64,000 nt of DNA, taken from IMG/VR virus record IMGVR_UViG_3300046459_000548, positions 28,200-92,199 of that record, one strand, 5' to 3'. The DNA is from a virus. The position numbers and the translations under genes were made by a program. Shown in pieces: positions 1 through 64,000 of this stretch. A model generated the notes under the pieces. The model was not told where the DNA came from, searched no databases, and was given only the letters and a program-made list of their open reading frames with translations. The first letter of the stretch is position 1; every line of letters starts with the position of its first letter.

Positions 1-634
1 TCTCGAGGTGTACGTACTCCTCGGTGGTGGCCGGTCGCGCGCCAAGCACGTCATCCTGTGAGCGGGTCGGGTATCCCATCTCCTCCAGTAGGAGCGGCGA
101 TCCGCCCGGGATGAGCCTCCGGTCCTCGAGCCGCGTCCCGCGCGCCAGCTCGATCGGGTAGTACGAATGCACCAGTTCGGCTGGCTTGCCATCGAGGTAG
201 CCGATGCGGGACCGGCGCATCGCCGTCCCGTCCTCGTCTAGGCCGAGAGCGAGGCGGACTTGTTTCGGCGGTTTCACCTCGCCGACCTCGAGCATCTTGT
301 ACTTGCCGTGCTGCTGGTTCTTCGTGGCCTCGGTCAGCCACCGGTACGGCTGCCCCGGCTCGGAGGGGCGCAGGCTGTGTGCGGGGCTGATTGCCTGGGA
401 GCCTTCGTTGCGCACGAAGACGCCGACTCCAGTCTGGCCCTCGAGGAACCTTTCGTCTTTGAGGATCTGGAGGGCGCGCTGAATGGTCACGTTCGACGTT
501 TCGAACTGTTCCCTCAGCTTCTCGTTTGTGGGGACCCGGGCTCCAGGTTCCCAGTCGCCCGACATGATCAGCTTTCTGATCTCGGCGGCGATGCGCTCAC
601 CGAGGGGGCGCTTGTCCTCGTGCGGCTCGGGCAT
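1..634 (-). CDS. GntR/HutC-family transcriptional regulator (3' end off window)
   Basis: Transcription factor of the GntR family, HutC (UTRA) subfamily. The frame is open from an ATG at 634 to the window edge, giving 211 codons with the C-terminus missing. Residues ~8-72 form the winged helix-turn-helix (LGERIAAEIRKLIMSG, then VPTNEKLREQF and the VTIQRALQIL recognition helix). Residues ~85 onward match a UTRA ligand domain, with the landmark SYYPIELARGT near 150. The start lies one base after the stop of the upstream UTRA-only gene, so the two are co-transcribed leftward. In Streptomyces conjugative elements such regulators often repress transfer genes (KorSA-like role); that role is inferred from context. 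Family assignment is secure; the ligand is unknown. Confidence 0.9.
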   Translation of the reverse strand, partial: MPEPHEDKRPLGERIAAEIRKLIMSGDWEPGARVPTNEKLREQFETSNVTIQRALQILKDERFLEGQTGVGVFVRNEGSQAISPAHSLRPSEPGQPYRWLTEATKNQQHGKYKMLEVGEVKPPKQVRLALGLDEDGTAMRRSRIGYLDGKPAELVHSYYPIELARGTRLEDRRLIPGGSPLLLEEMGYPTRSQDDVLGARPATTEEYVHLE

Positions 635-635
635 G

Positions 636-1166
636 TCAGTCGACCTCGATCTCGTAGTGGAGGCGGCGAGGCGCCTTCATGACCATGAACTGCACTTCGA
701 TGGGGCTCCCGTCTTCGGCGGTGGTCGTGCGTAGCAGCGTCAGGACACTCGAGCCCTCAGGGAGGGAGAGCGCGGTGCGCTCGAAGTCGTCCGCCTCCCG
801 GAACTCCAGATCCTCGGAGACGTGCCGGGCGTGGTAGCCGAGTTCGGCCAGCAGTGTGGGTGCGCCGCCTTTGATCTTCTTCTTCTCGAGGAGCGCTGTA
901 CCGCGCGCGATCTCGAGCGGGTAATACGAGTCGGCGAGTTCGATCGCTTCATCGTCGAGCAGGATGACCCGGCGGCGAACAGCGACCTTCTCGCCGGCTC
1001 CGAGAGAGAGGGTGGCGGCCACCTCTCGCGGCGGCACGACCTCGGCGACCTCGGTGAGTTGCTGACCGCCTCGTTGCCGCATCTCCTCACTCCAGGCGTC
1101 CGCTTGCCCCTGTTCGCGAGGCGTGACGTAGGCGAGTGAGTCATTCCGTCGCTGATTCTCGGCCAT
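636..1166 (-). CDS. UTRA-only GntR-like protein without DNA-binding domain
   Basis: A 176-residue protein that aligns with the UTRA half of the neighbouring regulator: SYYPLEIARGT here versus SYYPIELARGT there, and GGAPTLLAELGY versus GGSPLLLEEMGY. The N-terminal ~50 residues (MAENQRRNDSLAYV...) carry no winged helix, so it probably cannot bind DNA alone. The ATG at 1166 follows a GGAGGGGAGG ribosome site. It is first in a leftward operon with the full GntR gene. UTRA domains bind small effectors and dimerise, so a co-regulator or anti-repressor forming heterodimers is plausible (inference). A degraded paralogue is the alternative, but the frame is intact. Confidence 0.8.
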   Translation of the reverse strand: MAENQRRNDSLAYVTPREQGQADAWSEEMRQRGGQQLTEVAEVVPPREVAATLSLGAGEKVAVRRRVILLDDEAIELADSYYPLEIARGTALLEKKKIKGGAPTLLAELGYHARHVSEDLEFREADDFERTALSLPEGSSVLTLLRTTTAEDGSPIEVQFMVMKAPRRLHYEIEVD

Positions 1167-1212
1167 CTCTTGAGCCTCCCCTCCACTGATGATGCTCGTT
1201 CTGACCTCCCAA

Positions 1213-1302
1213 CCTTAAGCCCTTGATGATTACAGATGCCTGCACCCGCTTGGCCGAATCTGCGTCGCGAGGCTTGCTACGTTATGCATCAAGGCTTTAA
1301 GG
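1213..1302. promoter_or_regulatory. Inverted repeat pair in the divergent GntR / HTH promoter region
   Basis: CCTTAAGCCCTTGAT at 1213-1227 is the near-perfect reverse complement of ATCAAGGCTTTAAGG at 1288-1302 (14 of 15 positions). The two arms lie in the gap between the leftward UTRA/GntR operon and the rightward HTH gene and would suit a dimeric repressor acting on both promoters, possibly with looping. The binding protein is inferred; no -10/-35 pair could be assigned confidently. Confidence 0.5.
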
Positions 1303-1338
1303 TCGTTGACAGATGCGAAACCCGCGATCGGAGGCGCA

Positions 1339-1539
1339 ATGCTGCGAGTTCGGGACGTCGCGACGCACTTCCGAGTGCACCCCGCGACCGTCTATCGATG
1401 GATCCACCAGGGCTTTGTTCCTGCCTACAGGAACGGCCAGCCCTACCAGCCCGGAGACGGTGCCACCGGCACGCTCCGCATTCCCGAGTCCGTCCTGAAT
1501 TCGACGGACACCCCTCAGCCGTCCACGGAGGTGGCCTGA
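1339..1539 (+). CDS. Small helix-turn-helix (excisionase/MerR-like) protein
   Basis: A 66-residue DNA-binding protein. It opens with LRVRDVATHFRVHPATVYRWIHQG, a typical HTH_17/excisionase-like helix-turn-helix, followed by a short wing. The ATG at 1339 is chosen because GGAGG lies at 1330-1334; a TTG at 1306 would add eleven residues without a ribosome site. It begins the rightward operon opposite the GntR pair and ends in a TGATG overlap with the next gene. Such proteins in Streptomyces elements act as Xis or as small transcription factors. No integrase is nearby, so a regulatory role is at least as likely. Confidence 0.75.
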   Translation: MLRVRDVATHFRVHPATVYRWIHQGFVPAYRNGQPYQPGDGATGTLRIPESVLNSTDTPQPSTEVA

Positions 1540-1979
1540 TGTCCAGCATCACCACAACCCCCACCCAGGCCACCTCGATGTCGCCGGCCGACCGCATGGC
1601 CCACGACGACTCCTCCCACGTGACGTGGCGGGCCCGCGAGAAGTATCTGCGCGGCCTGAACGTCAACGGTCGTATCCGCACCGCAGGCGACCAGCTGCTC
1701 GCCGACATGGCCGGCCGGTGGGCGCTCATCGAGGTCACCGTCGAATACGTGTCCCCGGTCTCCCCGGACGGCAGCATCGTCCTCGTGGTCGCCGGACGCG
1801 ACCGGCAGGGTGAGGCCCTCGTTCAGATGGACGCCCAGGACCGGGCCGAAGCGCTCGACTGGATGGACCGGGACTACGCCTCCCTCCTCGGCAAGGCGAC
1901 CGTCCTGTACGGGCAGCCCGCACTCGACCTGCGGCGCGTCACCCTCGCCCAGCCGCAGAGCGTGAAGGCGGCGGCGTGA
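1539..1979 (+). CDS. Hypothetical protein in transfer-region operon
   Basis: A 146-residue soluble protein of unknown function, not recognised. It is acidic in the middle (VQMDAQDRAEALDWMDRDY), with beta-rich segments such as WALIEVTVEYVSP and SIVLVVAGRD. The ATG overlaps the preceding stop as TGATG and its own stop overlaps the next ATG, so it is translationally coupled within the small-gene operon led by the HTH protein. No signal peptide or metal motif is visible. Confidence 0.7.
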   Translation: MSSITTTPTQATSMSPADRMAHDDSSHVTWRAREKYLRGLNVNGRIRTAGDQLLADMAGRWALIEVTVEYVSPVSPDGSIVLVVAGRDRQGEALVQMDAQDRAEALDWMDRDYASLLGKATVLYGQPALDLRRVTLAQPQSVKAAA

Positions 1980-2149
1980 TGGCCACGGCGACCCGTCCGG
2001 CGATGCCCGCCGAGTTCTCCGACTCGCTGGATCTCGCGATCTACCGCGAGACCAAGAACCAGGTGCCGGCCGACGAGCGCTCCACCTGCCCGCTGCACCT
2101 GAACTGGCGGGACCGTTGCTCCCAGCTGCACGTGGCGGGTGGTCGCTGA
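1979..2149 (+). CDS. Small hypothetical protein (56 aa)
   Basis: A 56-residue frame, too small for most callers, supported by perfect coupling on both sides: its ATG shares bases with the previous stop (TGATG) and its TGA overlaps the next ATG. The protein starts MATATRPAMPAEF and contains one CPLHLNW segment. No function can be assigned. Confidence 0.65.
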   Translation: MATATRPAMPAEFSDSLDLAIYRETKNQVPADERSTCPLHLNWRDRCSQLHVAGGR

Positions 2150-2379
2150 TGGACCCCGCTCTGATCCGGGCCGTCGCCGCGCAGCTGACCCGCCTGTCAC
2201 TGCGTGAGCCGGGCGAGGCGACCTGCCGCATCATGCTGGGCGGTCTGCCGCTGGCCAGTGCTTTCGACTGCTGGCACAGCGTGGACTTGTCGGCTGCGGG
2301 ACTCCACCGGGCAGCCGTGCTCCTCGAAGTTCCGGGCGTGACACCCCGACTGGCGCCGGTCCTGCAGCTCCGGCGCTAG
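2149..2379 (+). CDS. Small hypothetical protein (76 aa)
   Basis: A 76-residue protein starting MDPALIRAVAAQL, coupled to the upstream gene by a TGATG overlap. It is leucine- and alanine-rich with one CWHS motif and no recognised domain. A strong stem-loop begins 14 bases after its stop, so this is the last gene of the first small-gene operon. Confidence 0.65.
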   Translation: MDPALIRAVAAQLTRLSLREPGEATCRIMLGGLPLASAFDCWHSVDLSAAGLHRAAVLLEVPGVTPRLAPVLQLRR

Positions 2380-2392
2380 ACCCCCAAGACCG

Positions 2393-2434
2393 CCGCGGCA
2401 GCGGTCCGACAATCCCCCCGTCCCGCTGCCGCGG
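2393..2434 (+). terminator. Stem-loop with C-rich loop, 12-bp stem
   Basis: CCGCGGCAGCGG (2393-2404) pairs perfectly with CCGCTGCCGCGG (2423-2434). The loop holds an inner GAC/GTC pair around AATCCCCCC. There is no U-tract, as is common in Streptomyces terminators. Two other hairpins with similar loops occur in this window (3144 and 14468). Confidence 0.6.
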
Positions 2435-2488
2435 CTTTCCACCCCGCACCACCCCTCATCCCGGCATGACCAACCGAGGAGATCAGCC

Positions 2489-2881
2489 ATGCCTTCTACC
2501 GACCAGGCCGTCCGCTCCAGCATCGAGGACGTCGACGATGCCGTGGGCAAACTGCGGATCGACTACCGTCGCGCAGGCTTCCAGGGCATCCACACCGGAG
2601 CCGTCCCGTTCGGCCGATTCGGCAACCTCGTCGGCTCCGAGGTCACGGCAGAGCAGCGCATCGACGTCGGCAACACCGGCGAGTACGTGTCCGTCCGCCA
2701 CACCTTCGTCGTCACCTGCACTGGCTTCGGCTGCACCGACCCCGTCGCCGAAGTCGCGACACGCAACCTGATCTTCGACTGTGACCACGGCGACATCACC
2801 GAAGAGGGTCGGCTCGCCGCCCGCAAGCAGGCCCAAGCCCACGCCGAGACGTGCCGCGCCCTGCCCCGCACCACCGCCTGA
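2489..2881 (+). CDS. Hypothetical protein of the transfer region
   Basis: A 130-residue protein with a good ribosome site (GAGGAG) before the ATG. The centre carries beta-strand-rich sequence (YVSVRHTFVVTCTGFGC) with cysteines in CTGFGC and DCDHGD, and the C-terminal part is helical (GRLAARKQAQAHAETCRAL). The spaced C, C, C, H and H could bind a metal, but no family was recognised. It lies between two hairpins, so it may be its own transcription unit within the leader block. Confidence 0.7.
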   Translation: MPSTDQAVRSSIEDVDDAVGKLRIDYRRAGFQGIHTGAVPFGRFGNLVGSEVTAEQRIDVGNTGEYVSVRHTFVVTCTGFGCTDPVAEVATRNLIFDCDHGDITEEGRLAARKQAQAHAETCRALPRTTA

Positions 2882-2929
2882 CCCCACCCCCCATCCCATT
2901 CCTGATTGACCACCTTGAAGGGCACCCCC

Positions 2930-3130
2930 ATGTCTCTGACTCTGATCACCTCCGCCCCGTCGTCGGATGCCGAGTACCGCACCGGCCTGATCTCCCGCTA
3001 CCTGACCGCCCGCAGCTCGCGGACACGGAAGGCGCTGCGGGCCGAGGCCGCGGCCTACGACCGGGCCAACAAGGACGCCCCGTCTCTGACGGATGAGCTG
3101 TTCGGCGCGAGCCTCGGCGACGTCGCCTGA
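2930..3130 (+). CDS. Small hypothetical protein (66 aa)
   Basis: A 66-residue, basic, helical protein (MSLTLITSAPSSDAEYRTG). The ATG at 2930 is preceded by GAAGGG; a TTG eight codons upstream is less likely. It ends with DELFGASLGDVA. No domain was recognised. A stem-loop follows the stop within 15 bases. Confidence 0.6.
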   Translation: MSLTLITSAPSSDAEYRTGLISRYLTARSSRTRKALRAEAAAYDRANKDAPSLTDELFGASLGDVA

Positions 3131-3143
3131 GCCCCTAGACCGC

Positions 3144-3186
3144 CGTGGCGGCGAGGAACCCAATCCCCCGCGGACTCGCCGCCACG
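3144..3186 (+). terminator. Stem-loop with C-rich loop
   Basis: CGTGGCGGCGAG (3144-3155) pairs with CTCGCCGCCACG (3175-3186), a 12-bp perfect stem. The loop contains CCCAATCCCCC, resembling the loops at 2411 and 14483. It probably ends or attenuates the preceding transcript. Confidence 0.6.
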
Positions 3187-3234
3187 GTCTACGACCCCGC
3201 CCCCACCCCAGCCCCAACCCGAGAGGAACCCGCG

Positions 3235-3447
3235 ATGAGCAGCACCGAGTCCGACTACTTCGAGATCGCCACCGACAAGGCCCTGTTCAAGAAGGACGGA
3301 GCTGCCCCCTTCGGCGCCCCGGCCGGCACCCGCGTCGAGTCGTTCAAGGAGACCGGCGACTGGGTCGACATCCACCTGTCCAGCGGCTACCAGATCAGCC
3401 TGCACGAGTCGCGGATCGCCTACATCCTCACCCGCAACGCCGCCTGA
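3235..3447 (+). CDS. Small hypothetical protein (70 aa)
   Basis: A 70-residue protein starting MSSTESDYFEIATDKALF. The ATG at 3235 follows GAGAGGAA; the in-frame ATG at 3145 lies inside the hairpin and is rejected. The sequence predicts a compact beta fold (VESFKETGDWVDIHLSSGYQISLHESRIAYI). It is coupled to the RapZ-like gene by a TGATG overlap. Function unknown. Confidence 0.65.
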   Translation: MSSTESDYFEIATDKALFKKDGAAPFGAPAGTRVESFKETGDWVDIHLSSGYQISLHESRIAYILTRNAA

Positions 3448-3860
3448 TGGCCGACGTGGTGATCGTGTCGTTCGGCTTCCTGCACGATTCCGCCCCGGAT
3501 GCGGACGTGGTTCTGGATTTGCGGCGTGCGTTCCGTGACCCGCACGTCGACCCGCGCATGCGGGAGTTGACCGGCCGCGACCGGCTCGTCCAGCGGACCG
3601 TGCTCGGAACGCTCGGGGTTCGCCCCCTGCTGCGGGCCACCGTCCGGCAGGTCGCCGCCTACAGCCAGGGCCCGTCCGTCGACCGGATCGTCATCGGCTC
3701 CGGATGTGCGGGCGGCAGGCACCGGTCGGTGGTTGTCGCCGAACGGCTCGCCCGACGGCTCCGGCGCCGTGGCCACCGCGTCACCGTCACCCACCGCGAC
3801 CTGCACCAGCCCGTCGTGCAGCGCCCCAACACCACCACACCTCCCGAGAGGAGCGCCTGA
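3447..3860 (+). CDS. Stand-alone RapZ C-terminal-domain protein
   Basis: A 137-residue protein that corresponds to the C-terminal half of RapZ/YvcJ-type proteins and lacks their N-terminal P-loop ATPase. Diagnostic stretches in order are VSFGFLHDSAPDADVVLDLR, DPHVDPRMRELTGRDRLVQ, IVIGSGCAGGRHRSVVVAERLA and VTVTHRD. They correspond to the family landmarks SFGFKHG, NPH...LR..TG, GCTGGQHRSV and HRD. In enterobacteria this domain is the RNA-binding part of RapZ; what it binds here is unknown. It is translationally coupled on both sides in the transfer-region operon. Domain assignment is strong; function is open. Confidence 0.85.
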   Translation: MADVVIVSFGFLHDSAPDADVVLDLRRAFRDPHVDPRMRELTGRDRLVQRTVLGTLGVRPLLRATVRQVAAYSQGPSVDRIVIGSGCAGGRHRSVVVAERLARRLRRRGHRVTVTHRDLHQPVVQRPNTTTPPERSA

Positions 3861-4093
3861 TGAGCGCGTCGACCACGAGCTACTGCTTGATCATGACGGT
3901 CCAGCCTGCGCAGCGGGACCGCGGCGTTACGGCTCTCGCCACGATCAGCAGGGTCATTGACGTCCCCGCAGGCACGACCCGCGATCAGCTCTTCAACGAC
4001 GCCTGCGAGTACGTAGCCGGCCAGTTGCGGGACAAGGGCCTGCCGGGCGGCCACAACGTCCTCTTCTACTCCCTTGAACCCAACGATCTTTAA
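3860..4093 (+). CDS. Small hypothetical protein (77 aa)
   Basis: A 77-residue protein coupled to the RapZ-like gene (TGATG). It reads MSASTTSYCLIMTVQPAQ and later RVIDVPAGTTRDQLFNDACEYVAGQL, suggesting an alpha/beta fold with one amphipathic helix. Nine bases separate its stop from the ATG of the membrane protein downstream. No family was recognised. Confidence 0.65.
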   Translation: MSASTTSYCLIMTVQPAQRDRGVTALATISRVIDVPAGTTRDQLFNDACEYVAGQLRDKGLPGGHNVLFYSLEPNDL

Positions 4094-4102
4094 GGAGGAA
4101 TC

Positions 4103-5218
4103 ATGAGCTTCACCGACAAGTTCAAGGCCCCGGGCCGCCGCCTGGACGTGTTCGCCGTCGTCGAGAAGCTACTGACGCTCGCCTCGCTCACCCTGGTCGC
4201 CATCACGGTCGGCGGGCAGCTGGGCGAGATGATCGGCCTGCACGGCAGGGTCGGCATGCTCGTCGGCTGGTCGATCGCCGTCGTGTACGACGCCCTGTGG
4301 ATCGGGGCGCTGCGCATGTCGGAGATCGCGATCCGGCAGCGCTCGAAGGTCGGCATGGCCGTCATGCTCGGCCTGTCCGCCGTCGCGGTCGGCGTCTCGG
4401 CAACGATCCTGCTGATCCTCGGCCACGCCAAGGTATTCGCCTTCGTACCGGTCGCCGCCGCCCTGTTCATGGGGCTGCGCCTGTTCGCCAGCAACGTCCT
4501 TGCCGACCCGGCGACGGCCGCCCGCATCGCCGAGCAGTCCGCGGCGGACCGCAACGCCCGAGCCCTGGCCGCGGCCGGCGCCCGGCATCTGCGGTCCGAG
4601 GCGACGACGGATGTGCTGACGGAGACCGCCGGCCATCTCGCGGAGATGCAGCGGCAGATCGCCCGAGCCGATGTTCTGACGAAGGCGCAGGCTGAAATCA
4701 ACGAGGCCCGCGCCAACGCCGAGAAGCGCCTGCAGGACTCCGAGAAGAAGCACGGTGTGGCGGCGCTGGCCTTCGCCGAACGCGACCTGATTCTGACCGT
4801 CTCCCGGCCCGCGGTCACGGCAGGCGGAGACACCCCGCCCGAGCTGGAGGGTCACACGGTGGTCACACAGGCCACCCCGGAAATCGCGACCGTGACCACA
4901 CCCCCCGTGACCGAGCCCGAAACCGAGGTCCCGGTTGCGGGGGAGACGCTGCCCCGGCAGGCGCCAGTAGCCAACCCGATGGAGCTCTCCGAGCTGGCCG
5001 TGGCGGCGGGCGTACCGCTGCCGAAGCCGGGGGCGAAGCTCACCGACGAGCAGCTGTCCGTGGTGCTGCGCTGGCTGCGGTACGCCATGGAGCCGCCGCG
5101 CTCTTACCGCCAGGCGCAGAAGGACTTCCGTGACGCCGGGTTCACCGCCCGAGAGGAGCGCATCCGCCACGCCTGGGCGGAGATCGAGGAGCGCGAGACC
5201 GGCGCCCTCACTAGCTAG
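4103..5218 (+). CDS. Multi-pass membrane protein, Spd-like conjugative spread candidate
   Basis: A 371-residue protein with a strong AAGGAGG site before the ATG. Residues ~20-135 contain about four hydrophobic segments (LLTLASLTLVAITVGGQLG, GMLVGWSIAVVYDALWIGAL, VMLGLSAVAVGVSATILLIL, FVPVAAALFMGLRLFAS). A charged helical, probably coiled-coil stretch covers ~140-235, then a Pro/Thr/Val-rich linker and a basic C-terminal domain (~285-371). The layout of membrane domain, coiled coil and cytoplasmic tail, and the position upstream of tra, fit Streptomyces Spd proteins for intramycelial plasmid spread. That role is inferred from context. Confidence 0.6.
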   Translation: MSFTDKFKAPGRRLDVFAVVEKLLTLASLTLVAITVGGQLGEMIGLHGRVGMLVGWSIAVVYDALWIGALRMSEIAIRQRSKVGMAVMLGLSAVAVGVSATILLILGHAKVFAFVPVAAALFMGLRLFASNVLADPATAARIAEQSAADRNARALAAAGARHLRSEATTDVLTETAGHLAEMQRQIARADVLTKAQAEINEARANAEKRLQDSEKKHGVAALAFAERDLILTVSRPAVTAGGDTPPELEGHTVVTQATPEIATVTTPPVTEPETEVPVAGETLPRQAPVANPMELSELAVAAGVPLPKPGAKLTDEQLSVVLRWLRYAMEPPRSYRQAQKDFRDAGFTAREERIRHAWAEIEERETGALTS

Positions 5219-5307
5219 CCGGCATGCCCAGTGAGGCCCAGCCCCCACGGTCTGGTCCTTGCTGAGACTGCCGGAAGCAGTCGACATAGCAAAACCGCAG
5301 GTCAAGC

Positions 5308-5363
5308 CCGGTGAGTGAACCGGTGAGCGGAACCCTCGCAGACCCGGCAAGCAGACCCGGACA
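5308..5363. repeat. Two sets of short tandem repeats in the spd-tra interval (candidate clt)
   Basis: CCGGTGAGTGAA at 5308-5319 is followed directly by CCGGTGAGCGGAA at 5320-5332, then GCAGACCCGGCAA at 5338-5350 and GCAGACCCGGACA at 5351-5363. They lie in a 189-base noncoding gap. Streptomyces TraB-type translocases bind clusters of 8-bp repeats, and the 8-mer GACCCGGA known from plasmid pSVH1 occurs here once. Assigning a transfer locus is speculative. Confidence 0.35.
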
Positions 5364-5407
5364 GGGTCGCGCCCGACACCACCACCCATGAGAGGAGATC
5401 AGCAGAC

Positions 5408-5596
5408 GTGAGCGGATCAACGTACTGGCCCACAGAGATCAAGCGGGCGGACAGGCGCTCACCCAAGGCGGGCGCGACCCGCCGGCTGGACCGGCTGCGC
5501 AGCACCTTGCGCGACCTCGACCCAGTCATCGCCAACCGGGCATGGGGCGAGATCGGTGAAGCCCTCCAGCGCATCACCGACCGCTACACGCAGTAA
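5408..5596 (+). CDS. Small basic hypothetical protein (62 aa)
   Basis: A 62-residue, arginine-rich, helical protein (GATRRLDRLRSTLRDLDPVIANRAWGEIGEALQRITDRY). The GTG at 5408 is supported by GAGAGGAG twelve bases upstream. It sits between the repeat-bearing gap and a palindromic gap. Its basic helices could bind DNA, but no family is recognised. Confidence 0.6.
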   Translation: MSGSTYWPTEIKRADRRSPKAGATRRLDRLRSTLRDLDPVIANRAWGEIGEALQRITDRYTQ

Positions 5597-5647
5597 ACGT
5601 TCACTCGTTCATTCACCCCAGGGACAGATGAACATTCCCTGTGCTAC

Positions 5648-5663
5648 GCGCGCACGTGCGCGC
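5648..5663. promoter_or_regulatory. 16-bp perfect palindrome upstream of the membrane/coiled-coil gene
   Basis: GCGCGCACGTGCGCGC is a perfect dyad. The gap 5597-5712 also contains ACGTTCAC twice (5598, 5672 region) and an AGGGACA...TCCCTGT inverted pair. This density of symmetric elements suggests an operator or promoter region for the gene at 5713. Confidence 0.4.
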
Positions 5664-5712
5664 ACAAAGCAGACGTTCACCCGCCCCAGTCACGGACCGT
5701 GAAAGGAAAACG

Positions 5713-6960
5713 ATGGAGATCCTGCTCATCGCGGCATGCGCGTGGCTCGTCCACACGGCAGGCGCGCAGAGCGAGCAGTCGAAAATGGGGCTGTCCCCGG
5801 CACAGCGCGACATCCTGCGCGAGACGACCCGGCACGAGAAAGCCGTCCAGAAGATCGCCGACAGGCACGGCGTCGCCCCGCCAGCCGGCAACAAGCCTGG
5901 CGTCTCGCCGTGGAAGGAACCGCCGTCCACGGAGAACGGGCCGGCGCTCACCCTCCCGGAGGCGTTCCGGTCCGGCTACCGGAACCGCACCGCCGTCGAA
6001 CGGGTGGCCACCCCGATAGGGCGTCGGGCCGGCGGATGGACCGCGCAGGGCGTGGCCTGGGTCCAGGACACAGGCAAGGGTGCGCTGCGCGAATACCGCA
6101 AGCGCCGACGTGCCGGCGGCCACGAAGATCCGGCGCCGGTGCTCGTGCCGATGCCGCCCGCCCAACCGCCGATCGTTCCGCCGATGCCGACGGAGCCGCC
6201 GATAGCGGGCACCGACGACGGCGTGACGGTCAAGAAGCCCGAGGTCACAGACGAAACCGACCCATCCAGCATCCCGAAGGCGGCAACGGCTCCCGAAGCC
6301 GCCGCAGATGGGGCCGAGCCGGAACCGAAGGCTCTCGGGCCGGAGGAGTTCGACGAGTGGGTCAAGGGCCCCCTCGAGGTTCCAGTCGACCGTGACACCT
6401 CCGGGGATACGAAGCCCGCCGCTACGGCCCCCGCTGCCGACCCCGCGCCGACGGCGCCGGAGTCCCAGCCGGCCGTAACCGAACCCGCGAACGACAAGGA
6501 GCCGGCTGCCGCCGGTGAAGGAGTAGGACGCATGGCAGCAGAAGTCACCTACGAGTCCGTCATGGACGAGAGCGACGAGCTCTCCCTGATGTGCGACGAC
6601 GACGTCAGGGTCTACGGCCGGATCCGTATCCGGTCGGAGCGTGAGATCGGACGCGGCGACGCGCTGATCGCCGCCCTGGAAAACGCCGGATTCGGCCCGT
6701 CCGTCATCGGCTGGGTCGCCCGCTGCAAGGAGCAGTACCAGGTGATCCACGGCCAGCTCGACGAGCTGGAGACCAACACGATCGCCCAAGGCGAGCAGGT
6801 CGTGAAGGCCAAGGCCTTGTTGGAGGCCGGGCAGGGGGTCTACGCCGACATCGCCAAGGACATGGAGTCGGTCGCCGAGCGGGGCTCCTACGTCTCCGAT
6901 GCCGTCGACGCCGAGGACACCTCCGCCCACACCGAGGTCTACGAGACGAAGGCGGCCTGA
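5713..6960 (+). CDS. Membrane-anchored Pro/Ala/Glu-rich protein with helical C-terminus
   Basis: A 415-residue protein. The ATG at 5713 follows GAAAGGAAAA. Residues 1-18 (MEILLIAACAWLVHTAG) form a probable N-terminal membrane anchor. Residues ~130-275 are a low-complexity Pro/Ala/Glu/Thr linker. Residues ~285-415 are a charged helical domain (RIRIRSEREIGRGDALIAALENAG, then QLDELETNTIAQGEQVVKAKALLEAG). It precedes another helical protein and tra, so a part in the conjugation apparatus is likely. No named family was recognised. Confidence 0.6.
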   Translation: MEILLIAACAWLVHTAGAQSEQSKMGLSPAQRDILRETTRHEKAVQKIADRHGVAPPAGNKPGVSPWKEPPSTENGPALTLPEAFRSGYRNRTAVERVATPIGRRAGGWTAQGVAWVQDTGKGALREYRKRRRAGGHEDPAPVLVPMPPAQPPIVPPMPTEPPIAGTDDGVTVKKPEVTDETDPSSIPKAATAPEAAADGAEPEPKALGPEEFDEWVKGPLEVPVDRDTSGDTKPAATAPAADPAPTAPESQPAVTEPANDKEPAAAGEGVGRMAAEVTYESVMDESDELSLMCDDDVRVYGRIRIRSEREIGRGDALIAALENAGFGPSVIGWVARCKEQYQVIHGQLDELETNTIAQGEQVVKAKALLEAGQGVYADIAKDMESVAERGSYVSDAVDAEDTSAHTEVYETKAA

Positions 6961-6962
6961 CC

Positions 6963-7355
6963 ATGAGCGAAACGAGCACCGCACGATCGGTCGTCACTTA
7001 CGCCGCCGTGCTCGCCAGGGCTGCGGCCTACGGCATCCGGGCCAGCACCACCAGGCGGGCCGTGGAGCGGCTCCAGTCGCGCTTCCAGGAGCGCGCCGAC
7101 TCGGCCCGGTATCTGTCCGAGGCGATGACCGTCCTGCATGTCGACGAGCCCACCACCACCGCCTACATGGAGATCGCGACCCTGTCGAACGCGATGGCCG
7201 GGAACGTCGGCCAGATCGTCTCCGCCTCCGACTCGCTGGCCACCTCAGCCCAAGGCCTGGACTCGGAGACGAAGGCCCAGCACGGGCGGATGGCCGACGC
7301 CAACCGCACCCACAGCGTGCAGATGGCCGACCGCGAGTTCATCAAGCGCCAGTAG
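6963..7355 (+). CDS. Helical hypothetical protein upstream of tra
   Basis: A 130-residue, almost entirely helical protein two bases after the previous stop. Its middle (TLSNAMAGNVGQIVSASDSLATSAQGLDSETKAQ) resembles the heptad-rich signalling segments of methyl-accepting proteins, but it has no transmembrane region and is too short for one. It could partner the coiled-coil membrane proteins beside it. An 11-bp stem-loop separates it from tra. Confidence 0.6.
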   Translation: MSETSTARSVVTYAAVLARAAAYGIRASTTRRAVERLQSRFQERADSARYLSEAMTVLHVDEPTTTAYMEIATLSNAMAGNVGQIVSASDSLATSAQGLDSETKAQHGRMADANRTHSVQMADREFIKRQ

Positions 7356-7373
7356 AGGCCAGACACGCCCCAC

Positions 7374-7405
7374 GAAGGGCGGGGCCAGCCCTGACCCCGC
7401 CCTTC
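7374..7405 (+). terminator. Stem-loop between helical gene and tra
   Basis: GAAGGGCGGGG (7374-7384) pairs perfectly with CCCCGCCCTTC (7395-7405), an 11-bp stem with a 10-base loop. It lies 27 bases before the tra ATG and may attenuate read-through into tra. Confidence 0.6.
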
Positions 7406-7431
7406 ACCACCGCAGACTCGGAGAGAACCGG

Positions 7432-9993
7432 ATGGCAACGCCGACCCTAACCAAGCCCGAAGCTAAGACCGAAGAGCCGCAGCAGGAACTCACTGGACTG
7501 CGCGCCCGCATGGAGCAGTCGATCAACCCCGGCCTGTACGTCGGCGCCGGGCTGGGCGTCGCCTCGGCGTACCTCACCGGCGACCCGCTGCTGCTGACCA
7601 CCGTCGGCGCCACCGGTGTCGCTGCCGGCTGGGCCGCGTTGGGCATGAACCCCGGCCCGTGGCGGTGGCTGCCCGGCCAGGGAGAGCCGTGGGAATGGAT
7701 GTGCCGCCGCAGCAACCGCAGCTACCGGCGCAAGGTCCGTCGGATGCGTATTCGGCTCGACTCCGACGCGCAGGCCGTCGCGGTCGGCCCGGGCAAGACG
7801 AAGCCGATCATCATCGGCGTCACCGACGGCTGGCGCACCCGCGACGACCGGCCGGAACTGGTCCGCGAGGCCACCGCCGAAGCCCACCGGGTCCGCTGCG
7901 CTCTCCTCCGCAAGGTGTGGGCGCAGGCGCTGCCGAACTGGAACTCCGGCTGGTGGCGCAAGTACACGGCCGCCGAGATGGCGCTCCGGGCCGGACCGCT
8001 TGCCGCAATCCCCGCCAGCGGATTCGTCGAGATGCCCTGGTGGGCACACCTCACGGTCGTCAGCATCGGAGCCGGCTGGGGATCCCGCACCTGGCACCGC
8101 CCCGCCCCCGCGGCCATCGACACGGCCGGCCCGAAGGGCGCCGACTGGTATGTGGCCCGCTGGGCGGAGTGGATCGCCTGCGAGCGAGGCCCGCTGCCCG
8201 ACTCCAAGCTGGCCAGTGTCGCCGTCGACGCCGACAAGCTCACCGCGATCATCGTGTCCACCACGGCGAAGCCGGCACTGTCCGTCGACCAGGACTCGAT
8301 CAGCATCGCGTTCGGGGTGCCGCCCCGGGCAGTGAACGTGTACCGGCCCGACGACATGGCCGCCTCCCGGGCCAAGCTGACGGTGCGGCTGCGCACCAAG
8401 GCCGCCGAGCTGGACATGGGCGATCTCGTGGCCGTCTGGGACGAGTACAGCCCCTACACGGGCAGCGAGCTGCACGAGCCGGAGAAGACCGAGTTCGGGC
8501 GCCGCTTCCAGCTGCTCATGCCGCGGAAGGGCTCTTCCGTCGCCGACGTGCAGCCGCGCGCCATTGCCCAGGCCCTAGACCTCAAAGGCGAAGACGCCGT
8601 ATCCCGCCTTCACCTGCGGGTCATCGACGCCCGCCGCATCGAGGTCAACGAGATGAGCACCAACCCGCTTCAGGGCGGCGTGGCGCTCGACCTGGATGCC
8701 CTGACCATGGACGACCAGGGCTACATCACGGTCGGCAAGGACATCTACGGCCGCCCGGCCAAGTGGCGGCTGCTGAAATTCGACCGCAAGCGCCGCGGCC
8801 TGTCCGGGCAGCCGTCCGCGTCCGCCGTGCACTCCTTCGGCTCCGGCACCACCGGCTCCGGTAAGACCAGCCTCGAAGAAGACCTCCAGGTCGCACAGCG
8901 AAAGAACGGCTTCATCTCCTGGCTCGCCGACGGCAAGGGCGGCGCCGGGTATGCCTCCTGGCTGACCGAACTCGACTGGCTCCTCAAGTCGCCCTACGGG
9001 GCGATGCTCATGGGGCAGGCAGCCAACTCGGTCAGCGAGTACCGGTTCGCCGAGCAGATGAAACTGCAGTGGCTCGACGACGAAGGCTTCACCGAGAACG
9101 GGCGCAGTTTCTTCGTCATGAACGACCCGTTCAAGCCCATGGTCTGCACGTGGGACGAGTTCAACGAGATGATCCTCAAGGACCCGACCGCGTTCCACGT
9201 CAAGCCGCTCCTGCGGTCCGTGTCCAGCATCGGACGCCTCTCCCGCGCCGCCGGGATGGCCGCCCGCGTGCTGCTCCAGATCCCCAACCTGGACTCGATC
9301 GGCTCAGACGCGTCCGCCAACGCCATCCGCGACATGCTGCAGTCCGGCAACATCGCGCTGTTCCGCACCGCCCGCTCCGACGTGGACCTCATGTCGCTCG
9401 GATCCCGGACCCCCGAGTTCCGGCTCGCCCCGCTGCTCGAGCGTTTCCCGGACGGCTCCGAGACCGGCGGCCTGTTCTACATCGCCGACGGCAAAGCCCA
9501 GTACACCGCCTCCCGGGCCATGTTCCACAGCAACCCCGCCCGCATCGCCCGCCAGTTCCCCCTGCATGCCATCAGCTGGCAGGAAGCCGACGCCGCCTGC
9601 AAGGCCGGGCCCGCCGGGCTCGCCTACCTGCGGCGCGACGAATACCGCAACCTCGACGCCGGCGACGAGGAGGCGTTCCTCCGCGAGCTCGTCGCCAAAG
9701 AGCAGGAGGGCAGCAAGAAGGGCAAGACCGTCATCGACGTCAAGCCCGCAGTGGCCGCCGAGGTTGATGACGACGACCTCGACGACCTTGTCCCGCCCAC
9801 CCGCTCGCAGCTCGTCTGGCACGCGGTCGACGGCGGCGCCCGCCGCAACAAGCAGATCGCCGAGGTCACCGACCTGACCCGCACCAACGTCGCCGGCGCA
9901 ACAGCCCGCCTGGAGCGCCTCGGCAAGCTCGCCAAGAAGGAACGTGACTGGCACACCGCAGAACCGCTCGACACCGCATCCATCAGCGCCTAA
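7432..9993 (+). CDS. tra: FtsK/SpoIIIE-type conjugal DNA translocase (Tra)
   Basis: An 853-residue septal DNA translocator of the Streptomyces TraB type, which moves double-stranded plasmid DNA between mycelia. The ATG at 7432 has GGAGAG upstream. Two hydrophobic segments near the N-terminus (~35-70, then ~190-215) anchor it. The motor domain has Walker A GTTGSGKTS at 472-480 and a Walker B-like MVCTWDEF with D575/E576. The last ~70 residues form a winged helix (SQLVWHAVDGGARRNKQIAEVTDLTRTNVAGATARL), equivalent to the clt-recognition domain of TraB proteins. Neighbours are Spd-like membrane proteins and a GntR regulator, the usual plasmid/AICE transfer set. Family is secure; activity is not tested. 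Confidence 0.9.
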   Translation: MATPTLTKPEAKTEEPQQELTGLRARMEQSINPGLYVGAGLGVASAYLTGDPLLLTTVGATGVAAGWAALGMNPGPWRWLPGQGEPWEWMCRRSNRSYRRKVRRMRIRLDSDAQAVAVGPGKTKPIIIGVTDGWRTRDDRPELVREATAEAHRVRCALLRKVWAQALPNWNSGWWRKYTAAEMALRAGPLAAIPASGFVEMPWWAHLTVVSIGAGWGSRTWHRPAPAAIDTAGPKGADWYVARWAEWIACERGPLPDSKLASVAVDADKLTAIIVSTTAKPALSVDQDSISIAFGVPPRAVNVYRPDDMAASRAKLTVRLRTKAAELDMGDLVAVWDEYSPYTGSELHEPEKTEFGRRFQLLMPRKGSSVADVQPRAIAQALDLKGEDAVSRLHLRVIDARRIEVNEMSTNPLQGGVALDLDALTMDDQGYITVGKDIYGRPAKWRLLKFDRKRRGLSGQPSASAVHSFGSGTTGSGKTSLEEDLQVAQRKNGFISWLADGKGGAGYASWLTELDWLLKSPYGAMLMGQAANSVSEYRFAEQMKLQWLDDEGFTENGRSFFVMNDPFKPMVCTWDEFNEMILKDPTAFHVKPLLRSVSSIGRLSRAAGMAARVLLQIPNLDSIGSDASANAIRDMLQSGNIALFRTARSDVDLMSLGSRTPEFRLAPLLERFPDGSETGGLFYIADGKAQYTASRAMFHSNPARIARQFPLHAISWQEADAACKAGPAGLAYLRRDEYRNLDAGDEEAFLRELVAKEQEGSKKGKTVIDVKPAVAAEVDDDDLDDLVPPTRSQLVWHAVDGGARRNKQIAEVTDLTRTNVAGATARLERLGKLAKKERDWHTAEPLDTASISA

Positions 9994-10006
9994 AGGAGAT
10001 CAACTC

Positions 10007-10234
10007 ATGACCATCGCTATCAGCACCCTGTTCTTCCTCGCCTGCGTCGGCATGGCCTGGTGGTTCAAGAAGGACTCCTCGTTCCGCCCCCGCGAGTTCA
10101 TCGCCGTCTCCGTGTTCTGGATCCTCCTCGTCGCCACCCCCTTCGGCGGCGGCCTCGTCGACAAGATGCAGACCGTGATCGGGAACAGCGCCCGGGCGGG
10201 CGTCGACAGCGTCAGCTCCGTCTCCAGCAAGTAG
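10007..10234 (+). CDS. Small two-helix membrane protein
   Basis: A 75-residue protein with AAAGGAGAT before the ATG. It has two hydrophobic helices (IAISTLFFLACVGMAWWF and FIAVSVFWILLVATPFGG) joined by a basic loop, and a polar C-terminus (VDSVSSVSSK). It sits 13 bases after tra, so a small Spd-like accessory of conjugative transfer is likely, from position only. Confidence 0.65.
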   Translation: MTIAISTLFFLACVGMAWWFKKDSSFRPREFIAVSVFWILLVATPFGGGLVDKMQTVIGNSARAGVDSVSSVSSK

Positions 10235-10243
10235 CCCAAGCCT

Positions 10244-10268
10244 GGCGGCCCGCAACCGGCGGGCCGCC
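10244..10268 (+). terminator. GC hairpin after the tra operon
   Basis: GGCGGCCCGC (10244-10253) pairs with GCGGGCCGCC (10259-10268), a 10-bp stem with a 5-base loop, starting ten bases after the stop of the small membrane protein. Confidence 0.6.
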
Positions 10269-10315
10269 TGCATCAACCAGACCCCGCGCCGCCTGGCCCG
10301 GAAGGAGCCCAGCCC

Positions 10316-10807
10316 ATGCCCGCACAGCCTGAGCCCACCGACCGGGCCGAAATCCAGAAGCTCGCCAACGCCGTCGAGGAGGCGCTCGCGGGGGAGATGC
10401 GGACCTCGTACCGCGACGACAGCTCCGACGTGCCGTCATGGCGGGACGGATCCCGCATCGGCACCACCCCGCCCGTTCAGCAGCCCGACAGCCGGATCGC
10501 ACCCCAGTGGGCCGTCGGCATCGCCGTCGCGTCCGTCGGCGTCGGAGCCGGCTCGACCGGCCTCGGCTGCGCGGCGTGGCTCCTCTTCAAGGGGCTGTCG
10601 CTCGTCAGCGTCCCGGGCCTCGAGCGATTCGCGCTCATCGTCATCGCCCCGTTCGCCGGTGCGGCCATGGTGGTCACCGCCATCGGCGCCGCAATCGGCA
10701 AAGCCCGGACCACGATCACCACCATCCACAACCACGGCCCGGTGGACCAGCGGGAGATCCACACTAAGACCACCGGCGTGTGGGCCAAAACCAACAACCA
10801 GCAGTGA
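10316..10807 (+). CDS. Membrane protein resembling the DUF6251 family
   Basis: A 163-residue protein with GAAGGAG upstream of the ATG. The N-terminal third is polar and contains a DGSRIGTTPPVQQPDSR stretch. Two hydrophobic segments follow (AVGIAVASVGVGAGSTGLGC and FALIVIAPFAGAAMVVTAIGA), ending in IHNHGPVDQREIHTKTTGVWAKTNNQQ. This arrangement is that of the Streptomyces family I know as DUF6251, found beside conjugative genes. The function is unknown. Confidence 0.6.
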   Translation: MPAQPEPTDRAEIQKLANAVEEALAGEMRTSYRDDSSDVPSWRDGSRIGTTPPVQQPDSRIAPQWAVGIAVASVGVGAGSTGLGCAAWLLFKGLSLVSVPGLERFALIVIAPFAGAAMVVTAIGAAIGKARTTITTIHNHGPVDQREIHTKTTGVWAKTNNQQ

Positions 10808-10860
10808 AGCGACCGCACCCGCCGATAGCCTGCCGACTCCAACATCCCTGGGGGGAATGT

Positions 10861-11112
10861 ATGACCAGCTACAGCGACGTACAGAAGGCCGTGAGAGTCG
10901 AGAAGTTCAGGATCTGGTTCGCGTGGGCGTGCGGCGGCTGGGTCGGCCTGGGCGTAGCCTTCGCCACTCAGCGCATCCACATCGTCAGCGTCGTCACGCA
11001 GGTTCTGTTCGTCGGACTGGGGGCCCTGTCCACCATCGCCGCAGTGCGGATGAGCAACGCCCTCAATCGCAAGGCCGAAGCCGCACGCAAGGAAGTGCTG
11101 GGCGACCTGTAA
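10861..11112 (+). CDS. Small membrane protein (83 aa)
   Basis: An 83-residue protein; the ATG at 10861 follows a GGGGGGAA site. It has two hydrophobic segments (IWFAWACGGWVGLGVAFATQ and IVSVVTQVLFVGLGALSTIAA) flanked by charged ends. It is the last rightward gene of the transfer region. No family recognised. Confidence 0.65.
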   Translation: MTSYSDVQKAVRVEKFRIWFAWACGGWVGLGVAFATQRIHIVSVVTQVLFVGLGALSTIAAVRMSNALNRKAEAARKEVLGDL

Positions 11113-11125
11113 GCGCGGCTGGCCG

Positions 11126-11329
11126 TCAGCCGGAAACGCCAGGGCCCCGATCCTCACGGACCGGGGCCTTCGTCGTGCGGGCGGGGACGGCGCGGGCGAC
11201 CCAGTCGCGGCCGGCCGCGTCCGTCGGGCTCGTCACCGGTACCGCCCCCATGCGCTCGCAGATCAGGTCCAGTTCCCGCTGGCAGGAGGCCTCGCTCTTC
11301 GCGCGCACCATGTAGACGACGTCGCTCAT
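11126..11329 (-). CDS. Small hypothetical protein, leftward
   Basis: A 67-residue frame beginning MSDVVYMVRAKSEASCQREL, pointing against the transfer operon. The ribosome site is weak, and the tail (TTKAPVREDRGPGVSG) looks low in structure. It follows the DUF6221-like gene by about 50 bases and may form a leftward pair with it. It is a plausible gene, but weakly supported. Confidence 0.45.
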   Translation of the reverse strand: MSDVVYMVRAKSEASCQRELDLICERMGAVPVTSPTDAAGRDWVARAVPARTTKAPVREDRGPGVSG

Positions 11330-11381
11330 ACCGGCAGTGTGCCCGGGGTGGCGGGGGAGACGGGGCGGAATGCGGGAAGCG

Positions 11382-11732
11382 CTACGGGCGCCACGCCTCG
11401 TCGTAGCCGGGACGGTCGGCGTAGGGCAGCGCCATGATCTGGATCTGCATGGCAACAGCCCCAGCCGCGAGACGGTATGCCCGCTCGCCGCCGGTCGCGA
11501 GTCTACGGAACTCGGCGTAGTGGTCGAGGGCCTGCCGCTTGGCGTCGATCTCCCGCAGCAGTCGAGCCGGAACGCCGCAGTCGCAGGTCCCGGTCTCCCG
11601 GTCGGGGTAGAGCACCTCCGGTAGCGACTCGCAGTCGCGGGCATGCCAGGCCTTTTCCGTGCGTGGGTCGGCGATCTTTGCCGCATCCTCGTCGAGTTGG
11701 GCGCGCAGCCACTCGGGCAGGCCGTCGGTCAT
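11382..11732 (-). CDS. DUF6221-like hypothetical protein
   Basis: A 116-residue protein whose C-terminus MALPYADRPGYDEAWRP, together with the mid-region LLREIDAKRQALDHYAEF, matches the actinobacterial DUF6221 family, common in Streptomyces phages and plasmids. The ATG at 11732 has AGGAAGG nine bases upstream; an ATG three codons earlier would sit on the ribosome site. A CDCGVP cysteine pair lies in the middle. Biochemical role unknown. Confidence 0.7.
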   Translation of the reverse strand: MTDGLPEWLRAQLDEDAAKIADPRTEKAWHARDCESLPEVLYPDRETGTCDCGVPARLLREIDAKRQALDHYAEFRRLATGGERAYRLAAGAVAMQIQIMALPYADRPGYDEAWRP

Positions 11733-11767
11733 GGCGTCCATCCTTCCTGATAGTCGCGCGCCCCGGC

Positions 11768-12232
11768 GTGTTCCCAGGCGAGGAGCCGGAGTTGCTGATC
11801 GTTCACCCCGCCGAGACCCGCAGTCTCGCGATCCCCTTCGCACTGTACATAGTGGGCCTCTCGTACATCCGGTCCGTCCGGTACCTGGTGGTGCGGCGCC
11901 CCGACCAGTCGTACCGGTCGCAGCTCATCACCTTCGCCCTCGCCCCGCTGTCGAGCCTGCTCAACGTGTACCTGTGCAGCATCCTGCAGTACGCGGGCCT
12001 CGCCACGTTCCTCAAGACGGGCTGGTCGACGCGGGCGCACGTCGAGGTGTCCATCGGCGAAGCACCCGACCTGGCGCCGGCCACTGTCATCGGCGTCGAA
12101 GGAACCGACCCGGACGACACGACCCCCATGCCGCGCGCCGAGGCGCCCACTGTGCAGCTGGCGAAGCTCCTTGACCCGCTGACGGACGCGACGCTGGAGA
12201 TGCGGCTCCCCGGGCGGGAGGGCGCCGCTTGA
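11768..12232 (+). pseudogene. Truncated membrane glycosyltransferase C-terminus
   Basis: An open frame of about 154 codons with no ribosome site at its GTG. It looks like the C-terminal end of a membrane glycosyltransferase related to hyaluronan/GlcNAc polymerases: two hydrophobic segments (LAIPFALYIVGLSYIRSV and LITFALAPLSSLLNVYLCSI) and the flanks YLVVRRPDQSYRSQ and LKTGWSTRAHVEVSI. The catalytic GT-A domain is absent; upstream DNA is occupied by a leftward gene. I read it as a leftover 3' fragment from a rearrangement at the plasmid/phage boundary. A small expressed membrane protein cannot be excluded. Confidence 0.5.
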
Positions 12233-12256
12233 CGCCGCGGCGATGACCCGCACCGC

Positions 12257-12290
12257 GCAGGGCCCGCCTCCAGTCCGGGGCGGGCCCTGC
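12257..12290 (+). terminator. Strong hairpin at the transfer / phage boundary
   Basis: GCAGGGCCCGCC (12257-12268) pairs perfectly with GGCGGGCCCTGC (12279-12290), a 12-bp stem with a 10-base loop. It insulates the first phage-type gene from upstream transcription. Confidence 0.7.
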
Positions 12291-12379
12291 TACGCAACTT
12301 GCACACCTTGTCAGCGCGATGATGCACCATTGGTATAACGCATCACTCGCTTCCCGTACCACCGTCGAGGAGCACCGTC

Positions 12380-13078
12380 ATGCACGACCCCACACCTCTC
12401 CCGCCCGCCAAGCTCTGCGAGTGCGGATGCGGTAAGCCCACACCCCTTGCCAAGCAGAACCAGTCGTGGTCCGGGAGGAAGAAGGGTGAGCCAGCCCGCT
12501 TTATTGCGGGCCATAACGCCCGACTTGGAAAGCCTGAAGTGTGTGAAGCGCCGGACTGCGCAAGTAAGCCCTTCGGGGGCGGCCTCTGTTCGAAGCACTA
12601 TCAACGCCAGCGGCGGCACGGAAACCTGACCGGCAAGGTTCCGCAGGGGCCCGCCGAAGAGCGCTTCTGGCGATACGTCGATAAGACGGACGAGTGCTGG
12701 ACCTGGACGGGAGGGCGGGCCAACGACGGTTACGGCCGCTTCTTCATCAGCGAAGGCGACGGTAACGTCGCGGCGCACCGCTTCTCGTACCAACTGCACA
12801 ACGGCGAAATACCGGCCGGCCTCATCATCTGCCACCGATGCGACAACCCTCCGTGCGTGAGGCCAGACCATCTGTTCCTAGGCACTCACCTCGACAACGT
12901 GCAGGACATGTTCAGTAAGGGCCGCAACGTCAACGGTTACGCCAGAAGGACCCACTGTAAGAACGGCCATCCATTCGACGAGGAAAACACTCTGGTTCAG
13001 CCCGGTGGGTGGCGTCGCTGCCGAGCATGCCGCCACCTCGGCTACGTCAAACGGGTCGCAAAGAAGCGAGGTGCCTGA
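12380..13078 (+). CDS. HNH endonuclease with N-terminal zinc-binding segment
   Basis: A 232-residue nuclease with GAGGAG upstream of the ATG. The N-terminus carries cysteine-rich CECGCGKPTPL and FIAGHNARLG, then CEAPDCASKPFGGGLCSKHYQRQRRHG. The HNH_3-type core is around residues 130-185: VAAHRFSYQLHNGEIPAG, ICHRCDNPPCVRPDHLFLGTH and LDNVQDM. A final zinc knuckle (HCKNGHPF...RRCRAC) closes the protein. Free-standing HNH genes of this shape are common homing-type nucleases in actinophages. It is coupled to the next gene by a TGATG overlap. A short TATAAC box lies about 40 bases before the ATG. Confidence 0.88.
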   Translation: MHDPTPLPPAKLCECGCGKPTPLAKQNQSWSGRKKGEPARFIAGHNARLGKPEVCEAPDCASKPFGGGLCSKHYQRQRRHGNLTGKVPQGPAEERFWRYVDKTDECWTWTGGRANDGYGRFFISEGDGNVAAHRFSYQLHNGEIPAGLIICHRCDNPPCVRPDHLFLGTHLDNVQDMFSKGRNVNGYARRTHCKNGHPFDEENTLVQPGGWRRCRACRHLGYVKRVAKKRGA

Positions 13079-13728
13079 TGACTGAGGCCATCCACGACGA
13101 CGGCTACATCTGGCCGACCTGCGACCCCTGCGGACGGCAGCTCCGCCACGACGAACTCGGCCGCCGGGCTTGCCGCCTCTGCCAGGACCGTGTCGACCAA
13201 GCGCTCCGCCAACTGCCCGGACCCGACGGCCTATACGCCCAACTCGCCACCCGGCTCGCCCCAGGCCGAGGAGGCGACGGCCAGGTCGTGTCCGTCTCCC
13301 GCACCGCGCCGCTCCCACTCCGTCTCGAACCCCTCAGCCTCATGGCCCGCGGTGGCGTCGTCACCGTCCTCCAGGCCTGGCAGGTCGACTGGCACGAGCT
13401 CCTCGGCTGGCCCCATCCGCGCTGGCAGGGTGGCCTTCAGCAGCAACTCGACAACGCGGTCAAAGCATTGCGCGCCAACCTCGACTGGGCGGCCACTGAA
13501 CACCCGGCCTTCGGCGACTTCACGCACGAGACTCACAGCCTGGTCCGCCAGTGCGAGCGGCAGATAACCGGCGAGCGGCCCGAACGCCCAATCGCCGTCG
13601 CCTGCCCGTGCGGGACAGTTCTGCGGGTCACCGTCTCCACCCCGGGCTCACGCTGCCGCGGCTGCGGAACGCAGTACGCGCGCACCGAAGTTCTCGACCT
13701 GCCGCTGGCCGAACGATCTGCTGCGTAA
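13078..13728 (+). CDS. Zinc-finger-flanked phage hypothetical protein
   Basis: A 216-residue protein starting at the ATG that overlaps the HNH stop. A CDPCGRQL...RRACRLCQDR zinc knuckle lies near the N-terminus, and a second four-cysteine knuckle (CPCGTVLRVTV, CRGCGTQY) near the C-terminus. Between them is a helical region (LLGWPHPRWQGGLQQQLDNAVKALRANLDWA). The layout suggests nucleic-acid binding, but the family has no known function. Confidence 0.7.
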   Translation: MTEAIHDDGYIWPTCDPCGRQLRHDELGRRACRLCQDRVDQALRQLPGPDGLYAQLATRLAPGRGGDGQVVSVSRTAPLPLRLEPLSLMARGGVVTVLQAWQVDWHELLGWPHPRWQGGLQQQLDNAVKALRANLDWAATEHPAFGDFTHETHSLVRQCERQITGERPERPIAVACPCGTVLRVTVSTPGSRCRGCGTQYARTEVLDLPLAERSAA

Positions 13729-13822
13729 TCACCCAATCACCCAACGAATCTGCGCTTGCGCAGGTCACCGGCCGTATGTCACAGTGCCCACATCCGGATA
13801 CTCGTGTGTCCGCAGCTACAAC

Positions 13823-13847
13823 AGCCCCCAGCTTCCGGCCGGGGGCT
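13823..13847 (+). terminator. Hairpin with T-run followed by GCATG
   Basis: AGCCCCC (13823-13829) pairs with GGGGGCT (13841-13847), followed by TTC and then TGCATG. It is one of a recurrent class in this window: a hairpin, a short T-run, GCATG, then the next gene's ribosome site. Confidence 0.6.
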
Positions 13848-13853
13848 TTCTGC

Positions 13854-14114
13854 ATGTCGGGGGTGAGCGTGAACGTCACCGAGCTGTACCCCGAAGATCT
13901 CGTCTTCGAGCATGAGGCAACCGCAGTAACCGGCGTGCCTGGCACGGTGATTCGGCAGTGGGCCCGGCGCGGGAAGATTCGCCGCTTCACCGGTCGGCCC
14001 GGCGAGTACTCGGGTCAGGGACACGAGTTCAAGACCATGTACGCCCTCCCCGAAGTGCAGGCTCTTGCCTCCGCCTACCGGCCGATGCCCCAACGGGCAC
14101 CCCGCGCCGCCTAG
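13854..14114 (+). CDS. Phage helix-turn-helix protein
   Basis: An 86-residue protein with the core LVFEHEATAVTGVPGTVIRQWARRGKIRRFTG, a MerR-like helix-turn-helix with a basic recognition helix, then YALPEVQALASAY. The ATG at 13854 is used here; in-frame GTG codons at 13863 and 13869 are possible alternatives, as GGGGGTGA lies between them. It probably acts as a small regulator or excisionase-like factor for the phage module. Confidence 0.65.
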   Translation: MSGVSVNVTELYPEDLVFEHEATAVTGVPGTVIRQWARRGKIRRFTGRPGEYSGQGHEFKTMYALPEVQALASAYRPMPQRAPRAA

Positions 14115-14227
14115 AACCCCTGCGTCGGTGGTGACGCAGGCCGGGCCTTGAAGCGCTACGCGCTCGGCCCACCTCGTCCGCCCGGTCCTGTGGGGGGCCG
14201 GGCGGACGCAAACTTCCCGGGAAGGCG

Positions 14228-14437
14228 GTGCGTATGGCGGCAGTCGGCACGAGCACTCTTCGCTGCCCCATCTGCGCCATCGACCTCGACGCGCCAGTCT
14301 CGGCGATCCCCTACGAGCGTCGCTCCGGCCCGACGATGTACCTGTCGTTCGACCTGGCCCAGGTCCGCGACCACATTGCCGAGCACGACCTCGGATCGGC
14401 TGTCGCCACAGACCTGCCGCTCCCAAGCACCCCCTAG
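14228..14437 (+). CDS. Small hypothetical protein with CPIC motif (69 aa)
   Basis: A 69-residue protein. The GTG at 14228 follows GGGAAGG. TLRCPICAIDLD and a late FDLAQVRDHIAEHDL offer two Cys and two His at a zinc-finger-like spacing. It has no named family. A long hairpin follows the stop by about 30 bases. Confidence 0.55.
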   Translation: MRMAAVGTSTLRCPICAIDLDAPVSAIPYERRSGPTMYLSFDLAQVRDHIAEHDLGSAVATDLPLPSTP

Positions 14438-14467
14438 ACCCGGGTCCTGCCGCTCATCAGGCCCCGA

Positions 14468-14508
14468 CGTCCCGCCGCCCCACATTCCCCCCGTCGGGCG
14501 GCGGGACG
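14468..14508 (+). terminator. 13-bp stem-loop with C-rich loop
   Basis: CGTCCCGCCGCCC (14468-14480) pairs perfectly with GGGCGGCGGGACG (14496-14508); the loop is CACATTCCCCCCGTC. The same loop style occurs at 2411 and 3161 in the transfer region. Confidence 0.65.
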
Positions 14509-14530
14509 GCCCGACACCCAGAGGAGCTCC

Positions 14531-14749
14531 GTGCGCCGCCCCCTCGTTACCGCCCTGTTCGTCGCCGCATTCCTAGTCGGGCCGGTCGCCTGCACCCACG
14601 ACAGTCCCATCCCGGCGCCCAGCACCACGCGGCCGACACCGAGCAAGACGCCCAGCACGGCGCCGTCCCCGACGCTCGCACCGACTTCACCCGTACCGAG
14701 CCCGAGCGGACCGCCGGTCAGCAGCCAGGCCTCATCCGACGGACCCTGA
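14531..14749 (+). CDS. Small secreted or lipoprotein-like protein
   Basis: A 72-residue protein with GAGGAG before its GTG. The N-terminus MRRPLVTALFVAAFLVGPVAC is a signal sequence ending in a cysteine, with an imperfect lipobox. The rest is a Pro/Ser/Thr-rich tail suited to the cell surface. It begins the adhesin block. A phage-encoded surface lipoprotein could exclude competing phages, but nothing in the sequence proves that. Confidence 0.6.
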   Translation: MRRPLVTALFVAAFLVGPVACTHDSPIPAPSTTRPTPSKTPSTAPSPTLAPTSPVPSPSGPPVSSQASSDGP

Positions 14750-14759
14750 GGAGACTGCC

Positions 14760-15206
14760 GTGGCCGGCATCGTTTTCAACATCGCCCTCGGGCGGCTCGC
14801 CTACTACACGTCCCTGCCCGCCGCGAACGACGGCCTCGTCCTGATCGCCCTGGAAAGCAGCGGGCTGGAGACCGACGCCGTCCTGCGCGACAAGGACGAC
14901 TTCGCCGCAGTGGTCGCCGGTAGCACCAACGAGCAGGCCACCGTCGGACGCAAGCCGCTCACCGGCGTCACCGTCACCGTCGACGACACCAACGACCGCG
15001 TCGCGCTCGATGCCTCCGACGTCACCTGGTCATCGCCGACGGGCAACGCCATCGGTGCGGTGGTGATCTGCTACGACCCCGACACCACCGGCGGGACAGA
15101 CGCCGACCTGATCCCGCTCACCAAGCACGACCTGGCCTGGACCCCGGACGGCAACACCTTCAACCTGACCATCACGGACTTCGCCCGGGTCACCTCCGCC
15201 GCGTAA
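14760..15206 (+). CDS. Phage virion-associated hypothetical protein
   Basis: A 148-residue, beta-rich protein beginning with GTG (MAGIVFNIALGRLAYYTSLP) and rich in Thr/Asp (VTVTVDDTNDRVALDASDVTW). Proteins with this opening occur next to minor tail proteins in Streptomyces siphoviruses. Its place directly before the fibre-like proteins suggests a small tail component; this is inferred from order. Confidence 0.6.
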   Translation: MAGIVFNIALGRLAYYTSLPAANDGLVLIALESSGLETDAVLRDKDDFAAVVAGSTNEQATVGRKPLTGVTVTVDDTNDRVALDASDVTWSSPTGNAIGAVVICYDPDTTGGTDADLIPLTKHDLAWTPDGNTFNLTITDFARVTSAA

Positions 15207-15236
15207 GCAGTCCGGCGAAGGGAGCGGGAGGTCGCC

Positions 15237-16307
15237 GTGGCGAGCTTCACCGACGACTTTAATCGCGCCAACAGCACCGACCTGGGCGCCGGGTGGGTCG
15301 AGGTCTCAGGCGACTGGTCGATCGTCTCCAACCAGCTCTCGCCGGGCGCAGCGGGCGGCACGATCATTCTGCGCGCCGCCGGTGCGATGGCGGGCAACGA
15401 CAACTACGCGCAAGCCACGATCGCCGCCACCACCACAGCGAGCCAAGGCGTGTGGTGCCGCGGCAACAGCAACATCACCCAGGGCTACCTGTGGCGCAAC
15501 AACGGCACGACCTGGGACCTTTTCCAGGTCTTCGGAGGCTCTTTCACCAACATCGGCACCTATGCGGCAGCAGCCGTCGCAGGTGACGTCGCGAAAGTCC
15601 AGGCCGTCGGCACGACGATCAAAGGGTTCGTCAACGGTGTCCAGCGGGTCAGCGTCACGGACACCGCCGTCACGACGGGCACCAGCGTCGGTATCCGCTC
15701 GGACTCGGCTGGCGCGGTCCGCTACGACGATTTCGCCGCCGCGGACGTGACCGCCGGTGCGACCCTCGCCACCGCAGCCGCCACCGAGACCGCACAGCCG
15801 TTGACCGGCGCCAAGACGACAACGCTCAACCCCGCAGCCGCCACCCACACAGCGCAGCCCCTTACAGGCGCGAAGACCGGGACCCTCACCGCAGCCGCCA
15901 CGCCGGAGTCAGCGCAGCCACTTGCCGGCAGCAAGACGGTCACGCTCGGCACCGCACTTGAAACCGCCGCTACGCAAGCCCTCGCCGGAGCCAAGACGGC
16001 ACCGCTGTCTGCCGTGGCACAAACCGAGACCGCCCAGCCCCTCGCGGTCGTGACCAGCCGAAGTCTCGGCACAGCCATCGTCGTTGAGGCAGCCTGGCCG
16101 CTGTCGGGCGCCAAGAGCGCCGCCCTCGGCCCAGCGTTGGAGACCAGCATCGCGAGGCCACTCGTTACAGCCGGCGGACCCGACGTGGACATCGACGTCA
16201 CCGTCGGCAGTCCGTACAGCCCGTGGACGGCAGGCCAGCCCTACGCGTCCGCCTGGACTGTGCATGCGGGCCGGGCCAGCGACTGGGAGGTGGGCGCACC
16301 GTGCTGA
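15237..16307 (+). CDS. Tail-fibre-like protein with tandem 20-residue repeats
   Basis: A 356-residue protein (GTG start). Residues 1-180 look like a jelly-roll/concanavalin-type lectin domain (FTDDFNRANSTDLGAGWVEVSGDWSIVSNQL ... VRYDDF, written here in parts). Residues ~185-310 hold about seven repeats of a ~20-residue unit typified by TETAQPLTGAKTTTLNP, the first three nearly identical and later ones diverged. The C-terminus is short. Such repeats build extended stalks. It overlaps the next start by seven bases. A receptor-binding or adhesin role is inferred. Confidence 0.65.
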   Translation: MASFTDDFNRANSTDLGAGWVEVSGDWSIVSNQLSPGAAGGTIILRAAGAMAGNDNYAQATIAATTTASQGVWCRGNSNITQGYLWRNNGTTWDLFQVFGGSFTNIGTYAAAAVAGDVAKVQAVGTTIKGFVNGVQRVSVTDTAVTTGTSVGIRSDSAGAVRYDDFAAADVTAGATLATAAATETAQPLTGAKTTTLNPAAATHTAQPLTGAKTGTLTAAATPESAQPLAGSKTVTLGTALETAATQALAGAKTAPLSAVAQTETAQPLAVVTSRSLGTAIVVEAAWPLSGAKSAALGPALETSIARPLVTAGGPDVDIDVTVGSPYSPWTAGQPYASAWTVHAGRASDWEVGAPC

Positions 16308-16588
16308 TCCCCGCCACCTCCACTGAATACCTGCACGTGCCGGTCACCGCCCCATCCGGGACCGACCTCACCGGCGTCCCGGTACGGATCGCGGTGGTCG
16401 CCCACCGCGCTGACCCCGCCGACAGCGAGTGGCAGGCCGCGGACTGGGTGGACGGGGCGGCCCGGCTCCTCGTCGGCCCCGACAGCGGCCTGGTCCTCGC
16501 CACAGGCGACTACCGGGTGTGGATCAACATCGACCCGCCCGGAGCCGAGAACGTCGTCCGCAAAGCCGGAATCCTCAGCGTCACCTAG
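16301..16588 (+). CDS. Small virion/tail hypothetical protein (95 aa)
   Basis: A 95-residue protein starting at the GTG that overlaps the previous stop. It is beta-rich (VLIPATSTEYLHVPVTAPSG, GVPVRIAVVAHR, DYRVWINID), like small domains that decorate phage tails. No enzymatic motif. Confidence 0.6.
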   Translation: MLIPATSTEYLHVPVTAPSGTDLTGVPVRIAVVAHRADPADSEWQAADWVDGAARLLVGPDSGLVLATGDYRVWINIDPPGAENVVRKAGILSVT

Positions 16589-16603
16589 AAGGGGGCGAGT
16601 CCG

Positions 16604-16987
16604 ATCGCGGACAACCTGAGCAACACCGCCGAGAACCGCACGATGGACTGGATGATGGGCTCGACCACCACGGCACCCACCACCCCCCTCAAGGTCGCGC
16701 TCGTCACCGCAGCAGGCGACGATGCAACCGCGGGCACCGAAGTCACCGGCGGCTCCTACACCCGCAAGACCCTCACCGTCGCCGCTGCGTCAGGCGGCAG
16801 CGTTGCCAACAGTGCGGACCTCGACTGGACCGGCATGCCCGCGTGCACCATCGTCGGCTGGGAGATCTGGGACTCCGCAGGCACGCCCATCCGCTGGTGG
16901 TACGGGCCGCTCGACGCGAGCAAGACCCTCGCCGCCGGTGACGAGTTCAAGCTGACCGCCGGATCGCTCACGCTGTCGCTGAGCTGA
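16604..16987 (+). CDS. Phage tail-associated protein with probable ATC start
   Basis: A protein of 127 residues if translation begins at ATC 16604, or 114 residues from the ATG at 16643. GGGGG at 16591-16595 is spaced eight bases from the ATC but far from the ATG. The extra N-terminus (ADNLSNTAENRT) reads as natural phage sequence. The previous gene's stop lies in the same frame 18 bases upstream, so no standard start other than the ATG or a CTG exists. The protein is beta-rich with WTGMPACTIVGWEIWD and a KLTAGSLTLSLS end, typical of small tail-fibre proteins. Confidence 0.6.
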   Translation: MADNLSNTAENRTMDWMMGSTTTAPTTPLKVALVTAAGDDATAGTEVTGGSYTRKTLTVAAASGGSVANSADLDWTGMPACTIVGWEIWDSAGTPIRWWYGPLDASKTLAAGDEFKLTAGSLTLSLS

Positions 16988-16999
16988 CAGGAGGCGCGC

Positions 17000-18121
17000 G
17001 TGCCGTCCTTCAGTAGCCTCTCCGACAACTTCAACGACGGCGTGATCGGCCCGAACTGGGGAAACTCCTACGGCGGTGCCAACGAGACCGGCGGGCAGGC
17101 GCGCGTCCCCTGCGTGGCAGGCTCCTACGGCGGCTATCAGACCGCCTACTCGTGGACGCTCGCCGGCGCCACCATCTTCATGAAAGTCGTCACCGTGCCT
17201 GCCGCATCGACAGCGACGGACGCGTACTGCGGGGTCCTCGTCAACGCCCCCGATATCGCCACGAGCGGCGTCCGTATCGGGTTCACGATCAACGCCGTGA
17301 CGGGGATGCTGCGGATGCAGTCCGACACCGGCTACTACGACCCCACCGGCGTCGAGATCACCTACGATCCGGTGGCACACGCCTTCCTGAGGCTGTCCGA
17401 AGACGGCACCAACGTGCACTGGGACACCAGCCCCGACGGCACCACATGGACCAACCGGCGCACCCTCGCGACCCCGGCCTGGATTCCCGCCAGCATCGAC
17501 ACGTGCGCCCTCGACATGTCCGCACACCGCGACGCCGGAACCACCGACTATGCGGCCTACGACCTGTTCAACACCCTGTCCGACGGCGCCGTATACACCG
17601 GCAGCGGCAGCGGGACGGCCCAGTCGACGGTCACCGCCGCAGGTATCCACATCGGCGTCGGCAGCGGCAGCGGCAGCGCGCAGACCGCGTCCGCCGCCAG
17701 CGGACTCGCCGTCTATCACGGCTCGGCTATCGGCAGCGCCCAGACCGACGCGGTGGCCTCCGCCTCAGCCGGACCCGAATACCCGGAGGTGGCCGGATTG
17801 AGCGCGGGCGACTGGGACCTCTACATCGAGCAGGGCAGCACGTTCGTTCAGACGTACACGGTCACCGACCCCGGTTTCACCTGGGATGGCTGGGCTGCGC
17901 GTGCGCAGATCAGGGCGACAGCCGCGACGGACGCCGAACTCCTCCTCGATCTCACCTCGCACCTCACCGTCACCGGCCCTGCTATCCGCCTGGCGATCCC
18001 CGCATCCGTGACCGAGACCCTGACCCGTAACGGCCGCTGGGACCTGGAAGTTTTCCAGGGCGCCACGGTGGTGCGCCTCCTCAACGGGAAGGCGACCGTC
18101 TCCCCGGAGGTGACCCAGTGA
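17000..18121 (+). CDS. Minor tail protein / tail-spike base
   Basis: A 373-residue protein (GTG start). The N-terminal ~200 residues form a jelly-roll like that of the fibre protein at 15237 (SLSDNFNDGVIGPNWGN, NVHWDTSPDGTTWTN). A Gly/Ser/Ala-rich linker with GSAQT repeats covers ~200-260. The last ~100 residues (DLYIEQGSTFVQTYTV ... LEVFQGATVVRLLNGKATVSPEVTQ) match the beta domain actinophages use to join tail fibres. It overlaps the spike gene by GTGA. Confidence 0.65.
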   Translation: MPSFSSLSDNFNDGVIGPNWGNSYGGANETGGQARVPCVAGSYGGYQTAYSWTLAGATIFMKVVTVPAASTATDAYCGVLVNAPDIATSGVRIGFTINAVTGMLRMQSDTGYYDPTGVEITYDPVAHAFLRLSEDGTNVHWDTSPDGTTWTNRRTLATPAWIPASIDTCALDMSAHRDAGTTDYAAYDLFNTLSDGAVYTGSGSGTAQSTVTAAGIHIGVGSGSGSAQTASAASGLAVYHGSAIGSAQTDAVASASAGPEYPEVAGLSAGDWDLYIEQGSTFVQTYTVTDPGFTWDGWAARAQIRATAATDAELLLDLTSHLTVTGPAIRLAIPASVTETLTRNGRWDLEVFQGATVVRLLNGKATVSPEVTQ

Positions 18122-21100
18122 AACTCGAGGTCACAGGCGAGCGGCCCGTCGACGCCATCAACGTCACCAGCGGCCAGCAGTCCACCGTCATCGACGTCAC
18201 TGCAGGAACCGTCACCTCCGTCAACGGCCGCACCGGCGCCGTCACCATCAGCTCCAGCGACGTCGGCGCCCCCGACTGGATCAACGTCGTGCAGCGGGGG
18301 GCAGTAGGCGACGGCATCGCCGACGACACGGCAGCCCTCCAGGCCGCCATCGACGCCTGCCAGCCCGGCGGAACTGTGTACCTGCCGCGCGGCGTCTACA
18401 AGACGACCGCCACGCTGGACCTGAAGAACGGCGTCACCCTGCGCGGCTCCCACGCCAACCTGATGGTCGGGCCCGGCATGGGCGATGCCGACTACCCGTG
18501 CTACATCCAGGCAGCCGGCCCGTTCACCGGCACCTCGGTGATCCAGATCATCGGTGACGCCGACGGCATCCATCCGGCCATCTCCGGTGAGCAGCGCATC
18601 CTCAACCTGATGATCGACGGCTCCCAGCTCGGCGGATCGTCGGTCGACGGTCTGTTCGCCCGCGGTAACGTACAGAACGTCGTCCTCGACAACGTGACGA
18701 TCCGGCAGATGCCGAACAACGGGATCGTCACCGCGAGCCGCGGCGACGGCACGTTCCCGTACTCGTGGCGCCTCCACCATGTCATGGTCGACAACTGCCA
18801 CGCCAACGGCATTCTCTTCACCGGCAATACGGATATCACGCTCGACGACGTGCAGGTCATCGGCTGCTGGGCGCAAGGCTTCGTCCTCACCAACTGCACG
18901 AACGCCCAGCTCATTGCCTGCCGGGCCGAATGGATGGGCAGCCACGGCTACCACCTGACCGGCGCTTGGGGAGACTGGGCCGGATCCGGCGGCATGCAGA
19001 TGACCGGCTGCTCCACCGACCGCAACGGCCAGCACGGCGTCCTCGTCGACGCCACCGGCAACACTCCGATCCTCATCTCCAGCCTCCAGACCCGCCGCGA
19101 CGGCCGCAACGGCGGCGCCGGCGGCGGTGGATACGCCGGCCTGGCCGTCATTGGCGCCACCGTGCCCGTCACCATCGACGGCATCAACTGCTACCCCGGC
19201 GTCGACGACGGAGGCGCTTCCATCAACTCGCCGCAGTACGGGGCGCGCCTGTCCGGTTCCTCCACGGTCACGCTCGACAACGCGCTCCTGCACGCCGACA
19301 CCGCGGGCCTCCTCGATGACGGCACCAACACCCTGATCTCCCTCGGCTCCAACATCGTCACCGCTGCGGGTGCCACCACCTCCACGGCCCGCACCCTACG
19401 GCCGCGCATCCTCGACTGGGTCAACGTCAAGCAGCGAGGCGCCAAAGGCGACGGCACCACCGACGACACTGCCGTCATCCAGGCGGCCCTCACCGCGGCG
19501 CAGCCCGGCGACACGATCTACCTGCCGGCCGGTACCTACCGGACGAGCGCGCCCCTCACGGTGCCGCCCGGCGTCACGCTCCGCGGCTCGCATGGCGATC
19601 ACTTCGACAACCTCACCGGCTGGACGCAGGTCAACGCCCGCATCAAGCCGCTCGCGACGTTCTCCGGGGTGGCCTGCATCCTCATCCTGGACGCGCCCCT
19701 CGGCGGGTATGCGGCCAAGTCGTGCGAGCAGCGACTCCTGGACCTCACCCTCGACGGCACCGCCCTGCCCGGCGGCAACACGGTCGACGGCATTCAGGCG
19801 CAGGGCACCATCCGGGGGATGATCTACGAGAACCTGTCGATCAAGAAGTTCGGCGGGCACGCGATCTACTTCACCTACAACTTCTCGGCCCCGCCAGGCC
19901 TCCCGCAAGCCCCGTATTCGAACCGGCTGCGCCGCATCGTCGCCTCCGACTGCGGCGGCAACACGTACTCCTTCAACAACATGACCGACTCGACGCTCAT
20001 GGACGTCGAGTCGATCGGCAGTGCGGGCTACGGCTTCTTCTTGTCCGGCTGCGGCAACAGCACCCTCATCGCCTGCCGTGCCGAATGGAATCTCCGCGGC
20101 TTCCACATCGTGCCCGGCAACGCGCAGCTGTCCCTGATCGGCTGCTCGACGGACCGCAACACCCAGAACGGCATGCTGATCACCGGTGGCAGCGCGGGTG
20201 CCACGGTGGCCATCACCAACGCACGGTTGAACCGGGATGGCCGCAACGGCAACAGCGGCGGCGGAGGCTACGCAGGCCTCACCGTCGACACCTGCCCCGC
20301 CATGGTCGTCGCCACCGACATCAACGTCCTCACCGGCGTCGACGACGACGGCAGCGGAACCCGCAGCCCCCAGTACGGCGTCAACGTCCTCGGCTCCGCC
20401 TACGTTGCTGTTACCAGCGGCATCCTCAACGCGGCCACCACCGGATTCCGGGACGGCGGCACCAACACCACACTGCTGCGCGGCCCCAACGTTGGCGAAC
20501 TCGTCGGCAACCCCGCGTCGCCCAGCTCGACCACGTCCTACGGGCTGCGCTCCACCCCGACCGCAGCCCAGTTCATCGACAGCTCGGCCGTCGCGCACAA
20601 CCTCATCCGGCCCTCCGCGCCGCTGCCCGTGGACCACGGCTTCCTCGCCTGGGCATACGACCCTTCACCCGCCGGAACCTTCACGGTCTTCACTGGCGGC
20701 GTCATCCAGCTCGTCCGCATCCCCATCCGGGCGACCCGCACCATCACCAACATCTGCCTATACATCGGTACCGCAGGCAACACCCTCACCGCAGGCGCCA
20801 GCTGGGCAGGCCTCTATGACTCCACTGGAGCCCGCCTCGGCCAAACCGCTGACCAGGCCGCCGCGTGGATCAGCACCGGCCTCAAGACCATGGCCATCGC
20901 GGGCGGCCCGGTCACCTTGAACGAGGGCTACTACTGGGTTGCCTGCGTGTCCACCGGCACCACCATCCCCGCCCTCCTGCGGGCATCCGGTGTCGGCGGA
21001 GGCCCTATCAACGTCGGGCTCAGCGCGTCGAACACCAGGTTCGGAACGTTCGGCACCAGCCAGACGACGCTGCCGACGACGATCACGCCCGGCTCCATCG

Positions 21101-21138
21101 GACAGGCCAACAACGCCTACTGGGCGGCCCTGAGCTAA
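18118..21138 (+). CDS. Tail spike with two tandem pectate-lyase-type beta-helix domains
   Basis: A 1006-residue protein (GTG start overlapping the previous stop). The N-terminal ~50 residues (TSVNGRTGAVTISSSDVGAP) form a short attachment motif common in phage fibres. Two homologous right-handed beta-helix units follow. Unit 1 opens NVVQRGAVGDGIADDTAALQ and has GGTVYLPRGVYKT; unit 2 opens NVKQRGAKGDGTTDDTAVIQ with GDTIYLPAGTYRT. Both contain an IACRAEW turn and an NGG/NSGGGGYAGL loop. This is the pectate-lyase-superfamily fold of phage depolymerases. The last ~180 residues are a distinct beta domain. Substrate is unknown, presumably host extracellular or wall polysaccharide. Confidence 0.85.
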   Translation: MKLEVTGERPVDAINVTSGQQSTVIDVTAGTVTSVNGRTGAVTISSSDVGAPDWINVVQRGAVGDGIADDTAALQAAIDACQPGGTVYLPRGVYKTTATLDLKNGVTLRGSHANLMVGPGMGDADYPCYIQAAGPFTGTSVIQIIGDADGIHPAISGEQRILNLMIDGSQLGGSSVDGLFARGNVQNVVLDNVTIRQMPNNGIVTASRGDGTFPYSWRLHHVMVDNCHANGILFTGNTDITLDDVQVIGCWAQGFVLTNCTNAQLIACRAEWMGSHGYHLTGAWGDWAGSGGMQMTGCSTDRNGQHGVLVDATGNTPILISSLQTRRDGRNGGAGGGGYAGLAVIGATVPVTIDGINCYPGVDDGGASINSPQYGARLSGSSTVTLDNALLHADTAGLLDDGTNTLISLGSNIVTAAGATTSTARTLRPRILDWVNVKQRGAKGDGTTDDTAVIQAALTAAQPGDTIYLPAGTYRTSAPLTVPPGVTLRGSHGDHFDNLTGWTQVNARIKPLATFSGVACILILDAPLGGYAAKSCEQRLLDLTLDGTALPGGNTVDGIQAQGTIRGMIYENLSIKKFGGHAIYFTYNFSAPPGLPQAPYSNRLRRIVASDCGGNTYSFNNMTDSTLMDVESIGSAGYGFFLSGCGNSTLIACRAEWNLRGFHIVPGNAQLSLIGCSTDRNTQNGMLITGGSAGATVAITNARLNRDGRNGNSGGGGYAGLTVDTCPAMVVATDINVLTGVDDDGSGTRSPQYGVNVLGSAYVAVTSGILNAATTGFRDGGTNTTLLRGPNVGELVGNPASPSSTTSYGLRSTPTAAQFIDSSAVAHNLIRPSAPLPVDHGFLAWAYDPSPAGTFTVFTGGVIQLVRIPIRATRTITNICLYIGTAGNTLTAGASWAGLYDSTGARLGQTADQAAAWISTGLKTMAIAGGPVTLNEGYYWVACVSTGTTIPALLRASGVGGGPINVGLSASNTRFGTFGTSQTTLPTTITPGSIGQANNAYWAALS

Positions 21139-21146
21139 GGAGCGCC

Positions 21147-21854
21147 ATGGCCGACGACCTTCTCGTCATCATCCCGACCCGCGGCAGGCCCGGCGCCGTG
21201 CCGGAGATCGTGCAGACGTGGGACGACACCGGGGCCACGGCCGACCTGCTGTTCGCGGTCGACACCGACGATCCGGAGCTCGCCGCGTACAAGAAGCACG
21301 CCGCCGCGCTCAAGGGTGACAGGCGGGTGCGGTTCACGTTCGGCAAGCGGCGCCGCATGGTCGGCACGCTCAACACGCAGGCAGTGAAGGCGGCGAAGAG
21401 CTATCGGTTCCTCGCCTTCCTCGGAGACGACCATCGGCCCCGGCCAGCCGACCGTCCGTGGGACGCCCGCTTCCGCGAGTGCCTGTCGGGCGGGCCCGGC
21501 ATCGTCTACGGCAACGACCTGCTGCAGGGCGAGAACATGCCGACGGCCGTCGCGATGACGTCGGACATCGTGGCCACACTGGACTACATGGCGCCGCCCG
21601 CGATGGTGCATCTCTGCGTCGACCTGGTCTGGAAGGACTGGGGGACCGGCATGCAGCGGATCACCTACCTCGACGACGTAATCATCGAGCACCTGCACCC
21701 GGCGAACGGCAAGGCCGAGGTCGACGCGGGCTACGAAGAGGTCAACAGCCCCGAGCAGGTGTCCAGCGACTCAGCCGCCTACTACGACTACCGCGACAAC
21801 GGCGGCCTCGAAGCCGACCTGGAGAAGCTGCGAGCGCTCGTCGCGTCCGCCTGA
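21147..21854 (+). CDS. GT-A-type glycosyltransferase
   Basis: A 235-residue protein beginning DDLLVIIPTRGRPGAVPEIVQTW, the nucleotide-sugar-binding start of GT-A folds, then DTDDPELAAYKKH and FLAFLGDDHRPRPADRPWD, where GDD is the DXD-like metal site. VIIEHLHPANGKAEVD is typical of phage members. AAGGAG lies upstream of the ATG. It follows the tail spike and precedes an epimerase, so it likely glycosylates virion proteins or a nucleotide product; the acceptor is unknown. Confidence 0.75.
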   Translation: MADDLLVIIPTRGRPGAVPEIVQTWDDTGATADLLFAVDTDDPELAAYKKHAAALKGDRRVRFTFGKRRRMVGTLNTQAVKAAKSYRFLAFLGDDHRPRPADRPWDARFRECLSGGPGIVYGNDLLQGENMPTAVAMTSDIVATLDYMAPPAMVHLCVDLVWKDWGTGMQRITYLDDVIIEHLHPANGKAEVDAGYEEVNSPEQVSSDSAAYYDYRDNGGLEADLEKLRALVASA

Positions 21855-21894
21855 CCCACAACACCCATACGCCTGCGGCTGATCCCCGCAGGAA

Positions 21895-21928
21895 GGAAGC
21901 CCCGGCGGCCCCGAGCTCCGGGGCTTCC
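21895..21928 (+). terminator. 11-bp hairpin followed by GCAT and a GGGAG ribosome site
   Basis: GGAAGCCCCGG (21895-21905) pairs with CCGGGGCTTCC (21918-21928), then GCATATCTCGGGAG leads to the next ATG. It belongs to the recurrent hairpin/GCATG class. Confidence 0.65.
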
Positions 21929-21947
21929 GCATATCTCGGGAGCCCCA

Positions 21948-22394
21948 ATGGACGTGCAGTTCACCGACCGATATGAGGCGCTCGGCATCGAGCCCCCCAG
22001 CCTGCTCACCGTCTGTCGAGGGCAGTGCGAGGGAACGGGTGTCGTGCCCGTGTTCATGGACACGCCCACGGCGGCCCAGCGACGAGGGCGCAACGGAATC
22101 GTGGGCCCGGACGAAACGGACCCAGAACTGATCAGGCAGTGGCGCATTGCCGAGGCGCTGGACCCCAGCGACGACGGATGGCACTTCGTTACCTGCCCAC
22201 GGTGCATCGGGACGGGGAAGCGCAGAGGCCGCTTCCCGCGCCTTCACAACCTGCCGAATCTCGTCCACTGCCAGTGGCGATTCTTCAGAAGTTGCATTCT
22301 CAACATGGACTGCCGAGTCGACCCGGATGCTCGCTGGTCGAGGGTCAAGCACCTGAAGCTCGCGGTGCCCATCCTCTTCGGTAGGCGTCCGTGA
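21948..22394 (+). CDS. Cysteine-rich hypothetical protein
   Basis: A 148-residue protein with two DnaJ-like half-knuckles: CRGQCEGTG near residue 23 and CPRCIGTGKRRG near residue 83. These can form one zinc site. The rest is tryptophan- and arginine-rich. The start follows GGGAG; the stop overlaps the epimerase ATG (TGATG), so the two are coupled. It may bind zinc and nucleic acid or protein; no function is assigned. Confidence 0.65.
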   Translation: MDVQFTDRYEALGIEPPSLLTVCRGQCEGTGVVPVFMDTPTAAQRRGRNGIVGPDETDPELIRQWRIAEALDPSDDGWHFVTCPRCIGTGKRRGRFPRLHNLPNLVHCQWRFFRSCILNMDCRVDPDARWSRVKHLKLAVPILFGRRP

Positions 22395-23263
22395 TGCGCG
22401 TCCTCCTCACCGGCCACAAGGGGTTCGTAGGTCGTCACCTGCACGCCGCACTCGAAGCTCAAGGCGACGACGTGACCGGCATCGACCTCGCCGACGGCAG
22501 TGGTGACGCCCTCGACTTCTTCCGGACCGACGACACCCGCTACGACCTCGCGGTCCACGCTGCGGCGATCGTCGGCGGCCGGGCCAGCATCGACGGATCG
22601 CCCCTCAGTGTCGGCACGAACCTGGCCCTCGACGCCTGGTACATGCGCTGGCTCATCCGCACCGGAACGCCGAGGGCCGTGTACTTCAGCTCGTCTGCCG
22701 CGTATCCGGTCGCGCTTCAGCAGCCCGGCGACGTGCGGCGTCTGTACGAAGAGGACATCAATCTCTCGTACATGGAAGAGCCCGACGCCACCTATGGCTG
22801 GGCGAAGCTGACGGGGGAGAAGCTCGCCTCCTACGCCGAAGCCGAAGGTTGCCGCATCCTCATCCCGCGCCCGTTCAGCGGCTACGGCGAAGACCAGGAC
22901 CAGGCGTACCCGTTCCCGGCCTTCATCCAGCGGGCCAAGCGGCGCGACGACCCGTTCGAGATCTGGGGATCCGGCGACTCCACACGCGACTGGATCCACA
23001 TCGACGACCTGATCGGCGCCACCCTTGCACTCCTCGACGCCGACGTCACTGGGCCCGTCAACCTCGGCTGGGGCAGGGCGACCAGCTTCGACGAGCTCGC
23101 CCGCATCGTGTGCTCGGCCGCCGGCTACCGGCCGCATCTGAAGCACCGGGCAAACGCACCCCGAGGCGTCCACCACCGCGTCAGCGACCCGGCACGGATG
23201 CTCGACCACTACGTACCCACCGTGACCCTCGAAGAGGGTGTGCGGCGGGCGCTCGAAGCCTGA
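22394..23263 (+). CDS. NAD-dependent epimerase/dehydratase (extended SDR)
   Basis: A 289-residue nucleotide-sugar epimerase or dehydratase. It shows the Rossmann signature LLTGHKGFVGRHL (TGxxGxxG), the catalytic YGWAK motif with Y134 and K138, an upstream YFSSSAAYP (Ser) strand, and the substrate-side IWGSGDSTRDWIHIDD. Family length and order are normal. It would supply an activated sugar for the glycosyltransferases at 21147, 33355 and 34978. Exact sugar not predictable. Confidence 0.85.
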   Translation: MRVLLTGHKGFVGRHLHAALEAQGDDVTGIDLADGSGDALDFFRTDDTRYDLAVHAAAIVGGRASIDGSPLSVGTNLALDAWYMRWLIRTGTPRAVYFSSSAAYPVALQQPGDVRRLYEEDINLSYMEEPDATYGWAKLTGEKLASYAEAEGCRILIPRPFSGYGEDQDQAYPFPAFIQRAKRRDDPFEIWGSGDSTRDWIHIDDLIGATLALLDADVTGPVNLGWGRATSFDELARIVCSAAGYRPHLKHRANAPRGVHHRVSDPARMLDHYVPTVTLEEGVRRALEA

Positions 23264-23276
23264 CGGGAGGCACCGC

Positions 23277-23480
23277 ATGAATGCCGCGCAGCAGTTCGGC
23301 TACCGCCACATCCCCAGCTTCAAGCGCGAGGAAGGCGGCCTCTACAACCTGTACGTGGGCGTCTACTCGCGGGTCTACGCCGCCCGCATGCGCTACCTCC
23401 ACAAGCGTGGACGCCACGGACGCGGCGCCCCACACAGCATCGCTCCGCGCTGCCAGTGGTGCGGCGACCCCATCACCTGA
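23277..23480 (+). CDS. Small basic hypothetical protein with CxxC (67 aa)
   Basis: A 67-residue basic protein (NAAQQFGYRHIPSFKREEGG) ending CQWCGDPIT. GGGAGG precedes the ATG. Tyr- and Arg-rich (YSRVYAARMRYLHKRGRHGRG), it may bind nucleic acid. Not recognised. Confidence 0.55.
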   Translation: MNAAQQFGYRHIPSFKREEGGLYNLYVGVYSRVYAARMRYLHKRGRHGRGAPHSIAPRCQWCGDPIT

Positions 23481-23498
23481 ACCCACGGAGCCCGCGCC

Positions 23499-23711
23499 AT
23501 GGCCAGGTATCTGATCTGCCATCCGATCGGGCAACAGCGCGAGGACATGCTCCTCGAAGACGACGCGCTCACCCTCGAATTCATCGGCGATTGGGCAATC
23601 TTCAGCGACGCCAGCGGCATCTGCCTCGCCATCCCGGCAGCGCAAGGCGCCCACATACAGCGGGTCGACGAGGACCAGGAGCCGCAGGTGCAGAGGAGTG
23701 ATGTCGCATGA
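23499..23711 (+). CDS. Small hypothetical protein (70 aa)
   Basis: A 70-residue acidic protein (MARYLICHPIGQQREDMLL) whose stop overlaps the next ATG as ATGA. Its beta-alpha pattern (ALTLEFIGDWAIFSDASGICLAIPA) suggests a small folded domain. Unknown function. Confidence 0.6.
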   Translation: MARYLICHPIGQQREDMLLEDDALTLEFIGDWAIFSDASGICLAIPAAQGAHIQRVDEDQEPQVQRSDVA

Positions 23712-23971
23712 CCGCAGGACGCGAAGCCACCCCCAAGGATGCGGCGGCAACCGAGCGACTCATGCGCTACTGGGCGGAAGGGGCCGGCGCAGCGAAGATC
23801 CAATGGGGCGTGCCGGGAGACTTCGATCGCTGCGTGGTCGAACTCGGGAAGTACGTCAGCCCCAGTGTCGTGAAGGGCCTATGCAGCAGCCTCCACGTGC
23901 GGGCCACAGGTGCGCGGCCGGGCCACGCTCCTGGCGAAGAGGCCGCGGGTAAGACGAAGGACGGCGGCTGA
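23708..23971 (+). CDS. Small phage hypothetical protein (87 aa)
   Basis: An 87-residue helical protein (DAAATERLMRYWAEGAGAAKIQWGVPGDFDRCVVELGKYV) with a basic, disordered tail. Proteins with this WGVPGDFDRC segment lie just upstream of HNH nucleases in many actinophages. It is coupled on both sides (ATGA, TGATG). Function unknown. Confidence 0.65.
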   Translation: MTAGREATPKDAAATERLMRYWAEGAGAAKIQWGVPGDFDRCVVELGKYVSPSVVKGLCSSLHVRATGARPGHAPGEEAAGKTKDGG

Positions 23972-24282
23972 TGGGCAGCCAGGGCCGGCGCTCAGCACCG
24001 CTTCCCAAGGGCTGGCACCGCATCCGTGCCCGCGTCCTCAGGCGTGACCGCTGGGTGTGCCAGTGGCCCATCATCACGGGCGGCATCTGCGGCGAACCCG
24101 CCAACCAGGTCGACCACAAGGTCGGCGCGGCACAAGGCGTCGACGACCATAGCGATGCGAACCTTTGGGCGTTGTGCGAGTGGCACCACAACCAGAAGAC
24201 CGGGCGCGAGGCATCGGCCGTGGCTCACGCGCTACAGCCGAGAGCAAGGCCACAAGAGAAGCACCCAGGGTTCATCAACTGA
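23971..24282 (+). CDS. HNH endonuclease (packaging-associated type)
   Basis: A 103-residue compact HNH nuclease: PKGWHRIRARVLRRDRWVCQW, then ANQVDHKVGAA for the first histidine and WALCEWHHNQKTGREA for the final HH/N part. Its small size and position about 1.3 kb before the terminase genes match HK97-type phages, where a small HNH protein helps terminase cut at cos. The gene order supports but does not prove this. Confidence 0.85.
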   Translation: MGSQGRRSAPLPKGWHRIRARVLRRDRWVCQWPIITGGICGEPANQVDHKVGAAQGVDDHSDANLWALCEWHHNQKTGREASAVAHALQPRARPQEKHPGFIN

Positions 24283-24299
24283 CCTGGGACAATGGGGAG

Positions 24300-24992
24300 A
24301 TGAAGCCCTGTCTTGTCTGCGCCACGCCCATTGAACGAGGCAGACGCAAGGGCGGGCCGCTTCCCACCTATTGCTCAACGGCATGCAAGAACAGGTCACG
24401 CCAAGAGCGCGACCGCGAGAACGGCGTCACGGAGACGCGCAAGCTTCAGGCCCGCGAGAAGGCCGAGCGGCACCGTGCTCAACGTCCCGTCCGTCCCTGC
24501 CCGTACTGCAGCGACCCCATGGCCGGCAACCGTCGGAAGCAGTGCGGCAAGACTGAGTGCGTGAAGCGGGCCAAGGCGGATCGCATGCGGGAGTACATGC
24601 GCACGCGTAGGGCTGACCCCGAGATTGCTGCCAAGCATCTTGAGTACGACCGCAAGGCGCAGCAAAAGCGCCTTGAGACAGTGGGCCATTGGCGCACGGT
24701 CTACCCCGAGCATGCGGCCCGCCTGGATGCCCAGCGCCGCATGCTTATACAGGTCGCCACAGTCGAGGAGTTCGCACCTCGCGATGTCTATGAGCGCGAC
24801 GGGTGGGCGTGCCGGCTCTGCTCTCTACCCATCGACCCGACTGTTGCCTGGCCCGACTCCATGAGCGCATCGGTCGACCACGTCGTGCCCCTGTCTAAGG
24901 GCGGCGAGCACTCCATGGCCAACACGCAGGCCGCCCACCTCGGGTGCAACAGCCGCAAGGGTGATCGACTGGCCGGCCGGGATCTCGCGTGA
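24300..24992 (+). CDS. Second HNH endonuclease with zinc knuckles
   Basis: A 230-residue protein starting MKPCLVCATPIERGRRKGGPL. Two zinc knuckles (CLVC...YCSTAC and CPYCSDPMAGNRRKQCGKTEC) and a long basic helix lead to a C-terminal HNH core: RDVYERDGWACRLCSLPID, SVDHVVPLSKGGEHSMANTQ and HLGCNSRKGDR. It sits 17 bases after the compact HNH gene. One of the two may serve packaging and the other be a free-standing homing nuclease; this one, being longer and zinc-studded, looks more like the latter. Confidence 0.85.
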   Translation: MKPCLVCATPIERGRRKGGPLPTYCSTACKNRSRQERDRENGVTETRKLQAREKAERHRAQRPVRPCPYCSDPMAGNRRKQCGKTECVKRAKADRMREYMRTRRADPEIAAKHLEYDRKAQQKRLETVGHWRTVYPEHAARLDAQRRMLIQVATVEEFAPRDVYERDGWACRLCSLPIDPTVAWPDSMSASVDHVVPLSKGGEHSMANTQAAHLGCNSRKGDRLAGRDLA

Positions 24993-25196
24993 TCACGATT
25001 CCAAGATCACCTGGGGGGTCCCCCCAAGATCATCAAAATTTACGGATCGGCCACGTTAGCAAGGCTGGGCGTGAGCAACACTGGGACTTGTTGATCATGG
25101 GCTGACCTGCGGTGATGCGAAAGGCGTCATGGTGATCTATCGCACGGCTCGAAAGGCCGGCGACTTGACCTGACATCATTTCCGCACGTCAGAGGC
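24993..25196. other. Noncoding gap before the packaging genes; candidate cos or terminator region
   Basis: About 200 bases without a credible gene. It contains TGGGGGG-T-CCCCCCA (25012-25026 region), a perfect dyad flanked by direct AAGATCA copies, and a locally AT-richer stretch (CATCAAAATTTACGGATC). In HNH/terminase-type siphoviruses cos lies in this interval. The dyad could equally be a terminator for the HNH genes. Confidence 0.35.
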
Positions 25197-25225
25197 TTGT
25201 AGCCGTTACGCATAGCCGCTACGCT
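25197..25225 (+). promoter_or_regulatory. Predicted leaderless promoter of the prim-pol-like gene
   Basis: TTGTAG (25197-25202), a 17-base spacer and TACGCT (25220-25225) lie so that the expected start of transcription coincides with the ATG at 25232, six bases after the -10. No ribosome site exists, so a leaderless mRNA is predicted. Confidence 0.5.
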
Positions 25226-25231
25226 GGTGCC

Positions 25232-25834
25232 ATGACGACGAAGCGCTGCGAGCACTGCGGGGGACCACTTCCGGTCCTGGCTCGCGGTGACGCGCGCTTC
25301 TGTTCGGGTCGTTGCCGCACCGCGGCCTGTCGCCGGCGACAGCGGGCGACAGATCCGGTTCCTTCGGCGATGACTCGGCGCCGACAGTGGGTGCGACACA
25401 CGGACCGGAAGGTGCCACTGGCTGTTGGCCGGCGGCACGTCGGGCCTGCATCATCGACTGATTCGTCGACGTGGGCCACGTACCGCACCGCAGACCGGTC
25501 ACCGGCAGGGCAAGGCCTGGGGTTCGTCCTCACCGCCGAGGACCGCATCGTGTGCATCGACTTGGACCACGCCATGCGCGACGGTGAACTGCTGCCGTGG
25601 GCGCGGAACATCGTGGACCGTCTGCCAGCCTCGTACATCGAGGTGTCGCCCTCCGGGACCGGGCTGCATATCTGGGGGACTGGCGAGGTTGGCCGGGGCC
25701 GGAAGGTTCGCCGCGGCGAGGTCGCGATCGAGGTGTATGACCGGGCCCGGTACATCACGGTGACCCGTCAGCCGTTTGAAGATGCTCCGTCGAAGCTCGC
25801 CGACCTGTCGAAGGTAATTGCCGACTTGCTGTGA
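25232..25834 (+). CDS. Prim-pol (archaeo-eukaryotic primase)-like protein
   Basis: A 200-residue protein. An N-terminal zinc knuckle (CEHCGGPLPVLARGDARFCSGRC) is followed by a bifunctional primase/polymerase-like domain: PLAVGRRHVGPASSTDSSTWATY, the acidic motif IVCIDLDH, the SPSGTGLHIWG strand with its S-x-H character, and IEVYDRARYITVTRQPF. These match the three catalytic AEP motifs in order. The helicase part seen in larger plasmid or phage primases is missing. It stands immediately before the terminase genes, a position in which many actinophages carry this protein. Role in replication or packaging is uncertain. Confidence 0.75.
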   Translation: MTTKRCEHCGGPLPVLARGDARFCSGRCRTAACRRRQRATDPVPSAMTRRRQWVRHTDRKVPLAVGRRHVGPASSTDSSTWATYRTADRSPAGQGLGFVLTAEDRIVCIDLDHAMRDGELLPWARNIVDRLPASYIEVSPSGTGLHIWGTGEVGRGRKVRRGEVAIEVYDRARYITVTRQPFEDAPSKLADLSKVIADLL

Positions 25835-25847
25835 GGGGGTGGCCCTG

Positions 25848-26306
25848 ATGGCTGGTCGCGGCATGGCACCGAAGGCGACGCGCTCGCGTTCGACGGACGC
25901 CAAGGCCCGGGATGCGGAGATGCGGCGCATCGAGGACGACGGCGAGTTGCGCGGACCTCCCCTGCCTGAGGGAGTCCTCCCGGATGGTGAGGACTGGCAC
26001 CCTCGAACTCGGCAGTGGTGGGACACCTGGCGAAGGTCTCCGCAAGCTCAGACGTTTATCGACACCGACTGGGACTTCCTTCTCGACACGGCACTTCTCC
26101 ACGCGATCATGTGGAGCCGCGGTAGATGGGAATTCGCCTCCGAGGTCCGTCTGCGGGCCGCGAAGTACGGGGCGACGCCGGAGGACCCGATGCGCCTGAA
26201 GTTGAAGATCGAGACTCCGGCGGACAGGCAGCCTCCTGCCGAGACGCCGCGGACGACGTCGGATCGTCGTAAGAACCTGCGGATCGTTGACGACGCCGCC
26301 GGGTAG
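25848..26306 (+). CDS. terS: Terminase small subunit
   Basis: A 152-residue protein directly upstream of the large terminase. It begins with basic MAGRGMAPKATRSRSTDAKARDAEM and contains DWHPRTRQWWDTWRRSPQAQTFIDTDWDFL and LLHAIMWSRGRWEFASEVRLRAAKYGATPEDPMRL, the pattern of actinophage small terminases that recognise the packaging site. GAGGGGG precedes the ATG. Assignment rests on these motifs and on position. Confidence 0.8.
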   Translation: MAGRGMAPKATRSRSTDAKARDAEMRRIEDDGELRGPPLPEGVLPDGEDWHPRTRQWWDTWRRSPQAQTFIDTDWDFLLDTALLHAIMWSRGRWEFASEVRLRAAKYGATPEDPMRLKLKIETPADRQPPAETPRTTSDRRKNLRIVDDAAG

Positions 26307-26314
26307 GGGGTGCC

Positions 26315-28978
26315 GTGCCTTGGAATGGCGGTACGCCCGAGCAGCCCTTTCCATCGCTGGGCCCGCAGATCGTCGAGCACATCGAGGAGTTCCTCTGCCA
26401 CGGCCCTGGCGACGTTGTCGGCGAGCCGATCGAACTGGACGATGAGTTCTACGCGTTCATCGTCAAGGCCTACCGTCTCGACCCGGAGACGGGCCGCCGT
26501 ATGTACCGGCGGGCGTTCCTGTCACGCGCGAAAGGGCGGGCCAAGTCGGAGATCGCCGGGATGCTCGTGTGCGCGGAGGCCCTGTTCCCGGTCCGCTTCG
26601 ACGGATGGGATGCGAACGGGGAGCCGGTCGGACGGCCGGTGAAGTCGCCGTTCATCCGCTGCCTGGCCACGGAAGAAGGCCAGTCGGGAAACACCTACGA
26701 CAACGTCTCGACGATGCTCGAGTATCTGGTCGAGAACCACGGTGACGACTTCCCGGGGATCGACATCGGCAAGTCGGCGCAGTCGTCGAGCCGGATCATC
26801 CTGCATCACCAGCGCGGCGAAATCACCCCGTCGACGGCGTCGTCTGCGGCGAAGGACGGCGGCAAGGAGACCTTCGCGGTGTTTGATGAGCCCATGGCTC
26901 TCGACACCCCCATACCAACCCCCGACGGCTGGAAGCAGATTGGCGACCTGAAAACCGGCGACTACGTCTACGGCGTGGACGGCCGCCCGATCCTCGTCTG
27001 GGGCGTAGCGCCGATCAAGCGCGATCGCCCCTGCTTCCGCGTGACCTTCGATGACGGCGCATCGGTGGTTACCGACGCCACTCACCGCTGGCACGTCTTC
27101 GACCGCAAGTCCACTAAAAAGTGGGCCGAGTGGACGACGCAGCAGATGGCGGACGCCAACTGGTACGGCGGCAAGCGGTTCGCCGTGGCGCAGGCTGCAG
27201 CGCTGGAAGCCGACGAAACGACGCTCCCGCTGGACCCGTATGTCCTGGGATTGTGGCTCGGCGACGGAGACGAGCGCGCTGCAACGCTCGCCGTGGGTCG
27301 CGACGACCTCGACGGCATGCTCGCAGAGCTTCACCGCGTCGGGTTCACGACCTCCGTCTACGACTACTCGGAAGATCGGGGCGCCGTCGCGGTCCGGTTC
27401 AACCACGGCCAGCGGTACGGCAAGAGCGGCACCTCGCAAGGCGCGCTGCGGGCGCTGGGAGTGCTGGAGAACAAGCATGCTCCGGACTCCTACCTATGGG
27501 CGTCCCGCGAGCAGCGCTTGGCGCTCCTGCAGGGCCTGATGGACAGCGACGGCTACGTCAACGAGCGCGGGAACTGCATCTTCACGAGCTCCTCGCGCGC
27601 CCTGGCGGACGCTGTTGTCCAGCTGGTGCGCTCGCTGGGCTGGCGCACGAGCGCAGGCCACTGGAGTTCGGACGAGCGCTGGAAGTCGCGGGTCACGGGA
27701 ACGTGGCGGGTCTCTTTCACGCCGTCAGGGATGGTTCCGTTCCGCATGAAGCGCAAGGCGGAGCGCTGCCGCCCGGTGGTCGCCGAGAAGACTCGGGCGA
27801 TCACGTCCATTGAGCCGGTGGAGTCGGTACCTGTCCGCTGCATCGCGGTGGACTCCGAAGATCACCTGTTCCTGGCTGGCGAGTCGATGCTTCCGACGCA
27901 CAACACGCACCTGTACGTGCTTCCGGAGCTGCGGCGCATGCACGGCACGGTCCGCCGCAACCTGCGGAAGCGCAAGGAAGCTGAACCGTGGTGCCTTGAG
28001 ACGTCGACGATGTACGAGCCGGGCCAGGACTCGGTGGCCGAAGCGACGCACACGTACTACAAGGCGATCAAGGAGGGGCGAGTTCGGGACGCGGACGCTG
28101 CCGGTCTCCTCTTCGATCATCGTCAGGCGAAGGACGGTACGGACCTCGCGGATCGTGACGCGCTCCTTGCTGGGCTCCGCGAGGCTTACGGGCCGGCCGC
28201 GGCCTGGATGGATCTGGACGGCATCGTTGCGGAGATTTGGGATCCGCAGTCGGCGCCTTCGGATTCGCGCCGGTACTGGTTGAACCAGCCGGTTGCGGCG
28301 GAGGATGCGCTGCTGGATCCGGCGGAGTGGGCGAAGTGTGCGTCGGAGCTTCGGCTCGAGGACGGCGACGACATCGTTCTCGGCTTCGATGGCGGCAAGT
28401 CGGATGACGCGACCGCGCTGGTCGCAATGCGGGTGTCGGACCGTCTCGTGCAGCCGCTGGGAATCTGGGAGCGCCCGGATGGTCCGCTGGCGAAGGGCTG
28501 GGAGGTCGACCGTAAGCAGGTCTCTGATCTGGTGGCGCATGCCTTCGGCCGCTACGGGGTGCGGGCGTTTTTCGCCGACGTGAAGCTGTGGGAGTCGTAC
28601 ATCGACGAGTGGACGGACACCTACCGGGATGAACTGTTGGCGAAGGCGTCTGCGAAGTCGCTGATCGGCTACGACATGCGGGGGCATCAGCAGGAGTTGA
28701 CGAAGGCGACTGAGGCGCTGGTGCAGGCGATCGCAGACGGCAAGCTCCCGCACACGAACCATCCGATCTTGAACCGGCATGTCGGCAACGCGCGGCGCCG
28801 GCCGAACCGTTTCGGCGTCAGCTTCGGCAAGGAGTCGCGTGAGTCGCCAAAGAAAGTGGACGGGTTCGCGGCGATGCAGCTGGCGGATATGGCGAGGCGG
28901 GCGCTGCTCGCGTCGTCTGAGTGGACGAAGCGGCAGAAGAAGCGGCAGCGGACGGGGCGGGTTCATGGCTTTGGGTGA
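26315..28978 (+). CDS. terL: Terminase large subunit interrupted by an in-frame intein
   Basis: An 887-residue precursor (GTG start after TAGGGGG). Exteins total 549 residues. The N-extein carries the ATPase with RRAFLSRAKGRAKSEIAGM and the Walker B strand ETFAVFDE (D191, E192). The C-extein resumes THLYVLPELRRMHGT and has the RNase H-like nuclease (DIVLGFDGGKSDDATALVA; later FFADVKLWESYIDEW). The intein spans residues 193-530 and sits exactly at the DE/TH junction of the ATPase site, so an unspliced protein should be inactive. TerL cuts concatemers and pumps DNA into proheads. It is followed by portal, as expected. Confidence 0.9.
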   Translation: MPWNGGTPEQPFPSLGPQIVEHIEEFLCHGPGDVVGEPIELDDEFYAFIVKAYRLDPETGRRMYRRAFLSRAKGRAKSEIAGMLVCAEALFPVRFDGWDANGEPVGRPVKSPFIRCLATEEGQSGNTYDNVSTMLEYLVENHGDDFPGIDIGKSAQSSSRIILHHQRGEITPSTASSAAKDGGKETFAVFDEPMALDTPIPTPDGWKQIGDLKTGDYVYGVDGRPILVWGVAPIKRDRPCFRVTFDDGASVVTDATHRWHVFDRKSTKKWAEWTTQQMADANWYGGKRFAVAQAAALEADETTLPLDPYVLGLWLGDGDERAATLAVGRDDLDGMLAELHRVGFTTSVYDYSEDRGAVAVRFNHGQRYGKSGTSQGALRALGVLENKHAPDSYLWASREQRLALLQGLMDSDGYVNERGNCIFTSSSRALADAVVQLVRSLGWRTSAGHWSSDERWKSRVTGTWRVSFTPSGMVPFRMKRKAERCRPVVAEKTRAITSIEPVESVPVRCIAVDSEDHLFLAGESMLPTHNTHLYVLPELRRMHGTVRRNLRKRKEAEPWCLETSTMYEPGQDSVAEATHTYYKAIKEGRVRDADAAGLLFDHRQAKDGTDLADRDALLAGLREAYGPAAAWMDLDGIVAEIWDPQSAPSDSRRYWLNQPVAAEDALLDPAEWAKCASELRLEDGDDIVLGFDGGKSDDATALVAMRVSDRLVQPLGIWERPDGPLAKGWEVDRKQVSDLVAHAFGRYGVRAFFADVKLWESYIDEWTDTYRDELLAKASAKSLIGYDMRGHQQELTKATEALVQAIADGKLPHTNHPILNRHVGNARRRPNRFGVSFGKESRESPKKVDGFAAMQLADMARRALLASSEWTKRQKKRQRTGRVHGFG
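26891..27904 (+). other. Class 3-like intein with LAGLIDADG homing endonuclease (inside terL)
   Basis: A 338-residue insertion between extein residues E192 and T531 of the precursor. Block A (ALDTPIPTPDGWKQIGDL) is preceded by Pro at position 1 instead of Cys/Ser. The WCT triad that defines class 3 inteins is present: Trp67 (TDATHRW, block B), Cys317 (PVRCIAVD, block F) and Thr336 before the terminal His337-Asn338 (PTHN). The +1 residue is Thr. Two LAGLIDADG-like helices are visible (YVLGLWLGDGD and ALLQGLMDSDGYV), so homing activity may remain. Splicing is predicted from these motifs, not tested. Confidence 0.88.
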
Positions 28979-28993
28979 GGGGGTGGGCGGCGC

Positions 28994-30409
28994 GTGGTGA
29001 TGGGCACGAATGAGACGGTGTCGACGGCGCAGCGCCTGCTAAAGCTGCGGGCCGATGAGCAGGTCCGGCTGAAGAAGATCGCCGACTATATGGCTGGCCG
29101 GCATGCGAGCGTGTATGTGCCGCGGGGTGCGCGGGCGGAGTACCGGTGGCTGCTGGAGCGGGCCAAGGTCAAGATCCTGCCGCTGATCGTGACGGTCGTC
29201 GCGCAGAACATGTACGTCGACGGGTACCGGCCGGCAGGCAAGGACGAGAACGCAGCGCCGTGGGCGACGTGGCAGGCGAACCGTCTGGATGCCCGTCAGC
29301 ATGGCGTCCACCGGGCGGCGCTGACGTATGGGGCCGCGTATACGGTGGTGATGCCGGGCACTCCGACGCCGGTGGTCACCCCGTTTTCGCCGCGTCGGTT
29401 GACGGCCTTGTATGCGGATCCGGTGAATGACGAGTGGCCGCTGTATGCGGTCGAGGACCGGGTGGAGAACACGCCGGACGGTCAGCAGCGTGTGGTCCGC
29501 GTCTATGACGATCAGGCCAGGTATTCGCTGGTGTCGAAGGTCGACGGCTCGGACTTGCGGGCGGCGAAGGATACGCCGGTTCAGGAGCATGGTCTGGGCG
29601 TGTGTCCGGTGGTCCGGTTCGTCAACACCGACGATCTGGACGGCGACGGGGTGATGGGCGAGGTCGAGCCACTGATCGACGCCCAGGATCAGCTGAACAT
29701 GACCACCTTCAATCTGATGATGGCGCAGCAGTATGCGGCGTTCCGGCAGCGCTGGGTGACGGGCATGGTGCCTCCGGAGGACGAGTCAGGGAATCCGGTG
29801 GAGCCGTTCCGGTCCCGGGTGGATGGCCTGTTCGTCGCCGAGGACGCCGACACGAAGTTCGGCGAGTTCGGCGCTACGGACCTGAAGGGCTACCTGGACT
29901 CGACGGAGGCGACGATCCGGCACATTGCGACGCTGTCGCAGGTGCCTCCGTATCACCTGCTCGGGCACATGACGAACCTGTCGGCGGAAGCGCTGGCTGC
30001 GGCCCGGGACGGCCTGGACCGCAAGTGCGGTGAGCGCGAGTCGTCGTTCGGTGAGGCGTGGGAGCAGACGCTGCGTCTGGCGGGTCTCGCCGCTGGCGAT
30101 CGGGAGGCGTGGGCGGACACTTCAGCGCAGGTCGTGTGGCGGGATACGTCGGCGCGGTCGCTGGCTCAGACAGTCGATGCGCTCGGCAAGCTGGTGACGA
30201 TGCTGGGTGTGCCGCCGCAGGAGCTTTGGGAGCGGGTACCGGGTGTGACGCAGACGGATGTGGAGCGCTGGAAGACGGCTGCCCACGAGACGGATGCGAT
30301 GGCCCGCATGAACGACATCATCGCCAAGCAGATGGCTCCGCAGGTGCAGCAGCTCAATGGGGCGACTCCGGCTTCTCCGCCGCCTGCTGATCCGAAGGTA
30401 GCGGCGTGA
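28994..30409 (+). CDS. Portal protein (SPP1 gp6-like)
   Basis: A 471-residue portal protein that would form the dodecameric DNA gate of the capsid. It begins TAQRLLKLRADEQVRLKKIADYMAG, contains VTVVAQNMYVDGYRP, then the portal core VVRFVNTDDLDGDGVMGEVEPLIDAQDQLNMTTFNLMMAQQ and LSQVPPYHLLGHMTNLSAEALAAA. Length and order match Gp6-type portals. GTG at 28994 gives the longest frame; ATG at 29000 is an alternative. It lies between terL and the MuF-like gene. Confidence 0.88.
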   Translation: MVMGTNETVSTAQRLLKLRADEQVRLKKIADYMAGRHASVYVPRGARAEYRWLLERAKVKILPLIVTVVAQNMYVDGYRPAGKDENAAPWATWQANRLDARQHGVHRAALTYGAAYTVVMPGTPTPVVTPFSPRRLTALYADPVNDEWPLYAVEDRVENTPDGQQRVVRVYDDQARYSLVSKVDGSDLRAAKDTPVQEHGLGVCPVVRFVNTDDLDGDGVMGEVEPLIDAQDQLNMTTFNLMMAQQYAAFRQRWVTGMVPPEDESGNPVEPFRSRVDGLFVAEDADTKFGEFGATDLKGYLDSTEATIRHIATLSQVPPYHLLGHMTNLSAEALAAARDGLDRKCGERESSFGEAWEQTLRLAGLAAGDREAWADTSAQVVWRDTSARSLAQTVDALGKLVTMLGVPPQELWERVPGVTQTDVERWKTAAHETDAMARMNDIIAKQMAPQVQQLNGATPASPPPADPKVAA

Positions 30410-31185
30410 CGGCGAGTTCGCAGTTGGCGTCGGGATATCGGCGGACGCAGGCGCTGCTGGCGGCCCGACTGGTGCAGCAGATCGCCAGGACGTGGCGGCA
30501 GCTGGTGAACCCGGCGAACGTCGATGCGTCGTGGCCTGCTCTGCGGGCGCTGCTGGTTCCGCTGGTGCAGCAGACCCGGGCGCAGTCGGCGACGCTGGCT
30601 GCCTCGGCATATATGCAGGCGCGGCATGCGGCTGGGGTTGAGGATGGGCTGTTCCATCCGCCCGTGCCGAGCGCCTTGGAGTTGCCGCGGCTGGAGGCCA
30701 TGTTGGATGTGACCGGCCCGGTGGAGTTCAAGCGTGCCATCGCCGCAGGCAAGACCGAGCAGCAGGCGGTGGACGCCGCGGCGGTGCGGATGGCGGGGTC
30801 GACGCAGTATCTGGCGTTGGAGGGCGGCCGGTCGGTCATGCAGGAGGCGATCCGGCATGACGAGCGGGCGACGGGCTGGTCGCGGGTCACGGACAACGAT
30901 CCGTGTGCATGGTGCGCGATGCTCGCCTCCCGCGGCCCGGTGTACAAGTCGGCGAAGACTGCGGGAGATCCACGGAAGGGCGGCACCTCGTACCACGACC
31001 ACTGCGGGTGCCAGGCGTGGCCTGCGTTCACGATGGACGAGCCGTTCGTCGGCCTCGCCGAGAAGCTGTATGAGGACTGGCGGCGTGAGACGCGGGGCAC
31101 TGGCGGCCAGGATGCGGTGAACGCATTCCGTCGGTGGTGGGAAGCCGAAGGCCGGGCCGGGTACACGGCTCCGGCTCGACCGTAG
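30406..31185 (+). CDS. MuF-like minor head protein (VG15-type)
   Basis: A 259-residue protein overlapping the portal gene by GTGA. The N-terminal half is helical. The C-terminal half carries NDPCAWCAMLASRGPVYKSA and YHDHCGCQAWP, the Cys/His-rich end typical of VG15/MuF minor capsid proteins injected or retained with the portal. In actinophages this gene sits between portal and scaffold, as here. Confidence 0.8.
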   Translation: MTASSQLASGYRRTQALLAARLVQQIARTWRQLVNPANVDASWPALRALLVPLVQQTRAQSATLAASAYMQARHAAGVEDGLFHPPVPSALELPRLEAMLDVTGPVEFKRAIAAGKTEQQAVDAAAVRMAGSTQYLALEGGRSVMQEAIRHDERATGWSRVTDNDPCAWCAMLASRGPVYKSAKTAGDPRKGGTSYHDHCGCQAWPAFTMDEPFVGLAEKLYEDWRRETRGTGGQDAVNAFRRWWEAEGRAGYTAPARP

Positions 31186-31200
31186 CGAGGGGAGGTGATC

Positions 31201-31464
31201 ATGGCGCAGCAGTCAGACCAGGAGATGCAGGATCTGGTGAAGGCCGGCAAGGCGATGCCCGCACCCGGGAAGTCGCCGGGCCGTTTCCCGATCGAGAACC
31301 GTCAGGACCTGGAGAACGCGATCCGCGCGGTGGGCCGGGTTCAGCCCAACACCGATGCGGCACGGGCTTCCGTGCGCCGCTTCATCCAGAAGCGGGCCGG
31401 CGAGCTCAAGCTGGAGAGCCTCATCCCGTCCAACTGGGCGGCGGACGGTTCACTGAAGCCCTGA
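31201..31464 (+). CDS. Small head-module protein (DUF6582-like)
   Basis: An 87-residue protein with a strong GGGGAGG site before the ATG. FPIENRQDLENAIRAVGRVQPN, RRFIQKRAGELKLESLIPSNW and the end of the protein match small actinophage proteins that I associate with DUF6582. It lies just before the scaffold gene and may be a capsid accessory. Function unproven. Confidence 0.65.
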   Translation: MAQQSDQEMQDLVKAGKAMPAPGKSPGRFPIENRQDLENAIRAVGRVQPNTDAARASVRRFIQKRAGELKLESLIPSNWAADGSLKP

Positions 31465-31526
31465 CCGCCCTCGGGGTGCCGGGTCGCCGCCGACAGGCAG
31501 CGGCTACCGGCAGCCCCCTATTTTGT

Positions 31527-31549
31527 GCGCTTGCCGACACGGCGGGCGC
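31527..31549 (+). terminator. Hairpin with T5 run before the scaffold gene
   Basis: GCGCTTGCC (31527-31535) pairs with GGCGGGCGC (31541-31549) over nine positions including two G-U pairs, followed by CTTTTTCATG. This is the most classical rho-independent terminator in the head module and would separate early packaging genes from high-level capsid expression. Confidence 0.7.
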
Positions 31550-31617
31550 CTTTTTCATGCCCGAACGCCGTCTGCCCGGCAGGGCGAGGCGGCCATCCCG
31601 ACACGGGAGTCTCCATC

Positions 31618-32259
31618 ATGTCCGAATCCACTCCTGAGGCGGCCGTGGAGCCGTCCGGTGATGCGCAGGCGCAGCAAATGATTGCCGACGCTGTCACCGC
31701 AGGCCAGTTCCTCAACAAGCCCCAGGCTCCCCAGCCTGCGGCCACCCCCGTTACCCCGGCGGGCACCGAACCGGAGCCGAAGGACTGGGAGTCCGAGGCG
31801 ACGAAATGGAAGGCCCTGGCCAGGCAGCACGAGAACAAGCACCTGGCCGCTCTCGGCTTCAAGTCGAAGGACGAGATCGAAGCGCTGCGGCAGGCCGCCC
31901 AGAAGCACCAGGAAGCCGAGGACGCCCAGAAGACGGAGATCCAGCGGGCGACCGAGCGGGCGCAGACCTTCGAACAGCAGCTCGCCGACATGAAGGCGAC
32001 GAACGCCCGGCTACTGGCCGCCGCGACACACAACATCCCCCCGGAGCTCATCGACCTCCTCGGATCGGGCACGGACGAAGAGATCAGCTCGCGGGCCGAA
32101 CTCCTCGCCGAACGTCTCAAGGCGTCGGCGCCGACCCCTGCAGTACCCAGCACGCAGCGCCCTGTTGAGGCGCTGACCGCCGGAGCGGCCCCGGCTTCCA
32201 GTTCGGCCGCCGCGACCCCGGACCAGTGGATTCGCAGCATGGCCGGCCGCACCCCCTGA
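31618..32259 (+). CDS. Capsid scaffold protein
   Basis: A 213-residue, acidic, largely coiled-coil protein. Key segments are KWKALARQHENKHLAALGFKSKDEIEALRQAAQ, TEIQRATERAQTFEQQLADMKATNARLL and a disordered Pro/Ala C-terminus. Composition, length and position immediately before the major capsid gene are typical of siphovirus scaffolds. Assigned mainly on context. Confidence 0.75.
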   Translation: MSESTPEAAVEPSGDAQAQQMIADAVTAGQFLNKPQAPQPAATPVTPAGTEPEPKDWESEATKWKALARQHENKHLAALGFKSKDEIEALRQAAQKHQEAEDAQKTEIQRATERAQTFEQQLADMKATNARLLAAATHNIPPELIDLLGSGTDEEISSRAELLAERLKASAPTPAVPSTQRPVEALTAGAAPASSSAAATPDQWIRSMAGRTP

Positions 32260-32333
32260 CCTGACCTGATCGCAGCTACCGGAGTTCCCACGCTACGGGG
32301 CCGGGGCCGCTGCATGCTCGGAAGGAGCACCCC

Positions 32334-33287
32334 GTGGCAACGACGTACAACTCTCTCATCAGCCGGGACGCCAGCAATGACCCGCTGGTGCCCACCCCTG
32401 TCAGCGCCGAGATCATCCAGGAGCTGCCGTCGATGTCGGCGCTGCTCACGCGGGCCAAGCAGGTCCCGATGAGCACGAAGACGCAGCGCCAGCCCGTCCT
32501 CGACGTGATGCCGCTCGCCTACTTCGTGGGCGGCGACACGGGTCTGAAGCAAACCACGGCGCAGGACTGGAAGAACGTCGACCTGATCGTCGAGGAGATC
32601 GCGGCGATCGTCCCGATCCCCGAGGCGTACCTCGACGACGCGCAGATGCCGATCTGGGACCAGGTCCGGCCGCGCCTCGTGGAGGCCATCGGCTCGAAGA
32701 TCGACGGCGCGGGTCTGTTCGGCACGGACAAGCCGTCGACGTGGCCGACCGCGATCTACCAGTCGGCGGTGGCCGCCGGAAACGTGGTCGTGTCCGGTGC
32801 GGGCGCCGACTTCGCGGTGGACGTCGCGTCCGCGGCGGGCAAGGTGTCCGAGGACGGGTTCGCCGTCAACGGCTTCGTGTCCCGCCCGGGTCTGACGTGG
32901 AAGCTGAACGGCATCCGGTCCGCCCAGGGCGTGCCGATCTACCAGCCGAACCTGCAGGGAACGCCGGGCGGCACGCTGTACGGCTACCCCATGTCGGAGC
33001 TCGCCAACGGCGCCTGGGTCTCCTCTGAGGCCGAGGTCATCATGGGCGACTGGTCGAAGGCCATCATCGGCCTGCGGCAGGACATCAGCTTCAAGATGTT
33101 CACCGAGGGTGTCATCTCGGACGACAACGGCAAGGTCATCCTCAACCTGATGCAGCAGGACTCGGTGGCGATGCGCGTCGTCATGCGGGTGGCGTTCGCC
33201 ACGGCCAACCCGGCGACCCGGATCAACACGAACTCGGCGACCCGGTCCCCGTTTGCGGTCGTCCAGGCGACGACGCACCAGTCCTGA
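32334..33287 (+). CDS. Major capsid protein (HK97 fold)
   Basis: A 317-residue capsid subunit (GTG start after AAGGAG). SAEIIQELPSMSALLTRAKQVPM, the E-loop-like stretch PLAYFVGGDTGLKQTTAQDWKNVDLIVEEIAAIVPIPEAYLDD and WVSSEAEVIMGDWSKAIIGLRQDISFKMF are hallmarks of actinophage HK97-fold capsids. Length is normal for a protein using a separate scaffold. It is followed by a glycosyltransferase rather than directly by connectors. Confidence 0.88.
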   Translation: MATTYNSLISRDASNDPLVPTPVSAEIIQELPSMSALLTRAKQVPMSTKTQRQPVLDVMPLAYFVGGDTGLKQTTAQDWKNVDLIVEEIAAIVPIPEAYLDDAQMPIWDQVRPRLVEAIGSKIDGAGLFGTDKPSTWPTAIYQSAVAAGNVVVSGAGADFAVDVASAAGKVSEDGFAVNGFVSRPGLTWKLNGIRSAQGVPIYQPNLQGTPGGTLYGYPMSELANGAWVSSEAEVIMGDWSKAIIGLRQDISFKMFTEGVISDDNGKVILNLMQQDSVAMRVVMRVAFATANPATRINTNSATRSPFAVVQATTHQS

Positions 33288-33354
33288 TTCCGCCCCGGCG
33301 GCCGGCTTCTCCCGCGCCGAGCCGGCCGCCGCCCGGTGGAGATCGGAGACCCTG

Positions 33355-34368
33355 GTGCGTGTTCTGGCAATGCTTCACGCCTACCCCCCGGCGCACAATG
33401 CGGGGGCCGAATGGGCAGCTCACGGGCTGCTGAGAGATTTGGCGGCCCGCGGCCATCAGGTCGATGTGCTGTTGTCCCAGTCAGCCGGCGTGACTGTCGG
33501 CTACGAACTCGACGGGGTCAGGGTTCATCCGTACCGCGGCAAGGGCGATCCGATGCCCTGGATGCGCGGCGACGGCCGGGCGCACGTGGTGGTGACTCAC
33601 CTGGAGAACACGCCGCGCGCGTCGATCCTCGCCGACTTGAACGCGATTCCGGTCGTGCACCTGCTGCACAACACGTTCTCCTTCACCAAGGCGTGGCTGG
33701 TCAAGGGCCTTCCGTCGCTGGTGGTGTACAACACGGCGTGGATGCGTGCCGACGTGGAGGCGTGGTGGGAGGCGGACCGGGGCGACCGGCCGATGCCTCC
33801 CGGCATGGTGGTCCGGCCCCCGGTGTACGTCGACGATTACCGGGCCACGCCGGGAAGCTGCGTCACCCTGATCAACCTGACGGAAGAGAAGGGCGCCAAG
33901 GTCTTCTACGGACTCGCCGAGCGGATGCCGCGCCGCAAATTTCTGGGCGTGGTCGGCGGCTATGGGCAGCAGATCGTCCGCGACGACCTCCCGAACGTGG
34001 AAATAGTCGAGCACACTCCTGGCCACGACATGGCCAAGCAGGTGTACGGGCGAACGAAAGTGCTGCTGGTGCCGTCGGTGTACGAGTCCTACGGGCGCGT
34101 CGCCGTGGAGGCCATGTGCTCGGGCATCCCCGTTGTCGCGCACCCCACGCCGGGGCTACTGGAGTCGTGCAGCGACGCCGGGGTCTTCTGTGACCGGGAC
34201 GACCTGGACGCGTGGGAGGCCGCAGTGAAGCGCCTCAACTCGCCGAAAATCTATCCGGAGGCATCGAAGGCCGCAGCGGCGCGAGCTGCTGAACTCGACC
34301 CGCGGACCCAACTCGATGCCTGGTGCACGGCGGTGGAGGGGGTGGCTGCACGTGGACGCCCTCGCTGA
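33355..34368 (+). CDS. GT4-family glycosyltransferase A
   Basis: A 337-residue GT-B glycosyltransferase (GTG start). The N-terminal Rossmann half opens MLHAYPPAHNAGAEWAAHGLL; the C-terminal half has ITLINLTEEKGAKVF-type nucleotide-sugar-binding sequence (here VTLINLTEEKGAKVF) and the E-x7-E motif in VYESYGRVAVEAMCSGIPVVAHPT. It lies between the capsid and connector genes and is a paralogue of the gene at 34978. Capsid or tail glycosylation is the likely task, since some actinophages glycosylate virions; the acceptor here is unknown. Confidence 0.85.
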   Translation: MRVLAMLHAYPPAHNAGAEWAAHGLLRDLAARGHQVDVLLSQSAGVTVGYELDGVRVHPYRGKGDPMPWMRGDGRAHVVVTHLENTPRASILADLNAIPVVHLLHNTFSFTKAWLVKGLPSLVVYNTAWMRADVEAWWEADRGDRPMPPGMVVRPPVYVDDYRATPGSCVTLINLTEEKGAKVFYGLAERMPRRKFLGVVGGYGQQIVRDDLPNVEIVEHTPGHDMAKQVYGRTKVLLVPSVYESYGRVAVEAMCSGIPVVAHPTPGLLESCSDAGVFCDRDDLDAWEAAVKRLNSPKIYPEASKAAAARAAELDPRTQLDAWCTAVEGVAARGRPR

Positions 34369-34981
34369 CCTGACCGCCCTGGCGGCCCGTCTCGGACGGC
34401 CACTCCTGTCTGCGGAAGCCGACCGGGCCAGCGTCCTGCTGGACGACGCATCCGCGATGGTGCGCTCCTATACCGGGCAGACGTTCGCCCGGACCGACAA
34501 CGACACGATTGTGGTCCGCGCCCAGCAGGGCGAGATCCGGCTTCCCCAGCGCCCCGTCCGCGACGTGACGGTCGTGATCGCTGTCGGCGCGGGCGGCGCC
34601 CCGGACCTTCCGGTCGTCGGCTGGCAGTGGGACGGCCTGGACATCATCCGTACCTGCCAGGAATCGCCGGTGATCAACCTGCCGGAACGCTGGCACGAGG
34701 AAGACATTGCGGCCTATCCGGGCACCTATCGGGTGACCTACAGCCACGGCGGCACTGTCCCGCCCGACGTGGTGGCCGTTGTGGCGCGCATGGTGCTGCG
34801 GACGCTGACCGCGCCGACGATGGCGGGCGGCGTGACGGGCGAGACCCTCGGCCCGTACAGCTACCGCACGGACGGGTCCGGCGTGGGCACGGGCGTGGTC
34901 ATGACGGACGACGACCGCAAGACGCTGGCCCTGGCCGGCTACCGGCGTAAGGCGGCCATGTCGATGGTGAGGTTCCGGTGA
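34352..34981 (+). CDS. Head-tail connector / adaptor protein
   Basis: A 209-residue protein. The GTG at 34352 has GGAGGGGG at the right distance and overlaps the end of GT A. ASVLLDDASAMVRSYTGQTFA is the usual opening of gp6/gp15-type head-completion adaptors, followed by PQRPVRDVTVVIAVG, YRVTYSHGGTVPPDVVAVVARMVLRTL and a basic end. Its place between capsid and stopper genes fits. Sandwiched by the two GT genes. Confidence 0.75.
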   Translation: MDALADLTALAARLGRPLLSAEADRASVLLDDASAMVRSYTGQTFARTDNDTIVVRAQQGEIRLPQRPVRDVTVVIAVGAGGAPDLPVVGWQWDGLDIIRTCQESPVINLPERWHEEDIAAYPGTYRVTYSHGGTVPPDVVAVVARMVLRTLTAPTMAGGVTGETLGPYSYRTDGSGVGTGVVMTDDDRKTLALAGYRRKAAMSMVRFR

Positions 34982-35985
34982 CCGGGCTGAATGTGGTGGC
35001 GCGGCTGCACGCCTATCCGCCGGACCACAATGCGGGCGCTGAGTGGATGGTCCACGAGATGCTGCGCGCCCTCGTGCAGCGCGGACACCGGGCGACGGTG
35101 TGGCTGTCGCAGTGGGCGGAAACCCGCGAGCCGTATGACGTGGACGGTGTTCACGTGATGCCGGACGGGTCCGGCGGGAATTTCGCTCTGGCGGCGGCCA
35201 GGGCGGATGCGCTGGTCAGTCATCTGGAGAGCGTGCCGTATGCGGCAGCCTTGGCTCGCGGCCACGGCGTCCCCTTGATCGTGGTGTGCCACAACACGTT
35301 CGACCTGACATGGCAGCCGATGAGGGAGGGGTCGACGGCGCTCGCGGTCGCCAACTCGCAGTGGATGCTCACCGAGGCCGAGGCTTTCTTCGAGGGCCGC
35401 ACGTGCGGGCCGGACCGGTGGCTGACGGTACGGCCGCCCGTACACGCTGCCGAGTACCAGACACGCCCCGGCGACTGCATCACGCTGATCAACTGCACGA
35501 TGACCAAGGGGGCGGGGGTTCTGGCCGAGCTCGCGGAACGCATGCCGGACCGCAAGTTCCTGGCGGTGCGCGGCGGATACGGTGAGCAGCAGCCGCCCGA
35601 CCTGCCGAACGTCGCCGTCCTGGACCACGTCCCGGGCCGTGCCATGCGGGATGAGGTGTATGCCCGCACCCGGATCCTGCTGATGCCGTCGGACTACGAA
35701 TCGTGGGGCCGTGTAGGCGTGGAGGCCGTGGCCTCCGGTATCCCCGTCATCGCACACCCCACCGAAGGCCTCACGGAATCCCTCGGCCCAGCGGGCACCT
35801 TCTGTGATCGCGACAACGTGGACGTGTGGCAGAAGGCAATCGAGATGCTCGACGACCCGGCCGTATACCGTGCCGCATCCCGCCGGGCCAAGGCCCGCTC
35901 CAAAGCCCTGGATCCGGGCGCAGACCTTGCGGCGTGGTGCACGGCCGTCGAGGAGGTGTGCAGTGAGGAACCTGCCGAACGGTGA
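34978..35985 (+). CDS. GT4-family glycosyltransferase B
   Basis: A 335-residue GT-B enzyme, a clear paralogue of the one at 33355: LHAYPPDHNAGAEWMVHEML versus LHAYPPAHNAGAEWAAHGLL, and YESWGRVGVEAVASGIPVIAHPT versus YESYGRVAVEAMCSGIPVVAHPT. The E-x7-E motif is intact. The GTG overlaps the connector gene stop (GTGA). Two diverged copies suggest sequential sugar additions or different acceptors. Confidence 0.85.
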   Translation: MTGLNVVARLHAYPPDHNAGAEWMVHEMLRALVQRGHRATVWLSQWAETREPYDVDGVHVMPDGSGGNFALAAARADALVSHLESVPYAAALARGHGVPLIVVCHNTFDLTWQPMREGSTALAVANSQWMLTEAEAFFEGRTCGPDRWLTVRPPVHAAEYQTRPGDCITLINCTMTKGAGVLAELAERMPDRKFLAVRGGYGEQQPPDLPNVAVLDHVPGRAMRDEVYARTRILLMPSDYESWGRVGVEAVASGIPVIAHPTEGLTESLGPAGTFCDRDNVDVWQKAIEMLDDPAVYRAASRRAKARSKALDPGADLAAWCTAVEEVCSEEPAER

Positions 35986-36322
35986 GACCGTCACCGTCAT
36001 CCGGCCCGGCCCGGCCACGCGGGACCAGTACGGCAACGACGTGCCCGGGACGCCGACGGAGACCGACATCCCCGGGTGCGGCATCGCCCCGAGAGAAGGT
36101 GCGGGCGGCGGCAGCGAGATCCTCCAGGCACAGCAGGTCCGCGACACTGTCATCACAGGCCTGACTCTGTATGCGCCCTACGGAACCGACCTGCGGGCAA
36201 CAGACAAGGTCAGGATTGCCGGGGCAACCTACGAGGTGCAGGGCCAGCCCGGATCGTTTGCGTCACCGTTCACCGCTTCGACGGGCCCGGTCATGGCAGC
36301 CCTTCAGCTGATCACTGGCTGA
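35963..36322 (+). CDS. Head-closure (stopper-like) protein
   Basis: A 119-residue beta-rich protein. The GTG at 35963 is preceded by GAGGAGG. RNLPNGETVTVIRPGPATRDQYGND, VITGLTLYAPYGTDLRATDKVRIAGATYEVQGQPG and the DFASPF-like end (SFASPFTASTGPVMAALQLITG) match siphovirus head-closure proteins. It overlaps GT B by 23 bases. Identified by motif and order. Confidence 0.7.
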   Translation: MRNLPNGETVTVIRPGPATRDQYGNDVPGTPTETDIPGCGIAPREGAGGGSEILQAQQVRDTVITGLTLYAPYGTDLRATDKVRIAGATYEVQGQPGSFASPFTASTGPVMAALQLITG

Positions 36323-36629
36323 GGGCGTCCCGCACGAGGTCGCGGAGCTTCTCGAATGAGGGCTGATCCTTGCGGCTGAACAGCACAGCATTCTCGTCGC
36401 GGTTGACGGGGGTGGCCACGGCGGATGCCTGGCTGCCCGGCACGGCGAACCGCAGGTGCCCGGAGCTGAAGAGGCTTGCAGGTTTCCAGTCGACCGAGCT
36501 GATCCGCCCGACGGGAATGGTGTGCTCACCGCGCCCGAACACGGACACGGCGAGGCGCCCCCCACGACGGATCGTCACAGTCGTGCCGTCGAAGTGCACA
36601 GTCCCCCCGACGGACGTCGCTTCCGTCAC
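36312..36629 (-). CDS. PH-like DUF4429-type protein on the opposite strand
   Basis: A 105-residue protein transcribed against the whole head module. TVHFDGTTVTIRRGGRLAVSVFGRGEHTIPVGRISSVDWKPA and FAVPGSQASAVATPVNRDENAVLFSRKDQPSFEKLRDLVRDAL match the bacterial PH-fold DUF4429 domain found widely in Streptomyces. Its 3' end overlaps the stopper gene by 11 bases. It looks like a moron expressed from the prophage or plasmid state. Role unknown. Confidence 0.75.
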   Translation of the reverse strand: MTEATSVGGTVHFDGTTVTIRRGGRLAVSVFGRGEHTIPVGRISSVDWKPASLFSSGHLRFAVPGSQASAVATPVNRDENAVLFSRKDQPSFEKLRDLVRDALSQ

Positions 36630-36663
36630 TGCTGCCCCCTATCTGCCTGAGGAGGCGATGGTA

Positions 36664-36993
36664 GTGGCTGCACGCTTCAAGGCGTCCTACAGCGGCGTCG
36701 GACAGTTGCTGCGCTCAGACATGATGGAACGGGAGATGCTCCGCCGCGCCAACCTGATCAGGAACGTCGCGGAGGGTATTGCGCCGGTCGGCACCCCTCC
36801 GGGTGATCCTCACCCGGGTGTCTACAAGGCGGCGATCGTGGTTGCGTCGACGAAGCGCGGCGGGCGGCGCCGGGACCGGGCCGCGGCCACGGTCACGAAC
36901 ACCGCCTACTACGCCCGGTGGGTCGAGTACGGCACCGAACGCGTCCCCGCCCATCACGTGATGCTGCGCGCCGCCCAAGCAGGGGGTCGCTGA
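36664..36993 (+). CDS. HK97 gp10-like minor capsid / tail-completion protein
   Basis: A 109-residue protein. AGGAGG (36650-36655) favours the GTG at 36664 over an ATG two codons earlier. RRANLIRNVAEGIAPVGTPPGDPHPGVYKAAIVVAS and NTAYYARWVEYGTERVPAHHVMLRAA are the hallmark of gp10-type head-tail joining proteins. It overlaps the next ATG. Confidence 0.8.
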   Translation: MAARFKASYSGVGQLLRSDMMEREMLRRANLIRNVAEGIAPVGTPPGDPHPGVYKAAIVVASTKRGGRRRDRAAATVTNTAYYARWVEYGTERVPAHHVMLRAAQAGGR

Positions 36994-37385
36994 TGGCCGA
37001 TGTCGGCAGCGTGGACATCGAAGTCGAGCTGGTGGCCTGGCTGGGCGGCGAACTGGATGTGCGCGTCCTCACCGAACTCCCCCCGACTCTCACCGACATC
37101 CTTCCCGTGCTCCTCGTGCAGCGCGTGGGAGGTGACGACGACACGTTCCGCCTGGACAGGGCACTGGTCGATGTGGACGCCTACGCTGCAACGCGGGCCG
37201 AAGCCGCCGCGCTGGCGGGGAGCGCCCGAAGCCACCTGGTGGCCGCGTTGCGTGGCGTCCGCACGACGAACGCGGTGTTCGGGCGCGTGAGCACGGTGCA
37301 GGCGCCCGCGTGGCGCCCCTACGAGAACACGAACCTGCGCCGTATCGGCGCCACCTACGAGATCTTCTTCCATCCGGTCTCCTGA
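36993..37385 (+). CDS. Tail terminator / completion protein
   Basis: A 130-residue protein coupled to the gp10-like gene by TGATG. VDIEVELVAWLGGELDVRVLTELPPTLTDILPVLLVQRVGGDDD and ALVDVDAYAATRAEAAALAGSARSHLVAAL are typical of the actinophage tail terminator, which caps the tube at the head end. The end ATYEIFFHPVS supports it. Position before the tail tube gene is canonical. Confidence 0.78.
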   Translation: MADVGSVDIEVELVAWLGGELDVRVLTELPPTLTDILPVLLVQRVGGDDDTFRLDRALVDVDAYAATRAEAAALAGSARSHLVAALRGVRTTNAVFGRVSTVQAPAWRPYENTNLRRIGATYEIFFHPVS

Positions 37386-37423
37386 CCGCCTGATTGGGCC
37401 CGCGCCGGACCCCTTTCCCCTCG

Positions 37424-37443
37424 ACCCCGCCGATGTGCGGGGT
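37424..37443 (+). terminator. Hairpin, T-run and GCATG before the tail tube gene
   Basis: ACCCCGC (37424-37430) pairs with GCGGGGT (37437-37443), followed by TTACGCATG and then GGGAGA before the tail-tube ATG. Same layout as at 13823, 21895, 31527 and 47866. Confidence 0.6.
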
Positions 37444-37466
37444 TTACGCATGTTGGGAGACCCTTC

Positions 37467-38051
37467 ATGGTCAACATCACACGGTCGTCGGATCTGACCG
37501 TCATCGGAAGCAATGGCGCCGGCTGGGTGGCGGACGTCGGCACGACCGCACCCGCGAGCCCGCTGGTGCAGCCCGTCTCCCCGTGGGAGCCGCTCGGCGC
37601 CATCAGCGACAACGGCCTCGTGTACGGCTTCAACGAGTCCTCGCAGGAGTTCACGCCGTGGGGTCTGACCTCCCCGTTCCGGCGCACGATCACCAAGAGC
37701 GAGCGCACGTTCAAGATGAACCTGTGGGAGACGGCCCGCACCACCGTCCAGTCGATCATGTACCGGATTCCGGAGGGCGACCTCGCACCGTCCGCCGGCA
37801 AGACCACCTACGCCGAAACCGCCAGCCCGAGCGTCGACCGCCGCGCCTGGTGGTTCGTCGTCCTCGACGGATCGTCCGCCCGCGGGTTCTACGTCCCGCA
37901 GGGAGAAGTCTCCGACCGCTCCGACGTGACGTTCAAGCAGGACGAGCTCAGCGGCTACGAGATCACCATCACCGCGTACCCGGACACCGCCGGGAACACC
38001 GTCTACCACACCGACATCATCCCAGCGACGCCCGTCTACACCGGCTCCTGA
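37467..38051 (+). CDS. Major tail tube protein
   Basis: A 194-residue protein with GGGAGA before the ATG. ITRSSDLTVIGSNGAGWVADVGT, GFNESSQEFTPWGLTSPFRRTITKSERTFKMNLWETA and FKQDELSGYEITITAYPDTAGNTVYHTDI are characteristic of siphovirus tail tubes of Streptomyces phages. A strong terminator follows, consistent with high expression of this abundant protein. Confidence 0.85.
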   Translation: MVNITRSSDLTVIGSNGAGWVADVGTTAPASPLVQPVSPWEPLGAISDNGLVYGFNESSQEFTPWGLTSPFRRTITKSERTFKMNLWETARTTVQSIMYRIPEGDLAPSAGKTTYAETASPSVDRRAWWFVVLDGSSARGFYVPQGEVSDRSDVTFKQDELSGYEITITAYPDTAGNTVYHTDIIPATPVYTGS

Positions 38052-38066
38052 CCGGGCCCTTCAACT

Positions 38067-38106
38067 GGTGGGTGGGTCGCCCTGGCGCGGGCCCGACCCA
38101 CCCACC
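38067..38106 (+). terminator. 13-bp perfect hairpin after the tail tube gene
   Basis: GGTGGGTGGGTCG (38067-38079) pairs perfectly with CGACCCACCCACC (38094-38106), beginning 16 bases after the stop of the tail tube gene. Confidence 0.75.
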
Positions 38107-38145
38107 ATCAACCCTGCCCGCGCCAGATGAAGGAGGCCCGCGCCG

Positions 38146-38577
38146 ATGACCACAACGTCCCGCCCCGCCCGCCCGGGGCGCGCCATGCCGCACAACTCCG
38201 CGCCGCGTCCCACCGCGGTACGCGTGACGGAGGAACAAGAGGACGACTTCGAGGAGGAGACCAGCGCCGCCGAGGCGCAGGAACTCGAAGCCGACACCGA
38301 CGGCCACTACGTGACGGCTACGCTCGCCGGGGAGCCGATCCGCATCATCCCGCCCGGCGCATGGCGCCAGTCCTGGCAGACGAAGCTCGCCCGAGGCCAG
38401 TTCAACGCTTTCGCGGAGGAAGTCGTCCACCCCGACGACCTCGACCTCTACTTCGACATCGACCCGACCAACGACGAGTTCGAGCAGTTCGTGACGGACG
38501 CGGCGAACATGTCGGGTGAGAGCCTGGGGAAATCGCGTGGACCCTCTCGGTCCTCCAGGCGCACGCGGAAGCGGTAG
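38146..38577 (+). CDS. Tail assembly chaperone, G-like product
   Basis: A 143-residue acidic protein with GAAGGAGG upstream of the ATG. The core is ADTDGHYVTATLAGEPIRIIPPGAWRQSWQTKLARGQFNAFAEEVV and DLDLYFDIDPTNDEFEQFVTDAANMSGESLGK. It terminates shortly after a GGGGAAA slip site when read in frame, giving a basic tail. In siphoviruses the in-frame product and the frameshifted G-T product act together to load the tape measure. Confidence 0.8.
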   Translation: MTTTSRPARPGRAMPHNSAPRPTAVRVTEEQEDDFEEETSAAEAQELEADTDGHYVTATLAGEPIRIIPPGAWRQSWQTKLARGQFNAFAEEVVHPDDLDLYFDIDPTNDEFEQFVTDAANMSGESLGKSRGPSRSSRRTRKR

Positions 38578-38987
38578 AGGCAGACCTGGCCCGCTACTAC
38601 CCGGGCATGGACGTCCTCGACGTGCACCGGGGCCGGATGTCATGGCGGCGCCTGCGTGTACTGATCCAGCACCTGCCGCCGGAATCCGCCACCATGACAG
38701 CGCTGCGGAACTCCCTACCGGAAGAGGAACTGGCGGAACAGGCAGACAAGGGCGAGCCGGAGAAGAGCCGCTGGTCGCAGCTGGAACAGCTGGTGGCTGG
38801 ACTGCTGGATGCCACGCGACGAGTCGAGTACGTGCTGATCCTCGCGAATTCAGAAGGCAACTCGAGGAAGCCTGATCCACCGGAGCCGGTACGCCGTCCC
38901 GGCGCCAAGCCCCGCAGGCCGAAGATCGCGATCACTGACGAGGGCGCGGAGTTCCTCTTCCAACTGATCAACGGAGGCGCCGCGTAG
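38146..38987 (+). CDS. Tail assembly chaperone G-T fusion via -1 frameshift
   Basis: A slip of -1 at GGGGAAA (38526-38532; zero frame CTG GGG AAA) joins the G frame to the downstream T frame and yields about 280 residues. After the shift the sequence reads IAWTLSVLQAHAEAVEADLARYYPGMDVLDV, which is typical tail-chaperone sequence and is open from the slip site, whereas the ATG at 38607 would cut this conserved part off. The C-terminus is charged and helical. Position directly before the tape measure is canonical. Confidence 0.8.
38526..38532 (+). promoter_or_regulatory. Programmed -1 frameshift slip site
   Basis: GGGGAAA read as CTG GGG AAA in the G frame. Reading shifts into the -1 frame, which stays open to 38987. 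G-rich/A-rich slip sites in this position are standard in actinophage tail chaperone genes. Confidence 0.75.
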
Positions 38988-39008
38988 CGCCACGGGAGGG
39001 GGCCTTCC

Positions 39009-42000
39009 GTGGCGATCACAGTCGGTTCGGTTGAAGTCGATGTCATCCCCAACACGCAGGGCATCTATCAGCGCCTGCGTGCGGGAATCGTTCCGGCGGC
39101 CACCCGGGCTGGCGAAGACGCGGGCAGTGCAGCAGGCCGGGCGTTCGGCCCGGCGATGCAGGGCCAGGTCAACAGTGTCGGGCTCCGGATCGGCGAGGAG
39201 ATCGGGCAGCAGATCGCTTCCCGGATCACCGCATCCTTGCGGGATGCGATCCGCAGCGGCGTCACGACGGGCGGACAGACGGCGCGCCCGGCGGCGACCC
39301 GGCAGGGTGACGAGACCGGGGGCGCGTTCTCCCGGGCACTGAAGGCCCGCCTGGAGGCGGCCTTCCGGTCGCTGCCGCGCGCAGATATACGGATCGGCGA
39401 CGCCGGATTCGACACGGACATGGCCCGGCTGCGGGCCCGCATCGAAACGCTGTCCGGCAAGCGCATCGGGATCGACGTGACCGCCGAGGCGGCCAAGGCC
39501 GAGATCACCGCCATTGAGGAACGGCTGCGGCGTCTTGGCGCGGAGCACCCGAATGTTCAGGTCCGGGCGGACACGGCCGCCGCCCTGGCGCAACTGGCGG
39601 CAGTGCGGGCGCAGATCGACGGCGTCGACGGCGATACCGCCCATGCCCGGGTGGACATTGACACCTCGGGCGCCATGTCGGCGATCTTCCAGCTGACGGT
39701 TGCATTGGCTGGCGTCGCTGCGATTCCAGCGATTCCCGTGCTCGGCGCCGGCCTTGGCGCTCTGGCGTCGTCGGCGGTCGCCGCAGGAGCGGGTGTCGGC
39801 GCGCTGGCGGCGGTGGCGATCCCTGCGATCTCGGGGATTCGGGCAGCGTTGACGGCACAGACTGCGGCTCAGCAGGCCGCATCGACGGCCAACGCCAGTG
39901 CCGGTCAGTCGAGTTCTCAGGCCGCCAGCAAGGCCCTTCAGCTCGCCGGTGCACAACAGTCCCTGGCGACCGCCGAACGCAACGGTGCGAACCAGATCGC
40001 CCAGGCCCAGCAGCAGGTGAAGCAGGCCAGGCAGGGCGTCTCGGATGCCATCGCGCAGGCCGCACAGCGGACCCAGCAGGCCGAACGGCAGGTCCAGGAC
40101 GCCGAGAGGGCTCTCACGCAGGCGCAGAAGGATGCGACGCAGGCGCAGTTGGACCTGACGGCGGCCCGCAAGCAGGCCGTCCGTGACCTGCAGGACATGA
40201 ACAACAACCTCGCGGACGCCCAGCTGTCACAGCGCGACGCGATGCTTCAGGTTCAGGAAGCGAAGACCAGCCTCGATGCGACCCTGGCGAACCCGAAGGC
40301 CACCGAACTGCAGCGGCAGCAAGCCCAGCTGCAGTACGACCAGGCCGTCCAGCACCTTAAGGAGCAGCAGCTCCAGACGAAGCGCCTCCAGTCGGACACG
40401 GCAGCCGCCAACAAGGCGGGCGTCAACGGCTCGGCGTCAGTGAAGACGGCGCAGGACAAGGTGGCCGCGGCGCAGCAGACCGTTGCGGACCGCACGCGGG
40501 CCCTTCGTGATGCGCAGGTCAACCAGGCGCAGGTGGCGACGCAGAACGCCCGCGCCATCGCCGACGCCCAGCAGAAGGTGGCGACGGCGGAGAAGAACGT
40601 GGCGACCGCCCAGCAGAACGCCGCCGACTCGATCGCCTCCGCACAGCGCCAGATCCAGCAGGCTCAGCTGTCGACCGCGTCGACGGCGAGCAAGGCGGAG
40701 ACGGCGCAGTCCAAGTATCAGGCAGCGCTGGCGAAGCTGACGCCGGCGGCCCGCGGCACGTTCGACGCGTTCCTTGCTTTGCGGGCCGCGTTCAAGAGCT
40801 GGTCGGAATCCTTGCAGCCGCAGGTGATGCCGCTGTTTACGCGTGCTCTGGTGAGTCTGCGGAACACGTTGCCGACCCTGACATTGTTCGTGAAGGGTGC
40901 AGTCGACGCCATCAAGGAGCTTCAGGATCGGGTGTCGGCTTCGGTGAAGTCCCCGTTCTGGCAGGGCTTCAAGAAGGATCTGCAGGGCTCGGTGAAGCCG
41001 GCCATCGTCGGCCTCGGGGTGGCGTTCGGGAACGTCATCACGGGCATGGCGGGCATTATCGACGCCTTCCTGCCGCACATGGACGGGATCTCGGGCGGCC
41101 TGCAGCGGATTACCGGCAAGTTCGCCGACTGGGGCACCTCCCTGAAGGGGTCTCCTGCGTTCGAGCGGTTCTTGCAGTACGCGGCACAAGAGGCACCGAA
41201 ACTCGGGGCGGCCCTGGGGCAGATCGCCACGGCGTTCCTTGCGGTGGGCACGGCGATCGCACCCTTGTCCGGACCAGCATTGGCGATCATTACGGCGCTG
41301 GCGTCGGGCATCGCTTCACTGGCCACGACCATGCCGGGCCTGGTGCAGCTGATGTACGCCACGTATGTGGCGACTCGGCTGGTGACGATCGCGCAGTTCG
41401 CCTACAACACGGCGCTGGGGGTCTACCGAGCCGGGGTGGTGCTGGCAACGCTTCTGACGGAGGGCTGGGCCGCCGCGATCGTAGCGGCCAACTTGGCATT
41501 CGATGCAAACCCGATCGTTGTGGTCGTCGGCATTATCGTCGCCGTGCTGGCGGCGCTGGTGCTCGCGGTCATCTACGCCTGGAATCACTTCACATGGTTC
41601 CGTGACGCGGTCAAGGCCGTTTGGACGGCAATCCAGATCGCCGCCCTGTGGGCGTGGCAGAACGTCCTCCAGCCCGTGTTCAACGCGATCTGGGGCGCCC
41701 TGAAGTCGGTTGGCGACAAGGCCGTCTGGCTGTGGCGAAACGTCCTCGTACCGGCGTTTTCGGCGATCGCCCTAGCCGCCAGGATCCTCATCACGGCGAT
41801 CCTGGTGATCCTCATCCTCCCCTGGGTGCTGGCGTTCAAGCTGGTTGCGACCGTTGCAACGTGGCTGTGGGCACACGCCATCAAGCCTGCCTTCGACGCT
41901 ATCGGCGCTGCAGCCGGCTGGCTGTGGAGGAATGCGATCTCACCTTCTCTCCACGGGATCGCCGACTTGGCGCACTGGCTGTACAACACGGCGATCAGGC

Positions 42001-43607
42001 CGGTGGGGAGCGTGATCCAAACCGCCCTGCATGCCGTGGGCAACGCTGGGACATGGCTGTGGAGGAATGCGATCTCGCCCGCGGTTCACGGCATCTCGGA
42101 TGCTGCGCACTGGCTGTACGACAAGGCAATCAAGCCCGTCTTCGGTGCGATCAGCACAGTCATCGACGGCACTTGGCGGAACGGGATCAAGCCGGTCTTC
42201 GACCTGCTGAAGACGGCGGTCGGGAAGGTCGCCGATTCCTTCGAGACCGCCCGCAAGACCATCAAGACGGCCTGGGACAAGCTCGAAGACATCGCGAAGA
42301 AGCCCGTCAACTTCATCATCGACGTCGTCTACAACAAAGGCATCGTCGGAGTCTGGAACAAGATCGCTGGAGCGTTTGGTGCCCCCACGCTGAAGACGTT
42401 CCAGTTCGCCACGGGCGGCATCATGCCTGGCTACACGCCCGGGCGGGACGTGCATCAATTCGTCTCGCCCACGGGTGGGGCGCTGGAACTGTCCGGCGGC
42501 GAGGCCATCATGCGGCCCGAGTTCACCCGGGCCGTCGGCTCCGGCTTCGTCGGTGCGATGAACTCGATCGCCAAGTCCCGGGGCGAGCAGGGTGTTAAGG
42601 CGGCGCTCGCCCCCGTGTTCGGGGGGAACCCGAGCACCCCGACCGACCGGTCGCTGAAGTACGCGGATGGCGGCCTGGTGCAGCGTTTCGGGGACGGTGG
42701 CATCTTCGGCTGGATCAGCTCCGCCGCGTCTGCCGTGAAGGGCGTCGGGAGCGCTGCCTGGAACGGCATCAAGAAGGGCGCAAGCTGGCTCGCGGACACC
42801 CTGGAGGCGTCGGCGCGAGCCGGGGTCAAGCACGTCGTCGACCCGCTACTCTCCCAGTTCCCCGGCATGGACACCGGGTTCGGCAAGATGATCCGCCACA
42901 TCCCGACACACATGATCGACGCCCTGTTCGGCTACTCGAAGGAGTCCGACAAGAAGGGCGGCGGCGGGCTCGGCGGCCCGAAGATCCAGAGCGCTCTGAA
43001 CTGGGCCAAAACCCAAGCCGGCCTGCCCTACCAGTGGGCCGGTAACGGCAACCCGTCGTGGGACTGCAGCGGGTTCATGTCGGCGATCGAGTCCGTAATC
43101 CGCGGCCAGAAGCCGCACCGCCGTTGGGCCACGGGCGCATTCTCCGGCGAGACGGCACCGCCCGGGTGGGTCCTGCACGGCAACAGCCCGTTCCGCATCG
43201 GCATCACGAATGCGGGCGTCGGGCACACCGCAGGCACGCTCGGCAAAACGAACGTGGAGTCCAGGGGCGGTGCGGGCGTCATCGTCGGCAGCCGAGCCCG
43301 CGGATACAAGGACAGCCTGTTCACAGACTGGTACGGATTCCAGCCGGGCAAGTACGACTCGGGCGGCTACCTGCAGCCGGGGATGAATCTGGCGTTCAAC
43401 GGGACCGGGCGGCCCGAGCCCGTGTTCACGTCCGCGCAGGCAAAGGCGCTCACATCGATGGCCGCCCATGGCACATCCGGGCCGGCGAGCTTCGAAGGCG
43501 ACCTGTATCTCGACAGCGGCGAATTCCTCGGGAAGGTCCGCGGTGAAGCCCAGCAGGTCATGCAGCAGGGGCAGCGGGACCTGATGTCCGTCATCAACGC
43601 GAGCTGA
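39009..43607 (+). CDS. Tape measure protein with C-terminal NlpC/P60-like domain
   Basis: A 1532-residue protein (GTG start), the largest gene. An N-terminal region opens with VGSVEVDVIPNTQGIYQRLRAG. Residues ~270-570 are long Ala/Gln-rich coiled coils. Several hydrophobic segments lie between ~760 and ~960, then tryptophan-rich repeats (WLWRNAISPSLHGIADLAHWLY and WLWRNAISPAVHGISDAAHWLY). Near the C-terminus LPYQWAGNGNPSWDCSGFMSAIE carries a likely catalytic Cys1353 and GVGHTAGTL the His1406, an NlpC/P60 (C40)-type peptidoglycan peptidase. Such a domain could open the wall during injection. Length sets tail length. Confidence 0.88.
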   Translation: MAITVGSVEVDVIPNTQGIYQRLRAGIVPAATRAGEDAGSAAGRAFGPAMQGQVNSVGLRIGEEIGQQIASRITASLRDAIRSGVTTGGQTARPAATRQGDETGGAFSRALKARLEAAFRSLPRADIRIGDAGFDTDMARLRARIETLSGKRIGIDVTAEAAKAEITAIEERLRRLGAEHPNVQVRADTAAALAQLAAVRAQIDGVDGDTAHARVDIDTSGAMSAIFQLTVALAGVAAIPAIPVLGAGLGALASSAVAAGAGVGALAAVAIPAISGIRAALTAQTAAQQAASTANASAGQSSSQAASKALQLAGAQQSLATAERNGANQIAQAQQQVKQARQGVSDAIAQAAQRTQQAERQVQDAERALTQAQKDATQAQLDLTAARKQAVRDLQDMNNNLADAQLSQRDAMLQVQEAKTSLDATLANPKATELQRQQAQLQYDQAVQHLKEQQLQTKRLQSDTAAANKAGVNGSASVKTAQDKVAAAQQTVADRTRALRDAQVNQAQVATQNARAIADAQQKVATAEKNVATAQQNAADSIASAQRQIQQAQLSTASTASKAETAQSKYQAALAKLTPAARGTFDAFLALRAAFKSWSESLQPQVMPLFTRALVSLRNTLPTLTLFVKGAVDAIKELQDRVSASVKSPFWQGFKKDLQGSVKPAIVGLGVAFGNVITGMAGIIDAFLPHMDGISGGLQRITGKFADWGTSLKGSPAFERFLQYAAQEAPKLGAALGQIATAFLAVGTAIAPLSGPALAIITALASGIASLATTMPGLVQLMYATYVATRLVTIAQFAYNTALGVYRAGVVLATLLTEGWAAAIVAANLAFDANPIVVVVGIIVAVLAALVLAVIYAWNHFTWFRDAVKAVWTAIQIAALWAWQNVLQPVFNAIWGALKSVGDKAVWLWRNVLVPAFSAIALAARILITAILVILILPWVLAFKLVATVATWLWAHAIKPAFDAIGAAAGWLWRNAISPSLHGIADLAHWLYNTAIRPVGSVIQTALHAVGNAGTWLWRNAISPAVHGISDAAHWLYDKAIKPVFGAISTVIDGTWRNGIKPVFDLLKTAVGKVADSFETARKTIKTAWDKLEDIAKKPVNFIIDVVYNKGIVGVWNKIAGAFGAPTLKTFQFATGGIMPGYTPGRDVHQFVSPTGGALELSGGEAIMRPEFTRAVGSGFVGAMNSIAKSRGEQGVKAALAPVFGGNPSTPTDRSLKYADGGLVQRFGDGGIFGWISSAASAVKGVGSAAWNGIKKGASWLADTLEASARAGVKHVVDPLLSQFPGMDTGFGKMIRHIPTHMIDALFGYSKESDKKGGGGLGGPKIQSALNWAKTQAGLPYQWAGNGNPSWDCSGFMSAIESVIRGQKPHRRWATGAFSGETAPPGWVLHGNSPFRIGITNAGVGHTAGTLGKTNVESRGGAGVIVGSRARGYKDSLFTDWYGFQPGKYDSGGYLQPGMNLAFNGTGRPEPVFTSAQAKALTSMAAHGTSGPASFEGDLYLDSGEFLGKVRGEAQQVMQQGQRDLMSVINAS

Positions 43608-43620
43608 GGAGGTTTCTGTC

Positions 43621-45861
43621 TTGGCGATCCCCGGGAACCTCCTCTCCGCGACGACGGAGTCCATCGACCCGAACACCAGCGGCTGGACAGCGAAGCTCAA
43701 CTGCACGATCACCCAGGGCGTCGGAGGCCGTAACGGCAACGGCTGCCTCGCCGTGAAGTCGACAGCGGCCGGGGAGATGCAGGCCCGCACCGTCTCCGCG
43801 TACCCCGTCACCACGAGCACCGTCTACTACGCGTTCTCCGACACCGCCGGGGTCGTGTCGGAGCGGATCGGGATCCGCTGGCTGAACTCCTCCGGCACCG
43901 AGGTCGGCATCACCTGGTCGGTCGCCACGACGGGATCCTCCTCGGGCTGGCACCGCGTCAGCGTCGCCGGGGCCGCCCCGAACGGCGCCACGCAAGCGCA
44001 GGTGCTGCTGTCGTCGACCGAGACGGCGGCAAACGTCTACCACTACTGGGAGAACGTCTACCTCGGCCAACCGATCAGCACGACCGGCAACCTGCTGCCG
44101 TTCAACACCGAGTCCGCCGAGGTCGACACCACCTCGTGGGCGGCGGTCGTCAACGCGACCATCTCCCGCCAGGTGCCCGTGGTGCAGTGGGCCGTCGACA
44201 ACTACCTGGCCGGCGGTCACACGCTGGCGATGACGGCGATGGCCGCAGGAAACGCGTCGATCCTCGCCGTCGACCGGCCGACCGTGACGCCGGGCGTCGA
44301 CTACCTCGCCTACGCCTACCTGCAGCCGCCCGTCCTCACGGCCACAGCGTGGATCGAACTGCGCTACTACGACGCCAACGGCAACCAGATCAGCGCAACC
44401 CGCGGCACCCTCGCACCACCCGCCACCGGCATGTACCGGCAGCGCGCCTCCGCCGTAGCCCCAGCGAACGCGGCGACCTGCTCGATCGCGGCCGGCCTGG
44501 ACGGTGCGTCGGCGGGGCAGGTGCTACGCCTGGAGACCGTAGTCGTCACGGCGGCACCCAAGTTCGCCGCCGGCTCGGTCCTCACCTACAGCGCCGCCAG
44601 CTTCGAGCAGGCCGGAACATCCGGCTGGACGACCGCATCCGGGGTGGCCAGCCTGGCGCGGACCACGCCGTGGGGTGCGAGCTTTTTCGAGGGCGCCTAC
44701 GCACTCGCCATCACCTCGACGACAGCGACGATCTCCACGGTCCGCTCCGGCAGATTCCCTCTCGGTAGCGGCGCCGACGGGCTGAACTTCCGGGTACAGG
44801 TCATCGATCATCCGGCGGCCGGGTCGTGGGGGAGCGCGACGGTCAAGGTCCGGTGGTATGACGCGGCTGACACGGATCTCGGCGCGAGCACAGGCACCTC
44901 GTATGCGGTAGCGGGGTCGGGCTGGTATGTACTCTCATCCGACGCCGTCGCGCCGACGGGCGCCACGCAGGCCGCCGTTGAGATGGTTGTCGCCGCATCG
45001 GCCACGAACTCGGTGCTGCACATCGACCAGGTCGCCCTGTGGCAGGTGATGCCGCAGACCGCCGTCGAAGCGGTCGACGACGGCGGCTACATCGCGGTGA
45101 CGCTGCGGGAACTTCCGCTCGACTTCCTGATCAGCGTGTTCCGGGTTGCCCCCGACGGGTCACGCACCCTCGTGCGCGGCGCCTCGGGACTCATCGACCA
45201 CCAGGTCATCACCTCCGACCTGATGGTCCTTGAAGACCATGAGGCCCCGATCGGTGTGCCCCTCAACTACCGCATCGAAATCCACAATTCTGACGGCTCC
45301 CTCGCCTCGACGCGCGCGTCGGACGCAGTGACCCTGATCCTCGCCGACGTCAACGAGGCGTGGCTGAAAGATCCCGGGAACCCGCAGCGGGCCTGCCGCG
45401 TGGTGGTGCAGCACGCACCGGACTGGCAGCGACCCATCGAACAGACCGTTCACCGGGTGCGCGGCCGACGCAACGCCATCGTTCTCAGCAGCGTGCGCGG
45501 CGGCCTCGAAGGCGACCTCGCCATCTGGACCAGGTCCGACGAGGAACGCGACGCCCTCCACCTGCTGCTCGACTCCGGCAACGTCCTGCTGTGGCAGGCC
45601 AATCCCGGCATGGGCGTCGACGACATGTACGTCAACGTCGCCGCCGCAACCGAAGCCCGCACTGCTGGCGTTCTGGCGCAGGACCCGTTCCGGGCGTGGA
45701 CGCTGCCCCTCACGCAGGCCGCCATGCCCGTCACCACGGCCGTCAACGGCGCGGCAGGCAGAACGTGGCAGGACATACTCACCCAGTTCGACACGTGGGC
45801 CGACGTCCGCACCACGTATGGGACGTGGGAGGACGCGTTCCTCGACCACCGGACGGGGTGA
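43621..45861 (+). CDS. Minor tail protein (distal tail) with carbohydrate-binding-like modules
   Basis: A 746-residue protein. TTG at 43621 is the start, backed by GAGGAGG eight bases upstream. Three consecutive jelly-roll modules begin with related openings (GNLLSATTESIDPNTSGWTA, GNLLPFNTESAEVDTTSWAAV and SAASFEQAGTSGWTTASG), each like a CBM4/9 lectin fold. The C-terminal ~250 residues (RRVVVQHAPDW-type core, here CRVVVQHAPDWQRPIEQTVHRVRGRRNAIVLS) resemble distal tail proteins. Follows the tape measure as usual. Confidence 0.75.
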   Translation: MAIPGNLLSATTESIDPNTSGWTAKLNCTITQGVGGRNGNGCLAVKSTAAGEMQARTVSAYPVTTSTVYYAFSDTAGVVSERIGIRWLNSSGTEVGITWSVATTGSSSGWHRVSVAGAAPNGATQAQVLLSSTETAANVYHYWENVYLGQPISTTGNLLPFNTESAEVDTTSWAAVVNATISRQVPVVQWAVDNYLAGGHTLAMTAMAAGNASILAVDRPTVTPGVDYLAYAYLQPPVLTATAWIELRYYDANGNQISATRGTLAPPATGMYRQRASAVAPANAATCSIAAGLDGASAGQVLRLETVVVTAAPKFAAGSVLTYSAASFEQAGTSGWTTASGVASLARTTPWGASFFEGAYALAITSTTATISTVRSGRFPLGSGADGLNFRVQVIDHPAAGSWGSATVKVRWYDAADTDLGASTGTSYAVAGSGWYVLSSDAVAPTGATQAAVEMVVAASATNSVLHIDQVALWQVMPQTAVEAVDDGGYIAVTLRELPLDFLISVFRVAPDGSRTLVRGASGLIDHQVITSDLMVLEDHEAPIGVPLNYRIEIHNSDGSLASTRASDAVTLILADVNEAWLKDPGNPQRACRVVVQHAPDWQRPIEQTVHRVRGRRNAIVLSSVRGGLEGDLAIWTRSDEERDALHLLLDSGNVLLWQANPGMGVDDMYVNVAAATEARTAGVLAQDPFRAWTLPLTQAAMPVTTAVNGAAGRTWQDILTQFDTWADVRTTYGTWEDAFLDHRTG

Positions 45862-45864
45862 TCG

Positions 45865-46956
45865 ATGTACCCGGTCACGGACCGCTTCCTGAAGCGGCTC
45901 GCCGAGTCCCACACACCGATAACCCGCGTGCAACTGTTCCTGACAACCGGCCAGGTCGTAGACCTGGAGCACACCGGCGGATCGGTATCCGTGGACCGTG
46001 CGCAGGCAATCCGCCGCACCTGTACCGTCACCAGCGCCGATGTCGCCCTGATTCCCCGCACGCCAAGCGACGAGCTCGCCACCTACGGGTCCAGGCTGCG
46101 GATAGCGCGCGGCGTCTCCTATGGCGACGGATCCTCGGAGCTGGTGCCGCTCGGCGTGTTCCGCCTCGACTCGGTCGACGGCGACGTCTCCGCCGGCCCG
46201 GTCACGTTGCAAGGAAAATCCCTCGAGTGCATTGTCGCCGACGACAAGTTCACAGAGCCGTACACCGCCACGGGCACCGCGGTCGGCGCAGTGACCGCGC
46301 TGATCAAACGCAGTATTCCGGACGCCGACGTCATCAGTCTCATCACCGACGCACCCATCGGCAGCAGAACGTTCGACCGGCAAGCCGACCCTTGGGCGGG
46401 CGCCCAGGAGATCGCATCCGCCGCGGGCGCCGAGGTGTACGCCAACGCGGACGGCGTGTTCGTCATCGCCACCCTCCCAGACCTGCTGACCACGACGCCC
46501 GTATGGGCGGTCGAAGCGGCCGAGGGTGGCGTCTACATCTCCGGAAACCGGGCCATGGCCTCCGACAGGGTCAACAACGGCATCCTCGCCATCGGCGAAA
46601 ACACCGCCGACAACGTCCTGCCCGTGAGCTACCTGGCCGTCGACAACGACCCCAGCTCGCCCACGTACTGGTACGGGCCGTTCGGCAGGAGGCCAGGCTT
46701 CTACAGCTCCTCCACGCTGATCAGCCTGGCGGCGTGCACTCAGGCCGCGAACCTGCAGCTCGCCAAAGCGAAGGCCCCCAACGCGTCCGGCGACATCTCC
46801 AGCCTCCCGAACCCGGCGCTCGAACCTGGCGACGTCGTCCGCGTCACTCACCCCGACGGCACACGCGAACTCCACCAGATCGCCAGCTTCAGCGTGCCGC
46901 TCGACCCAGGCGGCGACTTCCCCATCACGACGATCTCGGCAAAGGAGGGCACGTGA
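45865..46956 (+). CDS. Minor tail protein (DUF5047-like)
   Basis: A 363-residue protein three bases after the previous stop. YPVTDRFLKRLAESHTPITRVQLFLTTGQVVDLEHTGGSVSVDRAQAIRRTCTV is the usual N-terminus of the actinophage DUF5047 tail protein. Later LQGKSLECIVADDKF and the end SLPNPALEPGDVVRVTHPDGTRELHQIASFSVPL fit tail-hub (gp27-like) domains. It overlaps the next gene by GTGA. Confidence 0.8.
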   Translation: MYPVTDRFLKRLAESHTPITRVQLFLTTGQVVDLEHTGGSVSVDRAQAIRRTCTVTSADVALIPRTPSDELATYGSRLRIARGVSYGDGSSELVPLGVFRLDSVDGDVSAGPVTLQGKSLECIVADDKFTEPYTATGTAVGAVTALIKRSIPDADVISLITDAPIGSRTFDRQADPWAGAQEIASAAGAEVYANADGVFVIATLPDLLTTTPVWAVEAAEGGVYISGNRAMASDRVNNGILAIGENTADNVLPVSYLAVDNDPSSPTYWYGPFGRRPGFYSSSTLISLAACTQAANLQLAKAKAPNASGDISSLPNPALEPGDVVRVTHPDGTRELHQIASFSVPLDPGGDFPITTISAKEGT

Positions 46957-47219
46957 CACAGTCCGCCCACGGCACACGCCGCGACCTCGCCGACGCCCTC
47001 AAGCGCCAGTCCGTGCGAGCGGGCGCCGAGGCCCCCGCGGTACGGGGTGCGGACTGGCGGCTCGCCACCGTCACCACCGTCGGCACGGACGGCACAGTCA
47101 CCGCGGGCGGCATCAAAGCCCGCCGCCTGAAGTCGTACACCACGCCCGCCGTCGGCGACGTCATCGTCATCAGCCAGTCCAGTAGCGGCAACTGGATCGC
47201 CCTCGGCCCGCTCGCATGA
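46953..47219 (+). CDS. Small tail/baseplate protein (88 aa)
   Basis: An 88-residue protein starting at the GTG overlapping the previous stop. LATVTTVGTDGTVTAGGIKARRLKSYTTPAVGDVIVISQSSSGNWIALGPLA predicts an OB-like beta barrel, as in small tail-tip proteins next to the DUF5047 gene. Confidence 0.7.
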   Translation: MTQSAHGTRRDLADALKRQSVRAGAEAPAVRGADWRLATVTTVGTDGTVTAGGIKARRLKSYTTPAVGDVIVISQSSSGNWIALGPLA

Positions 47220-47234
47220 CCTGAAAGGGGCAGC

Positions 47235-47846
47235 ATGCCCACCACGGACAACTACGGGCAAGGCATCAACATCGCCTCCCTCACCGATGCCCCAGACCTG
47301 CCGAAAGCCATCAGCGATCTCGCGAACGGCGTCATCCCGCGCGGCGTACTGCGGTTCCCGTCGGCATCAACCCGAGGCGCCACCATCACCTCGCCGACCG
47401 AAGGCATGATGGCCTGGCTGCAGGATGTCGACCTGCTGACCCTCTACGACGGATCGGCGTGGGTTGTGGTCGCCGCCGGAACACGGTCGTGGACAACGAT
47501 CTCGCTGGCGTCGGGCTGGACCCAGAACGGCAACTCGCAGGGGACGTTCCAGTACCGGATCGTCAATATGTTCGGCGAGGACACGATCATGTTCCGGGGT
47601 GGCATCTCCCGCACCTCCTACCCGGGCACCCTGCCAGCCTTCTTCACCCTCAACGCCAACGCCCTGCCCACCTCTGCACGCCCCAGCACGCTACGCACGA
47701 TCGTCGTGCCCTGCTCCGACGTCTCCTCGGACCGGATCACGCTCAAACTCGACGTGACGACAGACGGCTGGCTGAGCCTCTATGGCGTGGACAGCGTCAA
47801 CAAGCCCCCATGGGTCGGTTTCAACGGCTGCTGGGCCAGCCTCTAA
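47235..47846 (+). CDS. Minor tail protein / receptor-binding candidate
   Basis: A 203-residue protein with AAAGGGG before the ATG. The N-terminal half holds the fibre opening [74 protein letters not shown] (given as landmark only), a motif shared by actinophage tail tips. The C-terminal half is beta-rich. It is the last tail gene before lysis. Confidence 0.7.
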
Positions 47847-47865
47847 CCACTGCACCACCCCGCCC

Positions 47866-47885
47866 GCGCCCCGGATCCTGGGCGC
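47866..47885 (+). terminator. Hairpin and T-run between tail and lysis modules
   Basis: GCGCCC (47866-47871) pairs with GGGCGC (47880-47885), followed by CCTTTTCCATG and a GGAG ribosome site for the peptidase gene. Confidence 0.6.
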
Positions 47886-47908
47886 CCTTTTCCATGCCCT
47901 GGAGTCCA

Positions 47909-48742
47909 ATGAACACTCACGAATACCGGCCGATCGATCCCAGACTCGGTCGCCACGTCGAACACGACCCCCGAAGCCTCGCCTACGCACACGGCGTGCT
48001 GCCCGCGTCGGCGATCAAGTCCGTCGAGTGGACGCGCCGTACCCCGATTCTCGACCAGGGCCAGTTGGGTTCGTGCACGGGCAACGCTGGCACCGGCCTG
48101 CTCGGCACCGACTCTGCTGGGCGCACGGGCTGGACCTCGGTTGCCATCACCGACACCGCGGCGAAGGCCTCGCATGGCGTGTTCGAGGCCGGGATCCACC
48201 CACTCGACGAGCAGTTCGCGGTCGCCCTGTACTCCCTGGCCACGATCCTGGACGGGGTCTCCGGGCAGTACCCGCCGACCGACACCGGCTCGACCGGGCT
48301 CGGCGTCGCGAAGGCCCTCAAGACGCTCGGGCTCGCGACCGGCTACACCCACGCGTTCGCGATGAGCGCGCTCGACTCTGCGCTGCAGCAGGGGCCCGTG
48401 ATGATCGGTATCCCGTGGCTGAACAGCATGTTCGACACGGCCACCGACGGACGGATCCTCGTCGACCACGCCTCTGGCGTCGCCGGCGGCCACGAGCTCG
48501 AGCTCAACCGCTACGACGCCACCACCGGCCAGTACTGGATCACCAACTCGTGGGGTCGCGGCTGGGGAGTCCAGGGCTCCGGCTACTTCACCGCCGTCGA
48601 CCTCGGCTGGCTGCTGTCGCAGCAGGGCGACGTCACCGTGCCCGCCTGGGCGACCGCCCCCACCCCAACTCCGATGTCCGTGGTCACGGTCGCTCAACTC
48701 GGCGCCGACATCCGCGCCCTGCTCGACAAGAACGGAGCCTGA
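47909..48742 (+). CDS. Papain-like (C1A) cysteine peptidase
   Basis: A 277-residue protein with the papain signature. [18 protein letters not shown] has the oxyanion Gln and catalytic Cys56, [11 protein letters not shown] provides His195, and [12 protein letters not shown] provides Asn213. Order and spacing match C1A enzymes. No signal peptide is visible, so it may be virion-associated or released on lysis. It lies between the last tail gene and the endolysin, two bases before the latter's ATG. A phage peptidase of this class is unusual; a role in host-protein or tail processing is inferred. Confidence 0.85.
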
Positions 48743-48744
48743 CC

Positions 48745-49521
48745 ATGGCACTCATGCCCGGGACCACCTACATAGGCCCGACACCGAACAAGGTCGTCGA
48801 CGGCATGGTCGAGGTCCGCGGCCTCGTCCTCCACATCCAACAAGGAACCGAAGCCGGTTCCGAGGCCTGGTTCAAGAACCCGACCGCGCAGGCCTCCGCA
48901 CATTTCCTCAACCCCAAGACCGGCGGCCTGCGGCAGCTCGTCGACACCAAGGACCGCGCCTGGGCGGAAGCGGCGGGAAACTCCCACTGGGTGAGCGTCG
49001 AGAACGAGGGCTTCGTCCCCACCGCGCTGACCGCGTCGCAGGTCGAGAACTGCGCGCAGCTCCTGGCGTGGCTGCACAAGACGTACAGCGTGCCGCTGCA
49101 GTCGACCGACGACCCCAACGGCAAGGGCCTCGGCTGGCACGGCATGGGCGGCGCCGCCTGGGGCGGCCACACGGGTTGCCCGGGCGACGCGATCAAGGCA
49201 CAGCGGCCCGCGATCATCGCGCGGGCGAAGGCGATCCTCGGGCTCACCCCGCCGCCGGCCCCGAAGCCCACCTACGAGCCGTTCCCCGGCGCCTCGTTCT
49301 TCACGTCCGGCCGCCGCTCGCCGATCATCGCGGCGATGCACAAGCGGCTCGTCGCCGAGGGCTGCAACAAGTACGCGTCTTCGGCGAACGCCGACGTCTG
49401 GGGCAGCGGCGACGAGCGCTCCTACGCGGCCTGGCAGCGGAAGCTCGGCTACGCCGGGACCTCCGCCGACGGCATCCCCGGACCTACCTCGTGGGGCAAG
49501 CTCCACGTCCCCAACGTCTGA
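48745..49521 (+). CDS. Endolysin: N-acetylmuramoyl-L-alanine amidase with wall-binding domain
   Basis: A 258-residue lysin. An Amidase_2/PGRP-type domain spans ~1-155, with zinc-ligand candidates His30 (VLHIQQG), His142 and Cys145 (GGHTGCPGD), plus the core SAHFLNPKTGGLRQLVDTKDRAWAEAAGN. A short Pro linker (TPPPAPKPTYEPFPG) leads to a ~75-residue peptidoglycan-binding repeat domain (FFTSGRRSPIIAAMHKRLVAEGCNKY ... SYAAWQRKLGYAG). It is followed by holin genes. Confidence 0.9.
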   Translation: MALMPGTTYIGPTPNKVVDGMVEVRGLVLHIQQGTEAGSEAWFKNPTAQASAHFLNPKTGGLRQLVDTKDRAWAEAAGNSHWVSVENEGFVPTALTASQVENCAQLLAWLHKTYSVPLQSTDDPNGKGLGWHGMGGAAWGGHTGCPGDAIKAQRPAIIARAKAILGLTPPPAPKPTYEPFPGASFFTSGRRSPIIAAMHKRLVAEGCNKYASSANADVWGSGDERSYAAWQRKLGYAGTSADGIPGPTSWGKLHVPNV

Positions 49522-49540
49522 GCCCAGAAACGAGACTCCC

Positions 49541-49906
49541 ATGAAGATCTTCGGTAGAGACCCCGTGCTGTTCCTGAACAGCCTGTCCGCCATCCTCGGC
49601 CTCGTCGTCACCTTCAACGTCGGCCTCACCGAGGACCAGGCCGGCTGGGTCGTCGCGGGCGTGTCCGCGGTTCTCGGCGCGATCGCCGCGGCGCTGACCC
49701 GGCCGATCGCCGTGCAGGCGTTCACCACGCTCGTCGCCACCGTCGCCTCCGCCGTGGCCGCGTTCGGCTACAACGTGGCGCCAACTACCACGGCCGCCAT
49801 CAACGGCCTCGTTCTCGCCGTCATCATGTTCATCACCCGCGGCCAGGTCTCCCCGGCCAGCCCGACCGCGCCCGCCTCGCAGCCCGCGAAGCCGAGCAGC
49901 GTCTGA
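49541..49906 (+). CDS. Holin
   Basis: A 121-residue protein with three probable membrane helices (FLNSLSAILGLVVTFNVGL, AGWVVAGVSAVLGAIAAAL, FTTLVATVASAVAAFGYNV plus GLVLAVIMFI) and a polar C-terminal tail. Small size, hydrophobicity and the place immediately after the endolysin identify it as holin-like. Sequence families of holins are too diverse for finer naming. Confidence 0.8.
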   Translation: MKIFGRDPVLFLNSLSAILGLVVTFNVGLTEDQAGWVVAGVSAVLGAIAAALTRPIAVQAFTTLVATVASAVAAFGYNVAPTTTAAINGLVLAVIMFITRGQVSPASPTAPASQPAKPSSV

Positions 49907-49919
49907 TCGGAGCACCACC

Positions 49920-50270
49920 GTGGCCGACGAGCCGATGACCCTCGGCGAGGTCGCCAGACGCCTCGAGGCCATTCATGCCGACCTCAAAGAGGATCTCCGG
50001 GAGTACGGGGCCCGGCTCGACAAAAAGGTCAGCGTCGAGCGGTACGAGCTCGAGCGGCGTGCCGCCGACGAGGTGCACCGGCAAGTGATCGAGCGGGTCG
50101 CAGCCATCGAAGCAGGCCGCCAGCAGGAGCAGCGGGAAGCCGAAGCGGACCGGCGGAAACGGCAGGACGAACGACGCTCCGACAGGAGGCTCGTGTTCTC
50201 TTGTCTGGCAGCGCCGATCCTCCTCCTGCTCCTGCAGGCGTATTTGGCGGCGAGAGGAGCAGGTTCGTGA
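49920..50270 (+). CDS. Second lysis-cassette membrane protein with coiled coil
   Basis: A 116-residue protein (GTG start). Charged coiled-coil sequence ([28 protein letters not shown] through [21 protein letters not shown]) is followed by one C-terminal membrane helix ([21 protein letters not shown]). Proteins of this layout sit beside holins in actinophages as a second holin or antiholin. It overlaps the collagen-like gene by GTGA. Confidence 0.7.
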
Positions 50271-50935
50271 AGGGCCACCGGAGTCGAGAGCAGATACAGC
50301 ACCGACGGGACATCACCTACGGCGTGCTGGTCCTGTTCGGCGTCGTCCTGTTCACGCTGCTCGTTCTCTGGCTGCAGGAACTCACACACGACTTGCGGAC
50401 CGCCAACGACGCCCGCGACGCGCTGTCTCGACAGGTCCAGCAACTCGGAGAGAAGCCCGTCGCGGGACCGCCCGGATCCCGCGGCGACCCCGGACAGTCC
50501 GTCACCGGGCCCCAAGGCCCGCAGGGTATTCAGGGCGAGCCCGGCCCGACCGGGCCCCTCGGTCCAGTCGGACCCTCGGGCAGCCCCGGCAAGAATGGCA
50601 TCAACGGATCCAACGGCAGCCCAGGCGTGGGCGTCATCGGCCCAACTGGCGTCGCTGGCAGCAACGGTGCAGCGGGGCAGCAAGGCCCCCAAGGCGAACC
50701 CGGGCCGGTCGGCCCCACCGGACCGCAGGGTCCAGCCGGCGCCGACGGCAAGGACGGAACCGACGGCAAGAACGGGACGGACGGCCAGACCTGCCCGGAC
50801 GGGTACAGTCTCCAGGCCCCCGCCTACGACCCGGACGCTCTCGTCTGCCGTAGAGACGGAGCCCCGCAACCCTCGCAGCAGAAGAGCGGGTTGCTCGGCA
50901 TGGGCCTCGACCCGAACCGCCGCCAGTACATGTAG
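50267..50935 (+). CDS. Collagen-like membrane protein
   Basis: A 222-residue protein; the GTG at 50267 is supported by GAGAGGAGC. It has a basic N-terminus, one membrane helix ([21 protein letters not shown]), a short coiled coil ([13 protein letters not shown]) and then about 40 Gly-X-Y triplets ([20 protein letters not shown] and so on), ending [23 protein letters not shown]. Collagen repeats are known in phage fibres, but here the signal anchor points to a membrane location within the lysis cassette. Its job is unknown; spanning the envelope or aiding lysis are possibilities. Confidence 0.8.
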
Positions 50936-50943
50936 GAGCACGC

Positions 50944-51105
50944 ATGCCCGACCCGATCCCGCGGACCCCTCGCCGCGACGACACCGCGGCCGACACCCGG
51001 TCGCTCGAGCAGCTCGGCCGCATCGACCCGCAGCCAATACCGGCTCCGTCGATCCGGCCGTTCCTCGAACCCGACCTGCCGCCGGCGCCGGTCGACGACG
51101 AATGA
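50944..51105 (+). CDS. Small Pro/Asp-rich protein (53 aa)
   Basis: A 53-residue frame (MPDPIPRTPRRDDTAADTRS) with TAGGAGCA before its ATG, eight bases after the collagen-like gene. It is rich in Pro and charged residues and likely disordered. It ends the rightward late transcription unit. Confidence 0.55.
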   Translation: MPDPIPRTPRRDDTAADTRSLEQLGRIDPQPIPAPSIRPFLEPDLPPAPVDDE

Positions 51106-51114
51106 CCGCACGAT

Positions 51115-51157
51115 AGCGCCCCCGCCGCTGCCCTTTACGGGCGGCGGCGGGGGCGCT
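51115..51157. terminator. Bidirectional terminator at the end of the late genes
   Basis: A 19-base arm AGCGCCCCCGCCGCTGCCC (51115-51133) pairs with GGGCGGCGGCGGGGGCGCT (51139-51157) with one mismatch, followed by TTGT. It lies between convergent genes (rightward late genes, leftward 51174-51782) and probably serves both. Confidence 0.8.
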
Positions 51158-51173
51158 TTGTCGTGCGGGGGTT

Positions 51174-51782
51174 CTAGTTCCAGCCGCCGAAGATGCCGCC
51201 GCTGAGCTGCGCGTTGCAGATGTTGTACCCACCCGAGGCGTGCCCGGACTTCGTCTTGCCGTCCACGGTCACCGAGCAGTGGATGTCGCCGCCGCCCTGC
51301 AGCTGGGCGGTGACGTTGTAGTACATGGCGTCGTCCTTCAAGGTCAGCGTCTTCGTCATCGGCAGGCCGTGACCCTGGATGCTGTCGGAGTCGCTGCCGT
51401 AGGTGATATCCACACCGGCCGACGCGCTGCCCCACACCTTGAACACCACCTTGTCCTTGGGCGCTTCGGCCTTCTTCGGCGTGGCCTTCACGGCGGCTGG
51501 CTTCGCAGTCTGCGTCACGGTGACCGTCGGGGCGGGCTTGGCGTTGCCTGCTGCGGCCGTTTCGGTGACGGTGACGCGCGGTGCGGGCTTCGCGTCGGCG
51601 GTCGTCTTCTGGTCGCCACCGGAGGAGCCGATGCCGACTCCGATGAACAGGATGACCAGGGCGGCGGGGATGGCGATCCGCTTGCGCGCCCACTTCGGGC
51701 GGCCGACGGGCTGCGGCGGCATCGGAGGCGGCGGCACCTGGCCCCAAGCGGGCCCGGACGGCGGCTGCTGGTTGTACGACAT
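51174..51782 (-). CDS. Membrane-anchored MmpS-like secreted protein
   Basis: A 202-residue protein; the ATG at 51782 has a GGGGGG site. A Pro-rich cytoplasmic N-terminus (MSYNQQPPSGPAWGQ) ends in PKWARKR, then one membrane helix (IAIPAALVILFIGVGIG), a Thr/Val/Ala-rich linker and a C-terminal beta domain (VVFKVWGSASAGVDITYGSD, YYNVTAQLQGGGDIHCSVTVDGKTKSGHASGGYNICNAQ) like MmpS-type proteins. It shares its promoter, leader and N-terminal design with the gene at 57091-57594. It may be a lysogenic or plasmid-state surface protein (inference). Confidence 0.75.
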   Translation of the reverse strand: MSYNQQPPSGPAWGQVPPPPMPPQPVGRPKWARKRIAIPAALVILFIGVGIGSSGGDQKTTADAKPAPRVTVTETAAAGNAKPAPTVTVTQTAKPAAVKATPKKAEAPKDKVVFKVWGSASAGVDITYGSDSDSIQGHGLPMTKTLTLKDDAMYYNVTAQLQGGGDIHCSVTVDGKTKSGHASGGYNICNAQLSGGIFGGWN

Positions 51783-51814
51783 GTGTCCCCCCAGGGATGG
51801 TTCGTGGAGGGATG

Positions 51815-51845
51815 ACCGTAACGGCGCAGGTGAGAAAAATGTAAG
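51815..51845 (-). promoter_or_regulatory. Predicted promoter of the MmpS-like gene (shared element)
   Basis: On the minus strand CTTACA (51845-51840), a 19-base spacer and TACGGT (51820-51815). About 45 bases from here to the ATG are closely similar to those before the gene at 57594, including CACGAACCAYCCYTGGGGGG. Confidence 0.5.
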
Positions 51846-51956
51846 AGCCACGGAGATACGGTGATGAAACCGTAACGAAATGTGAACCTTCAATGAATGT
51901 GCCCGCCCCCAGTACGAGAGCGGGGTGCTTGTGAGCTCGCGCGCGGGTGCCCAGCC

Positions 51957-51984
51957 CGCTTCTCTGCCAACCGGCAGGGAAGCG
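51957..51984. terminator. Hairpin with downstream TTTT
   Basis: CCCGCTTCTCTGCC pairs with GGCAGGGAAGCGGG around an AACC loop, followed on the plus strand by GGGCGTTTTGTCATG. Genes on both sides run leftward, so it probably ends the gene at 51996. Confidence 0.5.
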
Positions 51985-51995
51985 GGGGCGTTTTG

Positions 51996-52604
51996 TCATG
52001 CCTGCGGGTCAAAGGGCGGGTTTTCTAGGTGCCGGGCGATGACCCATTCCTCGTCGCCGCGCCGGCAGGTCAGCACAAGCCGAATCAGGTTGCCAGCGTT
52101 CTCGCCCTGCCACACGCCCTGACTCTTGCCCTCCATCCAAAGGGCGGGCCTGGTGCGCTGCATCGCCCGGGATGTCCCAGCGCCCACGTCGAGCGGGAAG
52201 GCTCTTGGCCCACGCCCATGCTCGTCCGTGCCGTTGACGCTCGGGGTGAACCGGAAAGGCCCCCAGACGAAGGCGTCGGCATCGTCCTGCGTCAAGTTAT
52301 CGGTGGGGTGGACAACGGTGTGGTCCATGTCGTCATTGCCGACGGCTATAGCCACTTCGTCGAGTTGGCGGAGCGCATCGGGCCCGCTGAGGTGCACACT
52401 CAGCAGGGCCTGGCCGTTGCCGGTCTCCGTCAAGGCGAGGTCGAACTGTGGCGTCAGCTCGGCGTGCCAACGCTCACGCTCGATGCGGGTCAGGACCTCT
52501 GCGGTCTTCGCGGACCGATGCGCGGCAAGCCACGCGCCGGCTGTCGCGACCGCACTCAGGGCGGCCGTGGAGAAGGTGGCGATGTCGCCCCAGGGGATGC
52601 TCAT
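51996..52604 (-). CDS. Membrane-anchored hypothetical protein
   Basis: A 202-residue protein, chosen from the ATG at 52604 (MSIPWGDIATFSTAALSAVATAGAWLAAHRSAKTAEV), which gives one N-terminal hydrophobic helix. The remainder is a soluble beta-rich domain (LTPQFDLALTETGNGQALLSVHLSGPDALRQLDEVAIAVGNDD) with several Trp and a final DPQA. The N-out helix plus folded domain recalls small Streptomyces surface or sensor proteins, but no family is named. Confidence 0.65.
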   Translation of the reverse strand: MSIPWGDIATFSTAALSAVATAGAWLAAHRSAKTAEVLTRIERERWHAELTPQFDLALTETGNGQALLSVHLSGPDALRQLDEVAIAVGNDDMDHTVVHPTDNLTQDDADAFVWGPFRFTPSVNGTDEHGRGPRAFPLDVGAGTSRAMQRTRPALWMEGKSQGVWQGENAGNLIRLVLTCRRGDEEWVIARHLENPPFDPQA

Positions 52605-52727
52605 GCGGCCGGAGCGTAGCGGGAGTTGAAGCCCGCGGCGCCCCAGCCCCGAAGGCTCCTGCGCCCTGGCCTCGAACGAGAGCGGGGCGCAGTCGTTCTC
52701 TGTGGCCGTTCGGCTCGTTCTCCTTGC

Positions 52728-52952
52728 ATGACCGAACTCTTCTGCTACGCCTGCGCCGAGCTGCGACTCGGGCCGGCTGCCGTTGCTGCTGCGCGACGGA
52801 ACGCGGCTAGTGCACCGCCCCTTACCGCAGAGCAGAAGGTCCACCTTCGCGCGCTGTTCCAATCGGCTCAACCCCTCCCCGGCGAGCAGGTCGAGCCGCG
52901 ACGTATGGCCTGCGGACATCAGCCGGGGGAGCGGGTTTACGACGTTTCCTGA
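52728..52952 (+). CDS. Small hypothetical protein with zinc-like residues (74 aa)
   Basis: A 74-residue frame starting MTELFCYACAELRLGP and containing RRMACGHQPGERV near its end. CxxC plus CGH could form a zinc site. The ribosome site is weak (CTCCTTGC), so support is moderate. It is alone on the plus strand between leftward genes. Confidence 0.45.
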   Translation: MTELFCYACAELRLGPAAVAAARRNAASAPPLTAEQKVHLRALFQSAQPLPGEQVEPRRMACGHQPGERVYDVS

Positions 52953-52974
52953 GGGGCGACCCGCTGGAGGTGCG

Positions 52975-53262
52975 TCAGAACGGCGCATCACCGTTGCCCT
53001 CGATGCGCATCCGGAACTGCCCGGCGGGGGAGTCGAGCCAGTCGGAGATGTCGGGGCGCACGAACTTGCCCTCACCGCGTTCTGTTCGCAGGGCACCTTG
53101 CTGCAGATTCGTCAGCTCGATCGGTTGGCTCTGCGCGGGAACGCTGAGCGTCCCGCCCCAGTCCGTGCGTCCAGCGAGCGTCGTCTTCGTCAGGTTCGCA
53201 GTGACGGCCAATTCGCGGCCATTGTCGAGGATCAGAGAGGCCTCGCCTCTGTAGGTGCTCAT
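52975..53262 (-). CDS. Small hypothetical protein (DUF4873-like)
   Basis: A 95-residue beta-rich protein: STYRGEASLILDNGRELAVTANLTKTTLAGRTDWGGTLSVPAQSQPIELTNLQQG (landmark), ending WLDSPAGQFRMRIEGNGDAPF. I associate this pattern with a widespread actinobacterial/phage family resembling DUF4873. Function unknown. Confidence 0.6.
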   Translation of the reverse strand: MSTYRGEASLILDNGRELAVTANLTKTTLAGRTDWGGTLSVPAQSQPIELTNLQQGALRTERGEGKFVRPDISDWLDSPAGQFRMRIEGNGDAPF

Positions 53263-53379
53263 GGTCGGAGGCTAGCGAGAACGTCAAGTCGAAGGGCTCG
53301 CGGAGTGGCATCACCCCGGATGCACTCTTCGTTCCCGGGGTGAGGCGCATCCTTCTGGCCGGCGGCTCGGTTGCAGGGC

Positions 53380-53556
53380 ATGCACGCAGAAGAACGCCGA
53401 CGGATTCTCGGTGACGCCGTCATCGCCGAGATCCACGCCCGAGTGGCAGCCGCCCCGGAGCCCAGCCCGGAGGTCATCGACAAGGTCCGGCGGATCCTCA
53501 CCCGCCCCGCGGGGCGGACCGCCGAAGCGCGGGCCCAGGACAGAGGTAGCGCATAA
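53380..53556 (+). CDS. Small phage hypothetical protein (58 aa)
   Basis: A 58-residue helical protein: HAEERRRILGDAVIAEIHARVAAAPEPSPEVIDKVRRILTRPAG. The pattern VAAAPEPSPE...RRIL recurs in small Streptomyces phage proteins. The ATG at 53380 is preceded by a poor ribosome site. Role unknown. Confidence 0.55.
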   Translation: MHAEERRRILGDAVIAEIHARVAAAPEPSPEVIDKVRRILTRPAGRTAEARAQDRGSA

Positions 53557-53693
53557 CGTCGGCTTGCGTGCTCCGTCGCGAGCGTCCGGAAACGATCGTC
53601 TGTGTGACAGGACTCAGTCCGGGCACTCATCCTGGGGAAGCGCTGTAACGTAACTCGTGTACGCATCTATGTAACGCGCAACCCCCTTGCCGA

Positions 53694-53699
53694 TACACT
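53694..53699 (+). promoter_or_regulatory. -10 element of a predicted leaderless recombinase transcript
   Basis: TACACT at 53694-53699 lies six bases before the recombinase ATG at 53706, with no ribosome site, as at 25220 and 61289. No good -35 is seen. The gap 53557-53705 also contains TGTAACG twice (53644 and 53670 region), which could belong to a recombination site. Confidence 0.4.
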
Positions 53700-53705
53700 A
53701 AGTTC

Positions 53706-54275
53706 ATGAGGATCGGCGTAGCGCGAGTCTCGACCCGAGACCAAAACCCCGAAGCCCAGCAGGACGCACTCATCGCAGCTGGCTGCGAACGCGTCTTCAC
53801 CGACAAGGCGTCCGGCAAGCTCGCCCGGCGCCCCGAACTCGACAAGGCCCTCATGGTCGCCCGCGAAGGCGACCAGCTCGTCATCACCAAACTCGACCGA
53901 CTCGGCCGCTCCCTGAAGAACCTCATCGAGCTGTCCGAAGAGCTCCGCTCGCGCGGGATCGGCCTAGTTGTCCTCGACCAGGGCATCGACACGGCGACTC
54001 CGGCCGGCCGCCTCTTCTTCCAGATCATCGGCGCTATTGCCGAGTTCGAGCACGCACTGATGTCGGACCGCACCCTGGATGGCCTTGAAGCGGCGCGAGC
54101 GCGCGGCCGGACGGGAGGCCAGAAGCCCAAGCTCGGCAAGCGTCAGATCAAGCTCGCGCAGCAGATGTACGACGAGACCGGCATCGACGGCAAGCGTAAG
54201 TACACCGTGCAGCAGATCGCCGACGAGTTCGGCGTTAGCCGGCCCACCATCTATCGCCACTTGGAGCGCGCATGA
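53706..54275 (+). CDS. Serine recombinase (resolvase/invertase family)
   Basis: A 189-residue small serine recombinase. Catalytic Ser9 is in GVARVSTRDQNPEAQQDAL; further landmarks are DKASGKLARRPELDKAL, LVITKLDRLGRSLKNLIEL and GRLFFQIIGAIAEFEHALMSDRTLDGLEAARARGR. The HTH at the C-terminus reads YTVQQIADEFGVSRPTIYRHL. It is of resolvase size, not a large integrase, so dimer resolution or inversion is more likely than integration. It is coupled to the following zinc-ribbon gene by ATGA. Confidence 0.92.
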   Translation: MRIGVARVSTRDQNPEAQQDALIAAGCERVFTDKASGKLARRPELDKALMVAREGDQLVITKLDRLGRSLKNLIELSEELRSRGIGLVVLDQGIDTATPAGRLFFQIIGAIAEFEHALMSDRTLDGLEAARARGRTGGQKPKLGKRQIKLAQQMYDETGIDGKRKYTVQQIADEFGVSRPTIYRHLERA

Positions 54276-55138
54276 CGAGCGGCCGGCCGGAACCATGGGA
54301 CGTGAGCACGGAAGCCGCCGTCCACATCAGCGCACTGATGGACCTGTTTCGCCAAGCATGCCGACGGCAGGGGTGGACGCTCGACGTGGAGCGCGGCCTG
54401 GTTGGCTGGACCGATGTCAGGTGCAGCGCCGGGCACGAATTCAGCGTCAGGGCGTGGGACCTCCTGTCCGTCCGCAAGCCCTTCGGGGGCGACCCGAGCG
54501 AGCCGTGGTGTAGGAAGTGCCGCAGCGTTGGCTGGGTCGCGGAGTGTTTGGCTGTTCTGAAGTCGGTCGCGGAGGCTCAAGGCGTAGAACTCACAGCCAC
54601 GGACGAGGACGACGAATCAAAGGAAGGCCACGTCGTGTTCGCGGCGGAGTGCTCGCAGGGACACCACTTCAGGACGACTGGGCCCAACGCGAGGGGCTGG
54701 CGCGGTGATCCGGTCGACGTCCTGTGCCCCGACTGTCGGCAGGCTGCTGCGTTCGCGGAAGGCTTCGCCAAAGCCGAGGCGGTAATCCGTGAGACTCGAT
54801 CCATGGTCGTGAAGGAGTACCGCAACGCCCTCGATATCAGGTGCCGCCGTGGCCACCCACACACGTTCCGCGTGGACGGCCGGATGGAACGTGAGGCGAT
54901 ACGGCCGGACTTCTGTGGCGCCTGCACCAAACTCGCCAAGTTCCAAGAGTTTTCCGAAAGAGCCAAGGATCTCGGCATCACCGTACTGGAGTCGCAGTGG
55001 ATAGCAGCGTCCCGTGCCCACCAGGCGGTCTGCTTCGCTGGGCACGAGTTCGGGCTCGTCCCGAACAAGATGAAGCGCGGGTGCCCCGAGTGCCCTCGGG
55101 GGATGTACGGCGGCGCCGTCCCACCTCACGACGTGTAG
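54272..55138 (+). pseudogene. 5' part of an IS-split zinc-ribbon / GIY-YIG-like gene
   Basis: A 288-residue frame that ends with TAG formed by the target duplication and the first IS base. It holds four copies of a C-x2-GH...C-x2-C unit: VRCSAGHEFSVRAW...WCRKC, AECSQGHHFRTTG...LCPDC, IRCRRGHPHTFRV...FCGAC and AVCFAGHEFGLVP...GCPEC. These resemble treble-clef fingers. Removing the insertion and one target copy joins this frame to 56565-57000 without a shift, giving 433 residues. The truncated product could still bind nucleic acid. Coupled to the recombinase by ATGA. Confidence 0.8.
55129..55137. repeat. Left 9-bp target-site duplication of the IS element
   Basis: CGACGTGTA at 55129-55137 recurs at 56556-56564, immediately outside the IS256-type element. 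Nine bases is within the usual range for this family. Confidence 0.85.
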
Positions 55139-56555
55139 AGTAATTGTCAAGACCTGTGGATCAGTTGAGGTGGATCACGCTGCGAAGGTCTCGTCTCGTT
55201 CGACGAGGAGGCCGTTCTCGAAGCGGGCGCCGGCTCGGACGAGGGCGACGAGGTGCGGTGCGGTGACCGCTCGCCAGCGGGCCTGGGCGGACTCAACGAG
55301 TTTGAAGACCATCGCGAGGGCCGCGGCCGGGCTGCCGGCGCCGCGGGTGACCTTGGTCCGAAGCTTCACGGTGGAGAAGGTCGACTCGATCGGATTCGTC
55401 GTCCTGAGATGGACCCAGTGCTCGGCGGGGAAGTCGTAGAACGCCAGCAGCTCGTCGACCTCGCCGGTGATCTTCCTGACGGCCTTGGGGAACTTCGCCC
55501 CGTACGCCTTCTCGAACGCGGTGACCGCCTTCTCGGCGTGCGCACGGTCCTCGGCGTTGTAGATCTCCTGCAGAGCCTTCTTCGCGCCGGGCTGCGCGGA
55601 CTTCGGCAGCGCGTTCGAGACGTTCCTTGTTTTGTGAACCCAACACCTCTGGTGCCTGGCCTGCGGAAACACCTCCGCCAGCGCCCTCCACAGGCCCATC
55701 GCACCGTCGCCGACCACGAGCATCGGGTCGCGCATCCCGCGACGTCGGCAGTCGCGCAGCAGGTCCGCCCAGGACTCGGTGGACTCGCGCAGACCCTCGG
55801 TGATCGCGATGAGTTCCTTGGTGCCGTCGACGCGGACGCCCATCAGGACCAGGAGGCAGGAGTGCGTCTGGGACAAGCGGATCTTGGGATGGACGCCGTC
55901 GGCCCAGACGTAGACGTAGTCGGATCCGGCCAGGTCACGGCGCTGGAACTCGGCGTGGTCGGCGGTCCACTGCTGCGTCAGCCGGGTCACCGTGGCCGGC
56001 GACAGCCCGGCCGAGGAGCCCAGGAACTGTTCCATCGCGGGCACGAAGTCGCCCGACGACAGGCCGTGGAGATAGAGCAGCGGCAGCACCTCGCTGATCT
56101 TCGGGGACTTCCGGCACCACGGCGCCAGGATCTTCGAGGAGAACCGCTGACGTTCACCCGTCGTCTCGTCGACCCGCTTGTCGTTCACGCGCGGGGCGGC
56201 CACCTCGATGGGCCCGGCAGCCGTGGTCACGGTCCGCGGCCGGTGCCGGCCGTTGCGGACCACCAGTCGGCGACCGGCCTCGTCACGCTGCCCGGCGAGC
56301 TCGGCTATGTACTGGTCCACCTCCGCCTCCAGAGCGGCGGCCAGCATCCGCCGAGCACCCTCGCGGACGATCTCGTCGATCAGGGAACCGGCCTCGGTGG
56401 TGCCGTCTTCATTGACTACGCTGAGCACGGGCGTGCCTTCCCGACCCGCGTTCGCAGCGCGGGCCTACTCGGTGACTTGACGATCACTCACTCGGGAAGG
56501 TACGCCCTTCGCGCGTCCTCCAGAGGAGCTGATCCACAAGTCCTGAGCATTGCTC
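55138..56555. mobile_element. IS256-family insertion sequence (1418 bp)
   Basis: The element is bounded by imperfect terminal inverted repeats of about 27 bp. The left end reads GAGTAATTGTCAAGACCTG then TGGATCAG; the right end, read inward, GAGCAATGCTCAGGACTTG then TGGATCAG (21-22 of 27 identical). It is flanked by the 9-bp duplication CGACGTGTA and contains one transposase gene on the minus strand. The intact duplication and near-intact gene suggest a recent insertion. Confidence 0.92.
55175..56428 (-). CDS. IS256-family (Mutator-type) transposase
   Basis: A 417-residue transposase with the DDE triad at D177 (YVYVWADGVHPK), D241 (LVVGDGAMGLWRAL) and E348 (RTTNPIESTFSTVKLRTK), and the C-x2-H element RCWVHKTRNV typical of IS256. 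Length and order match the family. It reads against the disrupted gene. There is no internal stop, so it is probably active. Confidence 0.93.
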   Translation of the reverse strand: MLSVVNEDGTTEAGSLIDEIVREGARRMLAAALEAEVDQYIAELAGQRDEAGRRLVVRNGRHRPRTVTTAAGPIEVAAPRVNDKRVDETTGERQRFSSKILAPWCRKSPKISEVLPLLYLHGLSSGDFVPAMEQFLGSSAGLSPATVTRLTQQWTADHAEFQRRDLAGSDYVYVWADGVHPKIRLSQTHSCLLVLMGVRVDGTKELIAITEGLRESTESWADLLRDCRRRGMRDPMLVVGDGAMGLWRALAEVFPQARHQRCWVHKTRNVSNALPKSAQPGAKKALQEIYNAEDRAHAEKAVTAFEKAYGAKFPKAVRKITGEVDELLAFYDFPAEHWVHLRTTNPIESTFSTVKLRTKVTRGAGSPAAALAMVFKLVESAQARWRAVTAPHLVALVRAGARFENGLLVERDETFAA

Positions 56556-56564
56556 CGACGTGTA
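56556..56564. repeat. Right 9-bp target-site duplication of the IS element
   Basis: CGACGTGTA, identical to 55129-55137. Confidence 0.85.
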
Positions 56565-57000
56565 CTACATCGTGAGCGGCTTGGACGCGAAGACCGGCAG
56601 GGGGACCGTGAAGCCTGGCATCAGCTCCGGGAGCGGCTACAACCGGCTGCGGCAGCACGCCGAAGACGGGCTGACCGTGCAGCACCTGCGGGTCTCAGGG
56701 TTGCCCGTCGGCATGGCGAGAGCGCTGGAAAGGTTCGTCCTGGACGGACTCGACAGTGAAGGATGGCTGTCCATCCGAGGTGTTGAGTACTTCCCAGTGG
56801 CAGCTCTACAAGACGTCATGGACTTGGTGGGCGAATGGTTCACAGATCAGCCTGGGCTTTGTGCCCGACCGTTCGTCGTTGACGTCGGCGATGTGTGCGA
56901 CCCCGGCGAAGCCCCCGAGGTGCATGATGTTGTGGATGTCGACGTTGACACCGCCGTGGTATTCGACTCCGACGACATCAGGCCTTCGCTGGCCTCATGA
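56560..57000 (+). pseudogene. 3' part of the IS-split gene: GIY-YIG-like domain
   Basis: A frame of 146 residues that can begin only at a GTG inside the target duplication, with no ribosome site. VYYIVSGLDAKTGRGTVKPGISSGSGYNRLRQH has the Y-x-Y...G-I-S layout of GIY-YIG nucleases and is followed by LPVGMARALERFVLDGL with a candidate catalytic Glu, and by YFPVAALQDVMDLVGEW. An acidic tail closes it. With the upstream fragment this formed one 433-residue gene. The GIY-YIG assignment is by eye and needs structural comparison. Confidence 0.65.
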
Positions 57001-57016
57001 ACCAGCGTCCAGCCTT

Positions 57017-57044
57017 GCGCCCGCCCCCGAGTTGGGGCGGGCGC
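57017..57044 (+). terminator. 11-bp hairpin after the split gene
   Basis: GCGCCCGCCCC (57017-57027) pairs perfectly with GGGGCGGGCGC (57034-57044), 17 bases after the stop. It lies between convergent genes. Confidence 0.7.
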
Positions 57045-57090
57045 TCGTGCGTCTCGCGTTGGGTGTCCATGAATGCCCGTGCGGCCTGGC

Positions 57091-57594
57091 CTACTTGTAG
57101 AAGACGGCCACGCCTCCATGGTGCGAGCAGGCGCCCTGGTGGTGCGCGGCGTAGGAGTAGGAGCCGTCATTACAGAGAGCGGTAGCGCCGTTTCCGGCAG
57201 CGCTGGAGCCGCCCGAGGAGCTTGAGCCGCCGCTCCCAGACGATCCGCCGGACGAACTGCTGCCGGAGCCGCTGACGGAGGCGGCTTTCGCGGTGACGGT
57301 CACCTTCACCTTGACCGTCTCCGTGGCGGTCACCGTCGGCGCGGGCTTCGGCGTCGCGGTCTCCGTCGCCGTGGCTGTCGCGGTGACGGTGGCGGCGGGC
57401 TGCACCTTGCTGGCTGCGGCCTTCGTGGTGTTGCTGTCCTGGCTGCTTCCGCCGGCGCCGATGCCGAGGATGAAGGCGAGGCCGATGGCGGGCAGCATGT
57501 AACGCTTCCGGCCCCACTTGGGTCTGGGCGGCTGCGGGGCAGGGGCGGCCGGGTACCCGTATCCGGGCGGTGGCGGCGGCTGGTTGTGCGACAT
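57091..57594 (-). CDS. Membrane-anchored secreted protein with DUF3761-like end
   Basis: A 167-residue protein; the ATG at 57594 has a GGGGGG site. Like the gene at 51174, it starts with a Pro/Gly-rich cytoplasmic tail (MSHNQPPPPPGYGYPA), then PKWGRKR, one membrane helix (LPAIGLAFILGIGAGG) and a Thr/Val/Ala linker. A Ser/Gly-rich spacer leads to ALCNDGSYSYAAHHQGACSHHGGVAVFYK, the conserved end of DUF3761. The two genes share leader and anchor but have different outer domains. Confidence 0.75.
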   Translation of the reverse strand: MSHNQPPPPPGYGYPAAPAPQPPRPKWGRKRYMLPAIGLAFILGIGAGGSSQDSNTTKAAASKVQPAATVTATATATETATPKPAPTVTATETVKVKVTVTAKAASVSGSGSSSSGGSSGSGGSSSSGGSSAAGNGATALCNDGSYSYAAHHQGACSHHGGVAVFYK

Positions 57595-57625
57595 GGTCCC
57601 CCCAAGGGTGGTTCGTGTTGGGGTG

Positions 57626-57656
57626 ACCGTAACGGGAAGTGTGAAGGCTGTGTGAG
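57626..57656 (-). promoter_or_regulatory. Predicted promoter of the DUF3761-like gene (shared element)
   Basis: On the minus strand CTCACA (57656-57651), a 19-base spacer and TACGGT (57631-57626), then a leader almost the same as that at 51782-51815. The spacing and hexamers equal those of the other copy. Confidence 0.5.
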
Positions 57657-57746
57657 TGGGGTGCACTGCCGGTGACACAGTTGTGACCGCGCGCGGCCGG
57701 GCGGATGATTCGGCCGGGGCCTGGTCCCGCAAACCGCTTCTGTACG

Positions 57747-57968
57747 TCAGGGGCCTGGGTAGTCCGGGTCGTCTTCGGCTCGCGGAAGAGCGGTGGACCC
57801 CTGCGACCAGTGGTTGACCCAGCCGCAGAGCCCGCAGGCGTAGCGCCCGTTCAGGCCGTGCAACTCAACGCCGCACTCGCGGCACTCCGTCGTCGTGATC
57901 TCGGAGCCGCCATGCGCTGCGACCGTGTCAGTGTGCGGCACGGCTTCCGGTGACCATTCCTGCTCCAT
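57747..57968 (-). CDS. Small zinc-ribbon protein
   Basis: A 73-residue protein with a four-cysteine knuckle (ECRECGVELHGLNGRYACGLCGW) and an acidic end (RAEDDPDYPGP). No good ribosome site is visible. It overlaps the next small zinc gene by 41 bases, so one of the two calls may be off. Confidence 0.5.
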   Translation of the reverse strand: MEQEWSPEAVPHTDTVAAHGGSEITTTECRECGVELHGLNGRYACGLCGWVNHWSQGSTALPRAEDDPDYPGP

Positions 57969-58083
57969 GGGTCGAGACTACCCGCGGGGCGGGCGTGCAC
58001 CCGGACTGCCATCCGCAGTTGCCACACGACCAGCCTCCGCTGGGTCCCTGCGAGGTTGCTGCGCCACAGTTCGGACAGTTCAT
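57928..58083 (-). CDS. Micro zinc-ribbon protein (51 aa)
   Basis: A 51-residue protein with a strong TTAGGAGGCAGCT site before the ATG at 58083. It begins MNCPNCGAATSQGPSGGWSC and has CGNCGW, a classic zinc ribbon. About 110 bases upstream another ATG (58195, with GGGAGG) opens MNCPNCGAGAYQDNRGRWIC, a paralogous start whose frame then runs on for 114 codons through this gene without a plausible stop, probably a frameshifted tandem copy. Confidence 0.55.
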   Translation of the reverse strand: MNCPNCGAATSQGPSGGWSCGNCGWQSGCTPAPRVVSTHGAGMVTGSRAAH

Positions 58084-58191
58084 AGCTGCCTCCTAATCCC
58101 GGGCTCATCCCGGATTCCCGCCCGCAATGGTTGGAGCAGATCCATCGGCCTCGGTTGTCCTGGTAGGCCCCGGCCCCGCAGTTCGGACAGT

Positions 58192-58497
58192 TCATCGTCG
58201 CGCCTCCCGCACGAGCCGGTACAGGCCGCGGCTGGTCCCGCACTCGCTCGCCTCGTCGACGCACTGCTCACAGAAGGGTGCGTGGGTGTACAGGGCTCGG
58301 CGGGCGCGATCGGCAACGCAGTCCGGGCAGGCGCGGGGAACCCCCTTTCGGGCCCTGCCGTTCGCTGCGAGCCGTGGGGCCCGCCGCTCCTCCCAGCTCT
58401 CCACGGGAGGCCATGCGGCTGTCCGGCCGTGCGAGTGCCGGACGGTGTGGGCGCTCGTAGGCTGGCCTTCTCGGGGCTCGTCGCGGAGGTCTGCCAT
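58192..58497 (-). CDS. Hypothetical protein with CxxC pairs, divergent to ku
   Basis: A 101-residue frame whose ATG at 58497 overlaps the ku ATG on the other strand. RACPDCVADRARRALYTHAPFCEQCVDEASECG gives a plausible four-cysteine zinc site. The overlapping divergent starts are unusual, so the true start may lie elsewhere. Moderately supported. Confidence 0.45.
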   Translation of the reverse strand: MADLRDEPREGQPTSAHTVRHSHGRTAAWPPVESWEERRAPRLAANGRARKGVPRACPDCVADRARRALYTHAPFCEQCVDEASECGTSRGLYRLVREARR

Positions 58498-59419
58498 GCC
58501 CCGAACCATCTGGTCAGGCGCCATCAGCTTTGGCCTGGTCACGGTGCCGATCCATGTCGTGAGTGCCACCGAGGATCACAGCATTCGCTTCCATCAGGTC
58601 CACCTCGACGACATGGCCCGCGTCCGCGTCCGGAAGTACTGCGAGCTCGAGGACCGCGAGGTCTCTCAGGGAGAGATCGGGAAGGGCTACGAGCTGTCCA
58701 AGGACACGATCATCCCGGTGCTCGACGAGGAACTGCAGCAGATGCCGCTGCCGACGGCGAAAGCGATCGAGCTAGTGGCGTTCATGCCGGCGGAGAGCAT
58801 CGACCCGATCCGGGTGGGCGACGGCTACTACCTGCAGCCGGACGGGCAGGTCGCGGCGAAACCGTACAAGCTGCTGGCGCAGGCGCTCGAGCGGTCATCG
58901 AAGGTGGCTGTCGCCAAGTTTGCCTGGTCAGGCCGTGAGCGCCTGGGTCTGCTCCGTGTCCGTGATGACGTGATCGTCCTGCATGCGATGCGCTGGGACG
59001 ACGAGATCCGCGACCCGTCCGAGCTGGCACCCGATGCGGTGGAGCTCACCGACGAGGAGCTCGCGGAGGCGGAGCGTCTCATCGACGGCTTTTCCCGCGA
59101 TGACCTGGAGGGCGAGGAGTTCATCGACCGGTACACGGAGGCGGTGGAACAGCTCATCGACGCGAAGCGGGAGCACAAGGAGCCGCCGCGGGCGGCCGAG
59201 GAGCCGGAGGCGCCGGGCCAGGTCGTCGACCTGATGGCCGCACTGCAGGAGTCTGTGGCGAAGGCGCGGGCGGGCCGCGGCGAAGACGCCACCGTGCACG
59301 AGATGCCGAAGAAGAAGACGGCGAAGAAGGCGGCAAAGAAGCGATCAGCCAAGACGATTCCGAGCAAGAATGCTGCACGCAAGAAGGCGGCCACGAAGAA
59401 GCCGCCGCGATCTGCTTGA
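58496..59419 (+). CDS. ku: Ku protein (NHEJ DNA-end binding)
   Basis: A 307-residue bacterial Ku homologue; GGAGG lies at 58484-58488 before the ATG. The Ku core opens RTIWSGAISFGLVTVPIHVVSATEDHSIRFHQVHLDD, with KYCELEDREVSQGEIGKGYEL, IVLHAMRWDDEIRDPSEL and DRYTEAVEQLIDAKREHK. A lysine/alanine-rich tail (~275-307) adds DNA affinity. Ku dimers hold double-strand ends for LigD; no LigD is in this window, so it would use the host's or serve to circularise injected linear DNA, as proposed for Ku of some mycobacteriophages. Confidence 0.92.
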   Translation: MPRTIWSGAISFGLVTVPIHVVSATEDHSIRFHQVHLDDMARVRVRKYCELEDREVSQGEIGKGYELSKDTIIPVLDEELQQMPLPTAKAIELVAFMPAESIDPIRVGDGYYLQPDGQVAAKPYKLLAQALERSSKVAVAKFAWSGRERLGLLRVRDDVIVLHAMRWDDEIRDPSELAPDAVELTDEELAEAERLIDGFSRDDLEGEEFIDRYTEAVEQLIDAKREHKEPPRAAEEPEAPGQVVDLMAALQESVAKARAGRGEDATVHEMPKKKTAKKAAKKRSAKTIPSKNAARKKAATKKPPRSA

Positions 59420-59444
59420 CGTTGCGAAAGTGCAGGTGGGGGCG

Positions 59445-59876
59445 ATGGGCATTCGACCGACAGAGGTCAGCATCTTCGGCATCGGGGTGGGCTGGGAGTT
59501 CAAAAGATCTGATCGGCAGACGGCACAACAGATCATGGACTTCCTGTCGGACAAGCGGGTCTTGATCGTCAGTCCGAACCGGCCCTCTGAGGACGCTGCC
59601 GCATGCGTGGCCTCAGCCATGGAGTGCAGGAAGCGCCTGTCCGAACTCTTGGACGAGGTGCCGGTGAAGAGCGTAGATCTGCGGACGTGGCTTCGTGGCT
59701 TGCGTGAGGCTTTCACCTCGTTCGTGGAGGCGTCGGAGCGTCGCGGCTTCGTGGGTACGGACGGCGAGTCACGGTTCCGGCAAGCGCTCTACGACCTGCA
59801 GGTGGCGGTGCAGGCGCTGTCAGGCATCGTCTCGGAGAGATACAAGCTGACTGGCTTGAGGCCGCTGGATTCGTAG
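59445..59876 (+). CDS. Hypothetical protein (DUF6650-like)
   Basis: A 143-residue protein; GGGGG precedes the ATG at 59445. RPTEVSIFGIGVGWEFKRSDRQTAQQIMDFLSDKRVLIVSPNR (landmark), AACVASAMECRKRLSELL and the helical C-terminus match a family I know as DUF6650. Located 25 bases after ku, so possibly co-transcribed. Unknown function. Confidence 0.65.
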   Translation: MGIRPTEVSIFGIGVGWEFKRSDRQTAQQIMDFLSDKRVLIVSPNRPSEDAAACVASAMECRKRLSELLDEVPVKSVDLRTWLRGLREAFTSFVEASERRGFVGTDGESRFRQALYDLQVAVQALSGIVSERYKLTGLRPLDS

Positions 59877-59881
59877 GCCGC

Positions 59882-60217
59882 TCAGTCGAGGATCCCGAGC
59901 TCGGTGTCCGGCCGGCAGTGGGTGCAGGCGGCGACCCCGTCGGCGAGCGCCCGCAGCGCCTGGTCCCGCTGCACGCCGCGGCTGCGCTTGCCCGCCATGT
60001 GGCAGCCGCCGACGTGGACGTACACGGCTTGCCGCCCGTCGAGGCCTTGTTCGATGAGCCAGTCGGGTTCGGGCGGTCGGGCTTGTTCGCTGCGTCGCTG
60101 CTCGGCCTGCCGCCGTTCTTCGGCTGCGATCCACCTGCGGGTGCGCTCGAGGTCGGCCTCTTGGACGCGTTTGAGGAAGAGGAGCTGATCGAGGCGAGAT
60201 GGCGAGCTGTCGTTCAC
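59882..60217 (-). CDS. DUF6233-like hypothetical protein
   Basis: A 111-residue protein starting at a GTG (VNDSSPSRLDQLLFLKRVQEADLERTRRWIAAEERR). AVYVHVGGCHMAGKRSRGVQRDQALRALADGVAACTHCRPDTELG is the typical end of the Streptomyces DUF6233 family, common on plasmids and phages. The start has little ribosome site support. Function unknown. Confidence 0.7.
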   Translation of the reverse strand: MNDSSPSRLDQLLFLKRVQEADLERTRRWIAAEERRQAEQRRSEQARPPEPDWLIEQGLDGRQAVYVHVGGCHMAGKRSRGVQRDQALRALADGVAACTHCRPDTELGILD

Positions 60218-60273
60218 GTGTTCGATTCTAGGCGCTAGGCTTCCCTCCGCATCCCCGGGGGAGAGAGGACCGT

Positions 60274-60612
60274 ATGGACGCTGACCTGCTGCGCACCCTC
60301 GGCATCGACCCGACCGCGCTGGATCCCGCCCCGCCGTGGGCGCCCTACCGTGGCACGGGCACAGCGCGGCTCGACGGCGGACACCGGTGCGCACAGTGCG
60401 GACAGCCGGCGCGGGCCACCCGTGTCGTCGACGTTCCCGGTGTGGGGCGCCGCTGGCTGGACACCTGCCGGGATCACTTCCTCGCCAACGGCCGCCTGCT
60501 GCCGTCCCGGATGCCGTCGACGGTGGAGGGCATCGTCGCCGACCTGCGCGCAGCCGCCCGGGAGGCGGGCGCCCCGCTGGCGATCGTCACCGATGACGGA
60601 ATGGCAGGCTGA
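60274..60612 (+). CDS. Hypothetical protein with zinc-like motif (112 aa)
   Basis: A 112-residue protein with GGGAGAGAGG before the ATG. RCAQCGQPARATRVVDVPGVGRRWLDTCRDHF offers three Cys and a His for zinc. The C-terminal half is helical. Its stop is four bases before the next GTG. Not recognised. Confidence 0.6.
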   Translation: MDADLLRTLGIDPTALDPAPPWAPYRGTGTARLDGGHRCAQCGQPARATRVVDVPGVGRRWLDTCRDHFLANGRLLPSRMPSTVEGIVADLRAAAREAGAPLAIVTDDGMAG

Positions 60613-60616
60613 CCGC

Positions 60617-60829
60617 GTGGACGACGAGCGCTACCACCTCACCCTGACCCTCGACGGCCGCCCCGCGATGCACGGCTGGTGGGGGAGCGAGGCGACGGCC
60701 CGCCGCCAGCTCTCCACCTGGATCGGCGAGCGCGGCAGCATGCCCGGCGTGCGCATCGCCCTCGTCGACGACGAGGAGCAGTTGGTCCTCGCGTCCTGGC
60801 CCGATGAGGCGGACGGCCTGGCAGACTGA
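60617..60829 (+). CDS. Small hypothetical protein (70 aa)
   Basis: A 70-residue protein (GTG start) with a small beta-alpha-beta pattern: RYHLTLTLDGRPAMHGWWGSEATARRQLSTWIG and GVRIALVDDEEQLVLASWP. Similar proteins occur on actinobacterial plasmids and phages. Coupled to the preceding gene. Confidence 0.6.
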   Translation: MDDERYHLTLTLDGRPAMHGWWGSEATARRQLSTWIGERGSMPGVRIALVDDEEQLVLASWPDEADGLAD

Positions 60830-60833
60830 TACC

Positions 60834-60866
60834 GCCCCTCGGTCGTCATCCCCGTCGCCGAGGGGC
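60834..60866 (+). terminator. 9-bp hairpin after the small gene pair
   Basis: GCCCCTCGG (60834-60842) pairs with CCGAGGGGC (60858-60866), starting five bases after the stop at 60829. Confidence 0.55.
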
Positions 60867-60982
60867 GCCTCGTTGTCAGTGGCCGCAGATAGGCTGATCG
60901 CACGTATCCGCGTTGCATGGCTGCACGCGCTCGCCCCGCACTCCCGATGGACAGCGCCGACGGGGTGCGGGGCGCTCGACTG

Positions 60983-61183
60983 TCAGGCTGCCGTCTCGTA
61001 CCGCACGAGCGTCTTCAGCCCAAGCTCGACGTCCATCCGTCGCAGTCCGGCCTGCTCGGCGAACGCGCCGACCGCCTCGTGTACGGCGCGCGCCGTGTCC
61101 ACGGTCAGCCGCCCGGCCTGGATTTCAGCCCAGGCGGTGCGTTCCAGCGCGATCAGATCGTCGGGAAAGTCGATGAGTGCCAC
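60983..61183 (-). CDS. Small helical hypothetical protein (66 aa)
   Basis: A 66-residue protein (ALIDFPDDLIALERTAWAEIQAGRLTVDTARAVHEAVGAFAEQAG), a helical pattern common to small Streptomyces plasmid/phage proteins. It is divergent from the gene at 61301; the 117-base gap between them carries the operator-like palindrome. Confidence 0.65.
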   Translation of the reverse strand: MALIDFPDDLIALERTAWAEIQAGRLTVDTARAVHEAVGAFAEQAGLRRMDVELGLKTLVRYETAA

Positions 61184-61266
61184 CGCAGGATCCTACGTCG
61201 CTGTCACGGCGTCCCCGTGCAGCCGCTCCGCCGTGACGGCAGCGTGCGTATCTTTCCTAGTCCATC

Positions 61267-61294
61267 TTGATTGCCAATCTAGATTGGCTATCTT
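61267..61294 (+). promoter_or_regulatory. Leaderless promoter with palindromic operator filling the spacer
   Basis: TTGATT (61267-61272) and TATCTT (61289-61294) are separated by exactly the 16-bp perfect palindrome GCCAATCTAGATTGGC (61273-61288). The ATG lies six bases after the -10 with no ribosome site. A protein bound here would block RNA polymerase directly. Confidence 0.6.
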
Positions 61295-61300
61295 GGTTGC

Positions 61301-61468
61301 ATGATGAAAACCGAGGGCGAGACTCGCGCCGAGATCCTTCGCGAGGCCATCGAAGCCGCACGCGGCGAGTACCTGGAGGACGCGACCGGCACCCCGGAGG
61401 ACGAGGCGTACAACCAGGCCGTATCCGACGTCGTGGCCGCTATCGGCGCGCTCCTGGAGGGCAAGTGA
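61301..61468 (+). CDS. Small acidic helical protein (55 aa)
   Basis: A 55-residue protein (MMKTEGETRAEILREAIEAA ... AVSDVVAAIGALLEGK), predicted to be made from a leaderless transcript. Its stop overlaps the next start by GTGA, so it leads a coupled operon of small genes running to 62556. Unknown function. Confidence 0.6.
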   Translation: MMKTEGETRAEILREAIEAARGEYLEDATGTPEDEAYNQAVSDVVAAIGALLEGK

Positions 61469-61764
61469 GCGAGCGCCTCCTCCCCACCGGCTTCTGCTGG
61501 TGCGGCTGCGGCAAGGAGACCGCCCGTGGCAGCTTCTTCGTCCGCGGCCACGACAAAATCGCCGAAGCGGCCATCCTCGCCGCCCGCTACGACAACTCCG
61601 TCGCCCAACTCGTCCACGCCCACAACTTCACCCCAGACCCCGAAACCTCCGTCCGCGCCGCCGCGCTGGCTGCCGGATGGATCGTGTGCCCCCGCGGCTG
61701 CGGCTACGCCGGGGCCCCCGCCAGCGTCCGCAAGCACGAGACCAAACCCCACAAGGAGGCCTGA
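61465..61764 (+). CDS. Small zinc-binding-like protein (99 aa)
   Basis: A 99-residue protein (GTG start). FCWCGCGKETARGSFFVRGHDKIAEAAIL resembles the N-terminal zinc segment of the HNH nuclease at 12380 (CECGCGKPTPL...FIAGHNAR), and CPRGCGYAGAPASVRKHETK adds a second knuckle. No HNH core is present. It may be a nuclease-derived DNA-binding domain. Confidence 0.6.
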   Translation: MSERLLPTGFCWCGCGKETARGSFFVRGHDKIAEAAILAARYDNSVAQLVHAHNFTPDPETSVRAAALAAGWIVCPRGCGYAGAPASVRKHETKPHKEA

Positions 61765-61766
61765 CC

Positions 61767-61934
61767 ATGCAGGCTCTGACCATCCGTAAGGACGGCACGA
61801 CGACCATCGAGTTCACCGACGCCGACGCGCACGCCCTCCGCGACGACCTCGCCAAGCTGAAGGGCAGCGACGCCGCCTGGACCCTGTACCGCCTCCTCGC
61901 CCACGCCCACGGCGAACCCGGAGAGGGGAAGTGA
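61767..61934 (+). CDS. Small hypothetical protein (55 aa)
   Basis: A 55-residue protein with AAGGAGG before the ATG: MQALTIRKDGTTTIEFTDAD, then a helix DALRDDLAKL-like segment (HALRDDLAKLKGSDAAWTLYRLLAHAH). Coupled to the next gene by GTGA. Confidence 0.6.
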   Translation: MQALTIRKDGTTTIEFTDADAHALRDDLAKLKGSDAAWTLYRLLAHAHGEPGEGK

Positions 61935-62320
61935 CCATGCTGAAGGAATGCAGCGCCGCCGAACTTGCGGACGCACTCGACAGCATGGAACGTCACCCTC
62001 ACAACACGGGCGGCCTGTCCATGCTCGACGAAGCCACGCTGGAGTTCGGCTGGCGCTACGACACCGTGGGCCCCCCGCAGCAGGCGTTCGCCAACGCCCG
62101 ACACCGTCACATGCGCTCGTACACCACCGAGCGCGGCAACTACACGGAGGAGTCCTGGCAGGCAGCCATGGACGCCGCCCGCCAACTGGCCGCAGCGCTG
62201 CGCACGCTCGGCGACACCCGCATCCCCCGCTGCAAGGAGGAATCCGAGTGGGGCACGTGCGGCATCGGTCTCAACGACGACGGCACCTGCCGCGCCGCCC
62301 GCAACCACGTCAAGAAGTGA
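61931..62320 (+). CDS. Hypothetical protein (129 aa)
   Basis: A 129-residue protein (GTG start). The helical first half (AAELADALDSMERHPHNTGG, QQAFANARHRHMRSYTTE, WQAAMDAARQLAAALRTLG) is followed by a Cys-bearing tail (CKEESEWGTCGIGLNDDGTCRAARNH). Not recognised. Confidence 0.6.
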   Translation: MTMLKECSAAELADALDSMERHPHNTGGLSMLDEATLEFGWRYDTVGPPQQAFANARHRHMRSYTTERGNYTEESWQAAMDAARQLAAALRTLGDTRIPRCKEESEWGTCGIGLNDDGTCRAARNHVKK

Positions 62321-62331
62321 GGATACCGACC

Positions 62332-62556
62332 ATGGCCCTTGTCGATGACATCGAGTACTACGGTCGCGCGGTCGACGAAGGAACCACGACGCGTGACGCC
62401 GCGGTCGGGGCGCTTGTTGAGGCCGGCGGCGGCGGCCTCACCCGGGTTGGCGCCGGGACCGCGATCGATCAGTGGAAGACCGTCCGCGCCTCCTATGAGC
62501 AGGAGTTCAAGCGGGCGGGAGTCGAGTGGGCTCGCTGCCACGGCATCGACGCCTAA
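62332..62556 (+). CDS. Small hypothetical protein (74 aa)
   Basis: A 74-residue protein: ALVDDIEYYGRAVDEGTTTRDAAVGALVEAGGGGLTRVGAGTAIDQWKTVRASYEQEFKRAG. This pattern is widespread in small Streptomyces mobile-element genes. Last of the operon; a strong terminator follows. Confidence 0.6.
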   Translation: MALVDDIEYYGRAVDEGTTTRDAAVGALVEAGGGGLTRVGAGTAIDQWKTVRASYEQEFKRAGVEWARCHGIDA

Positions 62557-62577
62557 CCTCGCCCGCAGTGACACAGT

Positions 62578-62612
62578 GGAGCCCCGGCCTGAAGCAAGCA
62601 GGCCGGGGCTCC
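62578..62612. terminator. 14-bp bidirectional terminator
   Basis: GGAGCCCCGGCCTG (62578-62591) pairs perfectly with CAGGCCGGGGCTCC (62599-62612), with outer TGAC/GTCA arms extending it. It separates convergent genes. Confidence 0.8.
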
Positions 62613-62623
62613 GTCACGTCACC

Positions 62624-62812
62624 CTACGCCGCCTCGACGATCTCGCCCCGCTCGGCGGCCGTAGCCACCGTCCACTCGTCCCGCAGCACCTCGTACCGCC
62701 GCCGCGTCTCCCCATACAGCCAGCCGCCCGCCCCCACGACCAGGGCGCGGATCTCCTCATTCACCACAGCAGACGGCCGCGTGGTACCCGGGTCTGGGGG
62801 AGGGGGAGGCAT
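62624..62812 (-). CDS. Small hypothetical protein (62 aa), leaderless
   Basis: A 62-residue protein (MPPPPPDPGTTRPSAVVNEE, then IRALVVGAGGWLYGETRRRYEVLRDEW). There is no ribosome site; CTGACC, an 18-base spacer and TACGCT put the transcription start at the ATG. Downstream of the RHH gene on the same strand. Confidence 0.6.
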   Translation of the reverse strand: MPPPPPDPGTTRPSAVVNEEIRALVVGAGGWLYGETRRRYEVLRDEWTVATAAERGEIVEAA

Positions 62813-62819
62813 AGATCAA

Positions 62820-62849
62820 AGCGTAGCCGTCGGGTACGACAGCGGTCAG
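62820..62849 (-). promoter_or_regulatory. Predicted leaderless promoter
   Basis: On the minus strand CTGACC (62849-62844), an 18-base spacer and TACGCT (62825-62820), seven bases before the ATG at 62812. TACGCT is identical to the -10 at 25220. Confidence 0.5.
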
Positions 62850-63040
62850 CCCTCGGTGGGCGGTTGGTCGGCAGTCCCACGCTCGCGTCGCCGACGGGTC
62901 ACATAGCGGTGGAGGTCGCCGACGATGACGTCGGTCAACGTGCGGCCTTCCGTCTTCGCCTCTTCCATCGCCGCGCTCCACAGTTCGTCGGGCACGCGGA
63001 TGTTGCGCAACTTCGTCTTCCCCGTTGCTGGCCTGGCCAT
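62846..63040 (-). CDS. Ribbon-helix-helix-like DNA-binding protein
   Basis: A 64-residue protein: GKTKLRNIRVPDELWSAAMEEAKTEGRTLTDVIVGDLHRYV fits the beta-helix-helix (Arc/CopG/ParD) fold, with the strand KLRNIRVP contacting DNA. GGGGAGAG precedes the ATG. It is divergent from the gene at 63162; identical 20-21-base repeats lie before both, which makes autoregulation likely. No toxin gene is obvious as partner. Confidence 0.75.
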   Translation of the reverse strand: MARPATGKTKLRNIRVPDELWSAAMEEAKTEGRTLTDVIVGDLHRYVTRRRRERGTADQPPTEG

Positions 63041-63054
63041 CTCTCCCCCTCGGG

Positions 63055-63141
63055 TCTGTAGGTACAGAAACTAGCATCCATCTGCCTGGACGGCTTGACA
63101 AGGGTTCGTGGTGAGCGCATTCTGTAGGTACAGAAACTAGC
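63055..63141. promoter_or_regulatory. Divergent promoter region with two identical 21-bp operator copies
   Basis: TCTGTAGGTACAGAAACTAG plus C occurs at 63055-63075 and again at 63121-63141. Each copy contains the dyad TCTGTA-GG-TACAGA. Between them TTGACA (63095-63100) overlaps TTGTCA on the other strand, giving back-to-back -35 boxes. The ribbon-helix-helix protein encoded next door is the natural candidate repressor. Confidence 0.65.
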
Positions 63142-63161
63142 GCCAAACAGGGGAGACGGAA

Positions 63162-63350
63162 ATGAGTAAGGGTCCGCGGACCACCGGCCACAGCGCCAAC
63201 CCGGAGGCTGGCCCGGTCGAGTTCCGCGACGAGGCCGACCGCAGCGTCCGGCCCGTCATCGAGCACGCCCTCACCGTCTACTTCGACGGCAACTCCGAAC
63301 TCGCCCGAACTCTCATCGACCGCCTGCTCGACGAGGACCGGAGCCACTGA
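63162..63350 (+). CDS. Small hypothetical protein (62 aa)
   Basis: A 62-residue protein (MSKGPRTTGHSANPEAGPVEF ... ALTVYFDGNSELARTLIDRLLDEDRSH) with GGGGAGA upstream. It is under the divergent repeat-bearing promoter. No family recognised; it could be the partner gene of the RHH protein. Confidence 0.6.
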   Translation: MSKGPRTTGHSANPEAGPVEFRDEADRSVRPVIEHALTVYFDGNSELARTLIDRLLDEDRSH

Positions 63351-63418
63351 GGCCCGTCCATCCCAAGGGCCCGGCGCCAGCGAACGGTTCGCTCACCATC
63401 CATCAAGGAGGAATCCCT

Positions 63419-63700
63419 ATGCTCTCCACCGTCCTGCGCCCCAACCCGACCACTCCGGGCGACTACCACGAGGCCCTGGTCCACCACATTGGCCATGACC
63501 TGGCCGTGCGCTCCAACATGCAGCCGTTCCAAGTCGTCGTCGTGCAGTGCGTGTCCGGTGACGGCCGGGTATCCCTGACGACACGGCCGGACGAAGCTCC
63601 AGTCGCCGAAGCCCGGTGGCGGCCTCACCTGTACGCCCCGCTGTTCTTTGCGGACCGATCGGTGGGCTGTCGAACCTGCCAGATGCCGGTCGCTCGGTGA
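63419..63700 (+). CDS. Hypothetical protein (93 aa)
   Basis: A 93-residue protein with AAGGAGGAA before the ATG. STVLRPNPTTPGDYHEALVHHIGHDLAVRSNMQPFQVVVVQCVS and the Cys pair CRTCQMP near the end. No known family. A hairpin follows. Confidence 0.6.
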   Translation: MLSTVLRPNPTTPGDYHEALVHHIGHDLAVRSNMQPFQVVVVQCVSGDGRVSLTTRPDEAPVAEARWRPHLYAPLFFADRSVGCRTCQMPVAR

Positions 63701-63714
63701 CGAAAACGTGGACC

Positions 63715-63736
63715 AGCCCCGCCACTGTGCGGGGCT
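63715..63736. terminator. Hairpin followed by TTCGGCATG
   Basis: AGCCCCGC (63715-63722) pairs with GCGGGGCT (63729-63736). It separates the rightward gene from the leftward GntR gene and shows the hairpin/GCATG layout. Confidence 0.55.
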
Positions 63737-63744
63737 TCGGCATG

Positions 63745-64000
63745 TCAGCCCTCTGCGGGCGGCTGTCCCACGTAGGTGCCGCGCCCCTGCACCGTCCACA
63801 CCGCGCCCTCTTCGGCCAGTACAGCGATCGCCCGCCGCACTGTGGACCGGGCCAGCCCGTACTCCTGTACCAGGCGCGTCTCCGACGCGATCGGCCGACC
63901 CTCCGTCCAGTCCCCGCGGGCGATCCGCGCTTTCAGGATCTCGGCGAGCTGCCGGTACGGGGTGATCGGACCCTCGTGGTCAATCTCAGCATCGGGATCT
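63745..64000 (-). CDS. GntR-family regulator (5' end off window)
   Basis: A leftward frame open to the window edge with 84 residues visible, being the C-terminal end. ITPYRQLAEILKARIARGDW, PIASETRLVQEYGLARSTVRRAIAVLAEEGAVWTVQGRGTYV is a complete winged helix-turn-helix of the GntR type, followed by only nine more residues. Either this is a YtrA-like short GntR or a protein with an N-terminal partner domain off the window. Family secure. Confidence 0.85.
   Translation of the reverse strand, partial: DPDAEIDHEGPITPYRQLAEILKARIARGDWTEGRPIASETRLVQEYGLARSTVRRAIAVLAEEGAVWTVQGRGTYVGQPPAEG

Follow-up and report, generated by a model that had tools for sequence, protein, structure and literature searches.

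A class 3 intein predicted to splice out of the Walker B site of a phage large terminase subunit

Results

A phage terminase gene with an in-frame insert

We analyzed a window of 64,000 nucleotides (positions 28,200 to 92,199 of IMG/VR virus record IMGVR_UViG_3300046459_000548). One open reading frame in this window has 887 codons with no internal stops, and its two ends match PHROG families for the large terminase subunit (TerL; best E = 1.1e-70). The only Pfam matches within it are LAGLIDADG_3, Hom_end, and a sub-threshold match to the TerL nuclease. A gene for a small-terminase-like protein lies upstream, and genes for the portal, the head maturation protease, the scaffold, and the major head protein lie downstream, as is standard for a packaging module (Table 1). 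The relatives of TerL and the high GC content point to an actinobacterial host for this phage. Megablast did not find a close phage relative. (Elsewhere in the window, at 58127-59419, is a gene for a Ku-like DNA end-binding protein, with a match to PHROG 4873 at E = 2.4e-63.)

Table 1. Features of the terminase locus, in coordinates of the window. Residue numbers of motifs are those of the intein.
Feature	Coordinates	Strand	Remarks
Small-terminase-like gene	25818..26306		Upstream of the TerL gene
TerL precursor gene	26315..28978	+	887 aa; 549 aa expected after splicing; GTG start
N-extein	26315..26890	+	192 aa; ATPase part, ends ...FAVFDE (Walker B)
Class 3 intein with LAGLIDADG homing endonuclease	26891..27904	+	338 aa
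Block B His65-Arg66-Trp67 (B:10 to B:12)	27083..27091	+	H65 and W67 columns invariant
First LAGLIDADG segment, PYVLGLWLGDG	27236..27268	+	Residues 116-126; model helix 116-125
Second LAGLIDADG segment, LLQGLMDSDG	27524..27553	+	Residues 212-221; within model helix 206-220; Pfam LAGLIDADG_3
Cys317 (block F:4)	27839..27841	+	Predicted first nucleophile; invariant in alignments
Thr336-His337-Asn338 (block G:5-7)	27896..27904	+	C-terminal end of the intein
C-extein	27905..28978	+	From Thr+1 (THLYVL...); remaining ATPase part and nuclease domain
Portal gene	28994..30409		Downstream of the TerL gene

Residues 193-530 of the TerL precursor form an insert, in frame, between FDE and THL. It starts with PMALDTPIPTPDGW and ends with LPTHN, which is followed by THLYVL. 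An earlier note, made from the sequence alone, had described 338 residues that begin with Pro, end with His-Asn, and are followed by Thr, and its coordinates were exact to the base. We rejected base composition as a sign of foreign origin: the GC content is 67.1% for the insert and 65.9% for the flanks. We searched the record (92,199 bases) for a second intein of the same type and found none.

Close relatives of this terminase lack the insert

Uninterrupted TerLs that are 85-94% identical to the joined flanks were found at 30 loci in IMG/VR, several of which are near-identical to each other. Nearly all of these TerLs read directly from FDE into THL; three of the 30 have a divergent stretch just upstream, with DE|THL still continuous. 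The DNA at the empty site reads GA(G/A)|ACNCA in all 21 of the intein-free alleles that were lined up. This lineage thus has an insert that is missing from its nearest known relatives. Among phage records, the flanks without the insert match uninterrupted TerLs at about 44%, while the insert alone matches 764 records (best E = 6e-68).

We considered whether the insert might be a normal domain of the terminase, given that it is in frame and free of stop codons. The earlier note had proposed to look for uninterrupted terminases with these 338 residues as an ordinary domain, and what we found instead was close relatives without them. Furthermore, homologous inserts occur at other positions of TerL as well as in other proteins, among them RecB/Cas4-like and portal proteins, and the predicted fold is that of an intein (see below). 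We give this explanation almost no credence.

We also noticed that the TerL genes of three loci (L013, L015, and L018) are nearly identical to ours downstream of Walker B and diverge just upstream (for instance, GNVRGVLTVDE|THL). Their sequences suggest mosaic exchange at the Walker B point.

The insert is a class 3 intein

Class 3 inteins have no nucleophile at position 1, and have Trp at B:12, Cys at F:4, and Thr at G:5 (PMC3196547, PMC5222942). The insert has Pro1, rather than Cys, Ser, or Thr, and it has Trp67, Cys317, and Thr336 at the defining positions, along with His65 and His337. It ends with Asn338, followed by Thr+1, where Cys, Ser, or Thr is allowed. Two alignments (with 8 and 20 relatives) show no variation at W67, C317, T336, or N338. 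The W, C, and THN are kept in 172 of the 177 relatives that we retrieved, which were found by similarity and hence are not an unbiased sample.

The sequence and the predicted fold both indicate a HINT splicing domain with relatives among known class 3 inteins. Each of the splicing halves matches the class 3 DnaB inteins 6bs8, 6rix, and 6riy (E down to 1.3e-25), and the middle part matches PI-SceI by sequence. The AlphaFold model of the intein (mean pLDDT of 90) has PI-SceI as its closest fold (E = 5e-23) and aligns to 6bs8, 6rix, and 6riy with TMt of 0.84-0.89. (The model of the whole 887-residue precursor, with pLDDT of 53 and pTM of 0.31, is too poor for use.)

We also considered splicing by class 1 or class 2, since class 2 inteins likewise have no nucleophile at position 1. 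But Pro1 excludes class 1, and the full WCT triplet is present. Also, class 3 inteins are the nearest sequences with solved structures, and a tree places the insert with class 3 inteins of the TerL1-e type. We consider another mechanism class to be very improbable. The normal-domain, class 1, and class 2 readings were all rejected.

Between the splicing halves, the insert contains two LAGLIDADG segments (LGLWLGDGD and LLQGLMDSDG). It matches Pfam LAGLIDADG_3 (E = 2e-6) and Hom_end, and the predicted fold is similar to PI-SceI. The suggestion that two LAGLIDADG helices are retained was borne out: both segments are present, with Pfam matches and with helices in the model. Neither segment has lost its acidic residues, so this is probably an intact endonuclease.

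The insertion site is TerL1-e

Kelley et al. 2016 (PMC5050341) named seven insertion sites in TerL; the Walker B site is TerL1-e, which is occupied by class 3 inteins. They also showed that Gaia gp2, which is of the TerL1-e type, splices in an MBP-intein-GFP reporter. When we aligned the joined exteins, eight intein-bearing TerLs shared the same junction, at column 308: this TerL and those of JonJames, Nocardia aurea (L057), L149, Gaia, L142, L143, and Streptomyces sp. SAJ15 (L058). So our insertion lies in Walker B and in the same column as that of Gaia gp2. The earlier note had thought that class 3 at this exact site might be unusual, but the same combination is already in PMC5050341 and we found seven other cases in the same column. 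Class and site were both known before, and this intein is a further example of the published TerL1-e group.

The presence of a class 3 intein at the Walker B site, which the earlier note had proposed, is supported by the signature residues, the relatives, the fold, and the comparison to empty sites. We are highly confident that this actinobacterial phage TerL has a mobile class 3 intein of the TerL1-e type at its Walker B site, and we expect the intein to splice out.

The N-terminal junction is Glu-Pro

The only slightly unusual feature of this intein is its N-terminal junction. With Pro1, the scissile bond is Glu-Pro. Proline is found at position 1 in 22 of the 163 relatives whose N-terminus could be aligned, so Pro1 is a recurrent minority type. 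In the class 3 intein literature that we cite, we found no experimental precedent for a Glu-Pro scissile bond. Positions 1 and -1 are linked among all of the class 3 loci that we retrieved: Lys(-1) is accompanied by Ala1 in 116 cases and by Pro1 in one, and Pro1 occurs almost only with another residue at -1 (21 of 22).

Discussion

Proposed splicing and homing

The class 3 mechanism and its requirement for the cysteine at F:4 have been described (PMC5222942), as has the Cys-His-Thr triad of the MchDnaB1 intein (PMC7664689). Following the published route, we propose that the gene is translated as one precursor of 887 amino acids, and that Cys317, with His65 and Thr336 as its activators, attacks the bond between Glu192 and Pro193 to form a first branched thioester. 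The N-extein would then be moved to Thr+1 (the second branch), cyclization of Asn338 would free the intein, and an acyl shift would link FDE to THL and restore the Walker B motif. The peptide across the junction of the ligated product would be ...FAVFDETHLYVL... Because the insert directly follows the Asp-Glu of Walker B, unspliced TerL should lack ATPase activity, and the insertion site implies that packaging would depend on splicing.

Alternatively, the intein might be impaired in splicing: it would fold, and it might cut DNA, but it would mainly cleave or would splice slowly, leading to a loss of TerL or to regulation of its timing. In favor of this, the Glu-Pro junction is unusual, and an inactive class 3 intein has been retained in another genome (PMC3196547). 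However, none of the catalytic positions is damaged; His(B:10) and Cys(F:4) are both present, whereas the decayed Arth_1007 intein has lost them. Furthermore, the C-extein has kept its frame and its resemblance (85-94%) to uninterrupted TerLs, and splicing of the Gaia gp2 intein, which occupies this site too, is fast (PMC5050341). Impaired splicing is very unlikely, and we continue to expect that the intein splices out.

Once excised, the intein would act as a homing endonuclease that cuts intein-free terL alleles around GA(G/A)|ACNCA, and the intein would be copied into the cleaved allele. Our proposal of homing fits the presence of the intein here and its absence from TerLs that are up to 94% identical.

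Relatives in an orphan gene and in portal genes

The nearest relative of this intein, with 73% identity across all 338 residues, is an orphan from Nonomuraea zeae (L056:3001-4014). Like our intein, it has Pro at position 1 and is flanked by E|TH, but it lies outside of any terminase, with an extein of just about 5 + 9 residues (MSAEE and THVLASNLE). Its frame is intact, and at L056:2986-4044 (from NZ_VCKX01000002.1) it has all of the splicing and LAGLIDADG residues. A decayed class 3 orphan, Arth_1007, was described previously (PMC3196547); in contrast, the N. zeae orphan retains all of its catalytic residues.

The next nearest relatives are in phage portal genes. The L136 intein interrupts a portal gene (Pfam Phage_portal) at GE|TR; L137 has the same flanks, and those of L140 are similar. 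(The Pro1 class 3 inteins at L136:3001-3993 and L137:2956-3963 are about 45% identical to ours.) In a quick maximum-likelihood tree of 76 class 3 inteins, whose branching among the Pro1 relatives is provisional, our intein and the N. zeae intein are paired with full support, and the pair is placed, with support of 85, beside the three Pro1 inteins of L136, L137, and L140. The set of Walker B, orphan, and portal-site inteins has an SH-aLRT of only 85 in this provisional tree. The Walker B inteins cluster, with 2 label changes versus a mean of 7.7 after shuffling.

We speculate, quite tentatively, that a small branch of class 3 inteins with Pro1 and Glu(-1) moved between the Walker B site of TerL, the portal (L136 and L137), and the orphan gene of Nonomuraea. 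If so, then one endonuclease lineage, splicing at a Glu-Pro junction, switches its target inside the phage packaging module and can persist outside of a functional host gene.

Significance and comparison to known inteins

This example extends the TerL1-e class 3 group to a new lineage of actinobacterial phages with close intein-free relatives. Those relatives would supply matched pairs in which to test splicing and homing, as well as how the intein affects packaging. The Glu-Pro junction and the nearly extein-free relative are of modest use for intein evolution and engineering. The overall picture of class 3 inteins is unchanged.

Among known systems, the intein of mycobacteriophage Gaia gp2 also lies in the Walker B column of TerL (NE|SH in Gaia), with the WCT signature, about 340 amino acids, and a LAGLIDADG-type core. 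It is about 40% identical to our intein (about 29% for the exteins) and differs in having Ala at position 1 and Ser at +1. The inteins of Gordonia phage JonJames (OR159664, gp30) and of the prophage-like TerL of N. aurea share the column, the DE|TH junction, the WCT residues, and the LAGLIDADG motifs. Both are 43% identical to ours, with Ala at position 1. (The feature table for JonJames gp30, L001:1956-4685, says only "terminase large subunit" for this gene with a same-site intein.) The DnaB inteins of Mycobacterium smegmatis (6bs8) and M. chimaera (6rix and 6riy) share the splicing domain and the WCT triad, but they are mini-inteins without an endonuclease and their host protein is DnaB. Finally, the inteins in RecB-like proteins of cluster C1 mycobacteriophages (such as StubbySaigey gp219) are full-length, with WCT and 43.6% identity to ours; they differ in their host protein, a RecB-like nuclease, and, in our own alignment, in having Ser at position 1.

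Follow-up and report, generated by a model that had tools for sequence, protein, structure and literature searches.

Why does the start codon of a gene for a multi-finger, nuclease-like protein overlap the stop codon of a small serine recombinase (SR) gene, and do the two proteins act together? We addressed this question in a 64,000-nucleotide stretch of viral DNA (IMG/VR record IMGVR_UViG_3300046459_000548, positions 28,200 to 92,199), hereafter the window. A sequence-only reading had proposed a protein with four C-GH-C-C fingers and a GIY-YIG-like end, possibly acting with the recombinase in homing, site-specific cleavage or defense. Our analysis favors, with a probability of about 0.6, a homing-type endonuclease of free-standing, beads-on-a-string design at a hot spot next to the recombinase gene, inactivated here; homing is the best of the three suggested roles.

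Anatomy of the Locus

The window, from a Streptomyces phage, holds an intact SR gene and, behind it, a probable nuclease gene that is inactivated by an IS256-family insertion. The features, in window positions, are:

53582..53605, + strand: type A site 1, conserved upstream of the SR, putative recombinase-binding or operator site (24-mer comparison)
53654..53676, + strand: type A site 2, another conserved motif ahead of the SR (L004/L007/L015 consensus, 2 mismatches)
53706..54275, + strand: SR, resolvase/invertase type, 189 aa, intact (Pfam and PHROG matches)
54272..55137, + strand: nuclease gene, 5' part, four fingers, start overlapping the SR stop (ORF 54272-55138)
54422..54520, + strand: finger 1, CSAGH...CRKC (conserved in intact relatives)
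54650..54736, + strand: finger 2, CSQGH...CPDC (conserved in intact relatives)
54842..54925, + strand: finger 3, CRRGH...CGAC (conserved in intact relatives)
55031..55093, + strand: finger 4, CFAGH...CPEC (closest of the four to the repeats of array-type relatives)
55129..55137, + strand: target duplication CGACGTGTA, 9 bp, left copy (sequence)
55138..56555, no strand assigned: IS256-family insertion sequence, 1,418 bp, imperfect terminal inverted repeats (repeats, target duplication)
55175..56428, - strand: IS256-family transposase, 417 aa (NCBIfam, Pfam)
56556..56564, + strand: target duplication CGACGTGTA, 9 bp, right copy (sequence)
56565..57000, + strand: nuclease gene, 3' part, GIY-YIG-like domain and acidic tail (matches to relatives, T5orf172 comparison)
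56566..56787, + strand: conserved nuclease residues (invariant in 25 domains, aligned to T5orf172 domains)

The nuclease ATG (54272-54274) does overlap the SR TGA (54273-54275), as ATGA, and the proposed joining of the two pieces into a 433-residue protein also held: the halves sum to 1,302 nt, that is 434 codons with the stop, and each corresponds to an uninterrupted stretch of a single intact ORF in eight IMG/VR contigs and in plasmid CP108822, whose relative has 430 aa. The search for intact relatives and their neighbors, suggested with that reading, retrieved proteins of 429-438 aa from Streptomyces phage contigs, genomes and one plasmid, which keep the cysteines, the GH pairs and the C-terminal motif; the intact protein of L008 shares 83% identity with the 5' part. 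Since the halves match one intact ORF and the motifs are conserved there, the reconstructed split gene is more than chance. The four C-x2-GH...C-x2-C fingers have their C..GH at residues 51, 127, 191 and 254 and their C..C at 80, 152, 215 and 271, and the nuclease codons lie at 56566 (Tyr), 56611 (Lys of K-x-G), 56644 (Arg), 56728 (Glu) and 56785 (Glu of EYF).

The interrupting element, left unnamed in the sequence-only reading, belongs to the IS256 family (55138-56555). Its transposase matches NCBIfam NF033543 (IS256; 3.9e-89) and Pfam Transposase_mut (1.1e-65), and it has terminal inverted repeats and a 9-bp target duplication, the expected length for IS256 elements being 8-9 bp. The same element, 98.8% identical, is carried by another Streptomyces replicon.

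The SR is of the resolvase/invertase type, with an N-terminal catalytic domain (residues 3-135; PF00239 Resolvase, 6.2e-43) that includes the catalytic Ser9 within RVST, and a C-terminal HTH (residues 138-186; HTH_7, 1.2e-7); it also matches PHROG 125 "DNA invertase" (1.5e-64). Enterobacterial phage invertases of the Hin/Gin/Pin type share about 51% identity with SR type A. Unlike in those systems, an invertible segment was not seen, and type A site 1 occurs once in the 92-kb record with up to 6 mismatches allowed; with just one copy of this putative site found, there is no sign of an invertase switch. An identical 24-mer at this site is shared by L004, L007 and L015, with 4 mismatches in the window copy, and upstream of it these three and the window phage show no relatedness. 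The SR is unlikely to serve as an integrase: a tyrosine-integrase match is present in 8 of 10 carrier records (for 7 of them it exceeds the cut-off, whereas that of the window's record does not), and all 10 carry a single SR. In overlapping a nuclease gene, the small serine recombinase resembles that of IS607, which combines a serine transposase, its HTH N-terminal to the catalytic domain, with the TnpB nuclease. Membership was rejected: in the SR the catalytic domain precedes the HTH, and the partner is GIY-YIG-like, not TnpB.

A Divergent GIY-YIG-like Domain

The predicted GIY-YIG-like end is supported by conservation and by profile comparison. Y4, K19, G21, R30 and E58 are invariant across 25 aligned C-terminal domains; the GIY-YIG core residues (Tyr, Gly after a basic residue, Arg and the catalytic Glu) are present and align with their T5orf172 equivalents. 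In profile-profile comparison the domain matched T5orf172 domains with a probability of 93.5% (E 2.3e-7), against 0.9, 0.1 and 0.1% for the controls. Judged from these alignments, the kinship of the C-terminal domain with T5orf172 GIY-YIG nucleases is remote but clear. We call it related to PF10544, rather than a member, because its scores miss the curated Pfam cut-off: the C-terminal part in the window matches no family, and 2 of 28 relatives match PF10544 below that cut-off (best E 0.0021). Likewise, the window protein matches no nuclease family over cut-off in Pfam or NCBIfam, and PDB sequence searches gave no relevant match. The models of L008 and L047 display, with high local confidence, a strand-strand-helix-strand-helix arrangement (order E-E-H-E-H-(E)-H). 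Foldseek gave no match at E ≤ 0.001 with either model, and all VIA rows had Z < 5. Row 2 of the L047 alignment is UPF0213 (1zg2), a GIY-YIG family; it has Z 4.0 and an rmsd of 5.5 across 72 residues, and unrelated rows tie with it. Among the 50 VIA matches listed for L008 no GIY-YIG structure was recognized. Related arrays of 2-7 repeats carry the same C-terminal domain, and one array-type relative matches CapR (PF21817, 1.5e-17).

A Gene Slot behind the Recombinase

Behind related SRs a nuclease fills the slot in 19 of 40 IMG/VR loci (39 distinct), a share that is not an unbiased rate because the SR relatives were found with short patterns taken from nuclease-carrying loci. Eight of these nucleases are GIY-YIG, seven Endonuclease VII and four HNH, and the other slots hold other or no clear genes, including HTH proteins (L138, L140/L141) and unknowns. 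Among the 32 type A and B slots without GIY-YIG, a Pfam scan covered 20 ORFs in or near the slot (L127 without a match); the remaining loci either lacked a clear ORF or were omitted (L113, L116, L120-L124, L131, L143, L146, L147, and L141 as a copy of L140). Elsewhere in the SR loci none of the three families was found with the slot proteins as queries, a search that other subfamilies would escape. Near-identical SRs are followed by different superfamilies: the SRs of L136 (GIY-YIG) and L139 (Endo VII) are 97.5% identical, and those of a second swap pair, L115/L117, 96.3%. At the level of these comparisons the superfamily swaps show exchange; nuclease cutting as its driver does not follow. On a weakly resolved tree (18 of 38 inner branches open) the slot label is slightly clustered, with 17 changes against a shuffled mean of 19.1 and values as low in 16 of 200 shufflings. 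As for the other families, 4 of 5 HNH relatives lie behind an SR, all four in loci already in the set, and Endo VII relatives have a same-strand SR just upstream in 5 of the 80 loci kept.

Occupied loci (L125, L126, L136, L145) and loci without the nuclease (L140/L141, L131) are otherwise homologous, and against L141 homology resumes about 10 bp past the nuclease stop; homologous loci thus differ in having or lacking the nuclease at one site, as in homing genes. One nuclease gene, 97.5% identical, lies in two unrelated contexts, L099 and L100, whose common stretch spans only 1.5 kb in 12 kb. The distribution is sporadic (21 of 392 Streptomyces genomes). Overall, the slot pattern is suggestive of a site where selfish nuclease genes land. 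We infer zinc binding, DNA cleavage, target site and homing as follows: the tandem zinc fingers would bind DNA and the C-terminal GIY-YIG-superfamily domain would cut it; with its gene in the slot exactly behind the SR stop codon, which several unrelated homing-nuclease families appear to occupy in turn, the nuclease would spread by cutting nuclease-free genomes of related phages near this locus, and recombination would then copy the gene and some flanking sequence into the cut genome. In this phage, the IS256-family element has broken it.

Homing, Partnership or Interference

The conserved linkage with a serine recombinase that had been anticipated exists: an SR adjoins the nuclease in 14 of 19 distinct loci of the KPG subtype, that of the window, and in 0 of 30 KFG/KIG-subtype loci (SR-positive loci were rechecked with the first, clean profile; the second-round profile was impure, and its negatives stand). 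This linkage also fits a working partnership, a point against homing, in which the slot nuclease would assist the SR and might, for instance, cut unresolved or rival DNA where recombination takes place, any of three superfamilies sufficing. The NTGA overlap with the SR stop in all 19 slot nucleases and the involvement of three or more SR lineages (types A, B and C, with L169, which accompanies an Endo VII protein, as a fourth) agree with it. Yet 21 of the 40 SR loci lack a nuclease of the three families, nucleases without SR exist (L095, L096, L098 and the HNH locus L164; L098 is so counted because Pfam detects no resolvase in it and its SR was not confirmed with the clean profile), the SR lies downstream of the nuclease in L016 and L035, and truncated or frameshifted SRs stand beside an open nuclease frame in L097 and L100. 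The linkage is real, yet across these loci it is no evidence of a dedicated partnership, because the slot also holds unrelated nucleases, other genes or none. The earlier idea that recombinase and nuclease act together is accordingly not supported, given some nuclease copies without SR, the unrelated nucleases in the slot and the absence of this nuclease from most SR relatives (it is present in 8 of 40 loci of types A and B and in 1 of 8 of type C), and we regard partnership as rather unlikely. Unlikely, too, is a modular system in which translational coupling would tie the SRs to a slot for interchangeable nucleases (HNH, Endo VII or GIY-YIG with a zinc-finger array). The nuclease would cut at or near the SR site or empty alleles and the pair would spread as a unit, much as TnpB helps IS605/IS607 persist, though with unrelated nucleases.

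Alternatively, the nuclease might cut competing phages, plasmids or satellites and be kept for the carrier's benefit rather than through self-spread. Phage-satellite conflict has made use of zinc-finger T5orf172 proteins, according to the excerpted text of PMC10448857, and the variable repeat number of array-type relatives suggests changing targets; but no defense-type neighbors were shown for the gene in the window, its occurrence is bound to a single slot and it is broken here, and we hold such interference to be improbable. Much less probable still is a domesticated, non-catalytic DNA-binding protein, repressor-like as CapR: the fingers make up the larger part of the protein and L026 has CapR-like repeats, whereas Y, K-x-G, R and E are invariant in the 25 domains. 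Homing stays our preferred reading; the lack of over-cut-off family matches and of Foldseek matches, and the non-nuclease genes and unknowns in some slots, count against it.

Known Systems and Significance

The protein type is already known (Barth et al. 2023, PMC10448857, in excerpt). T5orf172 homing endonucleases with CapR/DUF723/DUF4379 repeats, the CapR-like fingers being their DNA-binding parts, are described there from ICP1 and other phages, and the window family shares with them a GIY-YIG-type domain, one to many zinc-finger modules, a free-standing gene, hot spots and domain swapping. It differs in a domain below the Pfam cut-offs for T5orf172/MUG113, in its Streptomyces distribution and in genomic place, behind an SR rather than at terminase, RNR or replisome genes as in that excerpt. 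PHROG 681 "endonuclease" matches 28 of 28 scanned relatives and PHROG 559 "HNH endonuclease" 27 of 28; these names rest on annotation, and 559 is called HNH, yet no HNH is among the Pfam families listed for the relatives. Endo VII-type homing enzymes are known as well, for example F-CphI (PMC6083498, in excerpt), of the same superfamily as the slot's Endo VII proteins and unrelated to the GIY-YIG protein. A literature search that most subscription journals fell outside found no SR-linked homing slot and no three-superfamily SR slot.

Our findings place modular zinc-finger homing nucleases, a known class, in Streptomyces phages and point to the SR stop codon as a locus at which homing-type nucleases of three or more unrelated superfamilies alternate behind almost identical recombinases. 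Such a locus, with swapped nucleases, allows a direct test of whether the hot spot arises from nuclease targets or from service to the neighbor gene, and the finger arrays of 2-7 modules offer natural material on how repeat number sets DNA recognition.

CP108822 is by annotation a phage-plasmid (ParA, capsid, terminase). The same status was rejected for the window: ParA (AAA_31) matched in 0 of 15 virus records searched, and 3 of 18 CP108822 proteins match the window, which thus represents a different phage lineage. Among named phages, the sole DNA relative of window positions 40000-64000 is a tape-measure stretch.

The Nuclease Locus and Its Relatives

The nuclease gene of this phage acts like a mobile gene, one that can be dispensed with and that alternates with unrelated nucleases at one spot, the stop codon of a serine recombinase (SR). 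The 92,199-bp IMG/VR virus record that contains the window is that of a tailed phage, as indicated by genes for terminase, portal, protease, a major head protein and a tape measure, with relatives in Streptomyces. The locus comprises:

53706-54275: SR of resolvase/invertase type, 189 aa, intact
54272 to 57000: nuclease gene, interrupted
55138-56555: IS256-family element, 1,418 bp, inside the nuclease gene

The TGA of the SR overlaps the nuclease ATG at 54272. Flanked by a 9-bp target duplication and ending in imperfect terminal repeats, the inserted element recurs, 98.8% identical, in another Streptomyces replicon; joined, the nuclease halves give 434 codons, stop included. Behind the gene lie a small DUF3761 protein (3.2e-8; 57091-57732, minus strand), part of which resembles the product of 51174-51893 (minus strand), and, about 1.1 kb downstream, a Ku-like DNA end-binding gene (58127-59419, plus strand; PHROG 4873, 2.4e-63). 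Some SR loci (e.g. L113, L156, L158) likewise have a Ku-like frame after the SR.

Searched separately, the N half matched eight IMG/VR contigs and the C half six, all among those eight; plasmid CP108822 was also matched. In all nine the halves abut in a single open frame, whose length (429-438 codons) varies with the choice of start; all four fingers are kept, as is the C-terminal motif. The sequence-only reading was right in describing a gene with fingers and a GIY-YIG-like end that overlaps an SR. Genome and virus collections supplied more divergent relatives, as did a profile search of 392 Streptomyces genomes, 21 of which have a match. Many relatives carry two to seven tandem modules of about 57-60 aa (F...G..vLe..W.g...h.v.C..GH...P......G.C..C) before the same C-terminal domain, and finger 4 of the window protein clearly belongs to this kind; one seven-module relative matches Pfam CapR above cut-off (1.5e-17). 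A third set (L017, L020, L022) joins the same domain to a different, finger-free N-terminal region, while 799-aa Streptomyces chromosomal proteins (L085, L086, L088; frames 223-2610) have a similar GIY-YIG core flanked on both sides by further cysteine (zinc-ribbon-like) modules. In Streptomyces acidicola, an identical nuclease protein occurs twice on one contig, about 90 kb apart (L023, L024).

Probable Relation to GIY-YIG Nucleases

No Pfam or NCBIfam family exceeded the cut-off for the window protein; among 28 relatives, MUG113 matched three (best 0.0065) and T5orf172 two (best 0.0021). A profile of 25 C-terminal domains compared with ten T5orf172 domains from genomes of the phylum gave a probability of 93.5% (E 2.3e-7), with Y, K-x-G, R, E and the EYF/EWF motif aligned; control alignments reached 0.9% (HNH), 0.1% (SR) and 0.1% (Endonuclease VII). 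A strand-strand-helix-strand-helix order is predicted in models of the array protein of L047 (mean pLDDT 87.9; locally >80 in the C-terminal domain) and of the L008 relative (mean 77.5; mixed in that domain, 69-92 in its core). Structure searches with these two models returned no decisive fold match.

A Slot behind the Recombinase

SR relatives from IMG/VR fall into types A (n=14), B (n=26) and C (n=8), with a GIY-YIG protein present in three, five and one of them, respectively. For types A and B (40 loci, 39 distinct, L140 and L141 being the same), the gene that begins at the stop of the SR was extracted. Among 20 of these frames scanned against Pfam, seven were of Endonuclease VII type (PF02945, E 4.6e-11 to 1e-17) and four HNH (best E 6.8e-7 to 2.1e-6). 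Together with the eight GIY-YIG genes, three nuclease kinds fill 19 of the 40 slots, and in 19/19 the nuclease frame starts in an NTGA overlap. Homologues of the three sets were seen nowhere else within the 40 loci. In the remaining loci the slot is taken up by a helix-turn-helix or an unknown protein or has no clear occupant, and in L131 no gene overlaps the SR stop. In L114 and L118 (4567-5049) the occupant is a 160-aa protein with no Pfam match, macro-domain-like by eye. An HNH relative 71% identical to a slot HNH stands without an SR in L164 (1665-3561); instead, two genes ahead of it lies a tyrosine-recombinase match that is weak and falls below the cut-off (PF00589, 4.1e-4).

Close recombinases precede different nucleases. 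Between GIY-YIG and Endonuclease VII loci, SR proteins are 97.5% identical in L136 versus L139, 96.3% in L117 versus L115 and about 93% in L145 versus L148/L149. Against L140/L141, which carry a small helix-turn-helix gene after the SR, homology in L125, L126, L136 and L145 extends to the SR end, is interrupted by the nuclease and resumes about 10 bp past its stop. The near-identical phages L010 and L015 have SRs of type B and type A, respectively, and differ also upstream of the SR and over the first ~120 nuclease codons; identity over the rest of the nuclease is mostly 97-100%. Within 12 kb, a 1.5-kb nuclease block (97.5% identical) is all that L099 and L100 have in common. The L099 copy, on a Streptomyces chromosome, directly adjoins Pfam-called Cas3-like and Cas5d genes (7425-10631).

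Possible Roles: Homing or Partnership

An SR adjoins the nuclease in 14 of 19 distinct loci of the KPG subtype, that of the window protein. In ten of these 14 an open SR frame lies upstream with its stop overlapped by the nuclease start codon; in L016 and L035 the SR lies 43 bp downstream, and in L097 and L100 its frame is truncated or frameshifted. Five KPG loci have no adjacent SR (L029, L095, L096, L098, L099), L099 retaining the last 22 SR codons, and none was found beside KFG/KIG-type nucleases in 30 distinct loci, several of whose flanks end at contig ends. That recombinase and nuclease form a working partnership would be the more novel explanation, and we regard it as improbable. The T5orf172/GIY-YIG and HNH superfamilies include known homing enzymes, and published T5orf172 homing genes, like the window gene, carry one or several zinc-finger modules (PMC10448857); known homing enzymes are likewise included under the Endonuclease VII motif (PMC6083498). 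Given this, and the mobile, dispensable behavior of the gene, the economical explanation is a nuclease of the homing type that occupies a hot spot next to the recombinase, and to this we assign a probability of about 0.6. Of the roles proposed from sequence alone (homing, site-specific cleavage or defence), homing is the best supported. The start-stop overlap would perhaps be the least harmful landing place; alternatively, it may serve expression. Multi-finger GIY-YIG architectures of this kind are already known; what is new is that, behind phage serine recombinases, one slot is shared by three nuclease superfamilies, an arrangement of which our literature searches found no description.

Upstream of the SR, type A loci share two conserved motifs and type B loci a different set; past these motifs the phages show, for the most part, no relationship. 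One copy of each motif was found per locus, and one of the type A site in the whole 92-kb record; these motifs look like putative resolvase binding or operator sites.
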